Part shown: piece after piece, positions 1-64,000 of the stretch
Layout: each line of letters starts with the position of its first letter
Numbering within the stretch: position 1 is the first letter of the stretch
Source: Streptomyces sannanensis
GTDB lineage: Bacteria > Actinomycetota > Actinomycetes > Streptomycetales > Streptomycetaceae
DNA length: 64,000 nt
Direction of reading: 5' to 3'
Assembly: GCF_039536205.1 (NCBI RefSeq)
Contig: NZ_BAAAYL010000001.1
Location: 992,001 to 1,056,000 of the forward strand
Made by a program: the position numbers and the translations under genes
Notes under the pieces: model-generated
The model's database searches: none
What the model was told of the DNA's origin: nothing
What the model saw: only the letters and a program-made list of their open reading frames with translations

Positions 1-57
1 CGGGACGGGGGAGCATCCGTATGCGCGGCGGCGCTGGTGGTGCGGGTGGTCCGAGCG

Positions 58-1260
58 TCACCAGGCCACCGGAAGGACCGCCGGACGGCGGAACGCCATT
101 CCCGAAACCCACCGCAGCTCCTCCGTCGGCACCGCGAGGCGCAGCCCGGGGAAGCGGTCGAGCAGGCCCTCCAGGGCCAGCTGCAGCTCCATCCGGCCGA
201 GCTGCGCGCCCAGGCAGTGGTGCAGGCCGTGGCCGAAGGTCAGGTGCGGGTTGGCCGCGCGGGCCAGGTCGACCTCCTCCGCCCGGTCGAACACCTCCTC
301 GTCCCGGTTGGCCGAGGTGATCGCCGGCAGCACCGCCTCGCCCTTGCGGATCAGTGCCCCGCCGAGCTCCACGTCCTCGGTGGCGATGCGCATGGCGCCG
401 GCTCCCCCGCCCGCCACCGAGTAGCGCAGCAGTTCCTCGACGGCGCCCGGCACCAGCGTGCGGTCGGCGAGCAGCTGCCGCCACAGCTCCGGTTCGCGCA
501 GCAGCGTGATCAGCGCCCCGACCAGCTCGCCGGTGGTGGCGTGGTACCCGGCCACCAGCAGGGTGTGGCCGAAGGCGAGCAGCTCCTCCTCGGAGAGCCG
601 GTCGCCGTCCTCCTCGCGGGCCTCGATGAGATGGGTGAGCAGATCGTCCGCCGGCTGCTTCGCCTTGGCGGCGATCAGCTCCCCGAGGTAGCCGTTCAGG
701 CCGCGCCGGGCCTCCATCACTTCCTCCGGCGTGTGGGCCGATATGGAGAGCATCACGTCCGACCAGACCCGGAACCGGTCCTGGTCGGCGAGCGGCACCC
801 CGAGCAGCTCGCAGATGACGGTGATCGGCAGCGGCTGGGCCAGGTGCGCGATCAGGTCGGCGGGCGCCCCCTGCTTCGCCATCGCGTCGAGGAGCCGGTC
901 GGTGATCTCCTTCACGTGCGGGCGCATGCTCTCGATGTGCCGGGCGGTGAAGGCGCGGGCGACCAGCTTGCGCAGCCGGGTGTGCTCCGGCGGGTCCATG
1001 GTGAACAGCGACTTGGACCCCTTGGCGACCGGCAGCAGCCGGGGGGCGTCAGGGGCGGTCAGCGCCGCCTTGCTGAACCGCGGGTCGGCGAGCACCTGGC
1101 GCACGTGCTCGTAGCGCGTCACCAGCCAGGCCCGGTGTCCGGTCGGCAGCGTCACCGGCGCCACCGGCTCCGAGGTGCGCAGCTCGGCGTAGGCCGGCGC
1201 CGGCCGGAGCGGGTCGGGGACGGGCAGGGGGTAGGTGCGCTCGGGGCTGTCGGCGGTCAT
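58..1260 (-). CDS. Cytochrome P450 monooxygenase
   Basis: 400-residue bacterial class I P450, probably a late oxidation enzyme of the polyketide pathway. The haem-binding loop FGHGLHHCLGAQ puts the ligand cysteine at residue 349, and the ExxR helix is visible as EELLR. The I-helix reads AGYHATTG (residues 237-244), with His where most family members have Glu or Asp, so proton delivery may be atypical. ATG start with AAGGAGG just upstream. It is the last gene of a minus-strand series but is separated from the preceding gene by 137 bases holding a hairpin. No ferredoxin gene is visible; one could lie left of the window. Substrate unknown. Confidence 0.93.
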   Translation of the reverse strand: MTADSPERTYPLPVPDPLRPAPAYAELRTSEPVAPVTLPTGHRAWLVTRYEHVRQVLADPRFSKAALTAPDAPRLLPVAKGSKSLFTMDPPEHTRLRKLVARAFTARHIESMRPHVKEITDRLLDAMAKQGAPADLIAHLAQPLPITVICELLGVPLADQDRFRVWSDVMLSISAHTPEEVMEARRGLNGYLGELIAAKAKQPADDLLTHLIEAREEDGDRLSEEELLAFGHTLLVAGYHATTGELVGALITLLREPELWRQLLADRTLVPGAVEELLRYSVAGGGAGAMRIATEDVELGGALIRKGEAVLPAITSANRDEEVFDRAEEVDLARAANPHLTFGHGLHHCLGAQLGRMELQLALEGLLDRFPGLRLAVPTEELRWVSGMAFRRPAVLPVAW

Positions 1261-1356
1261 GGGTCCTCCTTCTGAACGTGATCAAACGCGATCGGACGGG
1301 ATCGACGGGGTGCGCGTCAGGGGCGGTTCGGGCCGGCGGGCCGCCCGGACACGACG

Positions 1357-1384
1357 GACGCCGCTCCGCGAGCGGAACGGCGTC
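1357..1384 (-). terminator. Hairpin between the LLM oxidoreductase and P450 genes
   Basis: Two 12-base arms with one mismatch around a CGAG tetraloop, just past the stop of the upstream gene. There is no T-tract. It may attenuate transcription so that the P450 is expressed at a different level from the genes before it. Confidence 0.45.
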
Positions 1385-1397
1385 CCGTGACAGGGCC

Positions 1398-2243
1398 CTA
1401 CAGCACGGCGTCCGCGAGCCTGTCCAGCTGGTCGGTACCGGCGTCGCAGGGCACGAAGACGATCTCGTCGCAGCCGGCGTCCTGGTAGGCCGTCACGGCC
1501 GCCCGCAGCCGTTCCGGTTCGGTCAGCGCCATGGTGACGATCGACTCGGCGCGGCCGGAGAACGCGTAGTAGTCCATGAGATAGCGCTGGGCCAGCCACT
1601 CGGCCCGGGTGCCGAGCGAGAAGTACAGCAGGGTCATCAGGTGCGGGCGTCCGCTGCGGCCGTGCTTCCGCCAGGCGGCCTCCACCCGGTCGGCGTTGGC
1701 CCGGTACCCACTGGGCGAGCTGCCGCCCGCGATCCAGCCCCGGCCGTACCGCGCCGTCCTGCGGAAGGCGGCGCCGGACGTGCCCCCCAGGACCAGCGGC
1801 AGCTCGCCCTGGGGTGCCGGGCCGACGGCGCCGGGGCCTTCGGCCCGCCAGATCTCCCGCAGCTCCTCCAGCATCGTGTCGAGGACCTTGCCGCGGGCCG
1901 CGGGATCCACCCCCGACACCGTGAAGTCGTCGTCGCGGTTCCCCGCGGCGAGACCCAGCGTCAGCCGGCCGCCCGAGACGCGGTCGAGGGACGCCACCTG
2001 CTTGGCGAGCAGCGGGGTGTTGTTGCGGTACGGCGCGGTGAGCACCGTGGTGGCGAGACCGATCCGCCGGGTCACGGCCGCGGCCGCGGTCAGCGCCACC
2101 AGCGGGTCGTAGTTGTCGTACACCAGCCGGTCGAGCACGCCCAGGGTGGAGAAGCCGTGCTCCTCGGCGCGCCGGGCCCAGTCGGCGAGGCGTTCCCCCG
2201 CGGCCCCGGGGACGGCGGCGGGAAGGCCGACTCCGATCAGCAT
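1398..2243 (-). CDS. LLM-class F420-dependent oxidoreductase (first of two)
   Basis: 281-residue luciferase-like TIM-barrel protein. It carries the family pattern of an early GLATTVLTAPYRNN strand and SGGRLTLGLAAGNRDDDF, typical of F420-dependent Streptomyces enzymes. Such enzymes transfer hydride to or from pathway intermediates using F420, or use reduced FMN for oxygenation; the sequence does not settle which. Its ATG overlaps the stop of the glycosyltransferase gene by 7 bases, so translation is likely coupled. It is a distant paralogue of the gene at 3415-4449. Substrate unknown. Confidence 0.85.
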   Translation of the reverse strand: MLIGVGLPAAVPGAAGERLADWARRAEEHGFSTLGVLDRLVYDNYDPLVALTAAAAVTRRIGLATTVLTAPYRNNTPLLAKQVASLDRVSGGRLTLGLAAGNRDDDFTVSGVDPAARGKVLDTMLEELREIWRAEGPGAVGPAPQGELPLVLGGTSGAAFRRTARYGRGWIAGGSSPSGYRANADRVEAAWRKHGRSGRPHLMTLLYFSLGTRAEWLAQRYLMDYYAFSGRAESIVTMALTEPERLRAAVTAYQDAGCDEIVFVPCDAGTDQLDRLADAVL

Positions 2244-3418
2244 GGCCCCCCTCCCCCGGCGAACTCGGCGAGCTGCCGTGCGACCTGGGCCGGTGCCGGT
2301 CTCCGGTCGTTCTCGGCCCGCACCTCCTCGGCGGCCTTGCGGTACGAGGGCTCCTCCAGGAGCCGGAGGACCGCCTCCCGGATGCCGGCGGCATCGGCCC
2401 CGGCTCGGGGAAGGGAGATCCCGGCCCCGGTCGCGGCGAACCGCTCGGCGTTGAAGGTGTGGTCGATCAGCTGCGGCACCACCAGCTGCGGCAGACCGTG
2501 GGCGAGCCCGGTCAGGATGGTGCCGGCCCCGCCGTGGGCGACCACCAGGTCGCAGTGCGGCAGGACGCAGTGCAGCGGCACCGACTCGATCACCTTGGCC
2601 CGCTCGGGCAGGTCGCCGAGCAGGGGCCGCTGCTGTGCGGCGACCGCCACCACGATCCCGACGTCCAGCGCGTCGAGGGCGGCGACCACCTCGCCGGCGA
2701 GGAACAGCGACGCGTCGAGCCGGCCGACGGTCGTCCCCCAGGTCACGCAGACCCGGGGCCGCCGGCGTTCCGCCGGGGGCAGCGGCACGGGCACCCGTCC
2801 CGCGCCGTTGTACGGCAGGTAGCGCATCGGCCGGCGGTCGAGCGCGCCCGGGCGGGACTCCTCCGGCACCTGCATCGCGGCCGGGCAGAGGTCCACGGTC
2901 AGCGCCCCGAGGGTGTCCACCGCGTCCAGGCCGAAACGCGCGAGCAGGGGTGTCAGCTCCCGTCGTTCGGCCTCCAGGGTCGCCTGGCGGTGCATCAGGT
3001 CGGCGCCCCAGGGCATCCGTACCGCTCGGGCGCCGACCGCGGCGGCGGCGAGCGGCCCGGCGTACGCGGTGGGTTCGTGCACCACCAGGTCCGGCTGCCA
3101 GGCCCGCGCGAACGCCACCAGATCGTCCGCCATGGCGTCCGCGAGGTCGGCGAACAGCGACACCGCGCGCGGCCCCCGGCCGGGACTCCCGCTCGCCCGG
3201 CCGGGGATGTACGCGCGGAAGCGGGCCACCGCGTCGAGGTCACGGCCGACCTGGACGAAGGGCAGCCCGGCAGCGGTGACCTGCGCCTCGATGCCGGGCG
3301 GCGCCGCCACCCGCACCTCGTGGCCCGCCGCCCGCAGCGCCCAGGCCAGCGGGACCATCGGGTAGAAGTGGGTCGGCCACGCCCAGCTCACGAACAGCAC
3401 GCGCATCGGTCGGCTCAC
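2237..3418 (-). CDS. GT1-family glycosyltransferase
   Basis: 393 residues with the GT-B fold of antibiotic glycosyltransferases. The N-terminus MRVLFVSWAWPTHFYPMVPL is the acceptor-domain signature. The C-terminal nucleotide-sugar loop HGGAGTILTGLAHGLPQLVVPQ is intact, including the HGGAGT motif. It probably attaches a sugar to the polyketide. No NDP-deoxysugar genes are present in the window, so the donor is either a common sugar or made by genes beyond the left edge. Both ends overlap neighbouring genes (4 and 7 bases), which places it firmly in the operon. Confidence 0.9.
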   Translation of the reverse strand: MSRPMRVLFVSWAWPTHFYPMVPLAWALRAAGHEVRVAAPPGIEAQVTAAGLPFVQVGRDLDAVARFRAYIPGRASGSPGRGPRAVSLFADLADAMADDLVAFARAWQPDLVVHEPTAYAGPLAAAAVGARAVRMPWGADLMHRQATLEAERRELTPLLARFGLDAVDTLGALTVDLCPAAMQVPEESRPGALDRRPMRYLPYNGAGRVPVPLPPAERRRPRVCVTWGTTVGRLDASLFLAGEVVAALDALDVGIVVAVAAQQRPLLGDLPERAKVIESVPLHCVLPHCDLVVAHGGAGTILTGLAHGLPQLVVPQLIDHTFNAERFAATGAGISLPRAGADAAGIREAVLRLLEEPSYRKAAEEVRAENDRRPAPAQVARQLAEFAGGGGPC

Positions 3419-4449
3419 CCCTCCCGCCCGGACAGACCGGCCTCGCGGTGGGCCCGGGCCACCGTCTCCATGACGGCGGTCCGCTGCTCCGGGGTGCCGG
3501 CGTACGGCGAGATGCCCAGGGTGGTGACCCCGGCGGCCGCGTACTCGGTCAGGCGGCGGGAGATCCGGGCCGGCGGGCCGAGCAGCGAGGTGGAGTCGAT
3601 GAACTCCAGGGGCACCGCGTCGGCCGCGCCCTGGAGGTCACCGGCCTGGAAGCGGTCCTGCACCTGCTCGGCCGCCGCCTCGTACCCCATCTGCCGGGCG
3701 AGCCGGAAGTAGAAGTTGCTCTCCCGGTCGCCGAGGCTCATGAACCGGGCGACGTACGGCCGGATCGGCGCGGCGGCCGCCCGGACGTCCTCGCCGACCG
3801 CGGCCGGAGCGGACACGAAGGCGTCGAAGCCGTCGTGGTCCCGGCCGGCCCGATGCCGGCCGGTGCGCACCGCGTCGAGCGCCTGCTTGGCGTGCTCGGG
3901 GCTGCAGAACACGCCCACCCAGCCGTCGGCGATCTCCCCGGCCAGTTCCAGACTGCGGGTGCCGACCGCCGCCAGGTAGACCGGCAGGTCGCTCCTGACG
4001 GGCCCCGGGAGGCGGAAGGCGCCGGCCTCGCTGCCCGGCAGCGGGAGGGCGTAGTGCCGTCCCTCGTACGTCACCGGCTCCTGCGCCAGGGTGCGGCGCA
4101 CGACGTCGACGTACTCGCGGGTCCTGGCGAGCGGCCGGGCGAACGGGGCGCCGTGCCAGCCCTCGGTGACATGGCCGTTGGAGATGCCGAGGCCGAGCCG
4201 GAACCGCCCGCCCGACAGGCCGTCCAGCGTCGCCGCGGCCAGCGCCATGGCGACCGGGGTCCGCGCCGGGATCTGGATGACCGTGGACAGCAGGCCGATC
4301 CGGCTGGTCCGTGCGGCCACCCAGCCGAGCACCGAGATCGCGTCGGAGCGGAAGCCCTCCGGGGCCGCGGCGACGTCGAAGCCGAGCCGCTCGGCCTCCT
4401 GCGCCGTGCGGCCGCAGTCCTCGGGGACGAGGTTGATCCCCAGTCGCAT
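3415..4449 (-). CDS. LLM-class F420-dependent oxidoreductase (second of two)
   Basis: 344-residue luciferase-like monooxygenase/F420 reductase family protein. The core pattern SGGRFRLGLGISNG and the downstream GWVGVF region fit the LLM class. Longer than its paralogue at 1398-2243 and with clearly different sequence, so the two probably act on different substrates. It follows the methyltransferase gene after 7 bases and its stop overlaps the start of the glycosyltransferase gene. F420 use is inferred from family resemblance rather than from a diagnostic residue. Confidence 0.85.
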   Translation of the reverse strand: MRLGINLVPEDCGRTAQEAERLGFDVAAAPEGFRSDAISVLGWVAARTSRIGLLSTVIQIPARTPVAMALAAATLDGLSGGRFRLGLGISNGHVTEGWHGAPFARPLARTREYVDVVRRTLAQEPVTYEGRHYALPLPGSEAGAFRLPGPVRSDLPVYLAAVGTRSLELAGEIADGWVGVFCSPEHAKQALDAVRTGRHRAGRDHDGFDAFVSAPAAVGEDVRAAAAPIRPYVARFMSLGDRESNFYFRLARQMGYEAAAEQVQDRFQAGDLQGAADAVPLEFIDSTSLLGPPARISRRLTEYAAAGVTTLGISPYAGTPEQRTAVMETVARAHREAGLSGREG

Positions 4450-4456
4450 GGCGGGG

Positions 4457-5482
4457 TCACCCTTCCCTGTGGCCGATGACCAGCGAGTCGGTGTTGCTCA
4501 GCACCTTCGCCTCGGTCCGGGCGAAGCCCGCCTCGGTCATCCAGCCGCGGCACTCCTCGACGGAGTACTCGGAGCCGCCGTGGGTGACGAGCAGCATGTC
4601 CAGGCTGATCAGCAGGTTGACCAGGTCGGCCGGCCGCTCGTCGACCATCCGGTCGTACACGAGCAGGGCACCGCCCGGCTCGACGGCCTCGTAAGCCTTG
4701 CGGATCAGGCCGAGGCGCTGCTCGGCGGACCAGTTGTGCAGCACGTGGCCCATGACCAGCACCTGGCCGGACGGCATCGGGTCCTTGAAGAAGTCGCCGC
4801 CGGTGAAGGAGATGCGGTCCTGGGTGCCGAGCCGCTTCATGTGGTCGTCGAAGGCGGGCGCGACGTGCGGCAGGTCGAAGACCCGGGCGGTCAGGTGCGG
4901 GTGCTCGGCGAGGAGCAGCGCGGAGAGGTTGCCGCGGGCGCCGCCGACGTCCACGAAGTCCGTGCGGCCCGCCCAGTCGAAGGCGGCGGCCAGCTTCGGG
5001 GCGACCTGGCTGTTGAGGGAGTCCATCATGGCGAGGAACTGGTCGAGGTGTTCCCGGCTGTCGGCCATCTGCGCGACGATGTCGCCGTCCTTGCCCTTCA
5101 CCTGGGGCTCGCCGGTGCGCAGCGCGTCGGTCAGGTGGGTCCAGGCCGGGTAGAGCATGTTGTTGGCACGCTCGAGGAAGCCGCCGGAGTAGGACGGCTT
5201 ACCGCGGTCCAGGAAGCGGTCGGCGGCAGCGCTGTTGCGGTAGCGGTCGCCGTCCGCCTCCAGTACGCCGAGCGTGACGAGCGCCGTGACGAAGTCGCGG
5301 CCGCCGCGCGGGTGCAGACCGACGGCGTCGGACAGCTCCGCCAGTGTGAGCGGCTTCGCGGCGAGCGTCGAGAAGACGTCCAGCTCCAGTGCGCTGAGCA
5401 GGATCTTGGCGTCGCAGAAGGCGGTACCGAGTCGGATGAGACCCTCGGGGCTGGACACATCCGCAGAAGTGTGAGTCGTCAC
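4457..5482 (-). CDS. SAM-dependent O-methyltransferase
   Basis: 341 residues if begun at the GTG at 5482, which has AGGAAAGGA upstream; longer readings run into the divergent promoter. The N-terminal half is the winged-helix dimerisation domain of small-molecule O-methyltransferases. The C-terminal half has the SAM loop FVDVGGARGN (the GxGxG equivalent), DLPHV and the GHVLHNW catalytic region with the base-like His. It resembles the TcmO/DmpM type that methylates phenols. First gene of the minus-strand tailoring operon, preceded by a candidate SARP box. It is the only small-molecule methyltransferase in the window. Confidence 0.92.
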   Translation of the reverse strand: MTTHTSADVSSPEGLIRLGTAFCDAKILLSALELDVFSTLAAKPLTLAELSDAVGLHPRGGRDFVTALVTLGVLEADGDRYRNSAAADRFLDRGKPSYSGGFLERANNMLYPAWTHLTDALRTGEPQVKGKDGDIVAQMADSREHLDQFLAMMDSLNSQVAPKLAAAFDWAGRTDFVDVGGARGNLSALLLAEHPHLTARVFDLPHVAPAFDDHMKRLGTQDRISFTGGDFFKDPMPSGQVLVMGHVLHNWSAEQRLGLIRKAYEAVEPGGALLVYDRMVDERPADLVNLLISLDMLLVTHGGSEYSVEECRGWMTEAGFARTEAKVLSNTDSLVIGHREG

Positions 5483-5517
5483 CGACAAGTCCTTTCTCCT
5501 GATGACGGGACGCGTGG

Positions 5518-5549
5518 ATGGTTCAGCACCGGCCTCGAAGCGCGCTGGA
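5518..5549 (-). promoter_or_regulatory. Candidate SARP-dependent promoter of the O-methyltransferase operon
   Basis: Read on the minus strand: heptamer TCCAGCG (5549-5543), then TCGAGGC (5538-5532) exactly 11 bases on, then 8 bases, then the -10 candidate AACCAT (5523-5518). This is the geometry known for ActII-ORF4 and related SARP activators. Confidence 0.6.
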
Positions 5550-5584
5550 GCCCGCTCCCGGCCCGCCCTCGAACCCCCGCGGGC

Positions 5585-5616
5585 ACCAGCGGAAATCGAG
5601 CACCGGACGGCACCAT
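5585..5616 (+). promoter_or_regulatory. Weaker candidate SARP promoter of the divergent reductase gene
   Basis: ACCAGCG (5585) and TCGAGCA (5596) are 11 bases apart, followed by 8 bases and CACCAT as a possible -10. The first heptamer is a poor match, so this is less certain than the divergent box. Confidence 0.4.
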
Positions 5617-5651
5617 CCGGGCCAGATGCCACCAGTGAGGGGAGAGACGTG

Positions 5652-6338
5652 ATGACCGATCGGCGCGTGGCGCTCGTCACCGGAGCCAACCGGGGTCTGG
5701 GCCGGGCGGTGGCCGCCGAACTGCTCGGCCGGGGGCTGCGGGTGGTGGTGACCGCGCGGGACGCCGCCGCCGCGGCCGCCACCGCCCGCGAACTGGGGCC
5801 GGACGCCGAGGGGTTCGCCCTCGACGTGACCAGCCCGAAGAGCGTCGACCGGGCCCGGGACGCCGTCGGACCGGTGGACGTCCTGGTCGGCAACGCCGGC
5901 GTGCTCCTGGAGGACGGCGCGGGCGACCCGCTGACGGTGCCGGTGGAGGTGGTGGAGCGGACGCTGACGGTGAACCTGCTCGGCTCCTGGCGGGTGGCGC
6001 AGGCCTTCGTCCCTGCCATGGTCGAACGCGGCTGGGGGCGGGTGGTGTTCGTCTCCAGCGGCACCGGCTCGTTCAGCAACGGCCTGTTCACCGGCAGCCC
6101 CGGCTACGCGGTCTCCAAGGCGGGGCTCAACGGGCTGACGCAGATGCTCGCGGCCGCCACCGAGGGCACCGGTGTCCTGGTGAACGCCGTCAACCCGGGC
6201 CCCACCCGGACCCGGATGATGCCGCACGGCCGGCGCACCGCCGGGGAGGCCGCCGTGGACGTCGCGGACGCGGCCCTGCTCCCGGACGACGGCCCTACCG
6301 GCACCTTCCGCCGGGGCGAGCAGGTGCTCGGCTGGTGA
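5652..6338 (+). CDS. Short-chain dehydrogenase/reductase
   Basis: 228-residue classical SDR. Cofactor loop TGANRGLG at residues 10-17, the structural NAG in VGNAG, and catalytic Ser with YAVSK (Tyr-x-x-x-Lys). The early Arg in TARD suggests NADPH. The ATG at 5652 is preceded by GAGGGGAGAG; an in-frame GTG lies directly before it. It stands alone between the divergent promoter and a G-rich spacer. Likely reduces a ketone on the polyketide or a sugar-bearing intermediate; the position cannot be assigned. Confidence 0.9.
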   Translation: MTDRRVALVTGANRGLGRAVAAELLGRGLRVVVTARDAAAAAATARELGPDAEGFALDVTSPKSVDRARDAVGPVDVLVGNAGVLLEDGAGDPLTVPVEVVERTLTVNLLGSWRVAQAFVPAMVERGWGRVVFVSSGTGSFSNGLFTGSPGYAVSKAGLNGLTQMLAAATEGTGVLVNAVNPGPTRTRMMPHGRRTAGEAAVDVADAALLPDDGPTGTFRRGEQVLGW

Positions 6339-6347
6339 CCCGCGGCC

Positions 6348-6392
6348 GGGGGCGGGGGTGGGGGTGGGCACGGGGCCGGGGGCGGGCATGGG
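6348..6392 (+). other. G-run tract with G-quadruplex potential
   Basis: Seven or more runs of three to five G on the plus strand, separated by one to four bases, directly after the reductase stop codon. On the RNA of the reductase gene this could fold as a stacked quadruplex. No protein is encoded here with any conviction. Confidence 0.4.
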
Positions 6393-6434
6393 ACCGAGCG
6401 CGGGAGCGGGACCCGGGGCAGGCTGGCTCAGGCC

Positions 6435-6466
6435 TTGAGTCTTCCTCGATGCGGTGTTGGAACGGT
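6435..6466 (+). promoter_or_regulatory. Candidate SARP-dependent promoter of the SAM-cassette operon
   Basis: TTGAGTC (6435) and TCGATGC (6446) are 11 bases apart; 8 bases later comes AACGGT (6461-6466) as the -10. The predicted transcript starts near 6473, ahead of a GAGGAG ribosome site and the ATG at 6506. Confidence 0.6.
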
Positions 6467-6505
6467 GCCCCGACCGAGCCGCCCCACCGACCGAGGAGTT
6501 TCGCC

Positions 6506-6850
6506 ATGGACCACGGCGCAGACGCGCGCCCGCCCTTCCGGGTACTGCTCAGGATGGAGATCCGCCCCGGCACGGAGCGGGAGTTCGAGCGCACCTGGCT
6601 CGAGATCGGCACCCGCATCGCCGCCGAGCCCGCCAACCTCGGCCAGTCCTTGGTACGCGACGTCGAGGACGGCGGCGTCTACTGGGTCATCACCGACTGG
6701 ACGGACGAGCCCGCCTTCCGGGCCTTCGAGCTCAGCGCCGCGCACGTCGACAACCGCCGCCGGCTCCAGCCGTTCCGTACCGGCGGCGAGATGCGCCTGA
6801 CACAGGTCGTCCACCGGCTCGACCCCGCCGCCGAGGCTCCCGTCCGCTGA
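6506..6850 (+). CDS. Antibiotic biosynthesis monooxygenase (ABM) family protein
   Basis: 114-residue ferredoxin-like protein of the small cofactor-free monooxygenase/cyclase type. It is a clear paralogue of the gene at 17871-18191: both share LRMEI-PG, FE-WLE, LGQSL and DW-DEP-FRAFE. TcmH-type members oxidise anthrones to quinones without a cofactor, and others help ring closure; the sequence cannot distinguish these. ATG at 6506 with GAGGAG eight bases upstream. First gene of the plus-strand operon that continues into metK. Confidence 0.82.
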
Positions 6851-6899
6851 CCGCCCGGCACCACTCCCACCAGGCCACCACACCCAAGGAGCATCTCTC

Positions 6900-8096
6900 G
6901 TGACACGTCGTCTGTTCACCTCGGAGTCGGTCACCGAGGGTCACCCCGACAAGATCGCCGACCGGATCAGCGACACGATCCTGGACGCGCTGCTCGCCCA
7001 GGACCCCCACTCCCGGGTCGCCGTGGAGACCCTGATCACCACGGGTCAGGTGCACGTCGCCGGCGAGGTCACCACGGCGGCGTACGCCGACATCGCGACG
7101 CTGGTCCGCGAGACCGTGCTGCGGATCGGCTACGACTCCTCCGCGAAGGGCTTCGACGGCGCCTCCTGCGGCGTCTCGGTGTCCATCGGGGCGCAGTCCC
7201 CGGACATCGCCCAGGGCGTCGACACCGCCTACGAGGCCCGGCAGGGCGACGAGGTGGACGACCTGGACCGGCAGGGCGCCGGCGACCAGGGCCTGATGTT
7301 CGGCTACGCCTGCGACGACACGCCGGAGCTGATGCCGCTGCCGATCTCCCTCGCGCACCGGCTCTCCCGCCGCCTCGCCGAGGTCCGGCACGACGGCACG
7401 CTGCCGTACCTCCGTCCGGACGGCAAGACGCAGGTCACCATCGAGTACGACGGCGACCGGCCGGTACGGCTCAACACCGTCGTGGTGTCCTCGCAGCACG
7501 CCGCCGACATCGACCTGGACTCGCTGCTGGCCCCCGACATCCGCGAACTCGTGGTGGAGCCGGTCCTCCAGGGGCTGCCGATCGACACAGAGGGCTACCG
7601 GCTGCTCGTCAACCCGACCGGGCGCTTCGAGGTCGGCGGCCCGATGGGCGATGCCGGTCTCACCGGCCGAAAGATCATCGTCGACACGTACGGCGGCATG
7701 GCCCGCCACGGTGGCGGCGCCTTCTCCGGCAAGGACCCGTCGAAGGTGGACCGCTCGGCGGCGTACGCGATGCGCTGGGTCGCCAAGAACGTCGTCGCCG
7801 CCGGGCTCGCCAAGCGCTGCGAGGTGCAGGTCGCGTACGCGATCGGCAAGGCCGAGCCGGTCGGTCTCTTCGTCGAGACCTTCGGCACCGAGACCGCCCC
7901 GCTGGAGCGGATCCAGCACGCGGTCCTCCAGGTCTTCGACCTGCGGCCGGCGGCCATCATCCGCGACCTCGACCTGCTGCGACCGGTCTACGCCGAGACC
8001 GCCGCCTACGGCCACTTCGGCCGCGAGCTGCCGAAGTTCACCTGGGAGCGCACCGACCGCGCCCAGAAGCTGGCCGCCGCGGCGCGCGCCGTCTGA
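6900..8096 (+). CDS. metK: S-adenosylmethionine synthetase
   Basis: 398 residues, full length for MetK. The N-terminus has [12 protein letters not shown], the middle has [12 protein letters not shown] and the C-terminal third has [19 protein letters not shown], the methionine/ATP and metal-binding motifs. It makes SAM from methionine and ATP. GTG start; CCAAGGAG upstream. Its place inside a polyketide cluster, next to the other enzymes of the methyl cycle, marks it as a pathway-dedicated copy; a housekeeping metK is expected elsewhere in the genome. Confidence 0.98.
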
Positions 8097-8132
8097 CCAC
8101 CCGATCCCACCAAGGACCCGAGGAGGTGCCCG

Positions 8133-9116
8133 GTGCGTATCGCTGTCACCGGCTCGATCGCCACCGACCATCTGATGACCTTCCCCGGCCGGTTCGCCGA
8201 CCAGCTGCTCGCCGACCGTCTGGAGAACGTCTCCCTGTCCTTTCTCGCCGACCGTCTGGAGGTACGGCGCGGCGGGGTCGCGGCCAACATCGCCTTCGGG
8301 CTCGCCCGGCTCGGGCTCGGCCCCGTCCTGGTCGGGGTGGCCGGCCTCGACTTCGCCGACTACCAGGTGTGGCTGAAGCAGCACGGCGTGATCGTCGACC
8401 ACGTGCGGATCAGCGACGCCCTCCACACCGCGCGCTTCGTCTGCACCACGGACCTGGACCAGAACCAGATCGCCACCTTCTACGCCGGCGCCATGGCCGA
8501 GGCCCGCCTGATCGACCTGCGGGACGTCCTGGCCCGGGCCGGGCGCCTCGACCTCGTCCTGGTCTCGCCCGACGACCCCGAGGCGATGCGGCGGCACTCC
8601 CGCACCTGCCGCGAGCTCGGGGTCCCCTTCGCCGCCGACCCGTCGCAGCAGCTGGCGCGGCTCGACGGCGGGCAGGTGCGGGAACTGGTGGACGGGGCGC
8701 GCTTCCTGTTCACCAACGAGTACGAGACGGCCCTGCTCCTGGAGAAGAGCGGTTGGACGGAAGCCGAGGTGCTGTCCCGGGTCGGTACCTGGGTCACCAC
8801 CCTCGCGGCGGACGGCGTCGCCGTCCGGCGTGCCGGGCACCCCACGCTGACCGTGCCGGCCGTCCCGGCGCGCGAGGTCGCCGACCCGACCGGCGTCGGC
8901 GACGGCTTCCGGGCCGGCTTCCTCGCCGGGATCGCCCGGGACTGGCCCCTCGAGCGGTCCGCGCGACTCGGGTGCGCCCTGGCCACCACCGTCCTCGAGT
9001 CGGTCGGCACGCAGGAATACGCGCTGTCCGCGGCGGGCCTGCTGGACCGCGTGGCCGCCGCCTACGGCTCGGACGCGGCCGCCGCGATCGCACCGGGACT
9101 CACGGGGGTGGCGTGA
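8133..9116 (+). CDS. Adenosine kinase-type PfkB sugar kinase
   Basis: 327-residue ribokinase-fold (PfkB) kinase. The anion-hole/catalytic signature DPTGVGDGFRAGFLAG lies near residues 252-267 with the catalytic Asp in GVGDG. Actinobacterial adenosine kinases belong to this group, and the location between metK and metH supports adenosine as substrate: it removes the adenosine released by AhcY and so pulls the reversible hydrolysis forward. GTG at 8133 follows a strong GAGGAGG. Its stop overlaps the metH start by one base. Confidence 0.88.
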   Translation: MRIAVTGSIATDHLMTFPGRFADQLLADRLENVSLSFLADRLEVRRGGVAANIAFGLARLGLGPVLVGVAGLDFADYQVWLKQHGVIVDHVRISDALHTARFVCTTDLDQNQIATFYAGAMAEARLIDLRDVLARAGRLDLVLVSPDDPEAMRRHSRTCRELGVPFAADPSQQLARLDGGQVRELVDGARFLFTNEYETALLLEKSGWTEAEVLSRVGTWVTTLAADGVAVRRAGHPTLTVPAVPAREVADPTGVGDGFRAGFLAGIARDWPLERSARLGCALATTVLESVGTQEYALSAAGLLDRVAAAYGSDAAAAIAPGLTGVA

Positions 9117-12100
9117 TGGGACGCGCACCCGACGCGCTGCGCGAGGCCCTCGCCACCCGGGTCGTCGTGGCCGACGGCGCGATGGGCACGATGCTCCAGG
9201 CGCAGGATCCGACGCCGGCCGACTTCCAGAACCTGGAGGGCTGCAACGAGATCCTGAACGTGACCCGTCCGGACATCGTGCGGTCCGTGCACGACGCCTA
9301 CTTCGCGGTCGGCGTGGACTGCGTGGAGACCAACACCTTCGGCGCGAACCACGCGGCGCTCGGCGAGTACGGGATCCCCGAGCGGATCTTCGAGCTTTCC
9401 GAGGCCGGAGCGCGCGTCGCGCGGGAGGCCGCGGACGCGCACACCGAGCGGGACGGACGCGTCCGGTGGGTGCTGGGCTCGATCGGCCCCGGCACCAAGC
9501 TGCCGACCCTCGGCCACACCACGTTCGACGTGCTCCACGAGGGCTACCGGCAGAACGCCGCGGGCCTGATCGCGGGCGGCGCGGACGCGCTGCTCGTGGA
9601 GACCTCGCAGGACCTGCTGCAGGCCAAGGCGGCGATCCTCGGCTGCAAGCGGGCACTGGCTGAGGCGGGCCTCGACCTGCCGGTCTTCGCCCAGGTGACG
9701 GTGGAGACGACCGGCACGATGCTGCTGGGCTCGGAGATCGGCGCCGCGCTGACGGCGCTGGCGCCCCTGGGCGTGGACCTCGTCGGTCTGAACTGCGCGA
9801 CCGGCCCGGCGGAGATGCGCGAACACCTGCGCCACCTGGCCGCCCACGCCGAGGTGGGCCTTTCCTGCATGCCGAACGCCGGACTGCCGGTGCTCGGCAA
9901 GGACGGCGCCCACTACCCGCTGTCGCCGGACGAACTGGCGGACGCGCACGACACCTTCACCCGCGCATACGGCCTGTCCCTGGTGGGCGGCTGCTGCGGC
10001 ACGACCCCGGAGCACCTTCGAGCGGTCGTGGAACGGGTACGGGGCCGGGCGCTCACCCCGCGCCGGCCGCGGTCCGAAGCCGCGGCGGCGTCGCTGTACC
10101 AGTCCGTGCCGTTCCGCCAGGACACCGCGTACCTGGCGATCGGCGAGCGGACCAACGCCAACGGCTCGAAGAAGTTCCGCGAGGCGATGCTGGCCGGCGA
10201 CTGGCAGGCGTGCATGGAGATCGCCCGCGATCAGATCCGCGAGGGCGCCCACCTGCTCGACCTGTGCGTGGACTACGTCGGCCGCGACGGCGTGGCGGAC
10301 ATACGGGAGATCGCGGGCCGCCTTGCGACCGCCTCGACGATGCCGATCGTGCTCGACTCCACCGAACCGGAGGTGCTGCGGGCGGGCCTGGAGGTCCTCG
10401 GCGGGCGGGCGGTCCTCAACTCGGTCAACTACGAGGACGGGGACGGCCCGGACACCCGCTTCGGGCGGATCGCCTCGCTGGCCCGTGAGCACGGAGCCGC
10501 ACTGATCGCGCTGACGATCGACGAGGAGGGCCAGGCGCGGACGGCGGAGAAGAAGGTCGAGGTCGCCTCCCGCCTCATCGCCCAGCTTACCGGCGAGTAC
10601 GGCGTCGCAGAGTCCGCCATCCTGGTGGACTGCCTGACGTTCACGCTGGGCACGGGCCAGGAGGAGTCGCGGAAGGACGGCATCGCCACGATCGAAGCGA
10701 TCCGCGAGCTGAAGCGCCGCCATCCGGACGTCCAGACGACCCTGGGTCTGTCGAACATCTCCTTCGGCCTGAACCCGGCCGCCCGAGCGGTCCTGAACTC
10801 GGTGTTCCTGGATGAGTGCGTGAAGGCGGGGCTCGACTCGGCGATCGTGCACGCGTCGAAGATCCTGCCGGTGGCACGGATCCCGGCGGAGCAGGTCGAG
10901 GTCGCACTGGACCTGGTCCACGACCGCCGTCGCGAGGGCTACGACCCGCTCCAGCGGTTCCTTGAGTTGTTCGAGGGCGTGAGCGCCGCCTCGGTGCGGA
11001 CGTCCAGGGCCGAGGAACTCGCCGCGCTTCCGCTGGATGAGCGGCTGAAGCGGCGCATCGTCGACGGGGAACGGAACGGCCTGGAGGCAGACCTCGACGA
11101 GGCCCTCACCACCACGCCCGCCCTCGACATCGTCAACAACATCCTGCTCGACGGGATGAAGACGGTCGGCGAGCTGTTCGGGTCGGGGCAGATGCAGTTG
11201 CCGTTCGTGCTCCAGTCGGCCGAGGTGATGAAGACCGCGGTGGCGTATCTGGAGCCGCACATGGAGAAGTCGGGCGCCGACGGCAAGGGCACGATCGTCC
11301 TGGCCACGGTGCGCGGCGATGTCCACGACATCGGCAAGAACCTCGTCGACATCATCCTCTCCAACAACGGCTACAACGTCGTGAACATGGGCATCAAGCA
11401 GCCGGTCTCGGCGATCCTGGAGGCCGCCGAGGAGCACCGGGCGGACGTGATCGGCATGTCGGGTCTGCTGGTCAAGTCCACCGTGATCATGAAGGAGAAC
11501 CTGGAGGAGCTGAACGGCCGCGGGCTGGCCGCCAAGTACCCGGTGATCCTCGGCGGCGCCGCCCTCACCCGGGCGTACGTGGAGCAGGACCTGCACGAGC
11601 TGTATCAGGGCGAGGTCCGCTACGCCCGCGACGCCTTCGAGGGGCTCCGGCTCATGGACGCCCTCGTCGCCGTGAAGCGCGGCGTCCCCGGAGCCGTACT
11701 CCCCGAACTCAGGCAGCGCCGGGTCGCCGGCAGGACCTCCGCCCTCCAGGTCGACGAGCCGCTGCCCGGCGGCCGTTCGGACGTCGCCACGGACAACCCG
11801 GTCCCGGCCCCGCCGTTCCGGGGCACCCGCGTCGTCAAGGGCATCCAGCTGGGCGAGTACGCGTCCTGGCTGGACGAGGGCGCGCTGTTCAAGGGCCAGT
11901 GGGGCCTGAAGGACAGGGAGACGATCGAGTCGGAGGGCCGGCCGCGGCTGCGCGGCTGGCTGGACCGGCTCCAGACGGACCAGCTCCTGGAAGCGGCCGT
12001 GGTCTACGGCTTCTTCCCCTGTGTGTCCAAGGGCGAGGACCTGATCGTCCTGGACGAGGACGGAGGCGAGCGGACCCGCTTCTCCTTCCCCCGCCAGCAG

Positions 12101-12576
12101 CGGGGCCGCCGCCTCTGCCTGGCCGACTACTTCCGGCCCGAGGACTCCGGCGAGATCGACGTCCTCGCCCTCCAGATCGTCACCGTCGGCACACGGATCG
12201 GACAGGAGACCGCGAAGCTCTTCGCCGCCGACTCCTACCGCGACTACCTCGAACTCCACGGCCTGTCCGTCCAGTTGGCCGAGGCGCTGGCCGAGTACTG
12301 GCACGCCCGGGTCCGCGGCGAGTGGGGCATCGCCGGGGCCTCGGAACCGGCCGACCTCGACGGCATGCTCCGCACCGAATACCAGGGCTGCCGCTACTCT
12401 CTCGGCTACCCCGCCTGCCCCGATCTCGAAGACCGGGCAAAGATCGCCGAGCTCCTGGAGCCCGAACTGATCGGCGTCCAGCTCTCGGAGGAGTATCAGC
12501 TCCACCCCGAGCAGTCCACGGACGCCATCGTCGTCCACCACCCCGAGGCGACCTACTTCAACGCCGGAGGGCGCGG

Positions 12577-12580
<4 letters not shown>
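9116..12580 (+). CDS. metH: Cobalamin-dependent methionine synthase
   Basis: 1154 residues with all four modules in order: homocysteine domain with zinc ligands (GLNCA and GGCCGTT, residues about 215-300), pterin-binding domain ([12 protein letters not shown], about 345), B12 module (DVHDIGKN, near 740) and C-terminal reactivation domain (about 880-1154). It transfers the methyl group of methyltetrahydrofolate to homocysteine. ATG at 9116 overlaps the adenosine kinase stop as TGATG; an in-frame GTG lies one codon earlier. The last codons overlap metF as ATGA. Confidence 0.97.
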
Positions 12581-14897
<2,317 letters not shown>

Positions 14898-14915
14898 GCC
14901 GCACGGCACGTCGAA

Positions 14916-14958
14916 AAGGCGCCGGCCGCCAAGGAGATTCCTTGGCGGCCGGCGCCTT
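14916..14958. terminator. Bidirectional terminator between ahcY and the flavin hydroxylase gene
   Basis: A perfect 19-base inverted repeat (14916-14934 and 14940-14958) around the five-base loop AGATT. It sits between two convergent genes and would stop transcripts from both sides. Confidence 0.9.
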
Positions 14959-14967
14959 GTGGTGGCG

Positions 14968-16611
14968 TCAGGACCGGGCGAGCAGGCGCAGCAGTACGGC
15001 GCGCAGGGTGTCGCGGGCGAAGATCGGGGCGTCCGCGCAGCGCCAGGCGACGACGCCGTCCGGCCGTACCAGGACCGCGCCGCGCGCCGTCACCCCGTAC
15101 AGTTCCGGCCAGCGGTCGTCGACGTCGGTCAGCTCGGCGCCGATGCCGTGCACCGTGAGCGGCAGCTCCAGTTCGTGCGCGACGGCCCTGGCCACGTCCT
15201 GCCAGACCCGGTTGTCGGGCCCGGTGAGCAGCACCGGACGGTCGCCGAACAGGTCGAGCACGGACAGCTCGACGCCGCCCCGGCGCAGCCGCAGGTGCGG
15301 GGCGCGGCCGCCCGGCCGGCCGTCGTTCTCCGCGGACCAGACGCCGTGCCCGGGCAGCACGCCCTCGTCCCACGGGGTCACGGCCGAGGAGCGGTAGCGC
15401 CAGGAGAGCCACACCTGGGCGTCCTCGACCATGCCGGGGTGCACGGGCGGGCGCTCCCCCGCCGTACCGGTCAGCCGCTGCCGGTCCTTGGAGCGCAGGG
15501 CGGCCTGCTCGACGGTGGCCTCGCACACCGGCCGGCGCTCCTCGTCGTAGCTGTCGAGCAGCGCCTCGCCCGCCCAGCCGTCGAGGACGGCGGCGAGCTT
15601 CCAGGCCAGGTTGTGCGCGTCCTGGATGCCCGTGCTGGAGCCGAAGCCCCCGCTGGGCGGCATGACATGGGCGGCGTCCCCGATCAGGAACACCCGTCCG
15701 TCGCGGAACCGGCCCGCGGTCCTGGCCGCGCCCTCCCACGGGGAGACGGAGCGGATGCGCGGAGTCAGGTCCGTGACCCCGGTGGCCGCCCGCACCAGTT
15801 CGCCGCAGCGCTCCTCGGTGAACGACTCCAGTTCCGTCCCGTCGGGGTCGTACGCGACGTGCAGCAGCCAGTCGGAGGCGTTGTCCAGCGGCATCAGGGC
15901 GCCGCGCACCTCGTCGTTGGCCGTGTGGCACATGAGGAAGCGGCGCCCCGCGAGCGGTTCGGTGAGGTCGGCGTGGAAGTGGATGTTGACGTAGTGGCCG
16001 AGGGTCTCGCCGGCAAAGGGGATGCCGAGGGTCTCCCGGATGCCGCTGTGGGCGCCGTCTGCGGCGACGAGGTAACGGGCCTTGAGCGTGCGTTCGGCGC
16101 CGGTGAAGCGGTCCCGGACCCGTGCGGTGACCCCCTCGTCGTCCTCGGCGAAGGTGACCATCTCGGTGTGGAAGCGCAGGGCGACGCCGAGGCGTTCGGC
16201 GCGGCCCCGCAGCACGTCCTCCAGCTCCCCCTGGTGGCACAGGCACCAGCCGGTCGGGGACAGCGGGCCGATGTCGCCGCTCACGTCCATGACGTACTTC
16301 TCGTCGAGCGCGCCCAGTTCGGGCCCGGTCAGGGAACCGGCAGCGATCACACCGGAGTTACCGGCGAGCAGCCGGGCCGACGGCATGCCGCGCAGCTCGT
16401 CCTCGACGCCGGCGGCGCGCAGCAGCTCCATCGCCCGCGGGTGCACGCCGCGGGCGCGCGGGTGTCCGGAGAGTTCGGGCCGCCGTTCGAGGAGCAGGCA
16501 GTCCACGCCCTGCCCGGCGAGGAAGACGGCGGCGGAGAGCCCTGCGAGCCCTCCGCCGACCACCAGGACGTCGGTGTTCCGGAGCGTGCTCCGGGTGGTG
16601 CTCAGCACCAT
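14968..16611 (-). CDS. FAD-dependent aromatic polyketide hydroxylase (TcmG/PgaE-like)
   Basis: 547-residue group A flavoprotein monooxygenase. The N-terminal VVGGGLAGLSAA binds FAD, and the second FAD motif is FLIGDAAHVMPPSGGFGSSTGIQD near residue 290. A C-terminal thioredoxin-like domain (about 400-547) is typical of polyketide hydroxylases. It should hydroxylate a polycyclic aromatic intermediate using NADPH and oxygen. Last gene of the long minus-strand PKS operon, one base after the preceding stop. Confidence 0.94.
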   Translation of the reverse strand: MVLSTTRSTLRNTDVLVVGGGLAGLSAAVFLAGQGVDCLLLERRPELSGHPRARGVHPRAMELLRAAGVEDELRGMPSARLLAGNSGVIAAGSLTGPELGALDEKYVMDVSGDIGPLSPTGWCLCHQGELEDVLRGRAERLGVALRFHTEMVTFAEDDEGVTARVRDRFTGAERTLKARYLVAADGAHSGIRETLGIPFAGETLGHYVNIHFHADLTEPLAGRRFLMCHTANDEVRGALMPLDNASDWLLHVAYDPDGTELESFTEERCGELVRAATGVTDLTPRIRSVSPWEGAARTAGRFRDGRVFLIGDAAHVMPPSGGFGSSTGIQDAHNLAWKLAAVLDGWAGEALLDSYDEERRPVCEATVEQAALRSKDRQRLTGTAGERPPVHPGMVEDAQVWLSWRYRSSAVTPWDEGVLPGHGVWSAENDGRPGGRAPHLRLRRGGVELSVLDLFGDRPVLLTGPDNRVWQDVARAVAHELELPLTVHGIGAELTDVDDRWPELYGVTARGAVLVRPDGVVAWRCADAPIFARDTLRAVLLRLLARS

Positions 16612-16612
16612 C

Positions 16613-17488
16613 TCACCCTCCTTGCCTCGGTTGGTGTTCGACGAGCACGGACGCGTCCTTGTCGCCGTCGCCGGCCGCGAGCACCTCGGCGAACCGCTCG
16701 CGCACCACGCCGAGGACGGGCATCGCGGCGCCGTGTCCGGCGGCCGCCGCCAGTGCGATCCGGATGTCCTTCTCCATGAGGGCGGAGCGGAAGAACGCCG
16801 GCTCGTAGGTCCGGTTGAGCATCAGGTCGGCGCGGAACCGCATCACGAGGGAGCTGAAGCCGCTCGCGGCGACGACGCCGATCAGCTGGTCGCGGTCCAG
16901 GCCGGCCGCGGTGCCGTAGTGGACGGCCTCGGCGAGCGCGGCGACCTGGGCGCCGAGCAGCAGGTTCAGGATGAGCTTCAGGCTGGCCGCGGTGCCGGGG
17001 GCGCCGACGTGGACGACCTCGCCGCCGAGAACGTCGAGGACCGGGCGTACCTCGTCCAGGTCCTCGGGCGCTCCGGAGACAAACACCCGCAGTTCGCCCT
17101 TGCGGGCCTGCAGGGGGTTGCCGACGACGCAGGCCTCCACCCGGCGCAGGCCCTTGTCCGCGAGGCGGGCGGCGGCCTCGCGGGCGTAGCCGGGGGACAC
17201 GGTGGAGGTGTCCACGACGAGGGTGCCGGGTTCGAGCACCGGGACCACCCGATCGAACAGGACCTCCTCGACGGCCTTCTCGTCGCTGAGGCTGAGCAGG
17301 ACGAGCCGGTGGCCCGCCGCCGCCTGCTCGGGGGTGTCGGCGAGCCGGGCACCCGCCGCGACGAGCGGGGCGGCCTTGTCGGCGGTCCGGTTGAAGACGG
17401 TCAGCGTGTGCCCGGTCTCAAGGAGACGCCGGGCCATGCCGCCGCCCATGCTGCCGAGGCCGATGAACGCCAACGGACGTTCTGCCAT
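16613..17488 (-). CDS. NAD(P)-dependent beta-hydroxyacid dehydrogenase-type oxidoreductase
   Basis: 291 residues of the 6-phosphogluconate/3-hydroxyisobutyrate dehydrogenase superfamily. The Rossmann motif FIGLGSMGGGMA is at the N-terminus and the catalytic Lys with its downstream Asn is kept in SLKLILNLLLG near residue 170. This family is uncommon inside aromatic polyketide clusters, so its job is not obvious: oxidation of a side-chain hydroxyl or imine reduction are both possible. It lies 69 bases after the small ABM gene and one base before the hydroxylase gene. Confidence 0.85.
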   Translation of the reverse strand: MAERPLAFIGLGSMGGGMARRLLETGHTLTVFNRTADKAAPLVAAGARLADTPEQAAAGHRLVLLSLSDEKAVEEVLFDRVVPVLEPGTLVVDTSTVSPGYAREAAARLADKGLRRVEACVVGNPLQARKGELRVFVSGAPEDLDEVRPVLDVLGGEVVHVGAPGTAASLKLILNLLLGAQVAALAEAVHYGTAAGLDRDQLIGVVAASGFSSLVMRFRADLMLNRTYEPAFFRSALMEKDIRIALAAAAGHGAAMPVLGVVRERFAEVLAAGDGDKDASVLVEHQPRQGG

Positions 17489-17557
17489 GGTGGGTTCTCT
17501 TCTCTTCCGGTCGCTGGGCGGGTGGTCTCGGGATCTCGGGACGGGCGCGCGGTGCGC

Positions 17558-17881
17558 TCAGTAGGCGGCGTCCACCTCGTAGACGGCGAAGGGGGCGCCG
17601 GTGCGGGTGTCGCGGAAGGGCCGCAGGGGGGCGGTGTCCTGGCGGTGGTCGGCGCCCGCCTCCCAGGCCAGGAACGCCGCCAGCGACTCCCAGCGGCTCA
17701 TCACGGCGAGCGCGGTCGGGTCGGCGGGGCTGCGCAGCAGCTCGTTGCCGAGCATGCCGGGCACCTTCGCCAGGCGCTCGCTCACCCGGTGGTAGGCCTC
17801 CCGGACCGCGGCGAGCTGCTGCTCGTCGTGCGCGGCCTGGTAGACCATGACCCGGACTTCGCCGCCGCCCTCACCGCGCAT
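17558..17881 (-). CDS. ABM-family small monooxygenase or cyclase
   Basis: About 107 residues with the ABM pattern: a central helix ending in PGMLGNELLRS and a DPTALAVMSRWES strand-turn, as in quinone-forming monooxygenases. The start is uncertain: ATG at 17881 overlaps the upstream gene by 11 bases, while an ATG at 17848 gives a 96-residue form closer to the family norm. It is not closely related in sequence to the ABM protein encoded just before it. Role probably in anthrone oxygenation or ring shaping. Confidence 0.78.
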   Translation of the reverse strand: MRGEGGGEVRVMVYQAAHDEQQLAAVREAYHRVSERLAKVPGMLGNELLRSPADPTALAVMSRWESLAAFLAWEAGADHRQDTAPLRPFRDTRTGAPFAVYEVDAAY

Positions 17882-18191
17882 CGGCGGCCGCCCTGCCCTC
17901 GATGCCGTGCAGCACCCGCATGACGTGGAAGGAGCCGCCCTTGCGGTACGGGTGGAGGGTGGCCCGGTGCTCCAGGTGGGCCGGGCTGTTCTCGAACGCG
18001 CGGAAGCGCGGCTCGTCGACCCAGTCGCTGACGATGACGTACGTGCTGCCGGGACCCTCCTCGCGGGCCAGCGACTGGCCCAGGCTGGCGGGGTGGCCGG
18101 TGACCGCGTCGGTCCCCTCCAGCCAGGCCTTCTCGAAGGCGGCCTCCTGGCCCGGCTCGATCTCCATGCGCAGCATCACCCGGAAGGTCAT
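17871..18191 (-). CDS. ABM-family protein, paralogue of the 6506-6850 gene
   Basis: 106 residues. Nearly the same framework as the plus-strand ABM protein at 6506-6850 (LRMEIEPGQE, AFEKAWLE, SLGQSLARE, DWVDEPRFRAFE). Two copies in one cluster suggest either two successive oxidations of one ring system or subunits of a heteromer. The start overlaps the stop of the upstream reductase gene (ATGA) and the end overlaps the next gene. Confidence 0.84.
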   Translation of the reverse strand: MTFRVMLRMEIEPGQEAAFEKAWLEGTDAVTGHPASLGQSLAREEGPGSTYVIVSDWVDEPRFRAFENSPAHLEHRATLHPYRKGGSFHVMRVLHGIEGRAAADAR

Positions 18192-18946
18192 CAGGAGATC
18201 CCCCCGTCGACGCCGATGGTGTTGCCGGTGACGTACCGGGACAGGTCGCTGGCCAGCCACAGCACGGCGCCGGCCACCTCTTCGGGGGTGCCGAGCCGGC
18301 CGAGGGCGGTCTTGGCGCCGTAGCGCTCGGTCATCAGCTTGCGCTGCTCCTCGGGCAGCGCGTGGAAGTTCTCGGTCTCGATGACGCCGAGGGCGAGGAT
18401 GTTGAAGCGGATGCTCTGCGGGCCGAACTCCTTGGCCAGGGAGCGGTTCAGGCCGGACAGGGCCGCCTTGGTGGCGGTGTAGTGGGCGCGCAGCGGTATG
18501 CCGGCCTCGACTGCGCGGGAGCCGATCGACACCACCGAGGAGCCCGCGCCGAGCAGCGGCAGCGCGTGCTGGATGACGAGGTGGGCGCCGGTGACGTTGG
18601 TGGCGAAGATGCGCTGCCACTCCTCCAGCGGCAGCTCGGCGTACGGCACGTGGCTGATCGCGCCGGCGTTGTTGACGAGCAGGTCGAGGCGGTCGCCGTG
18701 GCGTTCGCGGACCTCGTCGAGCAGGGTGGCGATCTCCTCCGGCCGGGACAGGTCGGCGCGCAGCACGTGGTGCCGGCCGCCGGTCTCCTTCAGTTCCCGC
18801 TCCAGGGAGGCGACGTGTTCGCTGTCGCGCTGGTAGCAGGTGACGACGTCAACGCCGGCGCGGGCGAGCGCCAGCACGATGCCGCGGCCGACACCGCGGG
18901 TGCCGCCGGTGACCAGGGCCTTCTTGCCCTTGAGGCCGAGATCCAT
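18191..18946 (-). CDS. 3-oxoacyl-ACP reductase-like SDR
   Basis: 251-residue SDR of the FabG type: [12 protein letters not shown], Ser in SIGSRAV, YTATK and the C-terminal [13 protein letters not shown]. Ketoreductases of this kind in type II PKS operons reduce a defined ketone of the nascent or partly cyclised chain. ATG at 18946 with GGAGGAAT directly upstream. It lies within the core operon, so it is a better candidate for chain reduction than the SDR at 5652-6338. Confidence 0.9.
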
Positions 18947-18974
18947 GAGTATTCCTCCATCAGCGGTAAGAGGG

Positions 18975-19430
18975 TCAGAGCAGGAAGCCGAGCGCGACGC
19001 AGTTGGCGACGAGTGCCACGATCGTGAGCAGGCTGCGGCGGCGGTTCCAGGAGCCCCAGGAGACCCGGATGTTCTGGAAGTCCGCCGGGACGTGGTCCGG
19101 GTCGACGGTCCGCATCCAGCGGTTGACCGGCGCGTTCTTGGTGACCGAGATGAGCGCGGTGGCCGCGGCGAGCACGCCCGCCACGGCGAACAGGGTCCGC
19201 TCCGGGGCGGCGTCGGCGCCGACCGCGAGCACCGCGTCCAGGACGACGGTGCCGACCAGGCAGAGGGGCATCGCCGGGTCGTAGCGCTGCCCGAAGAACG
19301 CGTGGGCGTGCACGTACCGGTCGGTGGGCAGCGAGGCAAGATAGGGGAAGCCGCCCAGCTGGGTGCCGAACAGGACGCCGGCGGCCAGTCCGTTGAGCAG
19401 GAGCAGTAGAGGGGCGAGAACGTTCAGCAT
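18975..19430 (-). CDS. DUF1772 membrane protein (anthrone-oxygenase family), copy 1
   Basis: 151 residues with four hydrophobic segments (about 3-22, 50-70, 78-95 and 130-150). The conserved core includes [16 protein letters not shown] and NAPVNRWM, the DUF1772 pattern. Fungal and some bacterial members are linked to anthrone oxidation. A paralogue lies at 23853-24305. Position directly after the aromatase/cyclase gene, with a 9-base gap, fits an early oxidation of the cyclised intermediate, but the reaction is inferred. Confidence 0.8.
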
Positions 19431-19439
19431 GGGCGCTCC

Positions 19440-19949
<510 letters not shown>

Positions 19950-21194
19950 TCAGCGGCCGAGCACCAGGGCCGAGGTGAAGCCGCCGTGGCCGCGCGCGAG
20001 GACCAGCGCGTGGCGCAGCGGCAGTTCCCGCGGGGCCGTGGTGACCAGGTCGATGTCCAGGCCGGGGGCGACGTCGTGGACGTGCGGGGTGTGCGGGACG
20101 ACGCCCTCGCGCAGCGCGAGCAGCGCGGTGGCCACGTCGAGCGGCGCCCCGCCGCCGTAGAGCCGGCCGGTGAGCGTCTTCGGCGCGGTGACCGGGACGG
20201 CACGCGGGCCGAAGACGGCGGTGATGGCCGTCGCCTCGTCGCGGTCGTCGTCCGGCGCGCCGGAGGCGTCGGCGAAGACGACGTCGATGTCGGCGGGGGT
20301 GAGCCCGGCGTCGGCGATGGCCTGTTCGGCGGTACGGCGCAGGGCGCGCGGCCGCCCGGACCCGGGGGCCGGGTCGAAGCCGGCGGCGTGGCCGAGGACC
20401 CGTCCGTAGACGGTGTCCGCGCCGCGCTCGGCAGCCGACGCGGCGCTCTCCAGGACGAGGATCGCCCCGCCCTCCCCGGGCAGATGGCCCGAGGCCTCGG
20501 CGGTGAAGGGCAGATAGGCCCGCTCCGGGTCCTGGACGGTTGACAGCCGGCCGGTGGTGAGCTGCGCCGTGAGGCCGTACGGGCAGAGGGAGGCGTCCGT
20601 GCCTCCGGTGACGACCAGCCGGGAGCCGCCGCGCAGCAGCCGCCGGGCCTGGGCGATGCCGTCGAGGCCGCCGGCCTGCTCGCAGGCCAGCACCCCGCAG
20701 GGGCCGCGCATCCTGTGCCGGATGGACAGCTGTCCGGTGGTGGCGGCGTAGAACCAGGCGATCGACTGGTAGGCGCCGACCCAGCTCGGGTCGTTCTGGT
20801 AGAGGGCGGTCATCTCCTTCTGGCCGAACTCGGTGCCGCCGGAGGACGAGGAGGTCACGACGGCCATCTCGTACTCGCCGATGGCGTCGAGGTCGGCGCC
20901 GGAGTCCGCCAGCGCGGCCTCGCCCGCGGCCAGGGCGAGATGCGTCCAGTGGTCGGTCTGGACGATCAGCCGGCCCGGCACGCGCTCGGCGGTGTCGAAG
21001 CCGGGCACCTGGCCGGCGTACCGCACCGGGTAGGGCGACGGGTCGAAGCGGCCGATACGTCCGATGCCGGACTTGCCGGCCAGGACCGAGGACCAGTGGG
21101 CCTCGATGCCGATGCCGGTGGGGGCGCAGATCCCCAGTCCCGTCACGACGGGCGCGCCGGCACCCTGCCCCGCGGTGGGCTTGGCGGCGGTCAT
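19950..21194 (-). CDS. Chain-length factor (KS-beta)
   Basis: 414 residues, KS fold but with the cysteine replaced: GPCGVLACEQAGGLDG places Gln at 173, the hallmark of KS-beta, which decarboxylates malonyl-ACP and gates chain length. The NAHGTGT-type histidine loop is replaced by FADASGAPDDD, also as expected. ATG at 21194 with AAGGGGAG upstream, two bases after the KS-alpha stop. Chain length cannot be read reliably from the sequence without alignment. Confidence 0.97.
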   Translation of the reverse strand: MTAAKPTAGQGAGAPVVTGLGICAPTGIGIEAHWSSVLAGKSGIGRIGRFDPSPYPVRYAGQVPGFDTAERVPGRLIVQTDHWTHLALAAGEAALADSGADLDAIGEYEMAVVTSSSSGGTEFGQKEMTALYQNDPSWVGAYQSIAWFYAATTGQLSIRHRMRGPCGVLACEQAGGLDGIAQARRLLRGGSRLVVTGGTDASLCPYGLTAQLTTGRLSTVQDPERAYLPFTAEASGHLPGEGGAILVLESAASAAERGADTVYGRVLGHAAGFDPAPGSGRPRALRRTAEQAIADAGLTPADIDVVFADASGAPDDDRDEATAITAVFGPRAVPVTAPKTLTGRLYGGGAPLDVATALLALREGVVPHTPHVHDVAPGLDIDLVTTAPRELPLRHALVLARGHGGFTSALVLGR

Positions 21195-21196
21195 GG

Positions 21197-22477
21197 TCAC
21201 TCCCCTTTCAGGCGGCGGTCTCGGCGGTGCCGGGCGAGGACCATCGCGCTCTGGAACCCGCCGAAGCCGCTGCCGACGGTGAGCACCGTGTCCATGGCGT
21301 GCTCCCGGGCGGTGACGGGCACGTAGTCCAGGTCGCAGAGCGGGTCCTTGGTCCGGAGGTTGGCCGTGGGCGGCACCACCTGGCGGTCGAGGGCCAGGGC
21401 ACAGGCGGCCACCTCGATGGAGCCGATCGCGCCCAGCGAGTGCCCGACCATCGACTTGATGGAGCTGACCGGGATGTCGTAGGCGTGCGGGCCCAGGCTG
21501 CGCTTGAACGCGGCCGTCTCGTGGCGGTCGTTCTGCTTGGTGCCGGAGCCATGCGCGTTGATGTAGTCGACGGCGGTGGGGTCCAGCTTCGCCCGGTCCA
21601 GGGCGACGGTGATGGCCTCGGCGAGCTCCCGGCCGTCCAGCTTGAGGCCGGTCATGTGGTACGCGTTGCTGCGGCTGGCGAAGCCGGCGACCTCGGCGTA
21701 GATGCGGGCGCCGCGGGCCAGGGCCGCCTCCCGCTCCTCGATGACCATGACGGCGGCGCCCTCGCCGAGCACGAAGCCGTCGCGCTGACCGTCGAAGGGC
21801 CGCGAGGCGTGCTCCGGGTCGGCGTTGTTCGGGGTGGTCGCCTTGATCGCGTCGAAGCAGGCGGAGGTGATGGGCGAGATGGGGGCGTCGGTCGCGCCGG
21901 CGATGACCACGTCGGCCGAGCCCTCCTCGATGAGCTGCACGCCGTGGCCGACGGAGTCCAGGCCGGAGGTGCAGCCGGTGGAGATCAGCGCGACCGGGCC
22001 CTCGGCCCCGGTCTCCCAGGCGACCTCGACCGCGAGGGTGGAGGGCACCATGTAGCCGTACAGGTGCGGGACGCCGTACTCGTGGTCGACGAGCCACTTC
22101 CTGCCGCTGTCGGAGAGGGTGACGTACTCCTCCTCCAGGCCCATGGTGCAGCCGACGGCGCTGCCCAGGGAGACCGCGATCCGCGCGGGCTCGACGGCCG
22201 GCAGCTCGATGCCGCTGTCGGTGACCGCCTCCCGGGCGGAGACCACGGCGAACTGGGCGGCCCGGTCCATGCGCCGGATCTGCCGGGCGGTGAGGCCGGC
22301 GGCCGCCGGGTCGAAATCGACCTCGGCGGCGACCTGCGAGCGGAACGCCGCCGGGGCGAACAGGGTGATCCGCCGGGTGGCCGTGCGCCCCTCGGACAGC
22401 GTCTGCCAGAAGGCCTCGCGGCCCACCCCGCCCGGCACGACCGCGCCGATGCCGGTGATGACGGCGCGTCGGGTCAC
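21197..22477 (-). CDS. Type II PKS ketosynthase alpha
   Basis: 426 residues. Active-site Cys169 in [11 protein letters not shown], His309 in NAHGSGT, Lys341 and His346 in [11 protein letters not shown], so the enzyme looks competent. Pairs with the chain-length factor to extend the poly-beta-keto chain on the ACP encoded at 24750-25019. GTG start at 22477 overlaps the cupin stop as GTGA. The ACP, which usually follows KS/CLF directly, is in a different operon here. Confidence 0.98.
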
Positions 22478-22911
22478 TGGGCACCGCCCACGTCGGGGTT
22501 GGCCTGCTCGGGGCGCTGCGCCGGCTCGGTGTCGACGTGGCCGAGCTCGGGGCGGGGCGCGAGCGGCGACAGGTGGAAGGCGCAACGGGCGGTGGTGTCG
22601 CCGGTGTTGACGAGGCGGTGGCGTACCCCGATCGGCACGAGGAGGGAGTCGCCGGGGCCGAGCGGCACGACGTTGCGGCCGTCCAGGGTCATCTCCAGGG
22701 TGCCGTCGACGACGTGCAGGAACTCCTCCGAGTACGGGTGGTAGTGCTCGGTCACCCAGTCGCCGGGCTCCAGGGTCATGACGCCGCCGAAGCCGGAGGT
22801 GCAACCGACCGTCTTCGGGCTGAGGGTGGTGCGGATGTCGCCGCCGCGCTTGGTGTTGGCCTCGACCTCGTCGGCGGCCACCTTCACGGTTCGGGTGATG
22901 GCGGTGGTCAC
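22474..22911 (-). CDS. Cupin-type polyketide cyclase (TcmJ / WhiE ORFII-like)
   Basis: 145-residue single cupin. Metal ligands are visible in [12 protein letters not shown] (His, His, Glu) and in GVRHRLVN (His). TcmJ-like proteins assist the aromatase and cyclase in correct ring closure. GTG start at 22911 overlaps the stop of the TcmI-like gene, and the end overlaps KS-alpha, so all three are translationally coupled. Confidence 0.9.
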
Positions 22912-23243
22912 TGGATCCGCCCTTCGTCCTTGGTCCAGATGTAGAAGGGCTGGGCCATCGCGTCCTTGGGCTCCTGCCAGTTGGGGTCGTACGGCTCCAC
23001 GCACTGGGCGAGCCTGGTGTTGATGTCGTCGTAGAGCGGGTGGCTGCGGGCCCGGTAGAGGTTCGGGCCGATGTCGTCGTCGGCCTCCACCAGGTGGAAG
23101 TACAGGCCGTGGAACCGGAACAGGGTGCGCCGGCTCACGCCGATCATGTGCGGCAGGTCGGTGGCGTCGGACTCCTCGAAGATCTTCGCGATGTCGTCCG
23201 TCCGGTCCGGCCGCAGCTTGGCGACGATCAGAGTGCGGTGCAC
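22908..23243 (-). CDS. TcmI-family polyketide cyclase
   Basis: 111 residues. [20 protein letters not shown] at the start, [11 protein letters not shown] and [10 protein letters not shown] in the centre match TcmI/WhiE ORFVII, which close the last ring of linear or pentangular aromatics. First gene of the core operon: GTG at 23243 with GGGAGGGA upstream and a candidate SARP promoter 33 bases before the start. Confidence 0.92.
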
Positions 23244-23275
23244 GGGTCCCTCCCGATGGTCGGTGGTCACGGGAG

Positions 23276-23307
23276 AACGTCGCACCGCGGTCTGGAGGAG
23301 TGCTCGA
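23276..23307 (-). promoter_or_regulatory. Candidate SARP-dependent promoter of the PKS core operon
   Basis: On the minus strand: TCGAGCA (23307-23301), TCCAGAC (23296-23290) 11 bases on, 8 bases, then GACGTT (23281-23276) as the -10. Predicted start of transcription near 23269, about 25 bases before the GTG. Confidence 0.6.
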
Positions 23308-23335
23308 AGTCCTCTCCAGCGAGGCGACTTCGAGC
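23302..23335. promoter_or_regulatory. Inverted repeat in the divergent promoter region
   Basis: Perfect 10-base arms GCTCGAAGTC and GACTTCGAGC separated by 14 bases, between the PKS operon and the divergent SchA/CurD gene. One arm overlaps the SARP heptamer read leftward; the other contains TCGAGCG, with GCGAGGC 11 bases before it, read rightward. It could serve both promoters or bind a separate dimeric regulator. No clear -10 follows on the plus strand. Confidence 0.5.
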
Positions 23336-23405
23336 GCGGCCCGAGGCGGGCGGGCTGTGCTGACCGGGGACCGTCCCCCGACAGACAAGGGAAAGGGCAG
23401 CAGGC

Positions 23406-23786
23406 ATGCCGTTCGCAGCGATCACGTACGACATCAAGCCGGGCCACGAGAAGGAACTGACCGAGATCTTCGGCGACTTCAAGCGGGTGCGCAGCAGCCG
23501 GGTCGAGGACGCCTCGGGCGAGCAGGCCGGCACGATCCTGGCCACCGCGGTCTTCCTGCGCGACGACACCCTGGTCCGGGTCATCGAGTACACGGGTGAC
23601 CTGGAGGCCGTCGCCCGGCACATGGCGTCGCAGCCGGGCGTGCGCGAGGTCGAGCGGAAGCTGAAGCCGTATCTGAGCAGGCCCCGCGACACGGACACGG
23701 TCGAGGGCTTCGTGGCGACCTTCCGGCGCAGTCTGCTGACCACGGTCGCCCAGATCTCCGTGCGGGACCTGCCCGCGCCGGCGTAG
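23406..23786 (+). CDS. SchA/CurD-like domain protein, copy 1
   Basis: 126 residues, ferredoxin-like fold predicted. Shares AITYDIKPGHEKEL-EIF, SGEQAG, VRVIEYTGD, RHMASQPGV and PYLSRPRDT with its paralogue at 24302-24691. Proteins of this kind recur in spore-pigment-type and other aromatic polyketide clusters without a settled function; cyclase or accessory monooxygenase roles have been suggested by fold. ATG preceded by AAGGGAAAGGG. A single-gene transcript ended by a strong hairpin. Confidence 0.8.
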   Translation: MPFAAITYDIKPGHEKELTEIFGDFKRVRSSRVEDASGEQAGTILATAVFLRDDTLVRVIEYTGDLEAVARHMASQPGVREVERKLKPYLSRPRDTDTVEGFVATFRRSLLTTVAQISVRDLPAPA

Positions 23787-23799
23787 CGGGCGGACAGCG

Positions 23800-23841
23800 C
23801 ACCAGGCCGCACTCCGGAGGGTCCGGGAGTGCGGCCTGGTG
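23800..23841. terminator. Bidirectional terminator
   Basis: Perfect 16-base arms (23800-23815 and 23826-23841) around a 10-base loop, between two convergent genes. Confidence 0.88.
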
Positions 23842-23852
23842 GGGTGCGGCGG

Positions 23853-24305
23853 TCAGATCGCGGTCAGGGCAGCCGCGTTGAGGGTCAGGGCCAGGACGGC
23901 CAGGGCGGTGCGCAGGTAGTGGTACCGGCGCCACAGGGGACGGGGATCCTCCCAGTCCGGCGGGAGGACCACCGGGTCGGTGACCGCCTTGACGCGGCGG
24001 TTGATGGGCACGTTGCACAGGTGGGAGACCCCGGACACCCCGAGCAACAGCACCGCGGCGACCGCGAACAGCGGCCGGGCGACACCGTCGGCCGCCACGG
24101 CGAGCACACCGTCGGCGAGCGTGCTGCTCAGCACGATCACGGGCATCGTGGGGTCCCAGTTCCGGCCGAGCAGCTGGTGGGCGTACACATAGGTGCCGGT
24201 CTCCATCGCGAACAGCGCGGGCAGCACGCTCAGCGCGACGGCGAACAGCACTCCGGCGGTGACACCGCTGCCGAGCACGGCCGCGACGGCCAGCACGACG
24301 GTCAT
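23853..24305 (-). CDS. DUF1772 membrane protein, copy 2
   Basis: 150 residues with four predicted membrane segments. Shares the family core YVYAHQLLGRNWDPTMP and NVPINRRVK with the protein at 18975-19430 but is diverged from it. GTG/ATG start overlaps the stop of the SchA/CurD gene by four bases. If copy 1 oxidises one ring position, this one may act on a second, or the two may form a membrane complex; both ideas are inference. Confidence 0.78.
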   Translation of the reverse strand: MTVVLAVAAVLGSGVTAGVLFAVALSVLPALFAMETGTYVYAHQLLGRNWDPTMPVIVLSSTLADGVLAVAADGVARPLFAVAAVLLLGVSGVSHLCNVPINRRVKAVTDPVVLPPDWEDPRPLWRRYHYLRTALAVLALTLNAAALTAI

Positions 24306-24691
24306 GACGCCGGGGCCCCCGTGGGGTGGGTGTCCACGGTCAGCTGGGCTACGGTGCGCATGGTGGCGTCGCGGAAGTACGCGGCGAACGCCTGGGGCGA
24401 GCTGGTGTCCCGCGGCTCGGCGAGGTAGGGCTGCAGCTCGGCCTCCGCGGTGTGGACGCCCCGCTGCGCGGCCATGTGGCGGCCGACGGCCGAGAAGTCG
24501 CCCTCGTAGTGGATGACCCGGACGACGATGTCGTCCTTGACGAACACCGCCGTGCCGAGCAGCCGGCCGGCCTGCTCGCCGTCGCCGCCGGTGAAGTCGG
24601 GGGTGTCGACCCGCTGGAACTTGGCGAAGATCTCGGCGATCTCGTCCTCGTGACCGGGTTTGACCCGGTAGGTGATGGCTGCGTAGGGCAT
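24302..24691 (-). CDS. SchA/CurD-like domain protein, copy 2
   Basis: 129 residues, paralogue of 23406-23786 (AITYRVKPGHEDEI-EIF, DGEQAG, VRVIHYEGD, RHMAAQRGV, PYLAEPRDT). Lies between the PKS ACP and the second DUF1772 gene. The pairing SchA/CurD plus DUF1772 here, and the pairing of the other copies with the core operon, suggests a duplicated oxidation module. Confidence 0.8.
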   Translation of the reverse strand: MPYAAITYRVKPGHEDEIAEIFAKFQRVDTPDFTGGDGEQAGRLLGTAVFVKDDIVVRVIHYEGDFSAVGRHMAAQRGVHTAEAELQPYLAEPRDTSSPQAFAAYFRDATMRTVAQLTVDTHPTGAPAS

Positions 24692-24749
24692 CAGTTTCCT
24701 CCGTCGGCTTCGCGGGTGGTGCCGGTGTCGTACGGGTCCGGTGCGGTCG

Positions 24750-25019
24750 TCACCGGACGGCCCCGGCCCGCGGTGCGGTGCCGATCAGCTGGAGCAGCAT
24801 CCGCGGGGTCTCGGCCTCCATGACGGCGTCGTCGTCGAGGACGATCCCGTACGTGCGGTTGATCACGCTCGTGGCCTGGAGCAGGGCGAGGGAGTCGTAG
24901 CCGAACTCCAGGAAGGGGGTGTCCAGTGCCTCCTCGCCCTCCAGCGCCATGCCCTCCTCGGGGGCGCCGACGCATTCGAGCAGGAGCGCTCCGAGCTCGG
25001 ACAGGTTCATGTCAATCAC
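24750..25019 (-). CDS. Type II PKS acyl carrier protein
   Basis: 89 residues. The phosphopantetheine serine is Ser43 in FLEFGYDSLALLQ, and the rest follows the aromatic PKS ACP pattern. It carries the growing chain for KS/CLF. GTG start with GAGGAA upstream. Unusually it is not beside KS/CLF but in the operon of the SARP regulator, 26 bases after it, so carrier supply is tied to the regulator transcript. Confidence 0.93.
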   Translation of the reverse strand: MIDMNLSELGALLLECVGAPEEGMALEGEEALDTPFLEFGYDSLALLQATSVINRTYGIVLDDDAVMEAETPRMLLQLIGTAPRAGAVR

Positions 25020-25045
25020 GATGCTTCCTCTCGGTTCCTTGACGG

Positions 25046-25882
25046 TCAGTTGGCCCGCGCGAGCAGCGGGCTCGCGGCGGCGGCCGCGGGGTCCAGTTCG
25101 AGCTGCGGCGAGGAGTCGAGCACCGCCCGGTGCAGCTGCTCGACGCTGGGCGAGGGGTCGAGCCCGAGGCTCTGGTTCAGACAGCGGCGCAGCTGCCGGT
25201 ACACGGTCAGCGCGTCACTGCGGCGCCCGACCCGGTACAGCGCGAGCATCAGCTGCTCGTGCACCGCCTCGTGCATCGGATGGCGGGCGGCGAGCCCGGA
25301 CAGCTCACCGACGAGCTCATGATGGCGGCCCAGCCTCAGGTCTGCCTCGATCCGGCGCTGAAGGACGCTCATCCGCGACTCGTCCAGCCGGGTGGCCTCC
25401 ACCTCGAGCAGCGGCCCGCACTGGACGTCGGAGAGCGCACGGCCGTGCCACAGCGACAGCGCCCCGCCGAAGTACGAGGAGGCCGCCGGCCAGTCACCCT
25501 GGTTCAGCGCCCGGTGCCCGGCCGAGGACAGCTCGTCGAACTCGTGGGCGTCGAGCAGCCCGCCGTGGGTGTCGAGCCGGTAACCGCCGGGCTCGGTGAC
25601 GAGGACGCTCTTGGCGCCGTTCGGCAGGCTGTCGCCCTCGGCGCCCTCACGCAGGGCGGCCGCGATGGCGTTGCGGATCTGCAGGATGTACGTCTGCAGG
25701 GTGGTCTGGACGCTGCGCGGCGGGTGCTCGCCCCAGACCTCCTCCACCAGCGCAGCCACCGACACGGCCTCGCCCGCCTCCAGGGCGAGCAGCGCGAAGA
25801 CCTTGCGCGGTTTGACGGCGGTGAGGTGCACGGGCACTCCGGACAAGGTGGCCCGGAACGGGCCGAGCACGCTGATGTCCAT
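25046..25882 (-). CDS. SARP-family transcriptional activator 1
   Basis: 278 residues: OmpR-type winged-helix DNA-binding domain (about 1-95, with KPRKVFALLAL and SVQTTLQTYILQIRN) followed by the bacterial transcriptional activation domain (about 100-250). No ATPase or TPR extension, so it is of the short ActII-ORF4/RedD type. Such proteins bind 11-base-spaced heptamers and recruit polymerase; boxes of that form precede most units in this cluster. It lies in an operon with the thioesterase upstream and ACP downstream. Confidence 0.95.
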   Translation of the reverse strand: MDISVLGPFRATLSGVPVHLTAVKPRKVFALLALEAGEAVSVAALVEEVWGEHPPRSVQTTLQTYILQIRNAIAAALREGAEGDSLPNGAKSVLVTEPGGYRLDTHGGLLDAHEFDELSSAGHRALNQGDWPAASSYFGGALSLWHGRALSDVQCGPLLEVEATRLDESRMSVLQRRIEADLRLGRHHELVGELSGLAARHPMHEAVHEQLMLALYRVGRRSDALTVYRQLRRCLNQSLGLDPSPSVEQLHRAVLDSSPQLELDPAAAAASPLLARAN

Positions 25883-25952
25883 GCGCGGATCTCCTTCGGG
25901 TTACGTGGATCAGCCGGCCTGGTGGTACGGCGCCGCGTCGGTTCGCGTCGCC

Positions 25953-26705
25953 TCAGGTCCTGTCGAACGCGGACCGCAGGGACTCCCCCACCTCGCGGGG
26001 CACGTCCCGGCCCCGTACGAAGAAGTGGGTGCCGCGGACGGTACGGAGCCGGAAACGGGACGTCGTGCAGTGCTTCCAGGCGTGCACCTCGGTCACGGAG
26101 ACCAGGGGATCGATCTCGCCCGCGTAGCCGTCGAGGGGGCACGGCAACGCGGTCACGGGCGTGGACCGCAGGTCCTGCGCGAGGAGCAGATCGGCCCGCA
26201 GGGTGGCGAGGGTGCCGGCCAGCCAGCCGATCCGGTTGCGCAGCGGGGCGGGGATGCTCTGCTGGTCCCCCAGGGACAGGATCAGCTCCTCGTCGGGGAG
26301 TTCGGGACTGACAAGCGTCTCGATCAGCGGCGCCGGCAGCTGCGGCGCCGAGCAGGCGCCGACCGCGAGCCGCTCGGGCGGGCGCAGCCCGGCGCACACC
26401 CGGTGCTCCGCGAACCGGTAGGCGACCAGCGCCCCCAGGCTGTGCCCGTAGAACGCGTGCGGCTCGTCGAGCAGCGACCCCAGATCGCTCTGGAGCTCCT
26501 CGACCAGCCGGGCGCCGTCGGTGATCCGTTCCTCGCGCCGCCGGCTCTCCCGGCCCGGCAGCCGCACCGGCAGCACGGACACACCCGGTCCGACGCGCCG
26601 CTGCCACCCGGCGAAGGTCATGGCGCCCCCGCCGGCGTGGTGGAAGGTGAACAGCCGGACGCCGTCCCTCCCGGACGCCGGCCGGACCGCGAGATAGCGC
26701 TGCAC
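25953..26705 (-). CDS. Type II thioesterase
   Basis: 250 residues, alpha/beta hydrolase. FTFHHAGGGAMTF oxyanion segment, nucleophile Ser in FYGHSLGAL near residue 84 and C-terminal His in RGTHFF complete the triad. Removes aberrant acyl groups from carrier proteins. The GTG at 26705 is chosen because GAAGGGGGA lies just before it; a GTG eight codons earlier is possible. Thioesterases of this type are normal for modular or NRPS systems and less common in aromatic PKS clusters, which fits the extra ACP and acyl-AMP ligase nearby. Confidence 0.92.
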   Translation of the reverse strand: MQRYLAVRPASGRDGVRLFTFHHAGGGAMTFAGWQRRVGPGVSVLPVRLPGRESRRREERITDGARLVEELQSDLGSLLDEPHAFYGHSLGALVAYRFAEHRVCAGLRPPERLAVGACSAPQLPAPLIETLVSPELPDEELILSLGDQQSIPAPLRNRIGWLAGTLATLRADLLLAQDLRSTPVTALPCPLDGYAGEIDPLVSVTEVHAWKHCTTSRFRLRTVRGTHFFVRGRDVPREVGESLRSAFDRT

Positions 26706-26794
26706 CCGATCCCCCTTCGTCTGCCGCACCGTTGCTCCGCATCTTTTCGGTCAGATGCGCGATCCGAGGGTCACCGCAGGGCCTCGTTCATCGC

Positions 26795-27586
26795 TCAACT
26801 GGCGCTGGAGCGCGGATCGGAGAGCCGGGGCAGCGCGTCGCCGGTCTCCGGCCGGTCGCCGAAACCGGGGTCGTTGACAGCCGCACTGACCGTGTAGGCG
26901 TCCTCGACCAGCCAGCTGTGGAACGACCAGTCCTCCCCCGTGCCGGGCGTGCCGTCGGGCCGCAGCATGGACAGCCGCGCGTCGCCCGGCCCGAAACCGA
27001 ACTCGGTGAAGCGGAACCGCAGTCCCTGGCCGATCGCCTTGCTGTAGGCCTCCTTCAGCGTCCACAGCCGCACCAGCTCGCGGTTGCGCCACTCCGCCGG
27101 CACGCGTTCCAGCGCCTCCCGTTCGTGCGGGGTGCAGGCCATGGCCTCGGTGCCGAGGTCCAGCATCCGACGGTCGGCCGGCTCGGTGTCCACCCCGATC
27201 CGGCCGAACCGGGTCAGGCCCACCACGAGCAGCCCCTCGGTGTGGCTGAGGCCGACGTCCAGCTGGTCGATGCCGCGCAGGAACGGACGACCACCCGGCT
27301 TGTACGCCAGCTCGAGCTCGCCGGGCAGGGTGCCGAGCACGGCGCTCGCCGCGGACTTCAGGAGCAGCCGCGCGGCGACGAACCGGTCCCGGTTCCGCGA
27401 GGCGGGCATCCGGGCCAGGCGGGCGTGGTCCGGCCCGAGGTAGGCGGCCAGCTCCGGCGCGCCGAGGTCGGGCGGCAGCCAGTCGTCGACCGCCGCGTAG
27501 ACGACACAGGTGCCGTGCGCCGCCACGGCCCCGCGCACCGGCTCCCACGAGCACCCGGGCCCGCGGTGCCGCAACGGCCGCATCAT
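26795..27586 (-). CDS. Sfp-type 4'-phosphopantetheinyl transferase
   Basis: 263 residues. The magnesium/CoA motifs RIGVDTEP and WTLKEAYSKAIG are both intact. It converts the apo carrier proteins of the cluster (the PKS ACP and the ACP domain at 32651) to holo form. Two adjacent ATG codons; the first, at 27586, follows GGAGGT by six bases. A cluster-encoded Sfp enzyme suggests that the carriers here are poor substrates for the housekeeping one. Confidence 0.94.
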   Translation of the reverse strand: MMRPLRHRGPGCSWEPVRGAVAAHGTCVVYAAVDDWLPPDLGAPELAAYLGPDHARLARMPASRNRDRFVAARLLLKSAASAVLGTLPGELELAYKPGGRPFLRGIDQLDVGLSHTEGLLVVGLTRFGRIGVDTEPADRRMLDLGTEAMACTPHEREALERVPAEWRNRELVRLWTLKEAYSKAIGQGLRFRFTEFGFGPGDARLSMLRPDGTPGTGEDWSFHSWLVEDAYTVSAAVNDPGFGDRPETGDALPRLSDPRSSAS

Positions 27587-27657
27587 GTCGTACCTCCTCG
27601 TTCGGCGCCCCTCGCGGGGCGCGGGATCCGCCCTGACCGGGCGGGGCCGGGACGCCC

Positions 27658-29364
27658 CTACCGGCCGATCGCCGTCGCGTACAGGTCGTAGCTGCGGGCG
27701 TCGTCGAAGCGGTGCAGCAGTTCGGCGAGCAGCCGGTCGGCAGCCGCCGCGGGCATGCGGACCGCCGACCGGTCGAGCCGGCCGGCGACGCGGGTGAGCG
27801 CGGTCGCCGCCCAGGCCGGGTCGGCGAGGAAGCCGCCGGCCGGGCGGTGGCGCCACACGCCGAGGCAGGCGGCGCCGGCGACGAGCAGCGCGTACCGATC
27901 GGCGAGCGCGTAGGCACGGGGGCTGACGGGTTCGCCGGCGGGCCGGGCGGCGAGCGCGGCGCAGCCCTCGCGCAGGGCGCGCAGCTCTGCCACGAGGACC
28001 GCGGCCGCCTCCGCGAGCGGGCCGTCGGCGTGCCGCGCCGACTCCTCCAGCGAGCCGAGCAGCGAGTCCCGGTCGGCGGCCGGTCCGTCGCCGCCGACCC
28101 GGTGGGGCGGCAGCCCCGCGTCGAACGGGCGGAACAGCGGGGCGAGCCCCTCGCCGCCGCCGGGGTCGCCGAGCGAGGGCAGCCGCAGCAGCTGGGCGAC
28201 GAGCACGGCCCTGCTGGCCGAGGCGCCGGCGCTGCCCAGGCCGAGCATCGGCAGGTCACGGGCGGTCTTGTGGAAGATGCCGTAACTGCCGCTCGTGGCA
28301 TAGGCCTCGGAGCCGAGCACGATCGACAGGTCGTCCATCGTCTCGTTGAGGACCGTCGGCAGCAGGTACTTGGCGGCGGCGCCCAGCGTCCCGCTCTCCC
28401 GGGGCAGCAGGTGCGTCGCCCGGGTGGCGACGAGCGCCAGGCAGTCGCACACCAGCAGGTCGGCGAAGGCGTTCACGAGCGCCGTACGGGTGCGGGAGGA
28501 GTGCAGCGAGGCCGGGCTGCGCCGGCGGCGCGATCGGGCGAAGGCCGTCGTGGTACGCAGGGCGGTGTCGGCGCAGCCCAGGGCCATCGACAGGCCGGCG
28601 CTGCGGGTGAGCGGGAAGACCTGCTCGGCCAGCCGGATCGCGTCGCCCGCGGCTCCGAGCAGCCGCCCGGCGTCGAGGCGGTGGCCGTCGAAGGCGAGCC
28701 CCTGGACGGCGCAGCCGCGCACCCCGGCGGTCGGGCGGCGCGGCAGCAGCCGGAGGCCCCCGCCGTCCGGGTGCGCCGGTCCCGGCGCCAGGAAGGCGCT
28801 CAGCCCGTCCGGCGTGTGGGCGAACAGCACCAGCGCCCCTGCGCGGGCGGCGTTGTTGAGGGCCTCCTTGCGACCGCTGAGCAGGTAGCCGGCCCCGTCC
28901 GGCACGGCGGTGAGCCGGTTGCGCAGGAAGTCGTTGCCCTGGGGCGGCTCGGGGTAGGCGCAGGCCATCCGGCCGTCGGCGAGCAGCAGTGCGGCGGTGT
29001 CCTGTCGCTGGCGCGGGGTGCCGGCGGTCCAGACGACCACCGCGGCCAGGTACGAGACGAGGCCATGGCCGAGGCCGAGCGCCGCGTCGCGGCGGAACAC
29101 CACGCGCAGCACCCGGGCCAGGGTGTCAAGACGGTCGAGGCGGCCGCCCAGTTCGCGGGGCACGAACTCGGCGTTCAGACCGAAGGCGTCGAGCAGCCGC
29201 TCGGCGGCCGGCAGCAGCAGGTGCCGTTCGTCGGCGGCCAGGAACTGCTGGGCGCCCAGGGGGTTGCCCGGGTCGTCGAGGTCGCCGAATTCGTGCTCGA
29301 GCCGGGCGATGCGTTCCTGGACGGCGACCTCCGAGGAGTCGACCGCGTTCACCGTCGTCGTCAT
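27658..29364 (-). CDS. Acyl-CoA dehydrogenase-like flavoprotein
   Basis: 568 residues, longer than the usual 380-400. The N-terminal two thirds follow the acyl-CoA dehydrogenase fold (GLGHGLVSY, YPEPPQGND, LSGRKEALNNAA, LGSEAYATSG); the C-terminal ~170 residues are an additional helical region. The usual catalytic Glu region is not obvious by eye. It probably desaturates an acyl group carried on ACP or CoA, in line with the nearby acyl-AMP ligase. ATG at 29364 with GGAGGGA upstream. First gene of its operon. Confidence 0.82.
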   Translation of the reverse strand: MTTTVNAVDSSEVAVQERIARLEHEFGDLDDPGNPLGAQQFLAADERHLLLPAAERLLDAFGLNAEFVPRELGGRLDRLDTLARVLRVVFRRDAALGLGHGLVSYLAAVVVWTAGTPRQRQDTAALLLADGRMACAYPEPPQGNDFLRNRLTAVPDGAGYLLSGRKEALNNAARAGALVLFAHTPDGLSAFLAPGPAHPDGGGLRLLPRRPTAGVRGCAVQGLAFDGHRLDAGRLLGAAGDAIRLAEQVFPLTRSAGLSMALGCADTALRTTTAFARSRRRRSPASLHSSRTRTALVNAFADLLVCDCLALVATRATHLLPRESGTLGAAAKYLLPTVLNETMDDLSIVLGSEAYATSGSYGIFHKTARDLPMLGLGSAGASASRAVLVAQLLRLPSLGDPGGGEGLAPLFRPFDAGLPPHRVGGDGPAADRDSLLGSLEESARHADGPLAEAAAVLVAELRALREGCAALAARPAGEPVSPRAYALADRYALLVAGAACLGVWRHRPAGGFLADPAWAATALTRVAGRLDRSAVRMPAAAADRLLAELLHRFDDARSYDLYATAIGR

Positions 29365-29401
29365 GCCATCCCTCCGTTCTCTTCCCGCTCGTGCTGCCCA
29401 C

Positions 29402-29433
29402 CGCTCGACCGGCACGGCTCAAGACGCGCTCAA
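29402..29433 (-). promoter_or_regulatory. Possible SARP boxes before the acyl-CoA dehydrogenase operon
   Basis: TTGAGCG (29433-29427) and TTGAGCC (29422-29416) on the minus strand are 11 bases apart. The -10 expected 8 bases later would be CGAGCG, which is poor. On the opposite strand the same bases read TCAAGAC and TCAAGGT, followed after 8 bases by CAGAAT, a better -10 but with no gene directly after it. Confidence 0.4.
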
Positions 29434-29658
29434 GGTCTTCCGGTCAGAATCGGTTCCATCGCCTCCTCCGGGCACGGAAACCGGGTTCACCGGTCGCGGC
29501 CCCGGCGCGCCGCTCTGTCGGTACTGCTCCCAGAACGGGTTCTGGTCCACGGGCAGCCACATGGATCCGTAGGCCACCAGGCAGGTCCATACCGACCGGG
29601 CCAGGCGCCCGAGTACGACTCGGACGTCGGCACCGTCGGGGGGTGCGGTTGCGGGCAT
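29419..29658 (-). CDS. Small protein of unknown function
   Basis: 79 residues, not recognised. Contains a short hydrophobic stretch (about 18-32, with WTCLVAYGSMWLP) then a Pro/Gly-rich polar tail. Supported as a gene by an AGAAGGGA ribosome site, a divergent candidate SARP promoter in front of it, and its fit between two cluster genes on the same strand as those that follow. It could be a peptide-like accessory or membrane-associated subunit; no motif decides this. It ends 54 bases before the acyl-CoA dehydrogenase start. Confidence 0.55.
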   Translation of the reverse strand: MPATAPPDGADVRVVLGRLARSVWTCLVAYGSMWLPVDQNPFWEQYRQSGAPGPRPVNPVSVPGGGDGTDSDRKTLSAS

Positions 29659-29691
29659 GTCGTGCCGTCCCTTCTGCTGTCGGGACTGTCC

Positions 29692-29723
29692 ACGATCGGC
29701 GCCGCGGCTCGGCGGATCCTCGA
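29692..29723 (-). promoter_or_regulatory. Candidate SARP promoter of the 79-residue protein gene
   Basis: Minus strand: TCGAGGA (29723-29717), CCGAGCC (29712-29706) 11 bases on, 8 bases, GATCGT (29697-29692) as -10. Predicted leader of about 27 bases. Confidence 0.45.
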
Positions 29724-29756
29724 GGAACTCTCGTGGGCGCGGGCCCTGACCCGTTC

Positions 29757-29788
29757 TCGAGCCGTACTCGAGCGGGGTGTGATCGGAT
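29757..29788 (+). promoter_or_regulatory. Candidate SARP promoter of the 29811 gene
   Basis: TCGAGCC (29757) and TCGAGCG (29768), both close to consensus and 11 bases apart, then 8 bases and TCGGAT (29783-29788). The transcript would begin within about 15 bases of the start codon. Confidence 0.6.
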
Positions 29789-29810
29789 GGCTTGAAGTGT
29801 GCACACCGGA

Positions 29811-30458
29811 ATGAGAAGGGGGCCGGCGGTTTACCAGCGCGATCTCAACCCCGAGTTGACCGTGATGGGGCGCGTCCTGACCAGCGCGCCTCCCCAGGTG
29901 TTCGAGCCCGAACTCCTCGCGTACGCCAGGCACCGGGAGTCCCGCAGGGGATTCGTCTCCCGGGTGACCGCCGCCCTGACCGAGCGGCCCGGCGGCTATG
30001 TGTTCCTCGACCGGTGGATCGGCATGGACCGCCTGCTGCAGGCGGCGCATCCGGATCCGGCCGCCCCGGCCGCCCCGGCCGGGCCGCGGCGGCTCGCGGC
30101 GTCCCTCCACGCACAGGCGGAACTGCTGGTCACGGTGGGTCAGATGACCGTGCACGGCGGGCCGGCCGACGCCGCCCAGCTGCTGTTCGTGCGGGCCGTG
30201 GTGAGCGGCGAGCCGGAGCGGTTCGAGCTGGACTTCGGCTCCCTGGTCGGCGAGTGCGTGCCGGAGGAGGGCTTCGGCGGCAGCACGCTGCTGCGCTCGA
30301 TCGCCGACCCGTACGTCTACGCGGGGCTGCTGTGGTGGCGGGACGCCGCGGCCGAGGAGCGGGTGCGCGCGAGTGTCGGCTGGCGGGACCGGCGCGCGCG
30401 TCTTGCGGCCTCGGCCCGTATCACCGAGGAACCCGCCCGCCCGCTCGACGAGTCCTGA
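29811..30458 (+). CDS. Unknown protein, cluster-associated
   Basis: 215 residues, family not recognised. Composition is soluble and helical, with a conserved-looking core of LLVTVGQMTVHGGPADAAQLLFVRAVV, GECVPEEGFGGSTLLRS and a C-terminal LLWWRDAAAEERVRASVGWRD. No catalytic motif, signal peptide or membrane segment. Start uncertain: ATG at 29811 is used, but a GTG at 29799 is in frame and either would give a nearly leaderless message given the predicted promoter. It leads the plus-strand carboxylase/acyl-ligase group. Confidence 0.75.
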   Translation: MRRGPAVYQRDLNPELTVMGRVLTSAPPQVFEPELLAYARHRESRRGFVSRVTAALTERPGGYVFLDRWIGMDRLLQAAHPDPAAPAAPAGPRRLAASLHAQAELLVTVGQMTVHGGPADAAQLLFVRAVVSGEPERFELDFGSLVGECVPEEGFGGSTLLRSIADPYVYAGLLWWRDAAAEERVRASVGWRDRRARLAASARITEEPARPLDES

Positions 30459-30470
30459 CCCGACCCGTCC

Positions 30471-30502
30471 CCGAGGACTCTTCGAGGGGCCCGCCGCAGC
30501 AT
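30471..30502 (+). promoter_or_regulatory. Candidate SARP promoter of the carboxylase epsilon gene
   Basis: CCGAGGA (30471), TCGAGGG (30482) 11 bases on, 8 bases, CAGCAT (30497-30502). The start codon follows after only seven bases, so the message would be leaderless. Confidence 0.5.
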
Positions 30503-30509
30503 CCGCGGC

Positions 30510-30725
30510 ATGGACGAGCCCACCCAGACGCAGCCCTCCTTCGTCGTCGTCCGCGGCCGGCCGGACCCCGACGAACTCGCCGCCGTGACGGCGGTCCTGC
30601 TGGCCAGACTGCGTGCGCTGGGCGCGGCTGCGGAGCCGGACGACGCGGCGGGCAGGCCGCTCCGGGCCCCCTGGGCGACCCCCCGACGGCCCCGCCCGCG
30701 CGTCGGCTGGACGGCCTCGCGCTGA
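30510..30725 (+). CDS. Acyl-CoA carboxylase epsilon subunit
   Basis: 71 residues. The pattern FVVVRGRPDPDELAAVTAVL followed by a basic Pro/Arg/Trp tail is that of the small epsilon subunit (AccE/PccE) of actinobacterial acyl-CoA carboxylases, which tightens the alpha-beta complex. Its partner beta subunit is encoded 9 kb away at 39648-41273 rather than next to it. No ribosome site is visible, in agreement with the leaderless promoter geometry. It should help supply malonyl-CoA (or an alpha-branched extender) to the PKS. Confidence 0.85.
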   Translation: MDEPTQTQPSFVVVRGRPDPDELAAVTAVLLARLRALGAAAEPDDAAGRPLRAPWATPRRPRPRVGWTASR

Positions 30726-30755
30726 CCTTCCGGCGCCCCTGCGACCCAGCGGCGG

Positions 30756-30787
30756 TCGAGTGCCCTTCAAGACGCCGTGCCTACGGT
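30756..30787 (+). promoter_or_regulatory. Candidate SARP promoter of the acyl-AMP ligase operon
   Basis: The cleanest example in the window: TCGAGTG (30756), TCAAGAC (30767) 11 bases on, exactly 8 bases, then TACGGT (30782-30787). A GGGG-rich ribosome site and ATG at 30856 follow. Confidence 0.65.
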
Positions 30788-30855
30788 GACTGTCGCGGGT
30801 GGAACAGGCGCCGAGGTCGGGGGCGTACGCGCCCGTACGACACGCAGGGGGCCGA

Positions 30856-32592
30856 ATGAGCGACTACCGCACCTTCACCGAACTGATGACCGAGAGAGCC
30901 GAGCGGGCGCCCGAGCGCACCGCCCTGCTCCTGCTGCCGGACAGCGACGCACACGGTCGCCCCGCCTCGGTCACGTACCGCACGCTCGACGCCCGGGCCC
31001 GTCGGCTCGCCGCCCGGCTGTGCGCCGACGGCGCCGCCGGGGAGCCGGTGCTGCTGCTGCACGCGTCCCGGAGCCAGTTCGCGGTGTCCTTCCTGGCGTG
31101 TCTGTACGCCGGTGCGGTCGCCGTCCCGATTCCGCCGTACGACGGCCGCAGCCACCACGAGGAGCGGGTGGCCGGGATCGTCCGGCAGACCTCCCCGCGG
31201 GTCGCGCTCACCTGCGCGACGCTCGCCCCGGACGTCTCCCGGCTGCTCGCCCGGCACGGCCACGGCTCGATCCCGTGCCTCGCCGCCGACGCGGTGGCCG
31301 GGCCGGAGACCGAGCGGCTGCCCGAGGTCGGCCCGGACACGGTGGCCTATCTCCAGTTCTCCTCCGGTTCCACCGGCAGTCCGAACGGCGTGGTGGTCAC
31401 CCACCGCAACCTGCTCGCCAACCAGCGGGCGCTGCACGGACTGCTCGGCGCGGGCCCGGAGTCCCGGATCGGCGGCTGGCTGCCGTTGCACCACGACATG
31501 GGCCTGGTCGGCCAGCTGCTTCACCCCTTATGGCTGGGCGCCACCTCCGTCCTGGTGTCGCCGCAGTCCTTCGTCCGCCGGCCGGTGCGCTGGCTGGAGG
31601 CGATCGGGCGGTACGGCATCGAGGCGAGCGGCGCCCCGGACTTCGCGTACGACCTGTGCGTGCGGCGGGTCACCGACGAGGAGCTGGCCGGGCTCGATCT
31701 GTCCGGCTGGCGCGTCGCGATCTCCGGCGGGGAGCCGGTGCGCGCCGAGACGCGGAGGGCGTTCACCGAGCGGTTCGGGCGCGCGGGCCTGCCCGCGGGG
31801 GCGATGCACGCGGCGTACGGCCTGGCCGAGGCGACCCTGCTGGTCTCCGGCGGGCGGGCGGTGGACGGTGAGTGGGCGGTCGATGCCGAGGCCCTTCAGG
31901 AGGGCCGGCTGAGCGAGCCGCGGCCCGGGCGGGCGGCGCACACCCTGGTGTCGTGCGGCACGGTCGACGCGGCCGCCGGCCGGGTGCTGATCGTGGACCC
32001 GGAGACGCACGAGGTCCGGCCGGACGGACAGGTCGGCGAGATATGGGTGAACGGACCCGGCGTCGCCCCGGGCTACTGGCGCGACCGCTCGACGACCGCG
32101 GAGCGCTTCGGCGCCGTGACGGTCGACGGGACCGGCGGGATGCTGCGCACCGGCGACCTCGGCACGGTGGCGGACGGCCGGCTCTACGTCACCGGTCGAC
32201 TGAAGGACGTGATCATGGTCGCTGGCCGCAACCTTTATCCGCAGGACGTGGAGCGCAGTGTGCAGCGGGTCAGCTCGCTGTTCGGCACGGGATCCGCCTT
32301 CTCGGTGCCCGGGGAACGCGAACGGGTCGTCGTCGTCCAGGAGTTGCGGACCCACCAGCGGTACGCCCTCGACCTGGAGGGTCTGGTGACGGACGTCCGG
32401 CGGTGCCTGAGCAAGGAGTTCGAGGTGGCGGTGGCAGGGGTGCTGCTCGTGCGCCCCGGCACCGTCCGGCGCACCAGCAGCGGAAAGGTCGAGCGGGTCG
32501 CGATGCGCCGGCTGTTCCTGAACGGCGGGCTGCGACCGCTGCACCAGTATCTGGCCGACGACCTGGCCGGAACGGCGGGCCCGCGCCGTTAG
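30856..32592 (+). CDS. Fatty-acyl-AMP ligase (FAAL)
   Basis: 578 residues of the adenylating superfamily. P-loop-like SSGSTGSPNGVVVTH, the AAYGLAEAT motif, RTGDLG and the C-terminal KDVIMVAGRNLYPQDVE and SSGKVER lysine are present. The arrangement (LPLHHDMGL, no CoA-site motif) is that of FAALs, which load carboxylic acids onto a carrier protein. Codon 225 (31528-31530) is a TTA, which requires the bldA tRNA. The next gene encodes an ACP domain, its likely acceptor. Confidence 0.93.
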   Translation: MSDYRTFTELMTERAERAPERTALLLLPDSDAHGRPASVTYRTLDARARRLAARLCADGAAGEPVLLLHASRSQFAVSFLACLYAGAVAVPIPPYDGRSHHEERVAGIVRQTSPRVALTCATLAPDVSRLLARHGHGSIPCLAADAVAGPETERLPEVGPDTVAYLQFSSGSTGSPNGVVVTHRNLLANQRALHGLLGAGPESRIGGWLPLHHDMGLVGQLLHPLWLGATSVLVSPQSFVRRPVRWLEAIGRYGIEASGAPDFAYDLCVRRVTDEELAGLDLSGWRVAISGGEPVRAETRRAFTERFGRAGLPAGAMHAAYGLAEATLLVSGGRAVDGEWAVDAEALQEGRLSEPRPGRAAHTLVSCGTVDAAAGRVLIVDPETHEVRPDGQVGEIWVNGPGVAPGYWRDRSTTAERFGAVTVDGTGGMLRTGDLGTVADGRLYVTGRLKDVIMVAGRNLYPQDVERSVQRVSSLFGTGSAFSVPGERERVVVVQELRTHQRYALDLEGLVTDVRRCLSKEFEVAVAGVLLVRPGTVRRTSSGKVERVAMRRLFLNGGLRPLHQYLADDLAGTAGPRR

Positions 32593-32650
32593 CGGCGGGC
32601 GACCCGCCCGGCGGACCGCCGGCGGGAAAGAACACAGACAGGGGGAAGAT

Positions 32651-33886
32651 GTGAGCGGAACGGCACCCGGCGACCCGGACGAGAGGCTCTTCGCCGCCTG
32701 GCTCTCCGAACGGATCGCCCGTTACGCGCGGCGCGCGGTCGGCGACGACGAGGACCTGTCCCTCTGGGGACTCGACTCGGTGGCCCTGCTCAGCCTGGTG
32801 GGGGACATCGAGGTCGAGTTCGAGCAGATTTTCGAAGCCGCGGACATCTGGGCCCATCCGACCATTCGCGACCTGGCCCACCACCTGGCGATGCGCCAGG
32901 GCATGCGCCGGCACTCCGGCCGGGTCAGGGCGGCGTTCGTCTTCACCGGACAGGGCAGCCAGCACCCCCGGATGACGGCCGGGCTGCACCGCGAGCTCGC
33001 CGCCTACCGGCGCCATCTCGCCGCGGCCGACGAGGCGATCGCCCCGTACCTGGGCCGCTCGGTCACCGAGCTGATCCTCGACGGGGATCCCCGGGTGCAC
33101 CGGACGGCGCTGACCCAGCCGGCGCTCTTCGCCGTCGGGTACGCCCTGGCGATGACGCTGGTCGAGGAGGAGGGGGTGCGTCCGGTGGCCGTGCTCGGTC
33201 ACGGCATCGGCGAGCTCGCGGCGGCCGTGGTCGCCGGGGCGCTGACCCTCCCCGACGCGGCCCGGCTGGTGTGCTGTCGCGGCGCCTTCATGCAGCACCT
33301 GCCGTCCGGCGGCGGGATGATGGCGACCTGCGCCAGCCCGTACGAGGCGGCCGACGCGGCGGCGGGAGAACCGCAGGTGAGCATCGGCGCGGTCAACGCG
33401 GCACGCGCCACGGTGCTGTCCGGCCCGGTCGCGGGCCTGGAGCGGGTCCGCGAGCGACTGGCCGCGGTCGGCATCGCCAGCACCTTCCTGGAGGTGACGC
33501 ACGCCTTCCAGTCGCCGCTGATGGAGCCGGTGACGCCCCGGTTCGAGGCCGCGGCCCGGCATGTGGCGGGCGGGCCGCCGACGCTGCCCTACTACTCGAC
33601 GGTGTACGGCCGCGAGTACGCCGATCCGCTGACCACGGCGTACTGGACGGCGCAGATCACCGCACCGGTACGGTTCACCGACGCCGCCCGCCGGATGCTC
33701 ACCCGGCAGGCCCCCAGCCATGTCGTGGAGATCGGCCCCAAGGCGGTGCTCACGCCCTTCCTGCGGCGGATCGCCGGGGCCCGGGGACCGGACTGTCTCG
33801 CGGTGTGCCGCAGCCCGGGGAGCGACGCGGTGTACCTGGCGGGCGTGCTGTCGAGGCTGGACGCGGGGCCCCTGACGGAGAACTGA
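32651..33886 (+). CDS. ACP fused to a catalytically impaired acyltransferase domain
   Basis: 411 residues. Residues 10-85 form an ACP with Ser43 in WGLDSVALL. Residues 94-400 form a FabD/AT-like domain with FTGQGSQ, QPALF and the conserved fold, but the nucleophile loop reads GHGIGE (Gly185 for Ser) and the HAFH motif reads HAFQ (Gln287 for the catalytic His). Both catalytic residues are lost, so it should not transfer malonyl groups; it may serve as a scaffold or docking domain. GTG start after AGGGGGAAG, 58 bases beyond the FAAL gene. Confidence 0.9.
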   Translation: MSGTAPGDPDERLFAAWLSERIARYARRAVGDDEDLSLWGLDSVALLSLVGDIEVEFEQIFEAADIWAHPTIRDLAHHLAMRQGMRRHSGRVRAAFVFTGQGSQHPRMTAGLHRELAAYRRHLAAADEAIAPYLGRSVTELILDGDPRVHRTALTQPALFAVGYALAMTLVEEEGVRPVAVLGHGIGELAAAVVAGALTLPDAARLVCCRGAFMQHLPSGGGMMATCASPYEAADAAAGEPQVSIGAVNAARATVLSGPVAGLERVRERLAAVGIASTFLEVTHAFQSPLMEPVTPRFEAAARHVAGGPPTLPYYSTVYGREYADPLTTAYWTAQITAPVRFTDAARRMLTRQAPSHVVEIGPKAVLTPFLRRIAGARGPDCLAVCRSPGSDAVYLAGVLSRLDAGPLTEN

Positions 33887-33948
33887 CGGAGCGGCGGCCC
33901 GGCGGAGGACCGGAGCGGCGGCGGGCGGCGCCGGGGTGCGGCGCCGGC

Positions 33949-34563
33949 CTACGGGATCCAGCCGGCCTCCTCGGCGATGCGGATCGCGTCGATCCGGTTG
34001 CGCGCCTGGAGCTTGTCCACGATGGCCGTGAGGTAGTTCCGTACCGTGCCCTGGGTCAGATAGAGGTGGTCGGCGATCTCCACGGCGTCGGCGCCCCGCG
34101 CCGCGAGCCGTAGCACCTGGGTCTCCCGGGGCGACAGCGGGTTGTCCGGCGCCTCCCAGGCGCTCAGCGCGAGTTCGGGGTCGATCACCCGCTGACCGGC
34201 GGCGACCGAGCGCACCGCCTGGGCCAGCCGGTTCGGCGGGGAGTCCTTGAGCAGAAAGCCGGACACCCGCGCGGCCATCGCCCGCCGCAGCGTCCCCGGC
34301 CTGCCCAGGCTGGTGAGGATGAGGGTGCGGCACTCCGGCACCCGCCGGTGCAACTCGGCCGCCGCGGTGAGGCCGTCGACGCCGGGCAGGTCGATGTCGA
34401 TGACCGCGACGTCCGGACGGGCCTCGAGCGCGCTCGGCACGATCAGGTCACCGCGCGCGACCGAGGCGACGACCTGAAGATCCTGCTCCAGTTCCAGCAG
34501 CGCGATCAGCGCGCCGCGGACCATGTGTACGTCCTCGGCCAGAAGGATCTTGATCAGCAGCAT
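33949..34563 (-). CDS. NarL/LuxR-type response regulator (DesR-like)
   Basis: 204 residues. Receiver domain 1-120 with acidic pair AEDVHM, phosphorylatable Asp56 in VAVIDIDLPG and Lys in FLLKD; C-terminal LuxR helix-turn-helix PLSPRETQVLRLAARG to VRNYLTAIVDKL. Partner of the kinase encoded 29 bases upstream. It lies last in the unit that begins with the RiPP precursor candidate, so it may control that unit. Confidence 0.95.
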   Translation of the reverse strand: MLLIKILLAEDVHMVRGALIALLELEQDLQVVASVARGDLIVPSALEARPDVAVIDIDLPGVDGLTAAAELHRRVPECRTLILTSLGRPGTLRRAMAARVSGFLLKDSPPNRLAQAVRSVAAGQRVIDPELALSAWEAPDNPLSPRETQVLRLAARGADAVEIADHLYLTQGTVRNYLTAIVDKLQARNRIDAIRIAEEAGWIP

Positions 34564-34592
34564 GGGCTCCCCCCGATGTGTCCAGTGTGCTC

Positions 34593-35867
34593 TCAGACCA
34601 CGTGTCTGCCCGCTTCTCCGAGCCGGCCCGCCGCGTCGTCGGCCGCCCGGTGTCTGTGCGACGGCAGCGGCTCGGCGTCCTCGCCCTTCGGGGGCCTGAG
34701 CGGAGCCGTCGCCGCCAGCCGGAACCGGTTCCCGGCGATCACCCCCGCCGTCATCTCGCCGCCGATCGCGGAGAGCCGGGCCCGCAGATTTCCGAGACCG
34801 CTGCCGCGGTCCGGGGCGTCCGACCGGTCCGGCGCGACGACACCGTCGTTGACCAGCACCAGCCGCACCAACTCCCCCTCGACCCGCACCGTGACGGTGC
34901 ACGACTGCACCTTGCTGTGCCTGAGCATATTCGTGACGCCCTCGCGCAGGGCGGTCGCGAGCACGGTGTCCACCAACGGGTGGAGCCTGCCGCAGTCGAT
35001 GTCCACCTCCGTCTCGACGTCGGCCGCCGCCATGACCTCGGCCACCGACTCGGCCTCCGCCGCCAGCGACATGTCCCGGTAGCCGCTGGCCACCAGCCGG
35101 ACGTCGGCCAGTGCCTGCCGGGCGACGCCGAGCACCGAGGCGACCTCCTCGCGGGCCCGCTCGGGGTTGACCAAGACCAGACGGTGGATCAGCTCGCACT
35201 TGAGCGTGATCGCGGAGAGGCTGTAGCCGAGCAGGTCGTGCAGGTCCCGGGCGAAGCGCAGCCGCTCCCGGGTGACCGCCATCCTGGCCATCTCGGCGCG
35301 GGTGTCGTGGACTTCGCGCACCAGATCGGTGAGCCGGGTGAGGCCGTAGATGACCAGTCCGGTCAGCGCGGTGGAGACGGCGTAGTAGCCCGTCTCGAGC
35401 GCCGACACCCCCCCGCCGACGGACCAGCCGAGCATGGCCAGCGGGACCGCGCCGTAACAGGGCCAGGCGATCCGGCCGGGGAGCATGAGGAGAATCGATC
35501 CGGCGAGCGGCCCCGCCATGCTTCCCCACGCGACCCCCAGCCACACCATGGGCCCGAAGGTGAGCAGCGCCTGCGCAACGAGGATGGCCGCCCGGCGCCG
35601 ACCGGACCACCGGCGCGCCCGGGGCGAGGTGAGCAGCATCTGCACCGCGTAGAGCATGACCACGACGCCCGTGCACAACACCAGGCCGAGCGTGCCGGAG
35701 ACCACGTTCTCCACGTTGAGCAGGGTGACGACGCCGTATCCCGCGAAGACCACCGTGCTGATCCCCTGGGCGAGCCGCGGTGCCAGCAGATCCCTGGCCG
35801 GGGCTCCCCCCGCTGGGCCCTTGACGCCGATGAGGTCGTTGTCCGAAACCCGGAAACGGCCCGCCAT
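34593..35867 (-). CDS. DesK-like sensor histidine kinase
   Basis: 424 residues from the ATG at 35867, which has GAGGAG seven bases upstream; a longer reading from 35924 is less likely. N-terminal membrane part with about six segments (35-180), HisKA_3 helix with phosphorylation site His210 in RFARDLHDLLGYSL, and HATPase with the G-box GSGLGNLRARL. A short internal linker and no extracytoplasmic domain suggest membrane-state or small-ligand sensing. The C-terminal ~35 residues are a polar Pro/His/Arg-rich tail. Confidence 0.93.
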   Translation of the reverse strand: MAGRFRVSDNDLIGVKGPAGGAPARDLLAPRLAQGISTVVFAGYGVVTLLNVENVVSGTLGLVLCTGVVVMLYAVQMLLTSPRARRWSGRRRAAILVAQALLTFGPMVWLGVAWGSMAGPLAGSILLMLPGRIAWPCYGAVPLAMLGWSVGGGVSALETGYYAVSTALTGLVIYGLTRLTDLVREVHDTRAEMARMAVTRERLRFARDLHDLLGYSLSAITLKCELIHRLVLVNPERAREEVASVLGVARQALADVRLVASGYRDMSLAAEAESVAEVMAAADVETEVDIDCGRLHPLVDTVLATALREGVTNMLRHSKVQSCTVTVRVEGELVRLVLVNDGVVAPDRSDAPDRGSGLGNLRARLSAIGGEMTAGVIAGNRFRLAATAPLRPPKGEDAEPLPSHRHRAADDAAGRLGEAGRHVV

Positions 35868-35961
35868 GTGTGGACTCCTCGCGTGGGTGTCGGGAGTGTG
35901 CAGGACCGAACTATAAGCCGACACCCACCGTGTCCGGGACCCTACGGCGCCTCAACCATGA

Positions 35962-38211
35962 CTACAGCACGAGAGGTACAGGATTCAGCTCCTCGTAGGG
36001 TGTTGACCGGCCAAGTTGGCCGAGACGGACCGGTACGTCGTACAGCCTGCCGGGCGCGAACCTGGCGTAGAAGTGCCGCAGTCCGGGGACCAGGATCTTG
36101 ACGACCGGAATCCCGACGTCCGGGCGGGTCTGGTCGAGAACCAGCAGCTCGAGGCCGTGCGCCGCGACAAGTTCGCGGATGCCCTCGACGTCGGCGAGGA
36201 GGTCGTCGTGGCGGACGTACGGCCGAAAGGAGCCGGGAGTGAGCGCCGACTGCCCGGGATCGGGCAGGAGTTGGTATTGATCGGGAGGCAAGGGTGCCGT
36301 ACCGGCGGCCGCCGGGGGCAGCGTCTGCACCATTTCGGTCATCGCCCGGCGCAGCGCTAGGCGGGGATCGAAGTGGGCGCCGAAGCCGAGGACGACGTCC
36401 GGGACTTCGGCGTCCGTACGCCGGGAGACCGCCACGACGACGGGAATGCCGAGATCCGAGGTGAGGTCCAGGGCCCAGACGCGACGGCCCGTCCGGCCGA
36501 GCGCCTCGCGCAGGCCGGCCAGCCACGGCTCGTCGAAGGCGTCCAGGTCGATGCCCGGCTGCCGGAGCCGGTTGTACCACCACAGGGACACCGCGTCCCG
36601 CTCGACGAGCTCCAGGAAACCCTGCACCACGGCGTCCTCCGGGCTGCTGCCGGCCGCGTTGCCGTTGGAGTCGGCCCACAGCCCGTCCGGGGAACCGCCG
36701 GACGCACAGCCGAAGTACAGCGTGGAGGTGGGCAGCAACCGCTGGACGCCGGCGGTGAGCGACCACACCGGGGTCCACTCGGTGGGCCGGTGCGGGTCGA
36801 AGGGCGCGCTCACGTGGTGGAAGGGGGTGTGTGAGGCGTTCCAGCGGTCCCGGTCGGCGAACTGCCGCTCGTGGAACAGCTGGTACGTGTTGGGGTGGAC
36901 GGCCGCGTCGCCGAGGCCGACCAGCGAGTCCGTGACGGTCAGCTCGTCGCCCTGCTGTGCGGCGCAGTAACGTTCCACCGCCTCGCACAGCGCACTGGCC
37001 CGGGCCTCGGCCGCCGTCGTCCCCTTGCCCGCACTGCGCGCCCGCAGCACCCGGTGCATCGCGGTCGGGGAGTGCCCGCGCAGGGCGAGGTTGTGGCCGG
37101 AGTCATAGGCGTGCAGGCCTTCGGGCAGCCCGGCCATGGGGCGGACCTCCGTCACGACACCGGTGACCGGCCCGATCAGATGCCCGTACCTCCGCAGCAT
37201 CTGCTCGGCGGACAACGCCCGGTCGTTGCTGCCCGAGCCCTCGGCCTTGGGCCGCGAGACCGGCACCACCGGCCGCCGGGTCCGCTCGGCCACCAACGAG
37301 GGATCCCCGCAGGACGGACACTGCGGGCGGCGCCGCACCGGGTGGTGGGTGGTGCGCAGGGTGAGGCCGTCCATGACGCACACGGCCCGCTGCTCCGAAC
37401 CCCGCAGCCCCGCAAGCCACTTGGCCGTCTCCAGGACCGCACTGTGCAGCCCCACGGCGCGCACGGCGGCCAGCGAGGGCACCGGCCGGACCGCGGGCCG
37501 GTCCAGGCCGAGGGCCTGCTGGACCGACAGCTCGCCGCGGCGGTGCTCACGCAGCCGGTGCGCCAGGCACGACCAGCACGCACCGTCGCCGCCCGGCTCG
37601 AAGACCGGGCCGGTCCACGGCTCGGCCGCGAAGGGTCTGGCCAGCAGCCACGGGCGTCTCGCCGCCCGTAACCTGGCTTCTGTGTCCCGCAGTTCGGGCA
37701 TCAGATAGTCCTCGCACAGGACGAGCGCGAAGTCGGCGTCGGCGTCCTCGCCGACCGGGGTGACCCCCGAGGCGCGGCACGCGGCCCGGGCCGCCTCGCC
37801 GTCCACGTCCCCGACGCAGATCACCGCCACCGGCCTGCGGCACACCTCGCCGTCGGCCACGGCGCCGTCCAGTCCGGCGCGGTCCCAGTACGCCTCCGCG
37901 GAGCACCGCTCGGCCGAGCCGGACGGCCTCGGCGCGCCATGGCGGTACCCCACCAGATTGGCCTCGGTCAGGCGCCGCACCACCCGCCCCGCCGTCCCGG
38001 CGGGCATCGACGAGGCGGCCTCCCGGAGCAGCTCGGGCAAGGTGCGGCTGCCGTCGAGCAGATCCAGCAGGGTCTCCACGCCGGCACCCCGCACGGCGGT
38101 CACGTCCTGGTCGGAGCACACGAACACGGCCTCTCCCGGGACCGACACGGCCCGCACATGGCGCTTGAACGCCACGAACGGGCCGCGGGCCGGGCGCTGC
38201 CCCTCGGTCAC
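35962..38211 (-). CDS. Fused TOMM leader-binding E1-like / YcaO cyclodehydratase
   Basis: 749 residues from GTG at 38211. Residues 1-310 are the ocin-ThiF-like partner that binds the precursor leader, with a zinc Cys tetrad at CWSC (212-215) and CPSC (298-301). Residues about 320-749 are the YcaO ATPase with EARASALCEAVERY and FLELVERDAVSLWWYNR. It should convert Cys/Ser/Thr of a peptide into azolines. The C-terminus ends NPVPLVL, a cut-down form of the usual PxPxP tail. Codon 181 (37671-37669) is TTA. The start overlaps the precursor stop (GTGA). No SagB-type dehydrogenase is nearby. Confidence 0.93.
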   Translation of the reverse strand: MTEGQRPARGPFVAFKRHVRAVSVPGEAVFVCSDQDVTAVRGAGVETLLDLLDGSRTLPELLREAASSMPAGTAGRVVRRLTEANLVGYRHGAPRPSGSAERCSAEAYWDRAGLDGAVADGEVCRRPVAVICVGDVDGEAARAACRASGVTPVGEDADADFALVLCEDYLMPELRDTEARLRAARRPWLLARPFAAEPWTGPVFEPGGDGACWSCLAHRLREHRRGELSVQQALGLDRPAVRPVPSLAAVRAVGLHSAVLETAKWLAGLRGSEQRAVCVMDGLTLRTTHHPVRRRPQCPSCGDPSLVAERTRRPVVPVSRPKAEGSGSNDRALSAEQMLRRYGHLIGPVTGVVTEVRPMAGLPEGLHAYDSGHNLALRGHSPTAMHRVLRARSAGKGTTAAEARASALCEAVERYCAAQQGDELTVTDSLVGLGDAAVHPNTYQLFHERQFADRDRWNASHTPFHHVSAPFDPHRPTEWTPVWSLTAGVQRLLPTSTLYFGCASGGSPDGLWADSNGNAAGSSPEDAVVQGFLELVERDAVSLWWYNRLRQPGIDLDAFDEPWLAGLREALGRTGRRVWALDLTSDLGIPVVVAVSRRTDAEVPDVVLGFGAHFDPRLALRRAMTEMVQTLPPAAAGTAPLPPDQYQLLPDPGQSALTPGSFRPYVRHDDLLADVEGIRELVAAHGLELLVLDQTRPDVGIPVVKILVPGLRHFYARFAPGRLYDVPVRLGQLGRSTPYEELNPVPLVL

Positions 38212-38387
38212 GCACCCACCTGGGTGTCGAGCACGGAGGCGATGCACATGCACCAGTTCGCCGACCCGCCCTCGGCCCGGCTCAGACTCTCGACCAGGAT
38301 CTCCCCGAGCGCCCCGTCCGCCGGCCCGGCCTCCGCGGACCAGGGCTCCGACTCCGAGAGGCGAAGGATGTCTTCGGTGATGTTCAC
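38208..38387 (-). CDS. Candidate RiPP (TOMM) precursor peptide
   Basis: 59 residues, GTG at 38387 with GGGGG six bases before it, stop overlapping the YcaO start by four bases. The first 40 residues are an acidic helix-prone leader (NITEDILRLSESEPWSAE, then EILVESLSRAEG). The last 19, GSANWCMCIASVLDTQVGA, hold two Cys, two Ser and one Thr that a cyclodehydratase could modify. The CxC pair is the likeliest site. Not recognised as a known precursor family. Size, composition and translational coupling to the cyclodehydratase are the evidence; cleavage site and product are inference. Confidence 0.75.
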   Translation of the reverse strand: MNITEDILRLSESEPWSAEAGPADGALGEILVESLSRAEGGSANWCMCIASVLDTQVGA

Positions 38388-38691
38388 ACGTACCCCCAGT
38401 GAATGAGCGAGACTGGCGAGCGGGACGAGGCACGGAGAAGACGCACCGCGGCGCCCGCCTCACAACCGTCCGAGCCGAACCGGATCAGGCCTCGGCGTCT
38501 GATTCGAGAGTCTGCTGTCGAAAATCGAACTACGGCAGTGCGAAGCTCATCGGAGGGACATGACATTTTCACGAACGGGGTCATGCGCCCCTCACTGGGC
38601 CCGGACCGGCCCCCGATGCGAGTCTCATGAGCCGGACTCCGAACGGGCCGTCACGGGGACGGACGGCCGTGGCCCAAGGGGGAGAATGCTG
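38388..38691. promoter_or_regulatory. Divergent intergenic region between the RiPP unit and SARP 2
   Basis: 304 bases without a convincing gene. Around 38500-38530 several TCGA cores cluster (TCGAGAG, TCGAAAA, TCGAACT), but their spacings are 14 and 7, not the SARP 11. Must contain promoters for both directions; no clear -35/-10 pair stands out. Confidence 0.5.
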
Positions 38692-39486
38692 ATGGAGATC
38701 CAGATCCTGGGGTCGCTCGCCGCACAGGAGCGCGGCGTCTCCGTGGTGCCGAGCGCCGCCAAGCCCCGCCAGCTGCTGGCCCTGCTCGCGCTGCACGCCG
38801 ACCGGGTGGTGTCGGTGCCGACGCTGATGGAGGAGATCTGGGGCGAGTGCATCCCCCGCAGCGCCTCCACCACGCTGCAGACGTACATCCTCCAGCTGCG
38901 TCGCCGGCTCACCGTGGCCCTCGACGGCGACCCGCTGCGCGACGCCAAGGACATCCTCGTCACTCGGTTCGGCGGCTATCTGTTCCAGGTGGAGCCCGGC
39001 CGGGTCGACGCCCACGAGTTCGAGCGGCTCGCCGCGGCCGGCGGCACCGCCTTCGAGCTCGGCGACCACCGCGCCGCCTCCGACCTGCTGCGCCGCGCCC
39101 TCGCCCTGTGGCAGGGCCCCGCCCTGGTCGACGTGCCGACCGGGACGGTCCTCGAACTGGAGGTGCTGCGGCTGAACGAGGAGCGGACGACCGCGCTCGA
39201 GCGTCGCATCGAGGCGGACCTGAGACTCGGCCGGCACGCCGAGGTGGTGCCCGAACTGCGCGTCCTGGCCGCCCGCAACCCGCTCCACGAGGGCTTCTGC
39301 GCCCAGCTGATGCGCGCCCTGCACCGCACGGGCGGCAGCTGGCGCGCCCTGGAGGCCTACCAGCGACTGCGCGACTCACTGGTCCACGAACTGGGCCTGG
39401 AGCCCTCCGCCGCACTCCAGGACCTCCACCACGCGGTCCTGTCCGGCGACGTGGACCTGGCCCTGCACCCGGCGACGGCGGACTGA
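38692..39486 (+). CDS. SARP-family transcriptional activator 2
   Basis: 264 residues, winged-helix domain (KPRQLLALLAL, SASTTLQTYILQLRR) plus activation domain, same short architecture as SARP 1 and about half identical by eye. ATG at 38692 is chosen over 38686 because AAGGGGGAG is then at proper distance. Two SARPs may form a cascade or divide the cluster between them; the box sequences do not separate into two obvious classes. Confidence 0.94.
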   Translation: MEIQILGSLAAQERGVSVVPSAAKPRQLLALLALHADRVVSVPTLMEEIWGECIPRSASTTLQTYILQLRRRLTVALDGDPLRDAKDILVTRFGGYLFQVEPGRVDAHEFERLAAAGGTAFELGDHRAASDLLRRALALWQGPALVDVPTGTVLELEVLRLNEERTTALERRIEADLRLGRHAEVVPELRVLAARNPLHEGFCAQLMRALHRTGGSWRALEAYQRLRDSLVHELGLEPSAALQDLHHAVLSGDVDLALHPATAD

Positions 39487-39587
39487 CGGGACGGCGGGGC
39501 GGCGGCGGGGCGCCCGGCCGTGCGGCGGGGCGGCGCGCGGAGGGGGGGCATGCGGACGGGCGGTGGGGCAGAGCGGGCCGGGGCCGG

Positions 39588-39641
39588 TCGAGCGGTCCTC
39601 CAGAAGACGTGGCGGAGCCTTCGAGGCCGCCTCCCTACGCT
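39588..39641 (+). promoter_or_regulatory. Candidate multi-heptamer SARP promoter of the carboxyltransferase gene
   Basis: TCGAGCG (39588), TCCAGAA (39599), a weak TGGCGGA (39610) and TCGAGGC (39621) fall on one 11-base register; 8 bases later is TACGCT (39636-39641). The ATG at 39648 coincides with the expected transcription start, so the message is probably leaderless. Confidence 0.6.
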
Positions 39642-39647
39642 GCCGAA

Positions 39648-41273
39648 ATGACGACCTTCGACGAACTGCTCGCCCCGACCATCGCACCGGCACCGGCACC
39701 GCCCCCCACCCCCGATCCGACTCCCGACCTGGGCCGCTCCACCGACGAGCTGAAACGTCTGAAGGAGGAGTTGAGCCGGGGCCCCGACCCGGAGGCCACC
39801 CGGCGCCAGCACGCGAAGGGCAAGCTGACGGCACCCGAGCGGCTCCAACTGCTCTTCGACGAGGGCACGTTCACCGAGATCGAGCCGCTGCGCCGGCACC
39901 GGGCCGCAGGCTTCGGTCTGGAAGCTCGCAAGCCGCACGGCGACGGCGTGGTGATCGGCTGGGGCCTGGTGCACGGCCGTACGGTCTTCGCGTACGCCCA
40001 TGACTTCCGCGTCTTCGGCGGCGCCCTGGGCGAGGCCCACGCGGAGAAGATCCACAAGGTGATCGACCTGGCGGAGGCGGCGGGCGCGCCCGTCGTCGGC
40101 CTGAGCGACGGCGCCGGCGCCCGCATCCAGGAGGGCGTGACGGCGCTCGCCGGATACGGCGGCATCTTCCGCCGCAACACCCGCGCGTCCGGGGTGATAC
40201 CGCAGATCAGCGTCATCCTGGGCCCGTGCGCGGGCGGCGCCGCCTACTCCCCCGCGCTCACCGACTTCGTGTTCATGGTGCGCGGCACCTCTCAGATGTT
40301 CATCACGGGTCCGGACGTGGTGCAGGCGGTGACCGGCGAGCAGATCACCCACGATGGCCTCGGCGGCGCCGACGTGCACGCGGGCCTTTCGGGCGTGTCG
40401 GGTTTCGTCTACGACGACGAGGCGGACTGCCTGGCGGACGTCCGCCACCTGCTCTCCCTGCTCCCCCAGAACAACCGCGAGCTGCCCCCGGTGGTCCGCA
40501 CCGACGACCCGGCCGACCGCCGCACCGAGGCGCTGACCTCACTGGTGCCGGCCGGCCCCCAGCAGGCGTACAACATGCGGGCGGTCATCGAGGAGATCGT
40601 CGACGACGGCGACTACTTCGAGGTCCACGAGGCGTGGGCGCAGAACGTGGTGTGCGCGCTGGCCCGCCTGGACGGCCATGTCGTCGGGGTGGTCGCCAAC
40701 CAGCCCACCGCGCTCGCCGGCGTCCTCGACATCCACGGCTCGGAGAAGGCCGCCCGCTTCGTGCAGTTCTGCGACGCGTTCAACATCCCGCTGGTCACCC
40801 TGGTCGACGTACCGGGCTTCCTGCCCGGCGTGGACCAGGAGCACAACGGCATCATCCGCCACGGCGCGAAGCTCCTCTACGCCTACTGCAACGCGACGGT
40901 GCCGCGGATCTCCCTGGTGCTCCGCAAGGCGTACGGCGGCGCCTACATCGTCATGGACTCCCGCTCGATCGGCGCGGACCTCTCCTTCGCCTGGCCGACC
41001 AACGAGATCGCGGTGATGGGCGCGGAGGGCGCGGCCAACGTCGTCTTCCGCCGCGAGATCGCCGCCTCCGACGACCCCGAGGCGACCCGCACCCGCCTCA
41101 TCAAGGAGTACAGGACCGAACTGATGCACCCCTACTACGCCGCCGAACGCGGCCTGGTCGACGACATCATCGACCCGGCCGCCACCCGCACGGTCCTCAT
41201 CCGCTCTCTCGCCATGCTCCGGTCCAAGCACGCCCCCCTCCCGGAACGCAAACACGGCAACCCCCCGACGTAA
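39648..41273 (+). CDS. Acyl-CoA carboxylase carboxyltransferase (beta) subunit
   Basis: 541 residues of the PccB/AccB family. Both crotonase-like halves are present; the oxyanion glycines GPCAGGAAYSPALTDF (about residue 195) and RKAYGGAYIVM (about 425) are intact. The pocket Asp/Ile position that sets acetyl versus propionyl preference reads D in SPALTDF, which suggests propionyl-type, but this needs alignment. A 45-residue Pro/Ala-rich N-terminal extension is unusual. A biotinylated alpha subunit must come from elsewhere in the genome. Confidence 0.93.
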   Translation: MTTFDELLAPTIAPAPAPPPTPDPTPDLGRSTDELKRLKEELSRGPDPEATRRQHAKGKLTAPERLQLLFDEGTFTEIEPLRRHRAAGFGLEARKPHGDGVVIGWGLVHGRTVFAYAHDFRVFGGALGEAHAEKIHKVIDLAEAAGAPVVGLSDGAGARIQEGVTALAGYGGIFRRNTRASGVIPQISVILGPCAGGAAYSPALTDFVFMVRGTSQMFITGPDVVQAVTGEQITHDGLGGADVHAGLSGVSGFVYDDEADCLADVRHLLSLLPQNNRELPPVVRTDDPADRRTEALTSLVPAGPQQAYNMRAVIEEIVDDGDYFEVHEAWAQNVVCALARLDGHVVGVVANQPTALAGVLDIHGSEKAARFVQFCDAFNIPLVTLVDVPGFLPGVDQEHNGIIRHGAKLLYAYCNATVPRISLVLRKAYGGAYIVMDSRSIGADLSFAWPTNEIAVMGAEGAANVVFRREIAASDDPEATRTRLIKEYRTELMHPYYAAERGLVDDIIDPAATRTVLIRSLAMLRSKHAPLPERKHGNPPT

Positions 41274-41274
41274 C

Positions 41275-41699
41275 CCCGCCAGAACCGATCGAGATCCAGC
41301 CGGGCCGGTTCCGTCCGGGACGAGACACCCAGCTTCGGAACTGCCTTGTACACGTGCTGCCCGACCGTGCGCGGGCTGAGCAGGAGGCGCCTCGCCGACG
41401 GCACGCAGTTCGGCGGCCGCCCGGTCGGCCCAGGGTCGGGCGCCCAGGTGGTCGAGAGCCTCTTGGGCCTGGCGCAGATGGGGGCGGGCTTCTGCCTTAC
41501 GGCGGCGACGGCGCAGCCACTCCCCGTAGGCCAGCTGCGTTCTAGCCTGCTCGTACGGCTGGGCCGCCAGCCGGTGCAGCTCCAGCGCTCGGGTGAAGTG
41601 CTCCTCGGAATCACGGAGGAGGCTGTGGCAGCGTGCGAGGGGGGCGACCATCAGCTGCCCCTCGACGGCACCCCACCAAGGGTTACGGAGCGTCAACAC
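41275..41699 (-). pseudogene. Remnant of a LuxR-family (LAL) regulator
   Basis: The minus strand encodes the C-terminal helical part of a large LuxR regulator in one frame (ALELHRLAAQPYEQARTQLAYG, then RPHLRQAQEALDHLGA) and the end of its helix-turn-helix in another (LSPRTVGQHVYKAVPKLGVS). The first half of the DNA-binding domain (about 30 residues) is missing and the frames do not join, so this is a deleted, frameshifted relic. It marks the right edge of the cluster. Confidence 0.75.
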
Positions 41700-41838
41700 C
41701 GAGGCGCAGGTGGGCGGGGTCGGTCAAAGCCTCGGCGGCCGGTCCTCGCCCCTTCAGGATGCCTGTCTCCACAGGGATGAGCGCTCCGTCCGGCGGCCGC
41801 CAACCACGCATGACGGCCCGTCAGGACCCACACCTTTC

Positions 41839-41916
41839 GTGCGTCAAACGTGCGTCACGTGCGTCGAACATGCGTCAAGATATCGCACCTAACGCACGTA
41901 ACGCCCATAACGCACA
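41839..41916. repeat. Iteron-like repeat array
   Basis: Four TGCGTC copies at 41840, 41851, 41860 and 41871, then three tandem 9-base units beginning TAACGC at 41890, 41899 and 41908. The second set is the inverse complement of a TGCGTTA form of the first, so the whole is a large two-sided array around 41880. AT content is locally higher than the surroundings. Looks like a protein-binding site; the protein is unknown. Confidence 0.6.
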
Positions 41917-41933
41917 CTCAGAAAAACAGCAGG

Positions 41934-42020
41934 TCAGCGGCCCTTTTCCGCAGGTTCAAGGATCGCCACGCACTCCACGTGATGCGTCATCGGAAACAAG
42001 TTGACGACGCTGCGACCTCT
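41934..42020 (-). pseudogene. C-terminal remnant of a TrmA/RlmCD-type uracil methyltransferase
   Basis: A short minus-strand frame reads VVNLFPMTHHVECVAILEPA then EKGR and a stop. LFPMTHHVECVA is the conserved C-terminal strand of RNA uracil-5-methyltransferases. Upstream sequence does not continue the protein. Only the last ~28 codons remain, which suggests that an insertion or deletion removed the rest. Confidence 0.65.
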
Positions 42021-42194
42021 GGCCCGCTTCCCGCCACACCATACCCCCTTGGCCGATTGCGACGCCCACCGGAAGCTGGTCTACAAGCACAACCCCCCAA
42101 GGCAATATCTGCGGGCGAGAGCATCCACCGCCAAGCCTGGGGCGGGTGGGTCAGGATGGCCAGGCTGCGTCGGCAAATAGCGTCCAACTCGACT

Positions 42195-42262
42195 CTCCCC
42201 AGGGCGCCCCCGCTGGGGAGCGGCTGGGGAGTTTCGCTGCCGCTCGGGGAGTCCCTGGGGAG
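42195..42262. repeat. Cluster of CTGGGGAG repeats
   Basis: CTGGGGAG at 42213, 42224 and 42255, a variant TCGGGGAG at 42244, and the inverse CTCCCCAG at 42195. Neighbouring copies are 11 bases apart in two pairs, and the inverse copy with the first forms a perfect 8-base palindrome arm set with a 10-base spacer. Helical-turn spacing suggests a protein-binding array. The stretch 42021-42541 otherwise holds no gene that can be supported. Confidence 0.5.
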
Positions 42263-42541
42263 TTTGAGCCGCGTAAGCACGAAAGCCCGTGAAAGGCGTT
42301 GAAAGAAGCATCCCTGCAGGTCAGCGCCACGCGACCGCAGAGAACCCGAAGTCAAGGGCCTGACCACGAGGCCTACATGACATACGTACCGAGATCGTCG
42401 GCCTCGACGATACCCGGAAGCGAACCGCCCTCACGCAAGGGCGTGACATAGCGGGTCGCTGTGACTTCGGAGAGCATTGAGCCAGATTACGTCGGGGGCC
42501 GGCCGGTGCTCGATCGGATATCCGTCCGCCTATGCTGCCCC

Positions 42542-44656
42542 ATGACCGATCTCATCGAAGTACCCGAATTTCCGGGCCAGTTCGCCAGGACCCGTCGTTT
42601 CGCGCTGGGCATCCCCGGCCGGTTCACGGTCTCCCCGGACGGTGACCGTGTGCTGTTCACACGGAGCACGCACGGCGCCGATCCGGTGAGCCGGCTGTGG
42701 CTGTACGAGGACGGCGAGGAGCGGATACTCGTCGATCCGCCCGCCCTCGGCGGTGAGGAGGAGGTGCCGGAGGAGGAGCGGATCCGCCGTGAGCGCGCCC
42801 GTGAGTCCTCCTCCGGTGTGGTGGCGTACGCGACCGACCGCGAGGCGCGGCTCGTGGCCTTCACGCTGGGGGGCGCGCTCTGGCTGGTGCGGACGGACGG
42901 GGGCGCCCCCTGGCCGGTGCCCACGGCCGGTCCCGTGGTCGATCCGCGTCCCTCCCCCGACGGCACGCTGGTCGCGTACGTCACCGGGGGCACGCTCCGG
43001 GTCGTACGCACCGACGGCACGGAGGACAGGCTGCTGGCCGCACCGGAGGGGCCCGGCGTGACATACGGGCTGTCCGACCACGTATCGGCCGAATCGATGG
43101 GGCGGCTGCGCGGCCACTGGTGGTCGCCGGACGGGGATGCCCTGCTGGTCGCGCGCGTGGACACCTCCGCGGTCCAGCGCTGGTACCTGGCCGACCCCGC
43201 GCATCCGGAGCGGGCCCCGCGCGCCATCCCGTATCCGGCCGCGGGCACCGCCAACGCCGAGGTGTCGCTGCACATCGTGCCGCTGCAGGGGGACCGCGTG
43301 CCGGTCCGGCTCCCGGCAGCCGCGGACGAGCACCCTGCCGGCGGCGAGTGGACCGACCCGTCCTTCGAGTACGTCCCGACGGCCTGCTGGGACGCGTACG
43401 GTCCGCTCGTCTCCGTACAGACCCGCGACCAGCGCTCGGTATACGTCCTGTCCGTCGACCCGGTGACCGGGGAGACCGAGCGCCGGCACCATGCCACCGA
43501 CCACGCGTGGGTGGAGCTCGTGCCCGGCACCCCGGTGCGCATGCCGTCCGGCGGGCCGGTCCTTCCCTGGATCAGGGAGGGCGACCGCGGCCTGCGTCTG
43601 GGGGATGCGGTCACCCCGCGGGGGCTCCAGGTGGAGTCGGTCCTGGGCACGGCGGGCGAGCGGCTGTTCTTCACCGCCGCCGAGGAGCCGACAGAGATCC
43701 ACGTCTGGTCGTACGACCCCGAGGACGGCTGCGTCCGGATCAGCGACCGGCCGGGCGTCCACACGGCCGCGGCGGGCGGCAACACCGTGGTGCTGGACAG
43801 CAGGACCCCCGACGGGCACACGGTGACGGTGCTGCGCGACGGGAAGCCGGCCGGCCGGATAGCGGTGCTCGCCGAGGAGCCGGTCGTCACGCCCCGGCCG
43901 GTGCTGCTCTCGCTGGGCGAACGGAAGTTGCGCAGCCGGCTGTTCCTGCCGTCCTGGCACGAACCGGGGGCCCGGAAGCTACCGGTGCTGCTCAGCCCGT
44001 ATTCCGGGCCCGGCCTGCAGCTCGTGGTGCAGGCCCGCACCTGGCACGCGGCGGTGTGCCAGTGGTTCGCCGAACAGGGCTTCGCGGTGCTGGTCACGGA
44101 CGGGCGCGGCACGCCGGGGCGGGACCATGCCTGGGAGAAGTCCGTCCACGGCGACCAGTTGACCCCGGTGCTGGAGGACCAGGTGGACGCCCTGCACGCC
44201 GCCGCCGAGCGGTACCCGGAGCTGGACCTGGAGCGGGTCGCGGTGCGCGGCTGGTCGTTCGGCGGGTTCCTGGCCGCGGGGGCCGTGCTGCACCGCCCGG
44301 ATGTCTTCCATGCGGCCGTCGCCGGGGCCGCTCCCACCGATCTGCGGCTCTACGACACGCACTGGAAGGAGCGCTATCTCGGCCACCCGGACGTCCAGCC
44401 GGAGAACTACGAACGTTGCTCCCTGGTGGCGCACGCCCATCGGCTGACCCGGCCTCTGCTCCTGGTGCACGGTCTCGCCGACGACAATGTGGTGGCAGCA
44501 CACATGCTGCGGTTCTCCTCGGCGCTTCTGGCCGCCGGGCGGCCGCACCAGGTGCTTCCGCTGCCCAGCGCCACCCATATGGCCATGGGGAAGGGTGTGG
44601 CGGACGGATTGCTCCGGATGGAGCTGGACTTCCTGAAGAAGTCGCTGCGTCGTTGA
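42542..44656 (+). CDS. S9-family prolyl oligopeptidase / dipeptidyl peptidase
   Basis: 704 residues: N-terminal beta-propeller (about 1-470, with WSPDGDALLVARVD) and C-terminal alpha/beta hydrolase. Nucleophile Ser in VRGWSFGGFLAAG, Asp in VHGLADDNV and His in SATHMAM complete the triad. Resembles dipeptidyl peptidase IV. No signal peptide, so cytoplasmic. No ribosome site, but TATGCT at 42531-42536 ends five bases before the ATG, so the mRNA is probably leaderless. First gene of the ordinary chromosome. Confidence 0.93.
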   Translation: MTDLIEVPEFPGQFARTRRFALGIPGRFTVSPDGDRVLFTRSTHGADPVSRLWLYEDGEERILVDPPALGGEEEVPEEERIRRERARESSSGVVAYATDREARLVAFTLGGALWLVRTDGGAPWPVPTAGPVVDPRPSPDGTLVAYVTGGTLRVVRTDGTEDRLLAAPEGPGVTYGLSDHVSAESMGRLRGHWWSPDGDALLVARVDTSAVQRWYLADPAHPERAPRAIPYPAAGTANAEVSLHIVPLQGDRVPVRLPAAADEHPAGGEWTDPSFEYVPTACWDAYGPLVSVQTRDQRSVYVLSVDPVTGETERRHHATDHAWVELVPGTPVRMPSGGPVLPWIREGDRGLRLGDAVTPRGLQVESVLGTAGERLFFTAAEEPTEIHVWSYDPEDGCVRISDRPGVHTAAAGGNTVVLDSRTPDGHTVTVLRDGKPAGRIAVLAEEPVVTPRPVLLSLGERKLRSRLFLPSWHEPGARKLPVLLSPYSGPGLQLVVQARTWHAAVCQWFAEQGFAVLVTDGRGTPGRDHAWEKSVHGDQLTPVLEDQVDALHAAAERYPELDLERVAVRGWSFGGFLAAGAVLHRPDVFHAAVAGAAPTDLRLYDTHWKERYLGHPDVQPENYERCSLVAHAHRLTRPLLLVHGLADDNVVAAHMLRFSSALLAAGRPHQVLPLPSATHMAMGKGVADGLLRMELDFLKKSLRR

Positions 44657-44697
44657 ACATCGCCGCACCCCGTCGCGTACAACATCAGGAACGAACC

Positions 44698-45192
44698 ATG
44701 GCCACCGAGGAAGGGAACACCGTCATGACCGCAGCGCAGGAGTCCGAGCGGCCGCTGGGGCGCCGTACCGTCGTAGCAGCCGTGGGGGCCGCAGGGCTCG
44801 GCGTGGCGCTGACCGCCTGCGGCGGCTCGGAGGCCAAGTCCACCGCCGACGAGGCCGACAAGGCCGCCGCCGAGAAGCCTCAGGACACCGGCAACGGCGC
44901 CGCGCAACAGCCGCTGGCCAAGACCGCCGACATCCCGGTGGGCGGCGGCAAGGTCTTCGCCGCCGAGGGGGTGGTGGTCACCCAGCCGGCCGCGGGCGAC
45001 TTCAAGGCTTTCTCCTCCAAGTGCACCCACCAGGGCTGCGCGGTGAAGGACGTCGTGGGCGACTCCATCAACTGCCCCTGCCACGACAGCAAGTTCAGCG
45101 CCGCCGACGGCAGCGTGAAGGCCGGTCCGGCCACTCGGCCGCTGCCCACCATGGCCATCAAGGTCGAGGGGGACACGATCACTCTCGGCTGA
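44698..45192 (+). CDS. Rieske [2Fe-2S] Tat/lipoprotein
   Basis: 164 residues. Twin-arginine RPLGRRTVVAA and a lipobox LTAC near residue 41 predict export by Tat and lipid anchoring outside the membrane. A low-complexity Ala/Lys/Glu linker follows. The Rieske box is CTHQGC (about 109-114) and CPCHDSKF (about 127-134) with all four iron ligands. An electron carrier of unknown partner. Start at 44698 has AGGAA upstream; an ATG at 44725 is the alternative and leaves the Tat motif intact. Confidence 0.92.
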   Translation: MATEEGNTVMTAAQESERPLGRRTVVAAVGAAGLGVALTACGGSEAKSTADEADKAAAEKPQDTGNGAAQQPLAKTADIPVGGGKVFAAEGVVVTQPAAGDFKAFSSKCTHQGCAVKDVVGDSINCPCHDSKFSAADGSVKAGPATRPLPTMAIKVEGDTITLG

Positions 45193-45236
45193 CCGCGGCA
45201 CGCCGTGGCCGCCGCCGGCACGGGGAGCCCCAGCGG

Positions 45237-46145
45237 TCAGTCGTCGGCCGGCCCCCGGCCCGCGGCGGCCAGCGCGTCGACCGCAGCCCTGATCGACGGG
45301 CGCCGGTCGGCGTCGGCGCGCCACACCGCGTACACATGCCGGCGCATGGCGTGCCGGACCGGGACCACCCGCACACCGGGCGGCACCGGACCGCGGCCGA
45401 GCCGCGGCGCGATGCTGACGCCCAGGCCCGCCGCGATCAGCGCGAGCTGGGTGGCGTGCTCCTCCGCGACATGCGCGATCCGCGGCTCGATGTCCTTGCC
45501 GCGCAAGGTGAACATCAGCCAGTCACGGCAGAACTCCCCCTCGGGCCAGGTGATCCACTCGTCGTCGGCGAAGTCCTCGAGGTCCACCTCCGTGCGGTGA
45601 GCGAGCGGGTGGTCCGCGGGCATCGCGACATCGGCCTGGTCGTCGAGGAGTGCGCGCTTGGCGAGCCCGTCGGGCAGGGGCAGCGGCTTGTTGTACCAGT
45701 CGAGTACGACCGCCAGGTCGAGGTCTCCACGGACCACCCGGCGTACCGAATCCTCCGGTTCGAGTTCCTGCGAGCAGACACTCAGCTGGGGATGCTCGGC
45801 GCGCAGTGCGACGAGGGCGGCGGGGAAGAGCCCTCGCACGGCGGTGGGGAATCCGGCGGTGCGCAGCTCGCCGACGGCCCGGCCGCGCTGGGCCTCCAGA
45901 TCAGCTTGGGCCCGCTCCACCTGGGAGAGGATGCGGGCGGCGTGTTCCGCCAGCAGCCGGCCCGCGTCCGTGAGCCGGACGCCGCGGCCGTTCTTGGCCA
46001 GTAGTGGCTGGCCCGCCTCCCGCTCCAGCTTGGCCAGCTGCTGGGAGACGGCGGAGGTGGTGACATGCAGCCCGTCGGCGGCCCCGCTGACCGAGCCGTG
46101 CCGGGCCACCGCGTCGAGGGTGCGCAGACGCTCCAGGTTCAACAT
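45237..46145 (-). CDS. LysR-family transcriptional regulator
   Basis: 302 residues. N-terminal helix-turn-helix MLNLERLRTLDAVARHGSVSGAADGLHVTTSAVSQQ, given here in parts: LERLRTLDAVARHGS and ADGLHVTTSAVSQQLAKLE; C-terminal substrate-binding fold. Divergent from the EamA transporter gene with 74 bases between starts, the usual arrangement for a LysR regulator and its target. AT-rich spacer with TATAAGCAATGCTAAGCG nearby. Confidence 0.93.
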   Translation of the reverse strand: MLNLERLRTLDAVARHGSVSGAADGLHVTTSAVSQQLAKLEREAGQPLLAKNGRGVRLTDAGRLLAEHAARILSQVERAQADLEAQRGRAVGELRTAGFPTAVRGLFPAALVALRAEHPQLSVCSQELEPEDSVRRVVRGDLDLAVVLDWYNKPLPLPDGLAKRALLDDQADVAMPADHPLAHRTEVDLEDFADDEWITWPEGEFCRDWLMFTLRGKDIEPRIAHVAEEHATQLALIAAGLGVSIAPRLGRGPVPPGVRVVPVRHAMRRHVYAVWRADADRRPSIRAAVDALAAAGRGPADD

Positions 46146-46219
46146 ATAAGCAATGCTAAGCGTTCCCCTGAAATAATTCTCGCTTGTGCTAAGAGGTTGT
46201 GGAGGACAGGGTGGACGGC

Positions 46220-47164
46220 ATGAGCACTGCGACCTCATCCAGGAGTCTGACCGCCACCTCCCCCTCCGTACGCGGCCGTCCCGCCGTGGACTGGCGCGTC
46301 CGTTTCGCTGTGCTCTCCCTCATCTGGGGCTTCAGCTTTCTGCTGATCAAGGTGGGGACCGAGGGGTTCGCACCTTTCCAGGTCACCCTCGGCCGCCTGG
46401 TGTTCGGTACGGCCGTACTGGCCACCGCCATGGCGGTCAAGCGCGAGCGGCTGCCGCGCGGGGTACGCACCTGGGCACACCTCACCGTGGCCGCCTTCCT
46501 TCTCAACGCCCTGCCGTTCTCCCTCTTCGCGTACTCCGAGCTGACGATCCCCTCGGCCCTCGCGGGCATCTGCAACGCCACCTCGCCGCTGTGGGGCATG
46601 GTGCTGTCGCTGGTCGCGCTCTCCGAGGACCGCCCGACCCGCCGACGGGCCGCCGGCCTCGGCCTCGGCTTCCTCGGCGTGCTGACCGTGCTCGGCGCCT
46701 GGCAGGGCTTCTCCGGACTGGACGCGGGCGGCACCGCGATGGCACTGCTGGCCTCCCTCAGCTACCCGGTCGGCTGGATCTATCTGCGCCGCACCCTGGC
46801 CGGCACCGGCCACTCCAATCTCTCGATGACCGGCGCCCAGCTCTTCCTGGGCACGATCCAACTCGCACTGGTCACCCCGCTGTTCACCACCCTGCCGACC
46901 TCGTTCCCGGTCGTCCCGCTGCTCGCCGTGGTGGCGCTGGGCGCTCTCGGCACGGGCTTCGCGGTGCTCGTCCAGTACGGCCTGGTCGCCGAGGTCGGCC
47001 CGACGACCGCGCAGATGGTCACGTACTTCATCCCGGTCGTCGCCACCGTCGCCGGCGTCACGCTGCTCGGCGAGCAGCTCAGCTGGAACACCCCGGTCGG
47101 CGCGGTCATCGTGCTGGCGGGCGCCGCACTGACGCAGAGCAGGCCGAAGGCGGCTCAGTCGTAA
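46220..47164 (+). CDS. EamA/DMT-superfamily transporter
   Basis: 314 residues, ten predicted membrane segments in two EamA repeats. Typical glycine-rich helices such as LSLIWGFSFLLIKVG and GTGFAVLVQYGLV. Probably an exporter of small metabolites or amino acids, controlled by the divergent LysR protein. ATG at 46220 preceded by GGAGGACAGG; a GTG at 46211 is too close to that site. The 3' end overlaps the convergent MocR gene by 10 bases. Confidence 0.9.
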   Translation: MSTATSSRSLTATSPSVRGRPAVDWRVRFAVLSLIWGFSFLLIKVGTEGFAPFQVTLGRLVFGTAVLATAMAVKRERLPRGVRTWAHLTVAAFLLNALPFSLFAYSELTIPSALAGICNATSPLWGMVLSLVALSEDRPTRRRAAGLGLGFLGVLTVLGAWQGFSGLDAGGTAMALLASLSYPVGWIYLRRTLAGTGHSNLSMTGAQLFLGTIQLALVTPLFTTLPTSFPVVPLLAVVALGALGTGFAVLVQYGLVAEVGPTTAQMVTYFIPVVATVAGVTLLGEQLSWNTPVGAVIVLAGAALTQSRPKAAQS

Positions 47165-48486
47165 CGCCTCCCCGGCGCGGGGCCGCTCGCGGACGCCACG
47201 GCGTCGGCGAGCGGCCCGATGTCGTCCGCCGTCAGGGTCGAGATGCTGATCCGCACTCCGGGCGGCGAGGAGATCCGGAATCGGGCCCCCGGCGCCACGG
47301 CCCATCCGGCGTGCAGCAGCCTCGCCACCACAGCGGTCTCGTCGGGCACCGGCACCCAGACGTTGAAGCCGCTGCGCCCGTGCGCCTCGACCCCCCGCTC
47401 CCCCAGCGCACGCACCAGAGCGTCCCTGCGCTCGGCGTACCCGGCCGCGACCCGCGCGGCGTCCACCGCGCCTGTCTCCCACAGATGCACCACGGCACGC
47501 TGCAACAGCCGGCTGACCCAGCCGGGACCGAGCCGCTGCCGCCCCCGCACCCGGTCCACCGTCAGCGCGTCACCGGTGAGCACCGCGATCCGCAGGTCCG
47601 GCCCGTACGCCTTGGCGACGGAGCGGACCAGCGCCCAGCTGCCCGTGCCCACGGCGAGCGACTGCAGTGGAAGGTCGACGATGCCGCTGCCGTGGTCATC
47701 CTCGATGAGCAGCACCCCGGGGTGCGCGGCGAGCACGGTCCGCAGTTCCGCGGCGCGCGCGGTGCTCACGACGGCGCCCGTCGGGTTCTGGGCGCGACAG
47801 GTGACGATGATCGCCCGGGCACCGCCGCTCAGCGCCCGCTCCACCGCTTCGGGAAGGGGCCCTTCGTCGTCCACGGCCACCGGTACGGGCCGTAGACCGA
47901 GCGCCGGCACGAGGTCGAGCAGCGCGGCCCATCCGGGGTCCTCGACAGCCACCGGGTCACCCGGTCTGAGGTGCGCGGCGAGCACCCGCTCGATGGCGTC
48001 CAGCGATCCCGACAGCACCGCGATCGGCCCGTCCGGGACTCCGTCCGCGTCCAGGGCGGCGCGGGCCAGCCGCGCCAGGTCCGCGTCGACGGACTCCTGC
48101 CCGTACAGCCCGGGCCGTTCTGCGTTGTGCCGGCCGGCCGCCGCCAGGGCATCGGCCAGCGGTGGCAGCAGTGCGACGTCGGGATTGCCGTTCGCGATGT
48201 TGCGCACGCCCTCAGGGACGTCGAAGCGCCCGGCATCGCGTGCGGTACTGGAGGGCCGCGGACGCACCCGGCTCCCCCGCCGGCCCGCCGTCTCGATCAC
48301 CCCTCGGTCACGCAGAGTGCGATAGGCGGCGGCGACCGTATTCGGGTTCACACCCAGATGGGTCGCCAACTCCCTGAGCGGCGGCAGTAGTTGACCGGGC
48401 TCCAGCTCGCCCGCACCGATAGCGCGCTCGACGCTGGCGGCGATCTCCGATGCGCGCCGCCCTTCGATCCGATACTCTCCTAGCAC
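47155..48486 (-). CDS. MocR/PdxR-type GntR regulator with aminotransferase domain
   Basis: 443 residues: N-terminal GntR winged helix (LPPLRELATHLGVNPNTVAA) and C-terminal type I aminotransferase fold. The PLP lysine is seen in SVAKAYGPDLRI. MocR proteins sense PLP or related amines and often control vitamin B6 genes; the divergent neighbour is a PNPOx-like flavoprotein, in keeping with that. Confidence 0.92.
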   Translation of the reverse strand: MLGEYRIEGRRASEIAASVERAIGAGELEPGQLLPPLRELATHLGVNPNTVAAAYRTLRDRGVIETAGRRGSRVRPRPSSTARDAGRFDVPEGVRNIANGNPDVALLPPLADALAAAGRHNAERPGLYGQESVDADLARLARAALDADGVPDGPIAVLSGSLDAIERVLAAHLRPGDPVAVEDPGWAALLDLVPALGLRPVPVAVDDEGPLPEAVERALSGGARAIIVTCRAQNPTGAVVSTARAAELRTVLAAHPGVLLIEDDHGSGIVDLPLQSLAVGTGSWALVRSVAKAYGPDLRIAVLTGDALTVDRVRGRQRLGPGWVSRLLQRAVVHLWETGAVDAARVAAGYAERRDALVRALGERGVEAHGRSGFNVWVPVPDETAVVARLLHAGWAVAPGARFRISSPPGVRISISTLTADDIGPLADAVASASGPAPGRRYD

Positions 48487-48497
48487 AAAATAGATTA

Positions 48498-48509
48498 TGC
48501 ACTAGTGCA
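48498..48509. promoter_or_regulatory. Palindrome between the MocR and flavoprotein genes
   Basis: TGCACTAGTGCA is a perfect 12-base palindrome in an AT-rich 35-base spacer; a related CTAGCACA lies about 18 bases to the left. A likely operator for the MocR protein. Confidence 0.55.
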
Positions 48510-48521
48510 ATGGAGATTGCA

Positions 48522-49184
48522 ATGCCGGACACCGCTGGCTACGAGCCCACCGAGCGCACCGTCCCCACCCGCTCGCGCGAACGTGCCTCGTACGACAAGG
48601 AACTGGTCCACGCGATACTCGACGAGGCGTACGTCTGCCACCTGGGCTTCGTACGCGACGGCGCGCCGGTGGTCCTGCCCACGCTCTACGGCCGCGTCGG
48701 CGAGCGGCTCTACGTCCACGGCTCGACCGGATCGCGCCCGCTGCACATGGCGGGCCGGGCCGAGCCCGGTCTGCCCGTCTGCCTGACCGTCACCCATGTC
48801 GACGGCCTGGTGCTCGCCCGCTCCGCCTTCCACCACTCCATCAACTACCGCTCGGTCGTGGTCCACGGCATTGCCACCCAGGTCACCGACCCGGAAGAGA
48901 AGCGCACCGCGCTCGACGCGCTGGTCGACCATGTGGTCCCCGGCCGCTCCCTCGACTCGCGTCCCGCCGACGCCAAGGAACTGGCCGCCACCGCTGTGCT
49001 CCGGCTGGACCTCGACGAGGTCTCCGCCAAGGTACGCACCGGCGGCCCCAACGACGACGAGGAGGATCTGACCCTCCCGCACTGGACCGGCGTCGTCCCG
49101 CTCGTACGCAGCTACGGCACCCCCGTCCCGGCCGACGACCTCGACCCGGCCGTCACCCTGCCCGACTACCTCGCCGCCCTCTGA
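48522..49184 (+). CDS. Pyridoxamine 5'-phosphate oxidase-related flavoprotein
   Basis: 220 residues, split-barrel FMN/F420 fold. AYVCHLGFVRDGAPVVLPT and YVHGSTGSRPLH are the family signatures. Could be a PNPOx-like or F420/haem-handling enzyme. The ATG at 48522 is preferred because GGAG lies six bases upstream; an ATG at 48510 is in frame. Divergent from the MocR gene and probably its target. Confidence 0.88.
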   Translation: MPDTAGYEPTERTVPTRSRERASYDKELVHAILDEAYVCHLGFVRDGAPVVLPTLYGRVGERLYVHGSTGSRPLHMAGRAEPGLPVCLTVTHVDGLVLARSAFHHSINYRSVVVHGIATQVTDPEEKRTALDALVDHVVPGRSLDSRPADAKELAATAVLRLDLDEVSAKVRTGGPNDDEEDLTLPHWTGVVPLVRSYGTPVPADDLDPAVTLPDYLAAL

Positions 49185-49196
49185 CAGGAGCCCGTC

Positions 49197-49731
49197 CTGC
49201 TCATCCGTCCCTGGGACGCCCCCGCCGACGACAGCGAGTGGCAGCGGTGGTCCGTTGACTGCACTAACTCCTTGATCGGTTCGACGCTGCCGGGCGATGC
49301 ACCGTGCGTCCGGCCGATGCACGGTACGGCCCGGAGCGCGGCGGCTTCTGCGGCGAGGTGATCACCACCTGGCCCGCCCCAACCCGCTGTGGCCGGCCCT
49401 CGAGGCCGACCCGCGGGTCCTGCTGAGCGTCGTCGACGACTACGTCTTCGTCCCGGGCCCGTGGCAGGCGCCGCCGCACATGCCCGCCGAGCACGACACG
49501 CCGACCGGCTTCTACGCCGCGGTGCAACTGCGCTGCACCGCGCACGTCGTGGACGATCCGGCGGAGAAGGCCGACCTGCTCAACCGGCAGGTCGGCCACT
49601 TCCAGCCGGAAGAGATACGGGAACGCACCGCCGCCGGCCTGGCCGCCCGAGGCGGACCGAACGCCCCCGAGGCGGCCGCCCGCCACGCACGCCGCAGCGC
49701 ATGGTGGTCAGCCTCGAACCGGTCCGGCTGA
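49197..49731 (+). pseudogene. Broken PaiB-like FMN-binding regulator
   Basis: The beginning (LLIRPWDAPADDSEWQRW after CAGGAG) and the end (HLARPNPLWPALE, VLLSVVDDYVFVPGPWQ and GFYAAVQLRCTAHVVDDP) of a PaiB/FMN-binding family protein are recognisable, but the middle is deleted and a one-base loss near 49370 shifts the frame. No intact start-to-stop reading joins them. Confidence 0.7.
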
Positions 49732-49779
49732 GCGCAGACCGGCGCACGGCCCACTCGCCCACGGGATGGGACCGACGGC

Positions 49780-49804
49780 CCCAGCCCGTCCGGCGCTTGA
49801 GGAC
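49780..49804. repeat. Streptomyces-type interspersed motif
   Basis: A CCAGCCCGTCCGGCGCTTGA motif followed by GGAC, of a form that recurs between genes in Streptomyces chromosomes. Single copy here; no function is known to me. Confidence 0.45.
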
Positions 49805-49865
49805 GGAAACACCGGCCCACCCCACGGAGAGCGGCACCCGCCCCGCGGGCAGGCGCGGCACGCGC

Positions 49866-50828
49866 CTACGCGCTCCGGCGTGCCACCACCGAGGTGCGGG
49901 CCTCCGCGAACGCGAGGCCCAGCACCGCGGTGAGCAGCAGCAGCGTCCCGCTCACCGTAGCCGTGGTGAGCTTCTCGCCCAGCAGGGCCACGGCGATGAC
50001 CGCCGCGCTGACCGGCTCGAGCAGCATGATCACGGAGACGGTCGCGGCCCGCACGACCGCCGCCCCAGCGAAGTACAGGGCGTACGCGAGCGCGGTCGGC
50101 ACGGCCGCGACATAGATCAGCAGCCCCAGCACCGTCACCGGCTCCGCGGTGTGCGGCAGCAGCCCCTCCGCCGCGGCGAAGGGCAGCAGGGACACCGTCC
50201 CGATGGCGAACGCCCAGGCCGTCGTGGACGACGGATCGCCGCCCTCGCCGGAGCGCCCGAGCCACCGGGTCAGTAGTGTGATCGCGGCGTACCCGGCCGC
50301 GGACAGCAGCGCCAGGGCCACGCCGGCGGGCCGGACCGTACCGCCGCCGCTGCCCAGCACGAGCACCGCGAGCCCGCCGAGCGCCCCGGCAACGGCGGCG
50401 AGACCGCCCCCACCGATCCGCTCCCCCATGGTCAGCCGCGCCCCGACGGCGATGAACACGGGCCCGGCCCCGAGCGTGACCACGGTCCCGACGGCGAGCC
50501 CGGTCGCCTCGACGGCGGCGAAGTAGGCGCTCTGGAACACCGTCAACCCGATCCCGGTGCCCAGGATCCGCAGCAGCCGCCGGCGGCGGGACTCGGCCGG
50601 TGCCGCCTCCCGGCGGGGGCGCAGTGCCCGCGCTACAAGCAGCAGTACCAGTCCTCCGGCGCAACGCCAGAAGGAGAGGGCGAGAGGACCGAGGTCACTG
50701 GCGCCGAAGACCAGGGAGGCCGCGGCCCCCGCGGTGCCCCAGGCGACACCGGCAACGACGAGGTAGAACAGACCACGCCCGACGGGCAGGCCGGATGAGG
50801 AAGCAATCGACACGTGGCTTCTCCGCAT
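49866..50828 (-). CDS. EamA/DMT-superfamily transporter
   Basis: 320 residues, ten membrane segments in two EamA repeats ([16 protein letters not shown] at the first helix, [16 protein letters not shown] in the second repeat, the conserved family motif). ATG at 50828 with GGGAGCA upstream. Monocistronic, followed by the broken PaiB-like gene. Confidence 0.9.
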
Positions 50829-51081
50829 ATCGTGTGCTCCCGGGGAGCACCCCGGGCCCCCGGCAGGAACCCACGTCACCAGGCCACGCCGACCGACCCC
50901 GCCGGGGGTGAGAAAAAGCAGGTCGCGTGACGCCGCTGTACGCGGGCAGCAGGAGACCGCTCAGGGTCTGTTGCCCGAGCCGGGATCCTCGTCGGAAAGC
51001 GCGGCCGCCCGCCTTATGCGGCAGGCGGCGGAAGCACGGTCGAATGCATGAGCGCCACCCTATGCGACCTCCGCATCATGC

Positions 51082-52113
51082 TCAAACGTGAGGTTCGGCA
51101 CGTACGTGCACGGTCTCGCCCCGGGCGGCCGAGGAGTTCGAGGGCGCCGTCGGCAACTCGCTCCCGGGAGCCGGGACGTCGCCACCGGCCACCACTCCGG
51201 ACGGGGCCCTGGGGGTGGAGGACTGGGCGATGAAGGCGCCGATCAGCACCACGGAACCGCCGACGATCTGGGGCGCGGACAGACGCTCGCCGATGAGCAC
51301 CCACGCCAGCACGGTCGCCACGACGGCCTCCAGGCAGGCGACCACGCCTGCCACCTGCGGGGAGAGCTTGCGTACCGAGACAACTCCGGTGACGTAGGCG
51401 AGCACGGTGGCGACGAGCACGATCCAGCCGAGCAGCAGGACCGCCGGGACCTGCGTTCCGTCCATGTCCGCCTGGCCGGTGAGGACCGACCAGTCCATAC
51501 CCCACGGGCGGGCGACGACGGTGAGCACGACGCTGCCGATGAGCAGTCCGTACGCGATGACGCCCATCGGATCCGGCGCGTCGGCCTCGTCGCTGCCCTG
51601 GTCGGACAGGACGAAGTAGCCGACCTGGCAGCAGGCGGCGGCGAGCGCCAGGGCGAGACCGAGCATGTCGAAGCGCAGCCCCGACCACACCTCGACGACA
51701 CATGCGAGGCCGCCGACCGCGAGAACGACGCCGACCCGGGCAGCGCGCGTGACCGGCCGGCGCTGGACGAACCGCACCCAGCCGAGGACGAGGGCGGGGG
51801 CGAGATACTCGACCAGCAGCGCGACCCCGACGGGGATATGGGAGATCGCGGCGAAGTAGCAGGCCTGTACGCCCGCGACGGCCAGCAGACCGAAGCCGGC
51901 GAGCAGGGCGGGACGTCGGCGCAGCAGGTCGCGGCGGCGCCAGGCCACCGGCAGCATGACGAGGGCGGCGCCCGTCACCCGTAGCCACACCACGTGCAAC
52001 GGGTCGAGCCCCGCCTCGATCAGCGGCTTGGCCGCGACACCTGATCCACCGAACGCGAACGCCGACACCAGTGCGAGACCCAGGCCGACGTTCCTCCCCT
52101 GAGACGCTTGCAT
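51082..52113 (-). CDS. EamA/DMT-superfamily transporter
   Basis: 343 residues with ten membrane segments and a 45-residue polar tail. GGSGVAAKPLIEAGLDPLHV and CLEAVVATVLAWVLIGERL fit the two repeats. The ATG at 52113 is used; a GTG two codons earlier is possible. Third transporter of this family in 6 kb; not a recent duplicate of the others, judging by sequence. Confidence 0.9.
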   Translation of the reverse strand: MQASQGRNVGLGLALVSAFAFGGSGVAAKPLIEAGLDPLHVVWLRVTGAALVMLPVAWRRRDLLRRRPALLAGFGLLAVAGVQACYFAAISHIPVGVALLVEYLAPALVLGWVRFVQRRPVTRAARVGVVLAVGGLACVVEVWSGLRFDMLGLALALAAACCQVGYFVLSDQGSDEADAPDPMGVIAYGLLIGSVVLTVVARPWGMDWSVLTGQADMDGTQVPAVLLLGWIVLVATVLAYVTGVVSVRKLSPQVAGVVACLEAVVATVLAWVLIGERLSAPQIVGGSVVLIGAFIAQSSTPRAPSGVVAGGDVPAPGSELPTAPSNSSAARGETVHVRAEPHV

Positions 52114-52147
52114 CCGCACATCATGGCAGCTTCTGTAAGGAGCGTCA

Positions 52148-52687
52148 TCAAGGTGACACCTGTTGAGACAGCCTGCCGATCCGGCTTGCGAGCGAGGCCG
52201 TGTCGACCCCCGCGTGATGCAGCACCTCGACCGCCCGGGAGGCGGGATCGGCGGCCAGGGCAGCCAGCAGATCGAGCCCGTTCGCCCGCTTCTCGCCACG
52301 CATGGCAGCACGGCGGCGCGCGCCCCCCAGGGCCGTCGCGGCGGCCGGTGAGCAGCCCGCGGCGGCAGGCGGCAGCACCACGGGCACCGCACCCGAGTCC
52401 TCCACGGTGCCCTGCCAGCGAAGGCCGTATCCGATGCTGCGCTGGACGAGATAGCCGAGCACCTTGGCCAGCTGCCCGCCGTCGAACGCGGCCCGGACCT
52501 CCGGGTCCGATTCCAGCAACGAGTGCAGCAGATGGGCGGTGTCCGTCCGGCTGTCTCCGTCGCGCTGGGCCCGTCGGCGCGCGCCCGCGACCACCGAGGC
52601 CAGTTCGGCGGTGAGCCCGGCGTCGGGAGCGGCAGAATGCGAGGCCGGTTTCCGGGCCCGCTGAGTGGGAGTACGCACAACTCCCAT
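52148..52687 (-). CDS. Clp N-terminal (ClpR) domain protein
   Basis: 179 residues. Two Clp-N repeats (RTDTAHLLHSLLES and NGLDLLAALAADP) without any AAA+ ATPase domain. Such stand-alone Clp-N proteins may act as adaptors for ClpC-type unfoldases. The ATG at 52687 removes a basic N-terminal extension that has no family support. Confidence 0.82.
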   Translation of the reverse strand: MGVVRTPTQRARKPASHSAAPDAGLTAELASVVAGARRRAQRDGDSRTDTAHLLHSLLESDPEVRAAFDGGQLAKVLGYLVQRSIGYGLRWQGTVEDSGAVPVVLPPAAAGCSPAAATALGGARRRAAMRGEKRANGLDLLAALAADPASRAVEVLHHAGVDTASLASRIGRLSQQVSP

Positions 52688-52905
52688 CCCATCAGCCGCC
52701 GGAGCGCGAGCGCATCGCCATCGGGGAGCATGTGTAAGTCCCACGGAAGTCGGGCAACGCCGCACGCGCCCTCCTTCTTACGGATGACTTCGCGCGAATA
52801 TCTCCCAAGGGACGCGCACCACCGTACGATGCGCCCCGCAAGCCGACGACACGGACAGAAACGGGCCCCGCCGGCTGCCCGGCGGGGTCCATTCGCGCCG
52901 TACGG

Positions 52906-53487
52906 TCAGTGCTCGTCGGCGAGGATCAGATACAGCTTCTTGCGGGCCTCGTTGATGACCGCGACCGCCTTGTCACGCTGCTCGGGCGTGCCGGTCTTCC
53001 ACACCTGACCGAACGCCTCGAACAGTCCGAAGCCGGCCTGCCGGATCTCGTTCACGGTGTCCCAGTCGATCCCGCGGCCCACCTCCTCCCACGGTGCCCG
53101 GGGCCCCGCGTCGGCCTCGGCGCGGCCGGAATCGGTGAGCGTGAACAGCTTCTTTCCGCCCTCGCTCTCACTGCTGATCAGACCTTCGTCCTCCAGCAGC
53201 TGGAGCGTCGGGTAGACCGAGCCGGGGCTGGGCTTCCAGGCCCCACCGCTGCGCTCGCCGATCTCCTGGATCATCTCGTAACCGTGCATCGGGCGGTCCT
53301 TGAGCAGAGCCAGGATCGACGCACGCACATCTCCGCGCCGTGCCCGGCCGCGCGGGCCGCCGGGTCCGCGCCCGCCCCAGAAGGGCCCGCCGGCCCACGG
53401 CGGCCCGAACGGACCGAATGCGGCACGCCGCTCTTCGAAGGCACCCCGACCGTGATGGCCGGGCCCGCAGTGTCCCTGTGAACGCAT
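52906..53487 (-). CDS. PadR-family transcriptional regulator
   Basis: 193 residues. A Gly/Pro/Arg-rich N-terminal 45 residues precede the winged helix (ILALLKDRPMHGYEMIQEI and SPGSVYPTLQLLEDEGLI) and a C-terminal helix. ATG with GAAGGAG. Divergent from the PhzF-like gene, with AT-rich palindromic sequence ATATATCG near 53530 that may be its operator. Confidence 0.92.
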   Translation of the reverse strand: MRSQGHCGPGHHGRGAFEERRAAFGPFGPPWAGGPFWGGRGPGGPRGRARRGDVRASILALLKDRPMHGYEMIQEIGERSGGAWKPSPGSVYPTLQLLEDEGLISSESEGGKKLFTLTDSGRAEADAGPRAPWEEVGRGIDWDTVNEIRQAGFGLFEAFGQVWKTGTPEQRDKAVAVINEARKKLYLILADEH

Positions 53488-53625
53488 CTCCGCGCTCCTT
53501 CCATCATTGAATTGTCGCGATGCCTCAACGATATATCGGAATACTTCGACCGACAAGGTCTTTCCGGGCCACGAACCACACATTGGCCTTGGTCTGCGGT
53601 GATGCATGGGCCTACGTTGGCGATC

Positions 53626-54441
53626 ATGCGCATTCGAATCGTGGACGCCTTCGCCGACCGCCCCTTCGCCGGCAACCCCGCCGGCGTCCTGCTGCTGGAC
53701 TCCGACGCCTTCCCCGAGGACACCTGGCTCCAGAACGTGGCCGAGGAGGTGAACCTCTCCGAGACGGCATTCGCCCACCCGCTGCCCGCGGGTGGCGAGG
53801 CCGACTGGGCGCTGCGCTGGTTCACCCCGGCCACCGAGGTCGACATGTGCGGCCATGCCACGCTCGCCACCGCCCACGTCCTGCACACCGCGGGAGCGGC
53901 GACCGGGACCGTGCGCTTCTCGGCGCGCTGCGGGCTGCTCGCCGCCGACGTGGACGCCGAGGGCACCATCACCCTCGACTTCCCCACCGCCCCGCTCGCC
54001 CCGGCGGACGTCCCGGACGGGCTCTCCGAGGCACTCGGCGCGAGGATCCTCTCGGCGCACGACACAGGTCCGCACATCGGCGATCTGCTGGTCGAACTGG
54101 CCGACGAACGGACCGTACGTTCCCTGAACCCGCACTTCGCCGGTCTGGTCGCCCACTCCGAGCGGGGCATCGTCGTCACAGCTGCCGCCGACGACCCCGG
54201 CCGCGGCTACGACTTCGTCTCGCGCGGTTTCTTCCCCCAGGTCGGCATCGACGAGGACCCGGTCACGGGCAGCGCCCACACCGCGCTGGCCCCGTTCTGG
54301 TCGGCGCGTCTGGGCCGCGACGAACTGACCGGCCTTCAGGCCTCGGCCCGCACCGGCCTGGTCCGTACCCGGCTGCGCGGCGACCGCACGCTGCTGACGG
54401 GCCGCGCCATGACGGTCATCGACGGCGAGCTGCTGGCGTGA
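53626..54441 (+). CDS. PhzF-family isomerase/epimerase
   Basis: 271 residues. IVDAFADRPFAGNPAGV at the N-terminus, catalytic Glu in NLSETAF, DMCGHATLA and the C-terminal GIDEDPVTGSAHTAL are the family marks. Not linked to any phenazine genes, so a general isomerase of unknown substrate. TACGTT lies nine bases before the ATG and no ribosome site is seen, so a leaderless message is likely. Confidence 0.92.
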   Translation: MRIRIVDAFADRPFAGNPAGVLLLDSDAFPEDTWLQNVAEEVNLSETAFAHPLPAGGEADWALRWFTPATEVDMCGHATLATAHVLHTAGAATGTVRFSARCGLLAADVDAEGTITLDFPTAPLAPADVPDGLSEALGARILSAHDTGPHIGDLLVELADERTVRSLNPHFAGLVAHSERGIVVTAAADDPGRGYDFVSRGFFPQVGIDEDPVTGSAHTALAPFWSARLGRDELTGLQASARTGLVRTRLRGDRTLLTGRAMTVIDGELLA

Positions 54442-54454
54442 CCGCCCACGGGCG

Positions 54455-54492
54455 GCGCCTCACACGACGGGCAGCGCCTCACACGACGGGCA
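54455..54492. repeat. Tandem duplication of 19 bases
   Basis: Two exact copies of a 19-base unit starting GCGCCTCACACGACG, in tandem. The second copy contains the stop codon of the CPBP gene, so a slippage duplication has occurred at its 3' end without altering the protein. Confidence 0.85.
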
Positions 54493-55261
54493 GCCAGCCC
54501 GCCTTCCCCGCGAGCAGCGCGTACCCGACGAACGCCACGATGTCGAGCAGGGCGTGCGCCACCACCAGTGGCGCCACCCGCCCCCAGCGCCGGTAGAGCA
54601 GCACGAACACCACGCCCATCACCATGTTGCCGACGAAACCGCCGATGCCCTGGTAGAGGTGGTACGAGCCACGCAGCACCGAGCTCGCCGCCAGGGCCAC
54701 CATCGGGGTCCACCCCAGCTGCCCCAGTCTGCGCAGCAGATACCCGACGACCACGACCTCTTCCAGTACGGCGTTCTGCAGCGCCGAGAGGACCAGCACC
54801 GGGTACTTCCACCAGACGTCGGGCAGTGCTTCCGGTACGACCGTCAGATTGGCGCCGGCCGCCCGCACCGCCAGGTAGAAGGCGAGCCCGGCGCTGCCGA
54901 TACCGGCCGCCACCAGGGCGCCGCGGCCCAGGTCCGGCCAGGGCCTGCGCCTGTCGAACCCGATCGCCCGCAGCCCGACGGCGCCCTCCCTCATCAGCAA
55001 GTGCGCCACCAGGGCGACCGGTACGAGAGCGGTCGCGATCCCGAACAGCTGCCAGGCGAGGTCGAGCCAGGGGCGCCCGGGGGCGTACGAGGAGTTGAGG
55101 GTGGCCGCCTGCTCCTTGAGCGTGCCCGGCTTGGTCAGCGAGCCCACAAAGCTGATCAGCGACGAGAGCGCGCTCGCACCGAGCGAGAGCGCCAGCACCA
55201 GCAGGGCCTCGGAGCGCAGGACCCTCCGCGTGATCCTTTCCTCCGGAAGAGCGCCGGCCAT
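54479..55261 (-). CDS. CPBP-family intramembrane metalloprotease
   Basis: 260 residues, about seven membrane segments. The Abi/CAAX motifs are present: EE in NAVLEEVVVVGYLLRR, H in SYHLYQG and the third motif HALLD. Probably cleaves or binds membrane peptides. ATG at 55261 with GGAGGCGG upstream; an in-frame ATG eleven codons earlier is less likely. Confidence 0.88.
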   Translation of the reverse strand: MAGALPEERITRRVLRSEALLVLALSLGASALSSLISFVGSLTKPGTLKEQAATLNSSYAPGRPWLDLAWQLFGIATALVPVALVAHLLMREGAVGLRAIGFDRRRPWPDLGRGALVAAGIGSAGLAFYLAVRAAGANLTVVPEALPDVWWKYPVLVLSALQNAVLEEVVVVGYLLRRLGQLGWTPMVALAASSVLRGSYHLYQGIGGFVGNMVMGVVFVLLYRRWGRVAPLVVAHALLDIVAFVGYALLAGKAGWLPVV

Positions 55262-55358
55262 GCGTTCCGCCTCCACCTGCACACCTGCCTCCACTGCTGC
55301 CTCTGGGACATCACAGCTTGCCCCACGGCGGGAAGGAGGCGGAACGCGGGCGCCGGGG

Positions 55359-56879
55359 TCAGCGTGACCGTGCGGCCCGCACGGCGACTCCCACCGGCCA
55401 GGTGTGCACCGGATCGCCCTGGTGCATCAGCTCGCAGTAGCGACGGGTCGTGGCGGCCAGTGCGGCACCCCGTTCCAGTCCGCTCTCACGTGCCCGGTGA
55501 TAGGTGGCCACCTGCCAGGAAGCTCCGTTGACGCGCCGCCTGCACCGCTCCTCGATGACACCGAGGTAGTGGTCACGGTCCGCGCGCTCGACACCCCAGG
55601 CATCGAGACCCGCCTCGGCGAGGGGCAGCAGTTCGTCCTGTACCAGCCTCACGACGGGCACCCTGGCGATTCCGCCCGCCCGTCGCGGCGACGGCCACAG
55701 GAGCTCGGCGTCGATGCCGTACCGGCATGCGGTGTCGAAGTTCTCGGCCGCGGCGGCGAACGGCAGCCGCGACCACACCGGACGGGCGTCCTCGGCGAGC
55801 GCCCTCACCAGACCGTAGTAGAAGGCGGCGTTGGCGATGACATCGGTGACCGTCGGGCCGGCCGGCAGCACCCGGTTCTCCACCCGCAGGTGCGGCACCC
55901 CGTCGACCAGGCCGTAGACCGGCCGGTTCCAGCGGTAGACGGTTCCGTTGTGGAGCACGAGTTCCTGAAGCCTCGGCACGCCCCCGTCGTCGAGCACCCG
56001 CAGCGGGTCCTCCTCGTCGCAGATCGGCAACAGGGCGGGGAACCAGCGGACGTTCTCCTCGAACAGCTCGTATGCCGAGCCGATCCAGCGCTCCCCGAAC
56101 CAGGTCCGCGGCCGCACCCCCTGGGCCCGGAGCTCGACCGAGCGGGTGTCGGTGGCCTGCTGGAACAGCGGGGGCCGCGACTCGCGCCACACCTCCTTGC
56201 CGAACACGAACGGGGCGTTGGCGCCGACGGCCACCTGCACCGGTGCGATCACCTGGGCCGCGTTCCACACGTCCGCGAAGCGGGTGGGGGTGACCTGGAG
56301 GTGCAACTGCACGGAAGTGCAGGCGGCTTCGGGAGCTATCGAAGTGAACATGCAGCTGATGCGTTCCACCCCCTCGATGTCGAGGGTGAAGTCCTCTCCG
56401 CGGGCCGTGACGATCTGGTCGTTGAGCAGGGCATAGCGATCGACATCGGAGAGGTTGGCGGAGACGAGATCACCGGTTCCGAGGGTGGGAAGAATTCCGA
56501 TCATCACAATCCCGGAATCGGTATCGACGGCCATGCGGTGGGCATATGCGAGTCCGGCCCTCAACTCCTCCGCAAGCTGCTCAAAAACCCGTCCCCCCAG
56601 CCGGTGCGGGGCAATGTTCACTTCGAGATTGAACATTCCGAGTTCAGTCTGGAAATCCCGGCTCGCGATCCGTTCGAGCACGGCCGCATTAACCATGCTC
56701 GGCATTCCGTCGCGACCCACGAGATTCAGCTCTATCTCCAGCCCCATGAGATTCCTGGGACGGTCGAACCTCCTCTCCCCCAGCAGCCGTTCGAGGGCCT
56801 CGAGGCACTGCTGCACCTTACTGCGGTACCGGTGCCGATCGGACAGGTCGAACACTCCTGCCACGATCTTCTCCCCCAT
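55359..56879 (-). CDS. Glutamate-cysteine ligase family (GCS2) enzyme
   Basis: 506 residues. GLEIELNLVG near residue 48, NLEVNIAPHRLGG and TSVQLHLQVTP are the carboxylate-amine ligase signatures. Members of this long Streptomyces type are uncharacterised; forming a gamma-glutamyl amide is the likely chemistry. ATG at 56879 with AGGGAGGGA upstream. Monocistronic. Confidence 0.88.
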   Translation of the reverse strand: MGEKIVAGVFDLSDRHRYRSKVQQCLEALERLLGERRFDRPRNLMGLEIELNLVGRDGMPSMVNAAVLERIASRDFQTELGMFNLEVNIAPHRLGGRVFEQLAEELRAGLAYAHRMAVDTDSGIVMIGILPTLGTGDLVSANLSDVDRYALLNDQIVTARGEDFTLDIEGVERISCMFTSIAPEAACTSVQLHLQVTPTRFADVWNAAQVIAPVQVAVGANAPFVFGKEVWRESRPPLFQQATDTRSVELRAQGVRPRTWFGERWIGSAYELFEENVRWFPALLPICDEEDPLRVLDDGGVPRLQELVLHNGTVYRWNRPVYGLVDGVPHLRVENRVLPAGPTVTDVIANAAFYYGLVRALAEDARPVWSRLPFAAAAENFDTACRYGIDAELLWPSPRRAGGIARVPVVRLVQDELLPLAEAGLDAWGVERADRDHYLGVIEERCRRRVNGASWQVATYHRARESGLERGAALAATTRRYCELMHQGDPVHTWPVGVAVRAARSR

Positions 56880-57385
56880 CGAAGCATCCCTCCCTGAGTG
56901 GGCAGCCCGCGGCACAGGCCGCTCGCATCCTGTTCCATATGCCCCGGTGAAGTGATCGATAACGCCCTTCTCCGACTGTCCTCACGGGCAGCCCTGACGC
57001 CGCGCGGGAGAACAGGCGGGAGGCACATTCCATAGGCATGTCGCTGCATGCAGTTACCGTCAACCCGGAACTGGTGAAAAGCCCGATGAGTTTCGGCCGA
57101 CCGCGCCATGGAAAGCATTGCACTCCACGGGCCTTGCGACCGCCGAGAATCGGGAGATAGTCTTCGAAAGAATCGCAGGAAGGTGTCCTGTTACCGACTT
57201 GTGCGCCTTATACGCGACAGCTAGGGGAAACACCGGGTGAACACGCGTCGTATAAACTCCGCGAACGAGGCAGAGAGTTGGCGCCCCGGCCATCGCCCCA
57301 CGGCCCGCCTCTGACCCCGAACGCTGACAGCGCCGTCCGCACCTGCCCCCGCACCACCGTGTCTCCAAGTGAGAGGCGACCCACC
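56880..57385. other. Intergenic region without a supported gene
   Basis: 506 bases between divergent genes, less GC-rich than the surroundings. Contains a perfect palindrome CTGCATGCAG at 57044-57053 and AT-rich patches near 57210 and 57250 that may be promoter elements. A 41-codon frame beginning at 57039 exists but has no good ribosome site. Confidence 0.5.
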
Positions 57386-57985
57386 ATGCCCCTGCATGTC
57401 CCCCCGGCTCCCGCGCCCGCTCTGCGCAGCATCCTCACCGCACTCGGTTCCCCCACCGCGGTGCGTGAGGCCCGGACGCCCGCGCTCCGCGCCACCCAGG
57501 GCCCGCTGACGCCCGAACTCCCGCTGCCCGTCCATGTACTGGACACCGTCGTCCGGTGCGGCAGCACACCGCGGACCCGGCTGGCCGGCTGGCGCTTCCT
57601 GATCCACAGTGGCGAGCGTGCCGTCGCGGCCGGGGAGACCATGCTCACGGCGGACGGCTGGGCCTTCTCGCACTTCTTCGAAGGGCCCTACATCGGATCC
57701 ACGGAGCGCGCAGTGCGTCAGGCGGAGTCGCTCACAACCGGCTTCCAGCCACGCCTGCTGTCCATCCCGGAGCTGTACATGCTCACCCTGTGGCTTCACG
57801 CGGACACGGCCACGGACGCCGCGGACGGCACCCCCGCCCCGACGGACCTGCTGGTGCCGCTCGCGCCCGCTCCCCCCGGCATCGCCGCTCACCGCCCGCA
57901 CCGGGTGGCCGATCTGCTGCCCGTGATGACGCTGCGCCTGGCCTCCGCTCCGACGCCGACGCCGCTGCTGCGCCAGCCCGTCTGA
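57386..57985 (+). CDS. Conserved hypothetical protein
   Basis: 199 residues, not recognised as an enzyme. Core of DGWAFSHFFEGPYIGSTERAV and PRLLSIPELYMLTLWLHAD looks conserved; both ends are Pro/Ala-rich. No signal peptide or membrane segment. ATG with GAGAGGCGA. Followed by a terminator hairpin. Confidence 0.75.
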   Translation: MPLHVPPAPAPALRSILTALGSPTAVREARTPALRATQGPLTPELPLPVHVLDTVVRCGSTPRTRLAGWRFLIHSGERAVAAGETMLTADGWAFSHFFEGPYIGSTERAVRQAESLTTGFQPRLLSIPELYMLTLWLHADTATDAADGTPAPTDLLVPLAPAPPGIAAHRPHRVADLLPVMTLRLASAPTPTPLLRQPV

Positions 57986-58000
57986 CCGCCGCCTGCCGTT

Positions 58001-58036
58001 GTTGTGCCCCGTGTCCGTGCGGTCACGGGGCACAAC
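58001..58036 (+). terminator. Terminator after the hypothetical gene
   Basis: Perfect 13-base arms (58001-58013 and 58024-58036) with a 10-base loop, 16 bases after the stop codon. Confidence 0.82.
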
Positions 58037-58281
58037 GCTGTGCATCATCCATCCGGACTAGCCCGGTGAGGCCACCCCGAACCCCCCGAAGGGGCAGTCC
58101 GCTCCTGCTGAACCGTCCGCACGAGTGATGCGTCCTCAAGCAGGAGAAGCGAGCTGCCGGGAAATCCCTGCGGATTGACGCCCGTGGGGCAAGACTGGGA
58201 CCGAACCGATTGATACGGGGGGCGGCCATGACCGCATCGAGCCGCAGGACACACACCACATCGCAGCGAAAGAACGCATCC

Positions 58282-58479
58282 ATGTGCCAGCACCAGCCAC
58301 CCTGCCCCTCAGCCGACTCCGCCGACCGGGAGGCCGCCCGCCTTGTGGCGCACCACCCGGAGCAGGGCTGGAGCCTGCTGTGCAACGGCGTCCTGCTCTT
58401 CGAGGACACCGGTGAGCTGCTGCCGGACGGGCAGATCATCGCCCCGCACCGGCCGTTGGCCCTGATGACGGCCGCCTGA
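58282..58479 (+). CDS. DUF5999 family small protein
   Basis: 65 residues from MCQHQPPCPSADSADRE to the end, the length typical of this Streptomyces family. Cys/His at the N-terminus (CQHQPPC) may bind metal. GWSLLCNGVLLFEDTGELLP is the conserved core. Two earlier in-frame ATGs would add 18 or 24 residues that are not family-like. Function unknown. Confidence 0.85.
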   Translation: MCQHQPPCPSADSADREAARLVAHHPEQGWSLLCNGVLLFEDTGELLPDGQIIAPHRPLALMTAA

Positions 58480-58498
58480 CCGGCCGCCGGGCAGAGCA

Positions 58499-58537
58499 AA
58501 GGGCCGGCCCGGGGAAAAACTCCCCGAACCGGCCCTT
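58499..58537. terminator. Bidirectional terminator before the gcvP 3' end
   Basis: Outer arms AAGGGCCGG/CCGGCCCTT and inner arms GGGGA/TCCCC with small internal loops, between two convergent genes. Confidence 0.85.
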
Positions 58538-58545
58538 CGTCATGC

Positions 58546-61461
<2,916 letters not shown>

Positions 61462-61524
61462 GTACGGAGGCCTCCTGGTCTGACGCGACCTGCGAGGGGC
61501 ACCATGACGCGGGTGCCCGGACGG

Positions 61525-61763
61525 CCTCCCCCTCTGTCATCTCAACCTGAGAGCTTCACCGGGCGCGTGACGATCCCGGTTTTCACCGTCGGTGAGGATG
61601 GGTTCCGTCCTGGGCTGTGCCTTCTCGACACGTGCCTGTCCGATGCCCGCCCTGCTTTCCAGAGTGACCTCGTCCGCGCGGTACAGGTGCCTGAGAGATT
61701 CCGGGGAGGATTTGCTCCTTCGGCGCCCCCGGCTCAATCTCTCCGGAGGACTCTCCCGCACGG
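61525..61763 (-). ncRNA. Tandem glycine riboswitch
   Basis: On the minus strand the first aptamer runs from GCGGGAGAGT (61760) through GCGCCGAAGGAGCAAA and AATCTCTCAGGCA. The second contains CCGACGGTGAAAA, then GAAGCTCTCAGGT and GACAGAGGGGG (to 61531). Both are the conserved glycine-aptamer cores. Downstream, GGGCACC and GGTGCCC arms (61497-61517) form a hairpin just before the gcvP ribosome site that may be the expression switch. Confidence 0.93.
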
Positions 61764-61892
61764 GGTCAGCAGCCGCCTGCCAGCCTACCAGCGAGGATTG
61801 GCGTATCGCCCTCGAGTGGCCGATACCACCGATGTGCACTTTCGTGTTCGTAGCGGGTGCTATCGACTGAATTGCGACCACTTGGAGGGACC

Positions 61893-62243
61893 GTGCAGAC
61901 CGACATCGATCCGCGCAGCCTGATCGGACGCAAGGCGTTCGACCGCGATGGTCACAAAATCGGAACCGTGGACGAGGTCTACCTCGACGACGCCACCGGA
62001 CAGCCGGAGTGGGCGGCCGTACGCACCGGACTGTTCAGCCGGGACGCCTTCGTCCCCCTGGAACCGAGCACAGTCGTGGAGAACACCCTGCGCGTCCCTT
62101 ACGACCGCGCTCTGATCAAGGACGCCCCCGACTTCGGCGTGGGCCGTCACCTCTCCCCCGAGCAGGAGCTGCAGCTCTACCACCACTACGGCCTCGACAT
62201 CGGCTCCCCGGGCCCGTCCCCCTGCTCCGGCGCGGGCACCTGA
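61893..62243 (+). CDS. PRC-barrel domain protein
   Basis: 116 residues. The PRC-barrel core is LIGRKAFDRDGHKIGTVDEV and AAVRTGLFSRDAFVPL. GTG at 61893 with TTGGAGGGA upstream. Possibly a stress-related or RNA-associated protein; role unknown. The last 58 bases overlap the convergent DNA polymerase IV gene. Confidence 0.88.
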   Translation: MQTDIDPRSLIGRKAFDRDGHKIGTVDEVYLDDATGQPEWAAVRTGLFSRDAFVPLEPSTVVENTLRVPYDRALIKDAPDFGVGRHLSPEQELQLYHHYGLDIGSPGPSPCSGAGT

Positions 62244-63592
62244 TCCACCGGCACGAGCGGCAACGGATCCGAGAGCACCAGTTCGGGGTCGTCCACCTTG
62301 AACGTCCGTACCCGCCCGGGTTCGGAGTACGGCGTCTCGAACCGGACGGTCACCCGCCCGACCCCGCTGCCCTGCACCCAGCCGGGCCCGTGTTCGGCGT
62401 GCCACACATCGTGCCCGGCCGGCCAGCGCCGGTCGGCGAGGGCGGGGGGCTCCTCGTCGGCCGGCTCGCCGACCGCGGGCTCCTCCTCGGCCGCCGGGGC
62501 CTCGGCAGCCTCCCGCTCCCCCGCGGCCTGAGCGAACAGATCCTCCTGTGTGAAGTCGGCGAGCCCACTGACCCCCACCCCCAGCAGCCGCACCCCTCCC
62601 GTGGTGTCCACCCCGTCCAGCAGTCGTCCTGCGGCCTCCCGGACCACCGCGGGGTCGTCCGTGGGCCCACGGAGGGTCTCCGACCGGGTGAGTGTCGAGA
62701 AGTCGAACCTGCGCACCTTCAGCACCACCGTCCGGCCCGAGCGACCGGCCCCCCGCAGCCGGTGCACGCACCGGTCGGCCAGCCGGTCGACCTCGGTCCT
62801 GATGCGCACCCGGTCATGCAGATCCACATCGAAGGTGTCCTCCACCGAGACCGACTTCGCGTCCCGTTCGGCCACCACGGGCCGGTCGTCGTGCCCGGTG
62901 GCCATCAGGTACAGCGAACCGCCGTGCGCCTTCCCCAGCAGCCGTACGAGCTCGTCCTCGCCCGCCTCCACCATCTCCGCGACCGTGGTGATCCCGGCCC
63001 GCCGCAGATGCTCCCCGGTGGCGGGGCCGACCCCGGGCAGGATCCGCACCGGCATCGGTGCGAGCAGCGCCGACTCCGTGCCCGGTTCGATGAGCACCAG
63101 CCCGTCCGGCTTGGCTTGTTCGGAGGCGATCTTGGCGAGCATCTTGGCCCCGGCGAGCCCGACCGAGCCGGTCAGCCCGGTAGCCGCCCTGATGTCCCTG
63201 CGCAGCCGCTCACCGGCCGCGCGCGCCGTGGCGGCGTCATGGGCGGCACCACCTGCCTCCAGGTCGACGAAGGCCTCGTCCAGGCTCAGCGGCTCGACCA
63301 GCGGGGACAGCCGGCCCAGCAGCTCCATCACCTGATCGCTGACCGAGCGGTACAGCGAGAAGCGCGGGATCAGATAGGCGGCGTTGGGGCAGAGCCGCCG
63401 CGCCTGTGCCATGGGCATCGCCGAGTGCACCCCGAACCGCCGGGCCTCGTACGAGGCCGTGGCGACGACCCCGCGCGGCCCGAGGCCGCCGACCACGACG
63501 GGCTTGCCGCGCAGGCTGGGCTTCGCCGCCTGCTCGGCGGCGGCGAAGAAGGCATCCATGTCGAGATGCAGGATCGTCGGCGTGGCTCTCAC
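62186..63592 (-). CDS. dinB: DNA polymerase IV (Y-family)
   Basis: 468 residues. Catalytic carboxylates in ILHLDMDAFFAA and in SLDEAFVDLE are intact, as are the little-finger domain and a C-terminal extension (about 350-468) rich in Glu/Ala/Pro. Translesion polymerase. GTG at 63592 chosen for family fit; GTG codons a few residues upstream are possible. Confidence 0.95.
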   Translation of the reverse strand: MRATPTILHLDMDAFFAAAEQAAKPSLRGKPVVVGGLGPRGVVATASYEARRFGVHSAMPMAQARRLCPNAAYLIPRFSLYRSVSDQVMELLGRLSPLVEPLSLDEAFVDLEAGGAAHDAATARAAGERLRRDIRAATGLTGSVGLAGAKMLAKIASEQAKPDGLVLIEPGTESALLAPMPVRILPGVGPATGEHLRRAGITTVAEMVEAGEDELVRLLGKAHGGSLYLMATGHDDRPVVAERDAKSVSVEDTFDVDLHDRVRIRTEVDRLADRCVHRLRGAGRSGRTVVLKVRRFDFSTLTRSETLRGPTDDPAVVREAAGRLLDGVDTTGGVRLLGVGVSGLADFTQEDLFAQAAGEREAAEAPAAEEEPAVGEPADEEPPALADRRWPAGHDVWHAEHGPGWVQGSGVGRVTVRFETPYSEPGRVRTFKVDDPELVLSDPLPLVPVDQVPAPEQGDGPGEPMSRP

Positions 63593-63657
63593 ACCACTGA
63601 TGCTGCCGCACACCACTGACAACGGTCGTCACAGCCCGGTGGCGGCGCGAAAGGCGC

Positions 63658-64000
63658 TCAGACGGCCCGGTTGCGGCGCCTTGCGAGCTCGTCGGAGGCG
63701 TTGTGCCCGATCAGCGTCTCGCCGGTGTCCACGCGCTCGCCGTGCAGCTGCGACAGCGCCGTCTCGACGTCCCGCCACACCACACCCACGGCGATACCGA
63801 AGACTCCCTGACCGCCCTGCAGGAGATCGACCACCTCGTCGGGCGAGGAGCACTCGTACACGGTCGCGCCGTCGCTCATGAGTGTCATGCGCTCAAGGTC
63901 CCGGAACCCGCGGTCGCGCAGGTGCTGGACCGCGGCACGGATGTTCTGCAGGGCGACCCCGGTGTCCAGGAAACGCTTCACGATCTTGAGGACGACGACG
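63658..64000 (-). CDS. MerR-family regulator, C-terminal part (cut by window edge)
   Basis: 114 residues visible and open at the right edge. LKIVKRFLDTGVALQNIRAAVQHL is the linker helix of a MerR protein after its winged helix, followed by TLMSDGATVYECSSPDEVVDLL and LIGHNASDELARRRNRAV, a conserved actinobacterial C-terminus. The DNA-binding domain lies beyond the window. Confidence 0.85.
   Translation of the reverse strand, partial: VVVLKIVKRFLDTGVALQNIRAAVQHLRDRGFRDLERMTLMSDGATVYECSSPDEVVDLLQGGQGVFGIAVGVVWRDVETALSQLHGERVDTGETLIGHNASDELARRRNRAV

Follow-up and report, generated by a model that had tools for sequence, protein, structure and literature searches.

A 59-residue peptide, a fused YcaO cyclodehydratase, a DesK-type histidine kinase and a LuxR-type response regulator, encoded in the window (the whole 64,000-nucleotide stretch of Streptomyces sannanensis DNA analysed here), are parts of one conserved cassette. 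The cassette probably makes an azoline-peptide autoinducer, which would be sensed by the kinase, with feedback to its own gene and to a SARP gene. We favour this reading because a modifying enzyme, a variable core, a co-varying sensor and a conserved regulator are accompanied by a putative operator on the cassette's own promoter. The four genes had been recognised in a previous sequence-only reading, and their frames and families were confirmed here. What this analysis adds to that reading is the DNA element, the assignment of the divergent SARP to the unit, a leader motif, the set of relatives and the covariation of peptide and sensor.

Conservation and gene order of the cassette

The genes of the cassette and its context are located in the window as follows.

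38208..38387, minus strand: precursor peptide gene, 59 aa, with a leader without the Nif11/nitrile-hydratase-like segment found in most relatives
35962..38211, minus strand: fused leader-binding/E1-like/YcaO cyclodehydratase, 749 aa, with full-length LynD, TruD and MusD matches
34593..35867, minus strand: DesK-type (HisKA_3) histidine kinase with a multi-helix membrane sensor at about residues 28-155
33949..34563, minus strand: LuxR-type response regulator, downstream of the kinase
38686..39486, plus strand: divergent SARP (BTAD) activator, within 1.5 kb of YcaO in many loci
30799..33886, plus strand: FAAL and ACP-acyltransferase of the polyketide cluster, as context genes

At a threshold of E 1e-60, 116 of the 392 genomes searched within the genus contain a YcaO relative. 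When named genomes were scanned, 448 relatives were confirmed and the best 80 retained; these and the window make up the 81 loci used below. Among the best 80 of 448, kinase and regulator homologues were each found in 76 loci (four loci are without a kinase match and four without a regulator match). The order YcaO, kinase, regulator is adjacent on a single strand in 62 of these 80 loci, and it is contiguous in all 37 that carry FAAL and acyltransferase genes. Two loci (L070 and L086) have the precursor, YcaO and DNA element, with kinase and regulator homologues absent within 22 kb. In L103 (13888-16242) and L105 (6427-8823), two HisKA_3 stretches lie in each kinase frame, as if tandem kinases had been fused.

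A FastTree analysis placed the window, the 37 FAAL loci and L041 in one 39-row clade (99), and all others in a second clade. Neighbouring genes vary within the second clade and include a modular PKS (L099), an NDP-hexose dehydratase (L105), an AMP-ligase with MFS and MMPL proteins (L096) and a flavin halogenase-like protein (L093). Judged by length, nine of the 81 loci, all in this clade, carry a full SagB and 20 carry its N-terminal part only. The short proteins (about 210-260 aa; L061:14359-14994 and 19 other loci) resemble the SagB N-terminus without the dehydrogenase part and lie beside the cassette; a SagB_family model matched two full SagB proteins and neither of two short ones.

The precursor peptide and its leader motif

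Within the precursor gene, two segments were located.

38280..38300, minus strand: leader motif ILVESLS, with a family form of mostly LVIEDLD/S, found at 77 of 81 loci
38244..38255, minus strand: core W45-C46-M47-C48, with WCxC in all four database homologues

The start of YcaO shares four bases with the end of the 59-residue frame. As in TOMM systems, a precursor with a leader and a Cys/Ser/Thr core thus adjoins the YcaO gene. Four database homologues of the window peptide are of equal length and 69-95% identical to it, all four with WCxC, and dN/dS values of 0.50 and 0.74 against two relatives show the frame to be fast-evolving.

Candidate precursors beside similar YcaO genes, for which the sequence-only reading had suggested a search, were found at nearly all loci: a precursor with the common leader motif precedes YcaO in 77 of 81 (the window and the best 80 of 448 relatives; seven of the 77 were recognised by eye). 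These frames end near the YcaO start and contain LVIEDLD/S or a near variant of it; after it comes a short core of variable sequence, which is repeated in tandem in L056, L063, L084, L058 and L059. ILVESLS is proposed, from its sequence, as a docking motif for the leader-binding domain of YcaO. Most FAAL-clade precursors possess a segment like FAELAARTGLEPELAQRY..DPVAVLAEFGL upstream of this motif. It gives a weak match to TIGR04351 and is lost from the window peptide.

That no known precursor of this kind could be recognised, as had been stated before, applies to the window peptide, which matched neither TIGR04351 nor any other family at E 0.01. It does not extend to the longer-leader relatives, which do match TIGR04351 ('putative TOMM peptide'), with scores under the cut-off (44 bits at best, against 65 bits).

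The fused YcaO enzyme and its predicted chemistry

A YcaO cyclodehydratase with an E1-like partner is present, again as in TOMM systems. A profile built from 17 relatives matches LynD from end to end with an E value of 1.5e-217, and TruD and MusD likewise; this full-length homology bears out the earlier assignment to a RiPP unit with a cyclodehydratase. The window YcaO is therefore a LynD/TruD-type heterocyclase of the kind found with cyanobactins. No PatA/PatG protease was found among the window proteins compared with Pfam, and no macrocyclase was noticed with the window YcaO. Acidic motifs that resemble an ATP site, and four Cys in two CxxC pairs, are invariant in 17 of 17 YcaO relatives.

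The optional TOMM dehydrogenase SagB gave no TIGR03605 match in the organism's own genome. Azolines, rather than azoles, are therefore the likely end state, in agreement with what had been predicted, and Cys46 and Cys48 are predicted from the sequence to become thiazolines.

A conserved DNA element between the precursor and SARP genes

Three elements were located upstream of the precursor gene.

38538..38571, minus strand: conserved tandem-dyad element TGAN5TCAY-N9-RTGAN6CAC, lying between the precursor gene and the divergent SARP gene
38584..38595, minus strand: third half-site GTGAN5GCA, 22-24 bases further upstream of the element, on the SARP side
38509..38514, minus strand: hexamer CAGACT, a proposed -10 of the precursor operon

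The 34-base element upstream of precursors was found by expectation-maximisation with the window sequence as seed, and it has exact matches in 73 and relaxed matches in 77 of the 81 upstream regions (window and best 80 of 448). A scan of the 392 genomes gave 102 exact matches in 91 genomes, and the reversed-pattern control gave 4 matches in 3 genomes; because some species are shared by these genomes and the 81 source regions, the scan tests the motif's specificity without being independent evidence for the motif itself. Seventy-six of the 102 matches lie upstream of a YcaO relative at a distance of up to 1.5 kb, 75 of them on the YcaO strand, and 26 lie elsewhere. Counted by genome, 76 have both element and YcaO, 40 YcaO alone, 15 the element alone and 261 neither. 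The organism's own genome contains one exact match. Allowing one mismatch returned the same site on both strands, with one match per strand for the backward control.

We propose, from the sequence, that the tandem-dyad element is a response-regulator box. It occurs without a SARP gene within 1.5 kb in 26 loci (window and best 80 of 448). Moreover, when 15 of the 26 matches far from YcaO were looked at, three loci (L113-L115) were found to keep kinase, regulator and SARP together with the element, with YcaO and a recognised precursor absent; the genomes of these loci gave no YcaO match at E 1e-60. These SARP-less and YcaO-less loci indicate that the element follows the regulator better than it follows SARP or YcaO. 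L113, with its kinase at 3829-2732, regulator at 2686-2075, SARP at 4439-5221 and FAAL at 243-1997, is possibly a receiver-only locus, and L114 and L115 resemble it with SagB in addition. Two cassette loci have the element twice: in L116 and L119 a further copy lies before SagB or between SARP and a SagB-like gene, which suggests a small regulon.

Of the 38 loci in the FAAL/PKS clade that bear the box, 33 have the third half-site, as do 2 of the 35 others. All 38 clade loci, and 19 of the 35 others, have a [CT]ANANT sequence 57-59 bases downstream of the box start, and we infer that CAGACT is the promoter -10 of the precursor operon.

The location of the putative operator also bears on whether the modified peptide is instead a bioactive end product, such as an antibiotic, that its producer also senses (as nisin is sensed by its producer through NisK/NisR), SARP only coordinating it with the polyketide. 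Variable cores, tandem core repeats and full SagB in nine of 81 loci look like a product-making past. However, most loci have SagB reduced or absent, no cassette-tied exporter or immunity gene was noticed among the top 60 gene clusters, and the operator is located on a regulator gene; we regard an end product as unlikely.

Covariation of the peptide core with the kinase sensor

In the predicted structure of the kinase (mean pLDDT 80.5), five to six helices precede the kinase part, and the nearest relative of the catalytic part is DesK. Among seven domains compared, the sensor has the lowest mean identity (0.44, with 0.60 for the kinase domain and 0.74 for the regulator).

Core distances were compared with all seven domains in the 73 of 81 loci that have all parts. 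The kinase sensor gave the best correlation (r 0.713), and its partial correlation given the kinase domain and YcaO was 0.469 (permutation p 0.002); that of the kinase domain given the sensor was -0.085. With each domain conditioned on the six others, the sensor gave 0.378, the YcaO D domain 0.242 and the kinase domain 0.121 in the FAAL clade (38 loci), and outside that clade (35 loci) the sensor gave 0.329 and YcaO-C 0.181. The faster-evolving cluster protein ABM served as a control in 35 loci (mean identity 0.44, r 0.467): the sensor given ABM reached 0.696 and ABM given the sensor 0.044, while FAAL given the sensor kept 0.269. Core distances therefore track the membrane sensor beyond the kinase domain, YcaO and ABM, with relatedness only partly removed and contact not proven.

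Were the kinase to sense another cue, such as a lipid or the polyketide, and merely control the RiPP operon, this correlation would be residual relatedness. The nearest solved relative of the kinase, DesK, is a membrane-fluidity sensor, and the sensory genes of L113-L115 persist with SARP where YcaO and a recognised precursor are missing, both of which fit such a cue. The sensor nevertheless outperforms every other tested domain and the faster-evolving control, and we think another cue improbable.

The polyketide context

In 46 of the 80 loci (best 80 of 448), and in all 37 FAAL loci among them, a divergent SARP gene lies no more than 1.5 kb from YcaO. A second SARP in the window (25046-25882) is 51% identical to that of the cassette. 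Elsewhere in the window, an S9 prolyl oligopeptidase-like protein (42461-44656) has no relative in the best 80 of 448 loci, and a frame near the cluster edge (6900-8096) that looks by eye like an S-adenosylmethionine synthetase is followed by a sugar-kinase-like frame.

The sequence-only reading had left open whether the peptide is joined to the polyketide, for example by the FAAL, or is an independent signal. Goadvionin-like lipopeptide hybrids exist as a precedent for joining, and the cassette stands beside FAAL, acyltransferase and SARP genes in 37 of 37 clade loci. Against a hybrid, 43 of 80 loci (best 80 of 448) have the cassette without FAAL, and FAAL-bearing L113 keeps the kinase, regulator, SARP and element with neither YcaO nor precursor found; the genes beside FAAL (ACP, acyltransferase and acyl-CoA dehydrogenase) fit starter-unit loading. 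A hybrid thus appears very improbable. Signalling is favoured by the tandem-dyad element, the core-sensor tracking and the occurrence of the cassette away from the FAAL cluster.

A proposed signalling circuit

In the autoinducer circuit, the ILVESLS leader of a new precursor would be held by the fused YcaO, which would convert Cys46 and Cys48 to thiazolines. The core would then exit the cell, trimmed by non-dedicated factors, and be sensed by the DesK-type kinase through its multi-helix membrane domain. The kinase would phosphorylate the LuxR-type regulator, which would bind the tandem dyads between precursor and SARP and raise both SARP and, by positive feedback, the signal operon; SARP would in turn switch on the polyketide genes. 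In the FAAL clade, the position of the operator between precursor and SARP would provide a way to control the polyketide genes. The genes and their order, the homology of the enzyme, the element with its placement and the statistical link of core and sensor are observed, whereas the peptide's modification, export and sensing, the DNA binding and the activation are steps that we infer. Counting against the circuit, the cassette has no exporter or leader protease tied to it, L070 and L086 are without sensory genes, and the statistics reduce relatedness but keep some of it.

Comparison with known systems

The cyanobactin heterocyclases LynD, TruD and MusD have the same full-length leader-binding, E1-like and YcaO parts; here, by contrast, the enzyme is actinobacterial, its short precursor carries an LVIEDLD-type motif, and a kinase and regulator are attached. 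Likeness to the nitrile-hydratase-like leader of TIGR04351 is confined to the longer-leader relatives, below cut-off, whereas the window peptide is without that leader segment.

In the comQXPA operon of Bacillus, a precursor, the ComQ prenyltransferase, a HisKA_3 kinase and a LuxR regulator are encoded together. The logic is alike, with a HisKA_3 kinase and LuxR regulator downstream of the precursor and modifying enzyme, but YcaO stands here in place of ComQ, the hosts are actinobacteria and the proposed target is SARP. Nisin and subtilin are autoinducing lantibiotics with a dedicated exporter and protease. Like the peptide proposed here, each is a RiPP to which its own two-component system responds, but the enzyme class differs and no such exporter or protease is tied to this cassette.

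Goadsporin, a Streptomyces azole peptide, promotes secondary metabolism at low concentration (PMC4603692). It differs in having azoles, a B protein and a dehydratase, and the passage of that source on goadsporin describes no kinase-regulator unit. The words polyketide, PKS, histidine kinase and signal are likewise absent from the main text of this TOMM survey, and a search of the open-access literature found no account of a peptide-YcaO-kinase-regulator cassette.

Implications

We hold it an evenly balanced prospect that these loci form a YcaO-made actinobacterial pheromone family, with lineage-private azoline 'languages', matching sensors and one operator; in one clade the family would be wired through SARP to a FAAL/type II polyketide cluster, and in other loci it has different biosynthetic genes as neighbours. 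If so, a heterocyclised peptide of ribosomal origin would serve Streptomyces as a signal alongside its gamma-butyrolactone signalling systems, and a predictable short peptide could switch on silent polyketide clusters in many strains. Such a signal would be common, since 116 of the 392 genomes have YcaO relatives. For genome mining, the operator pattern is a ready handle.
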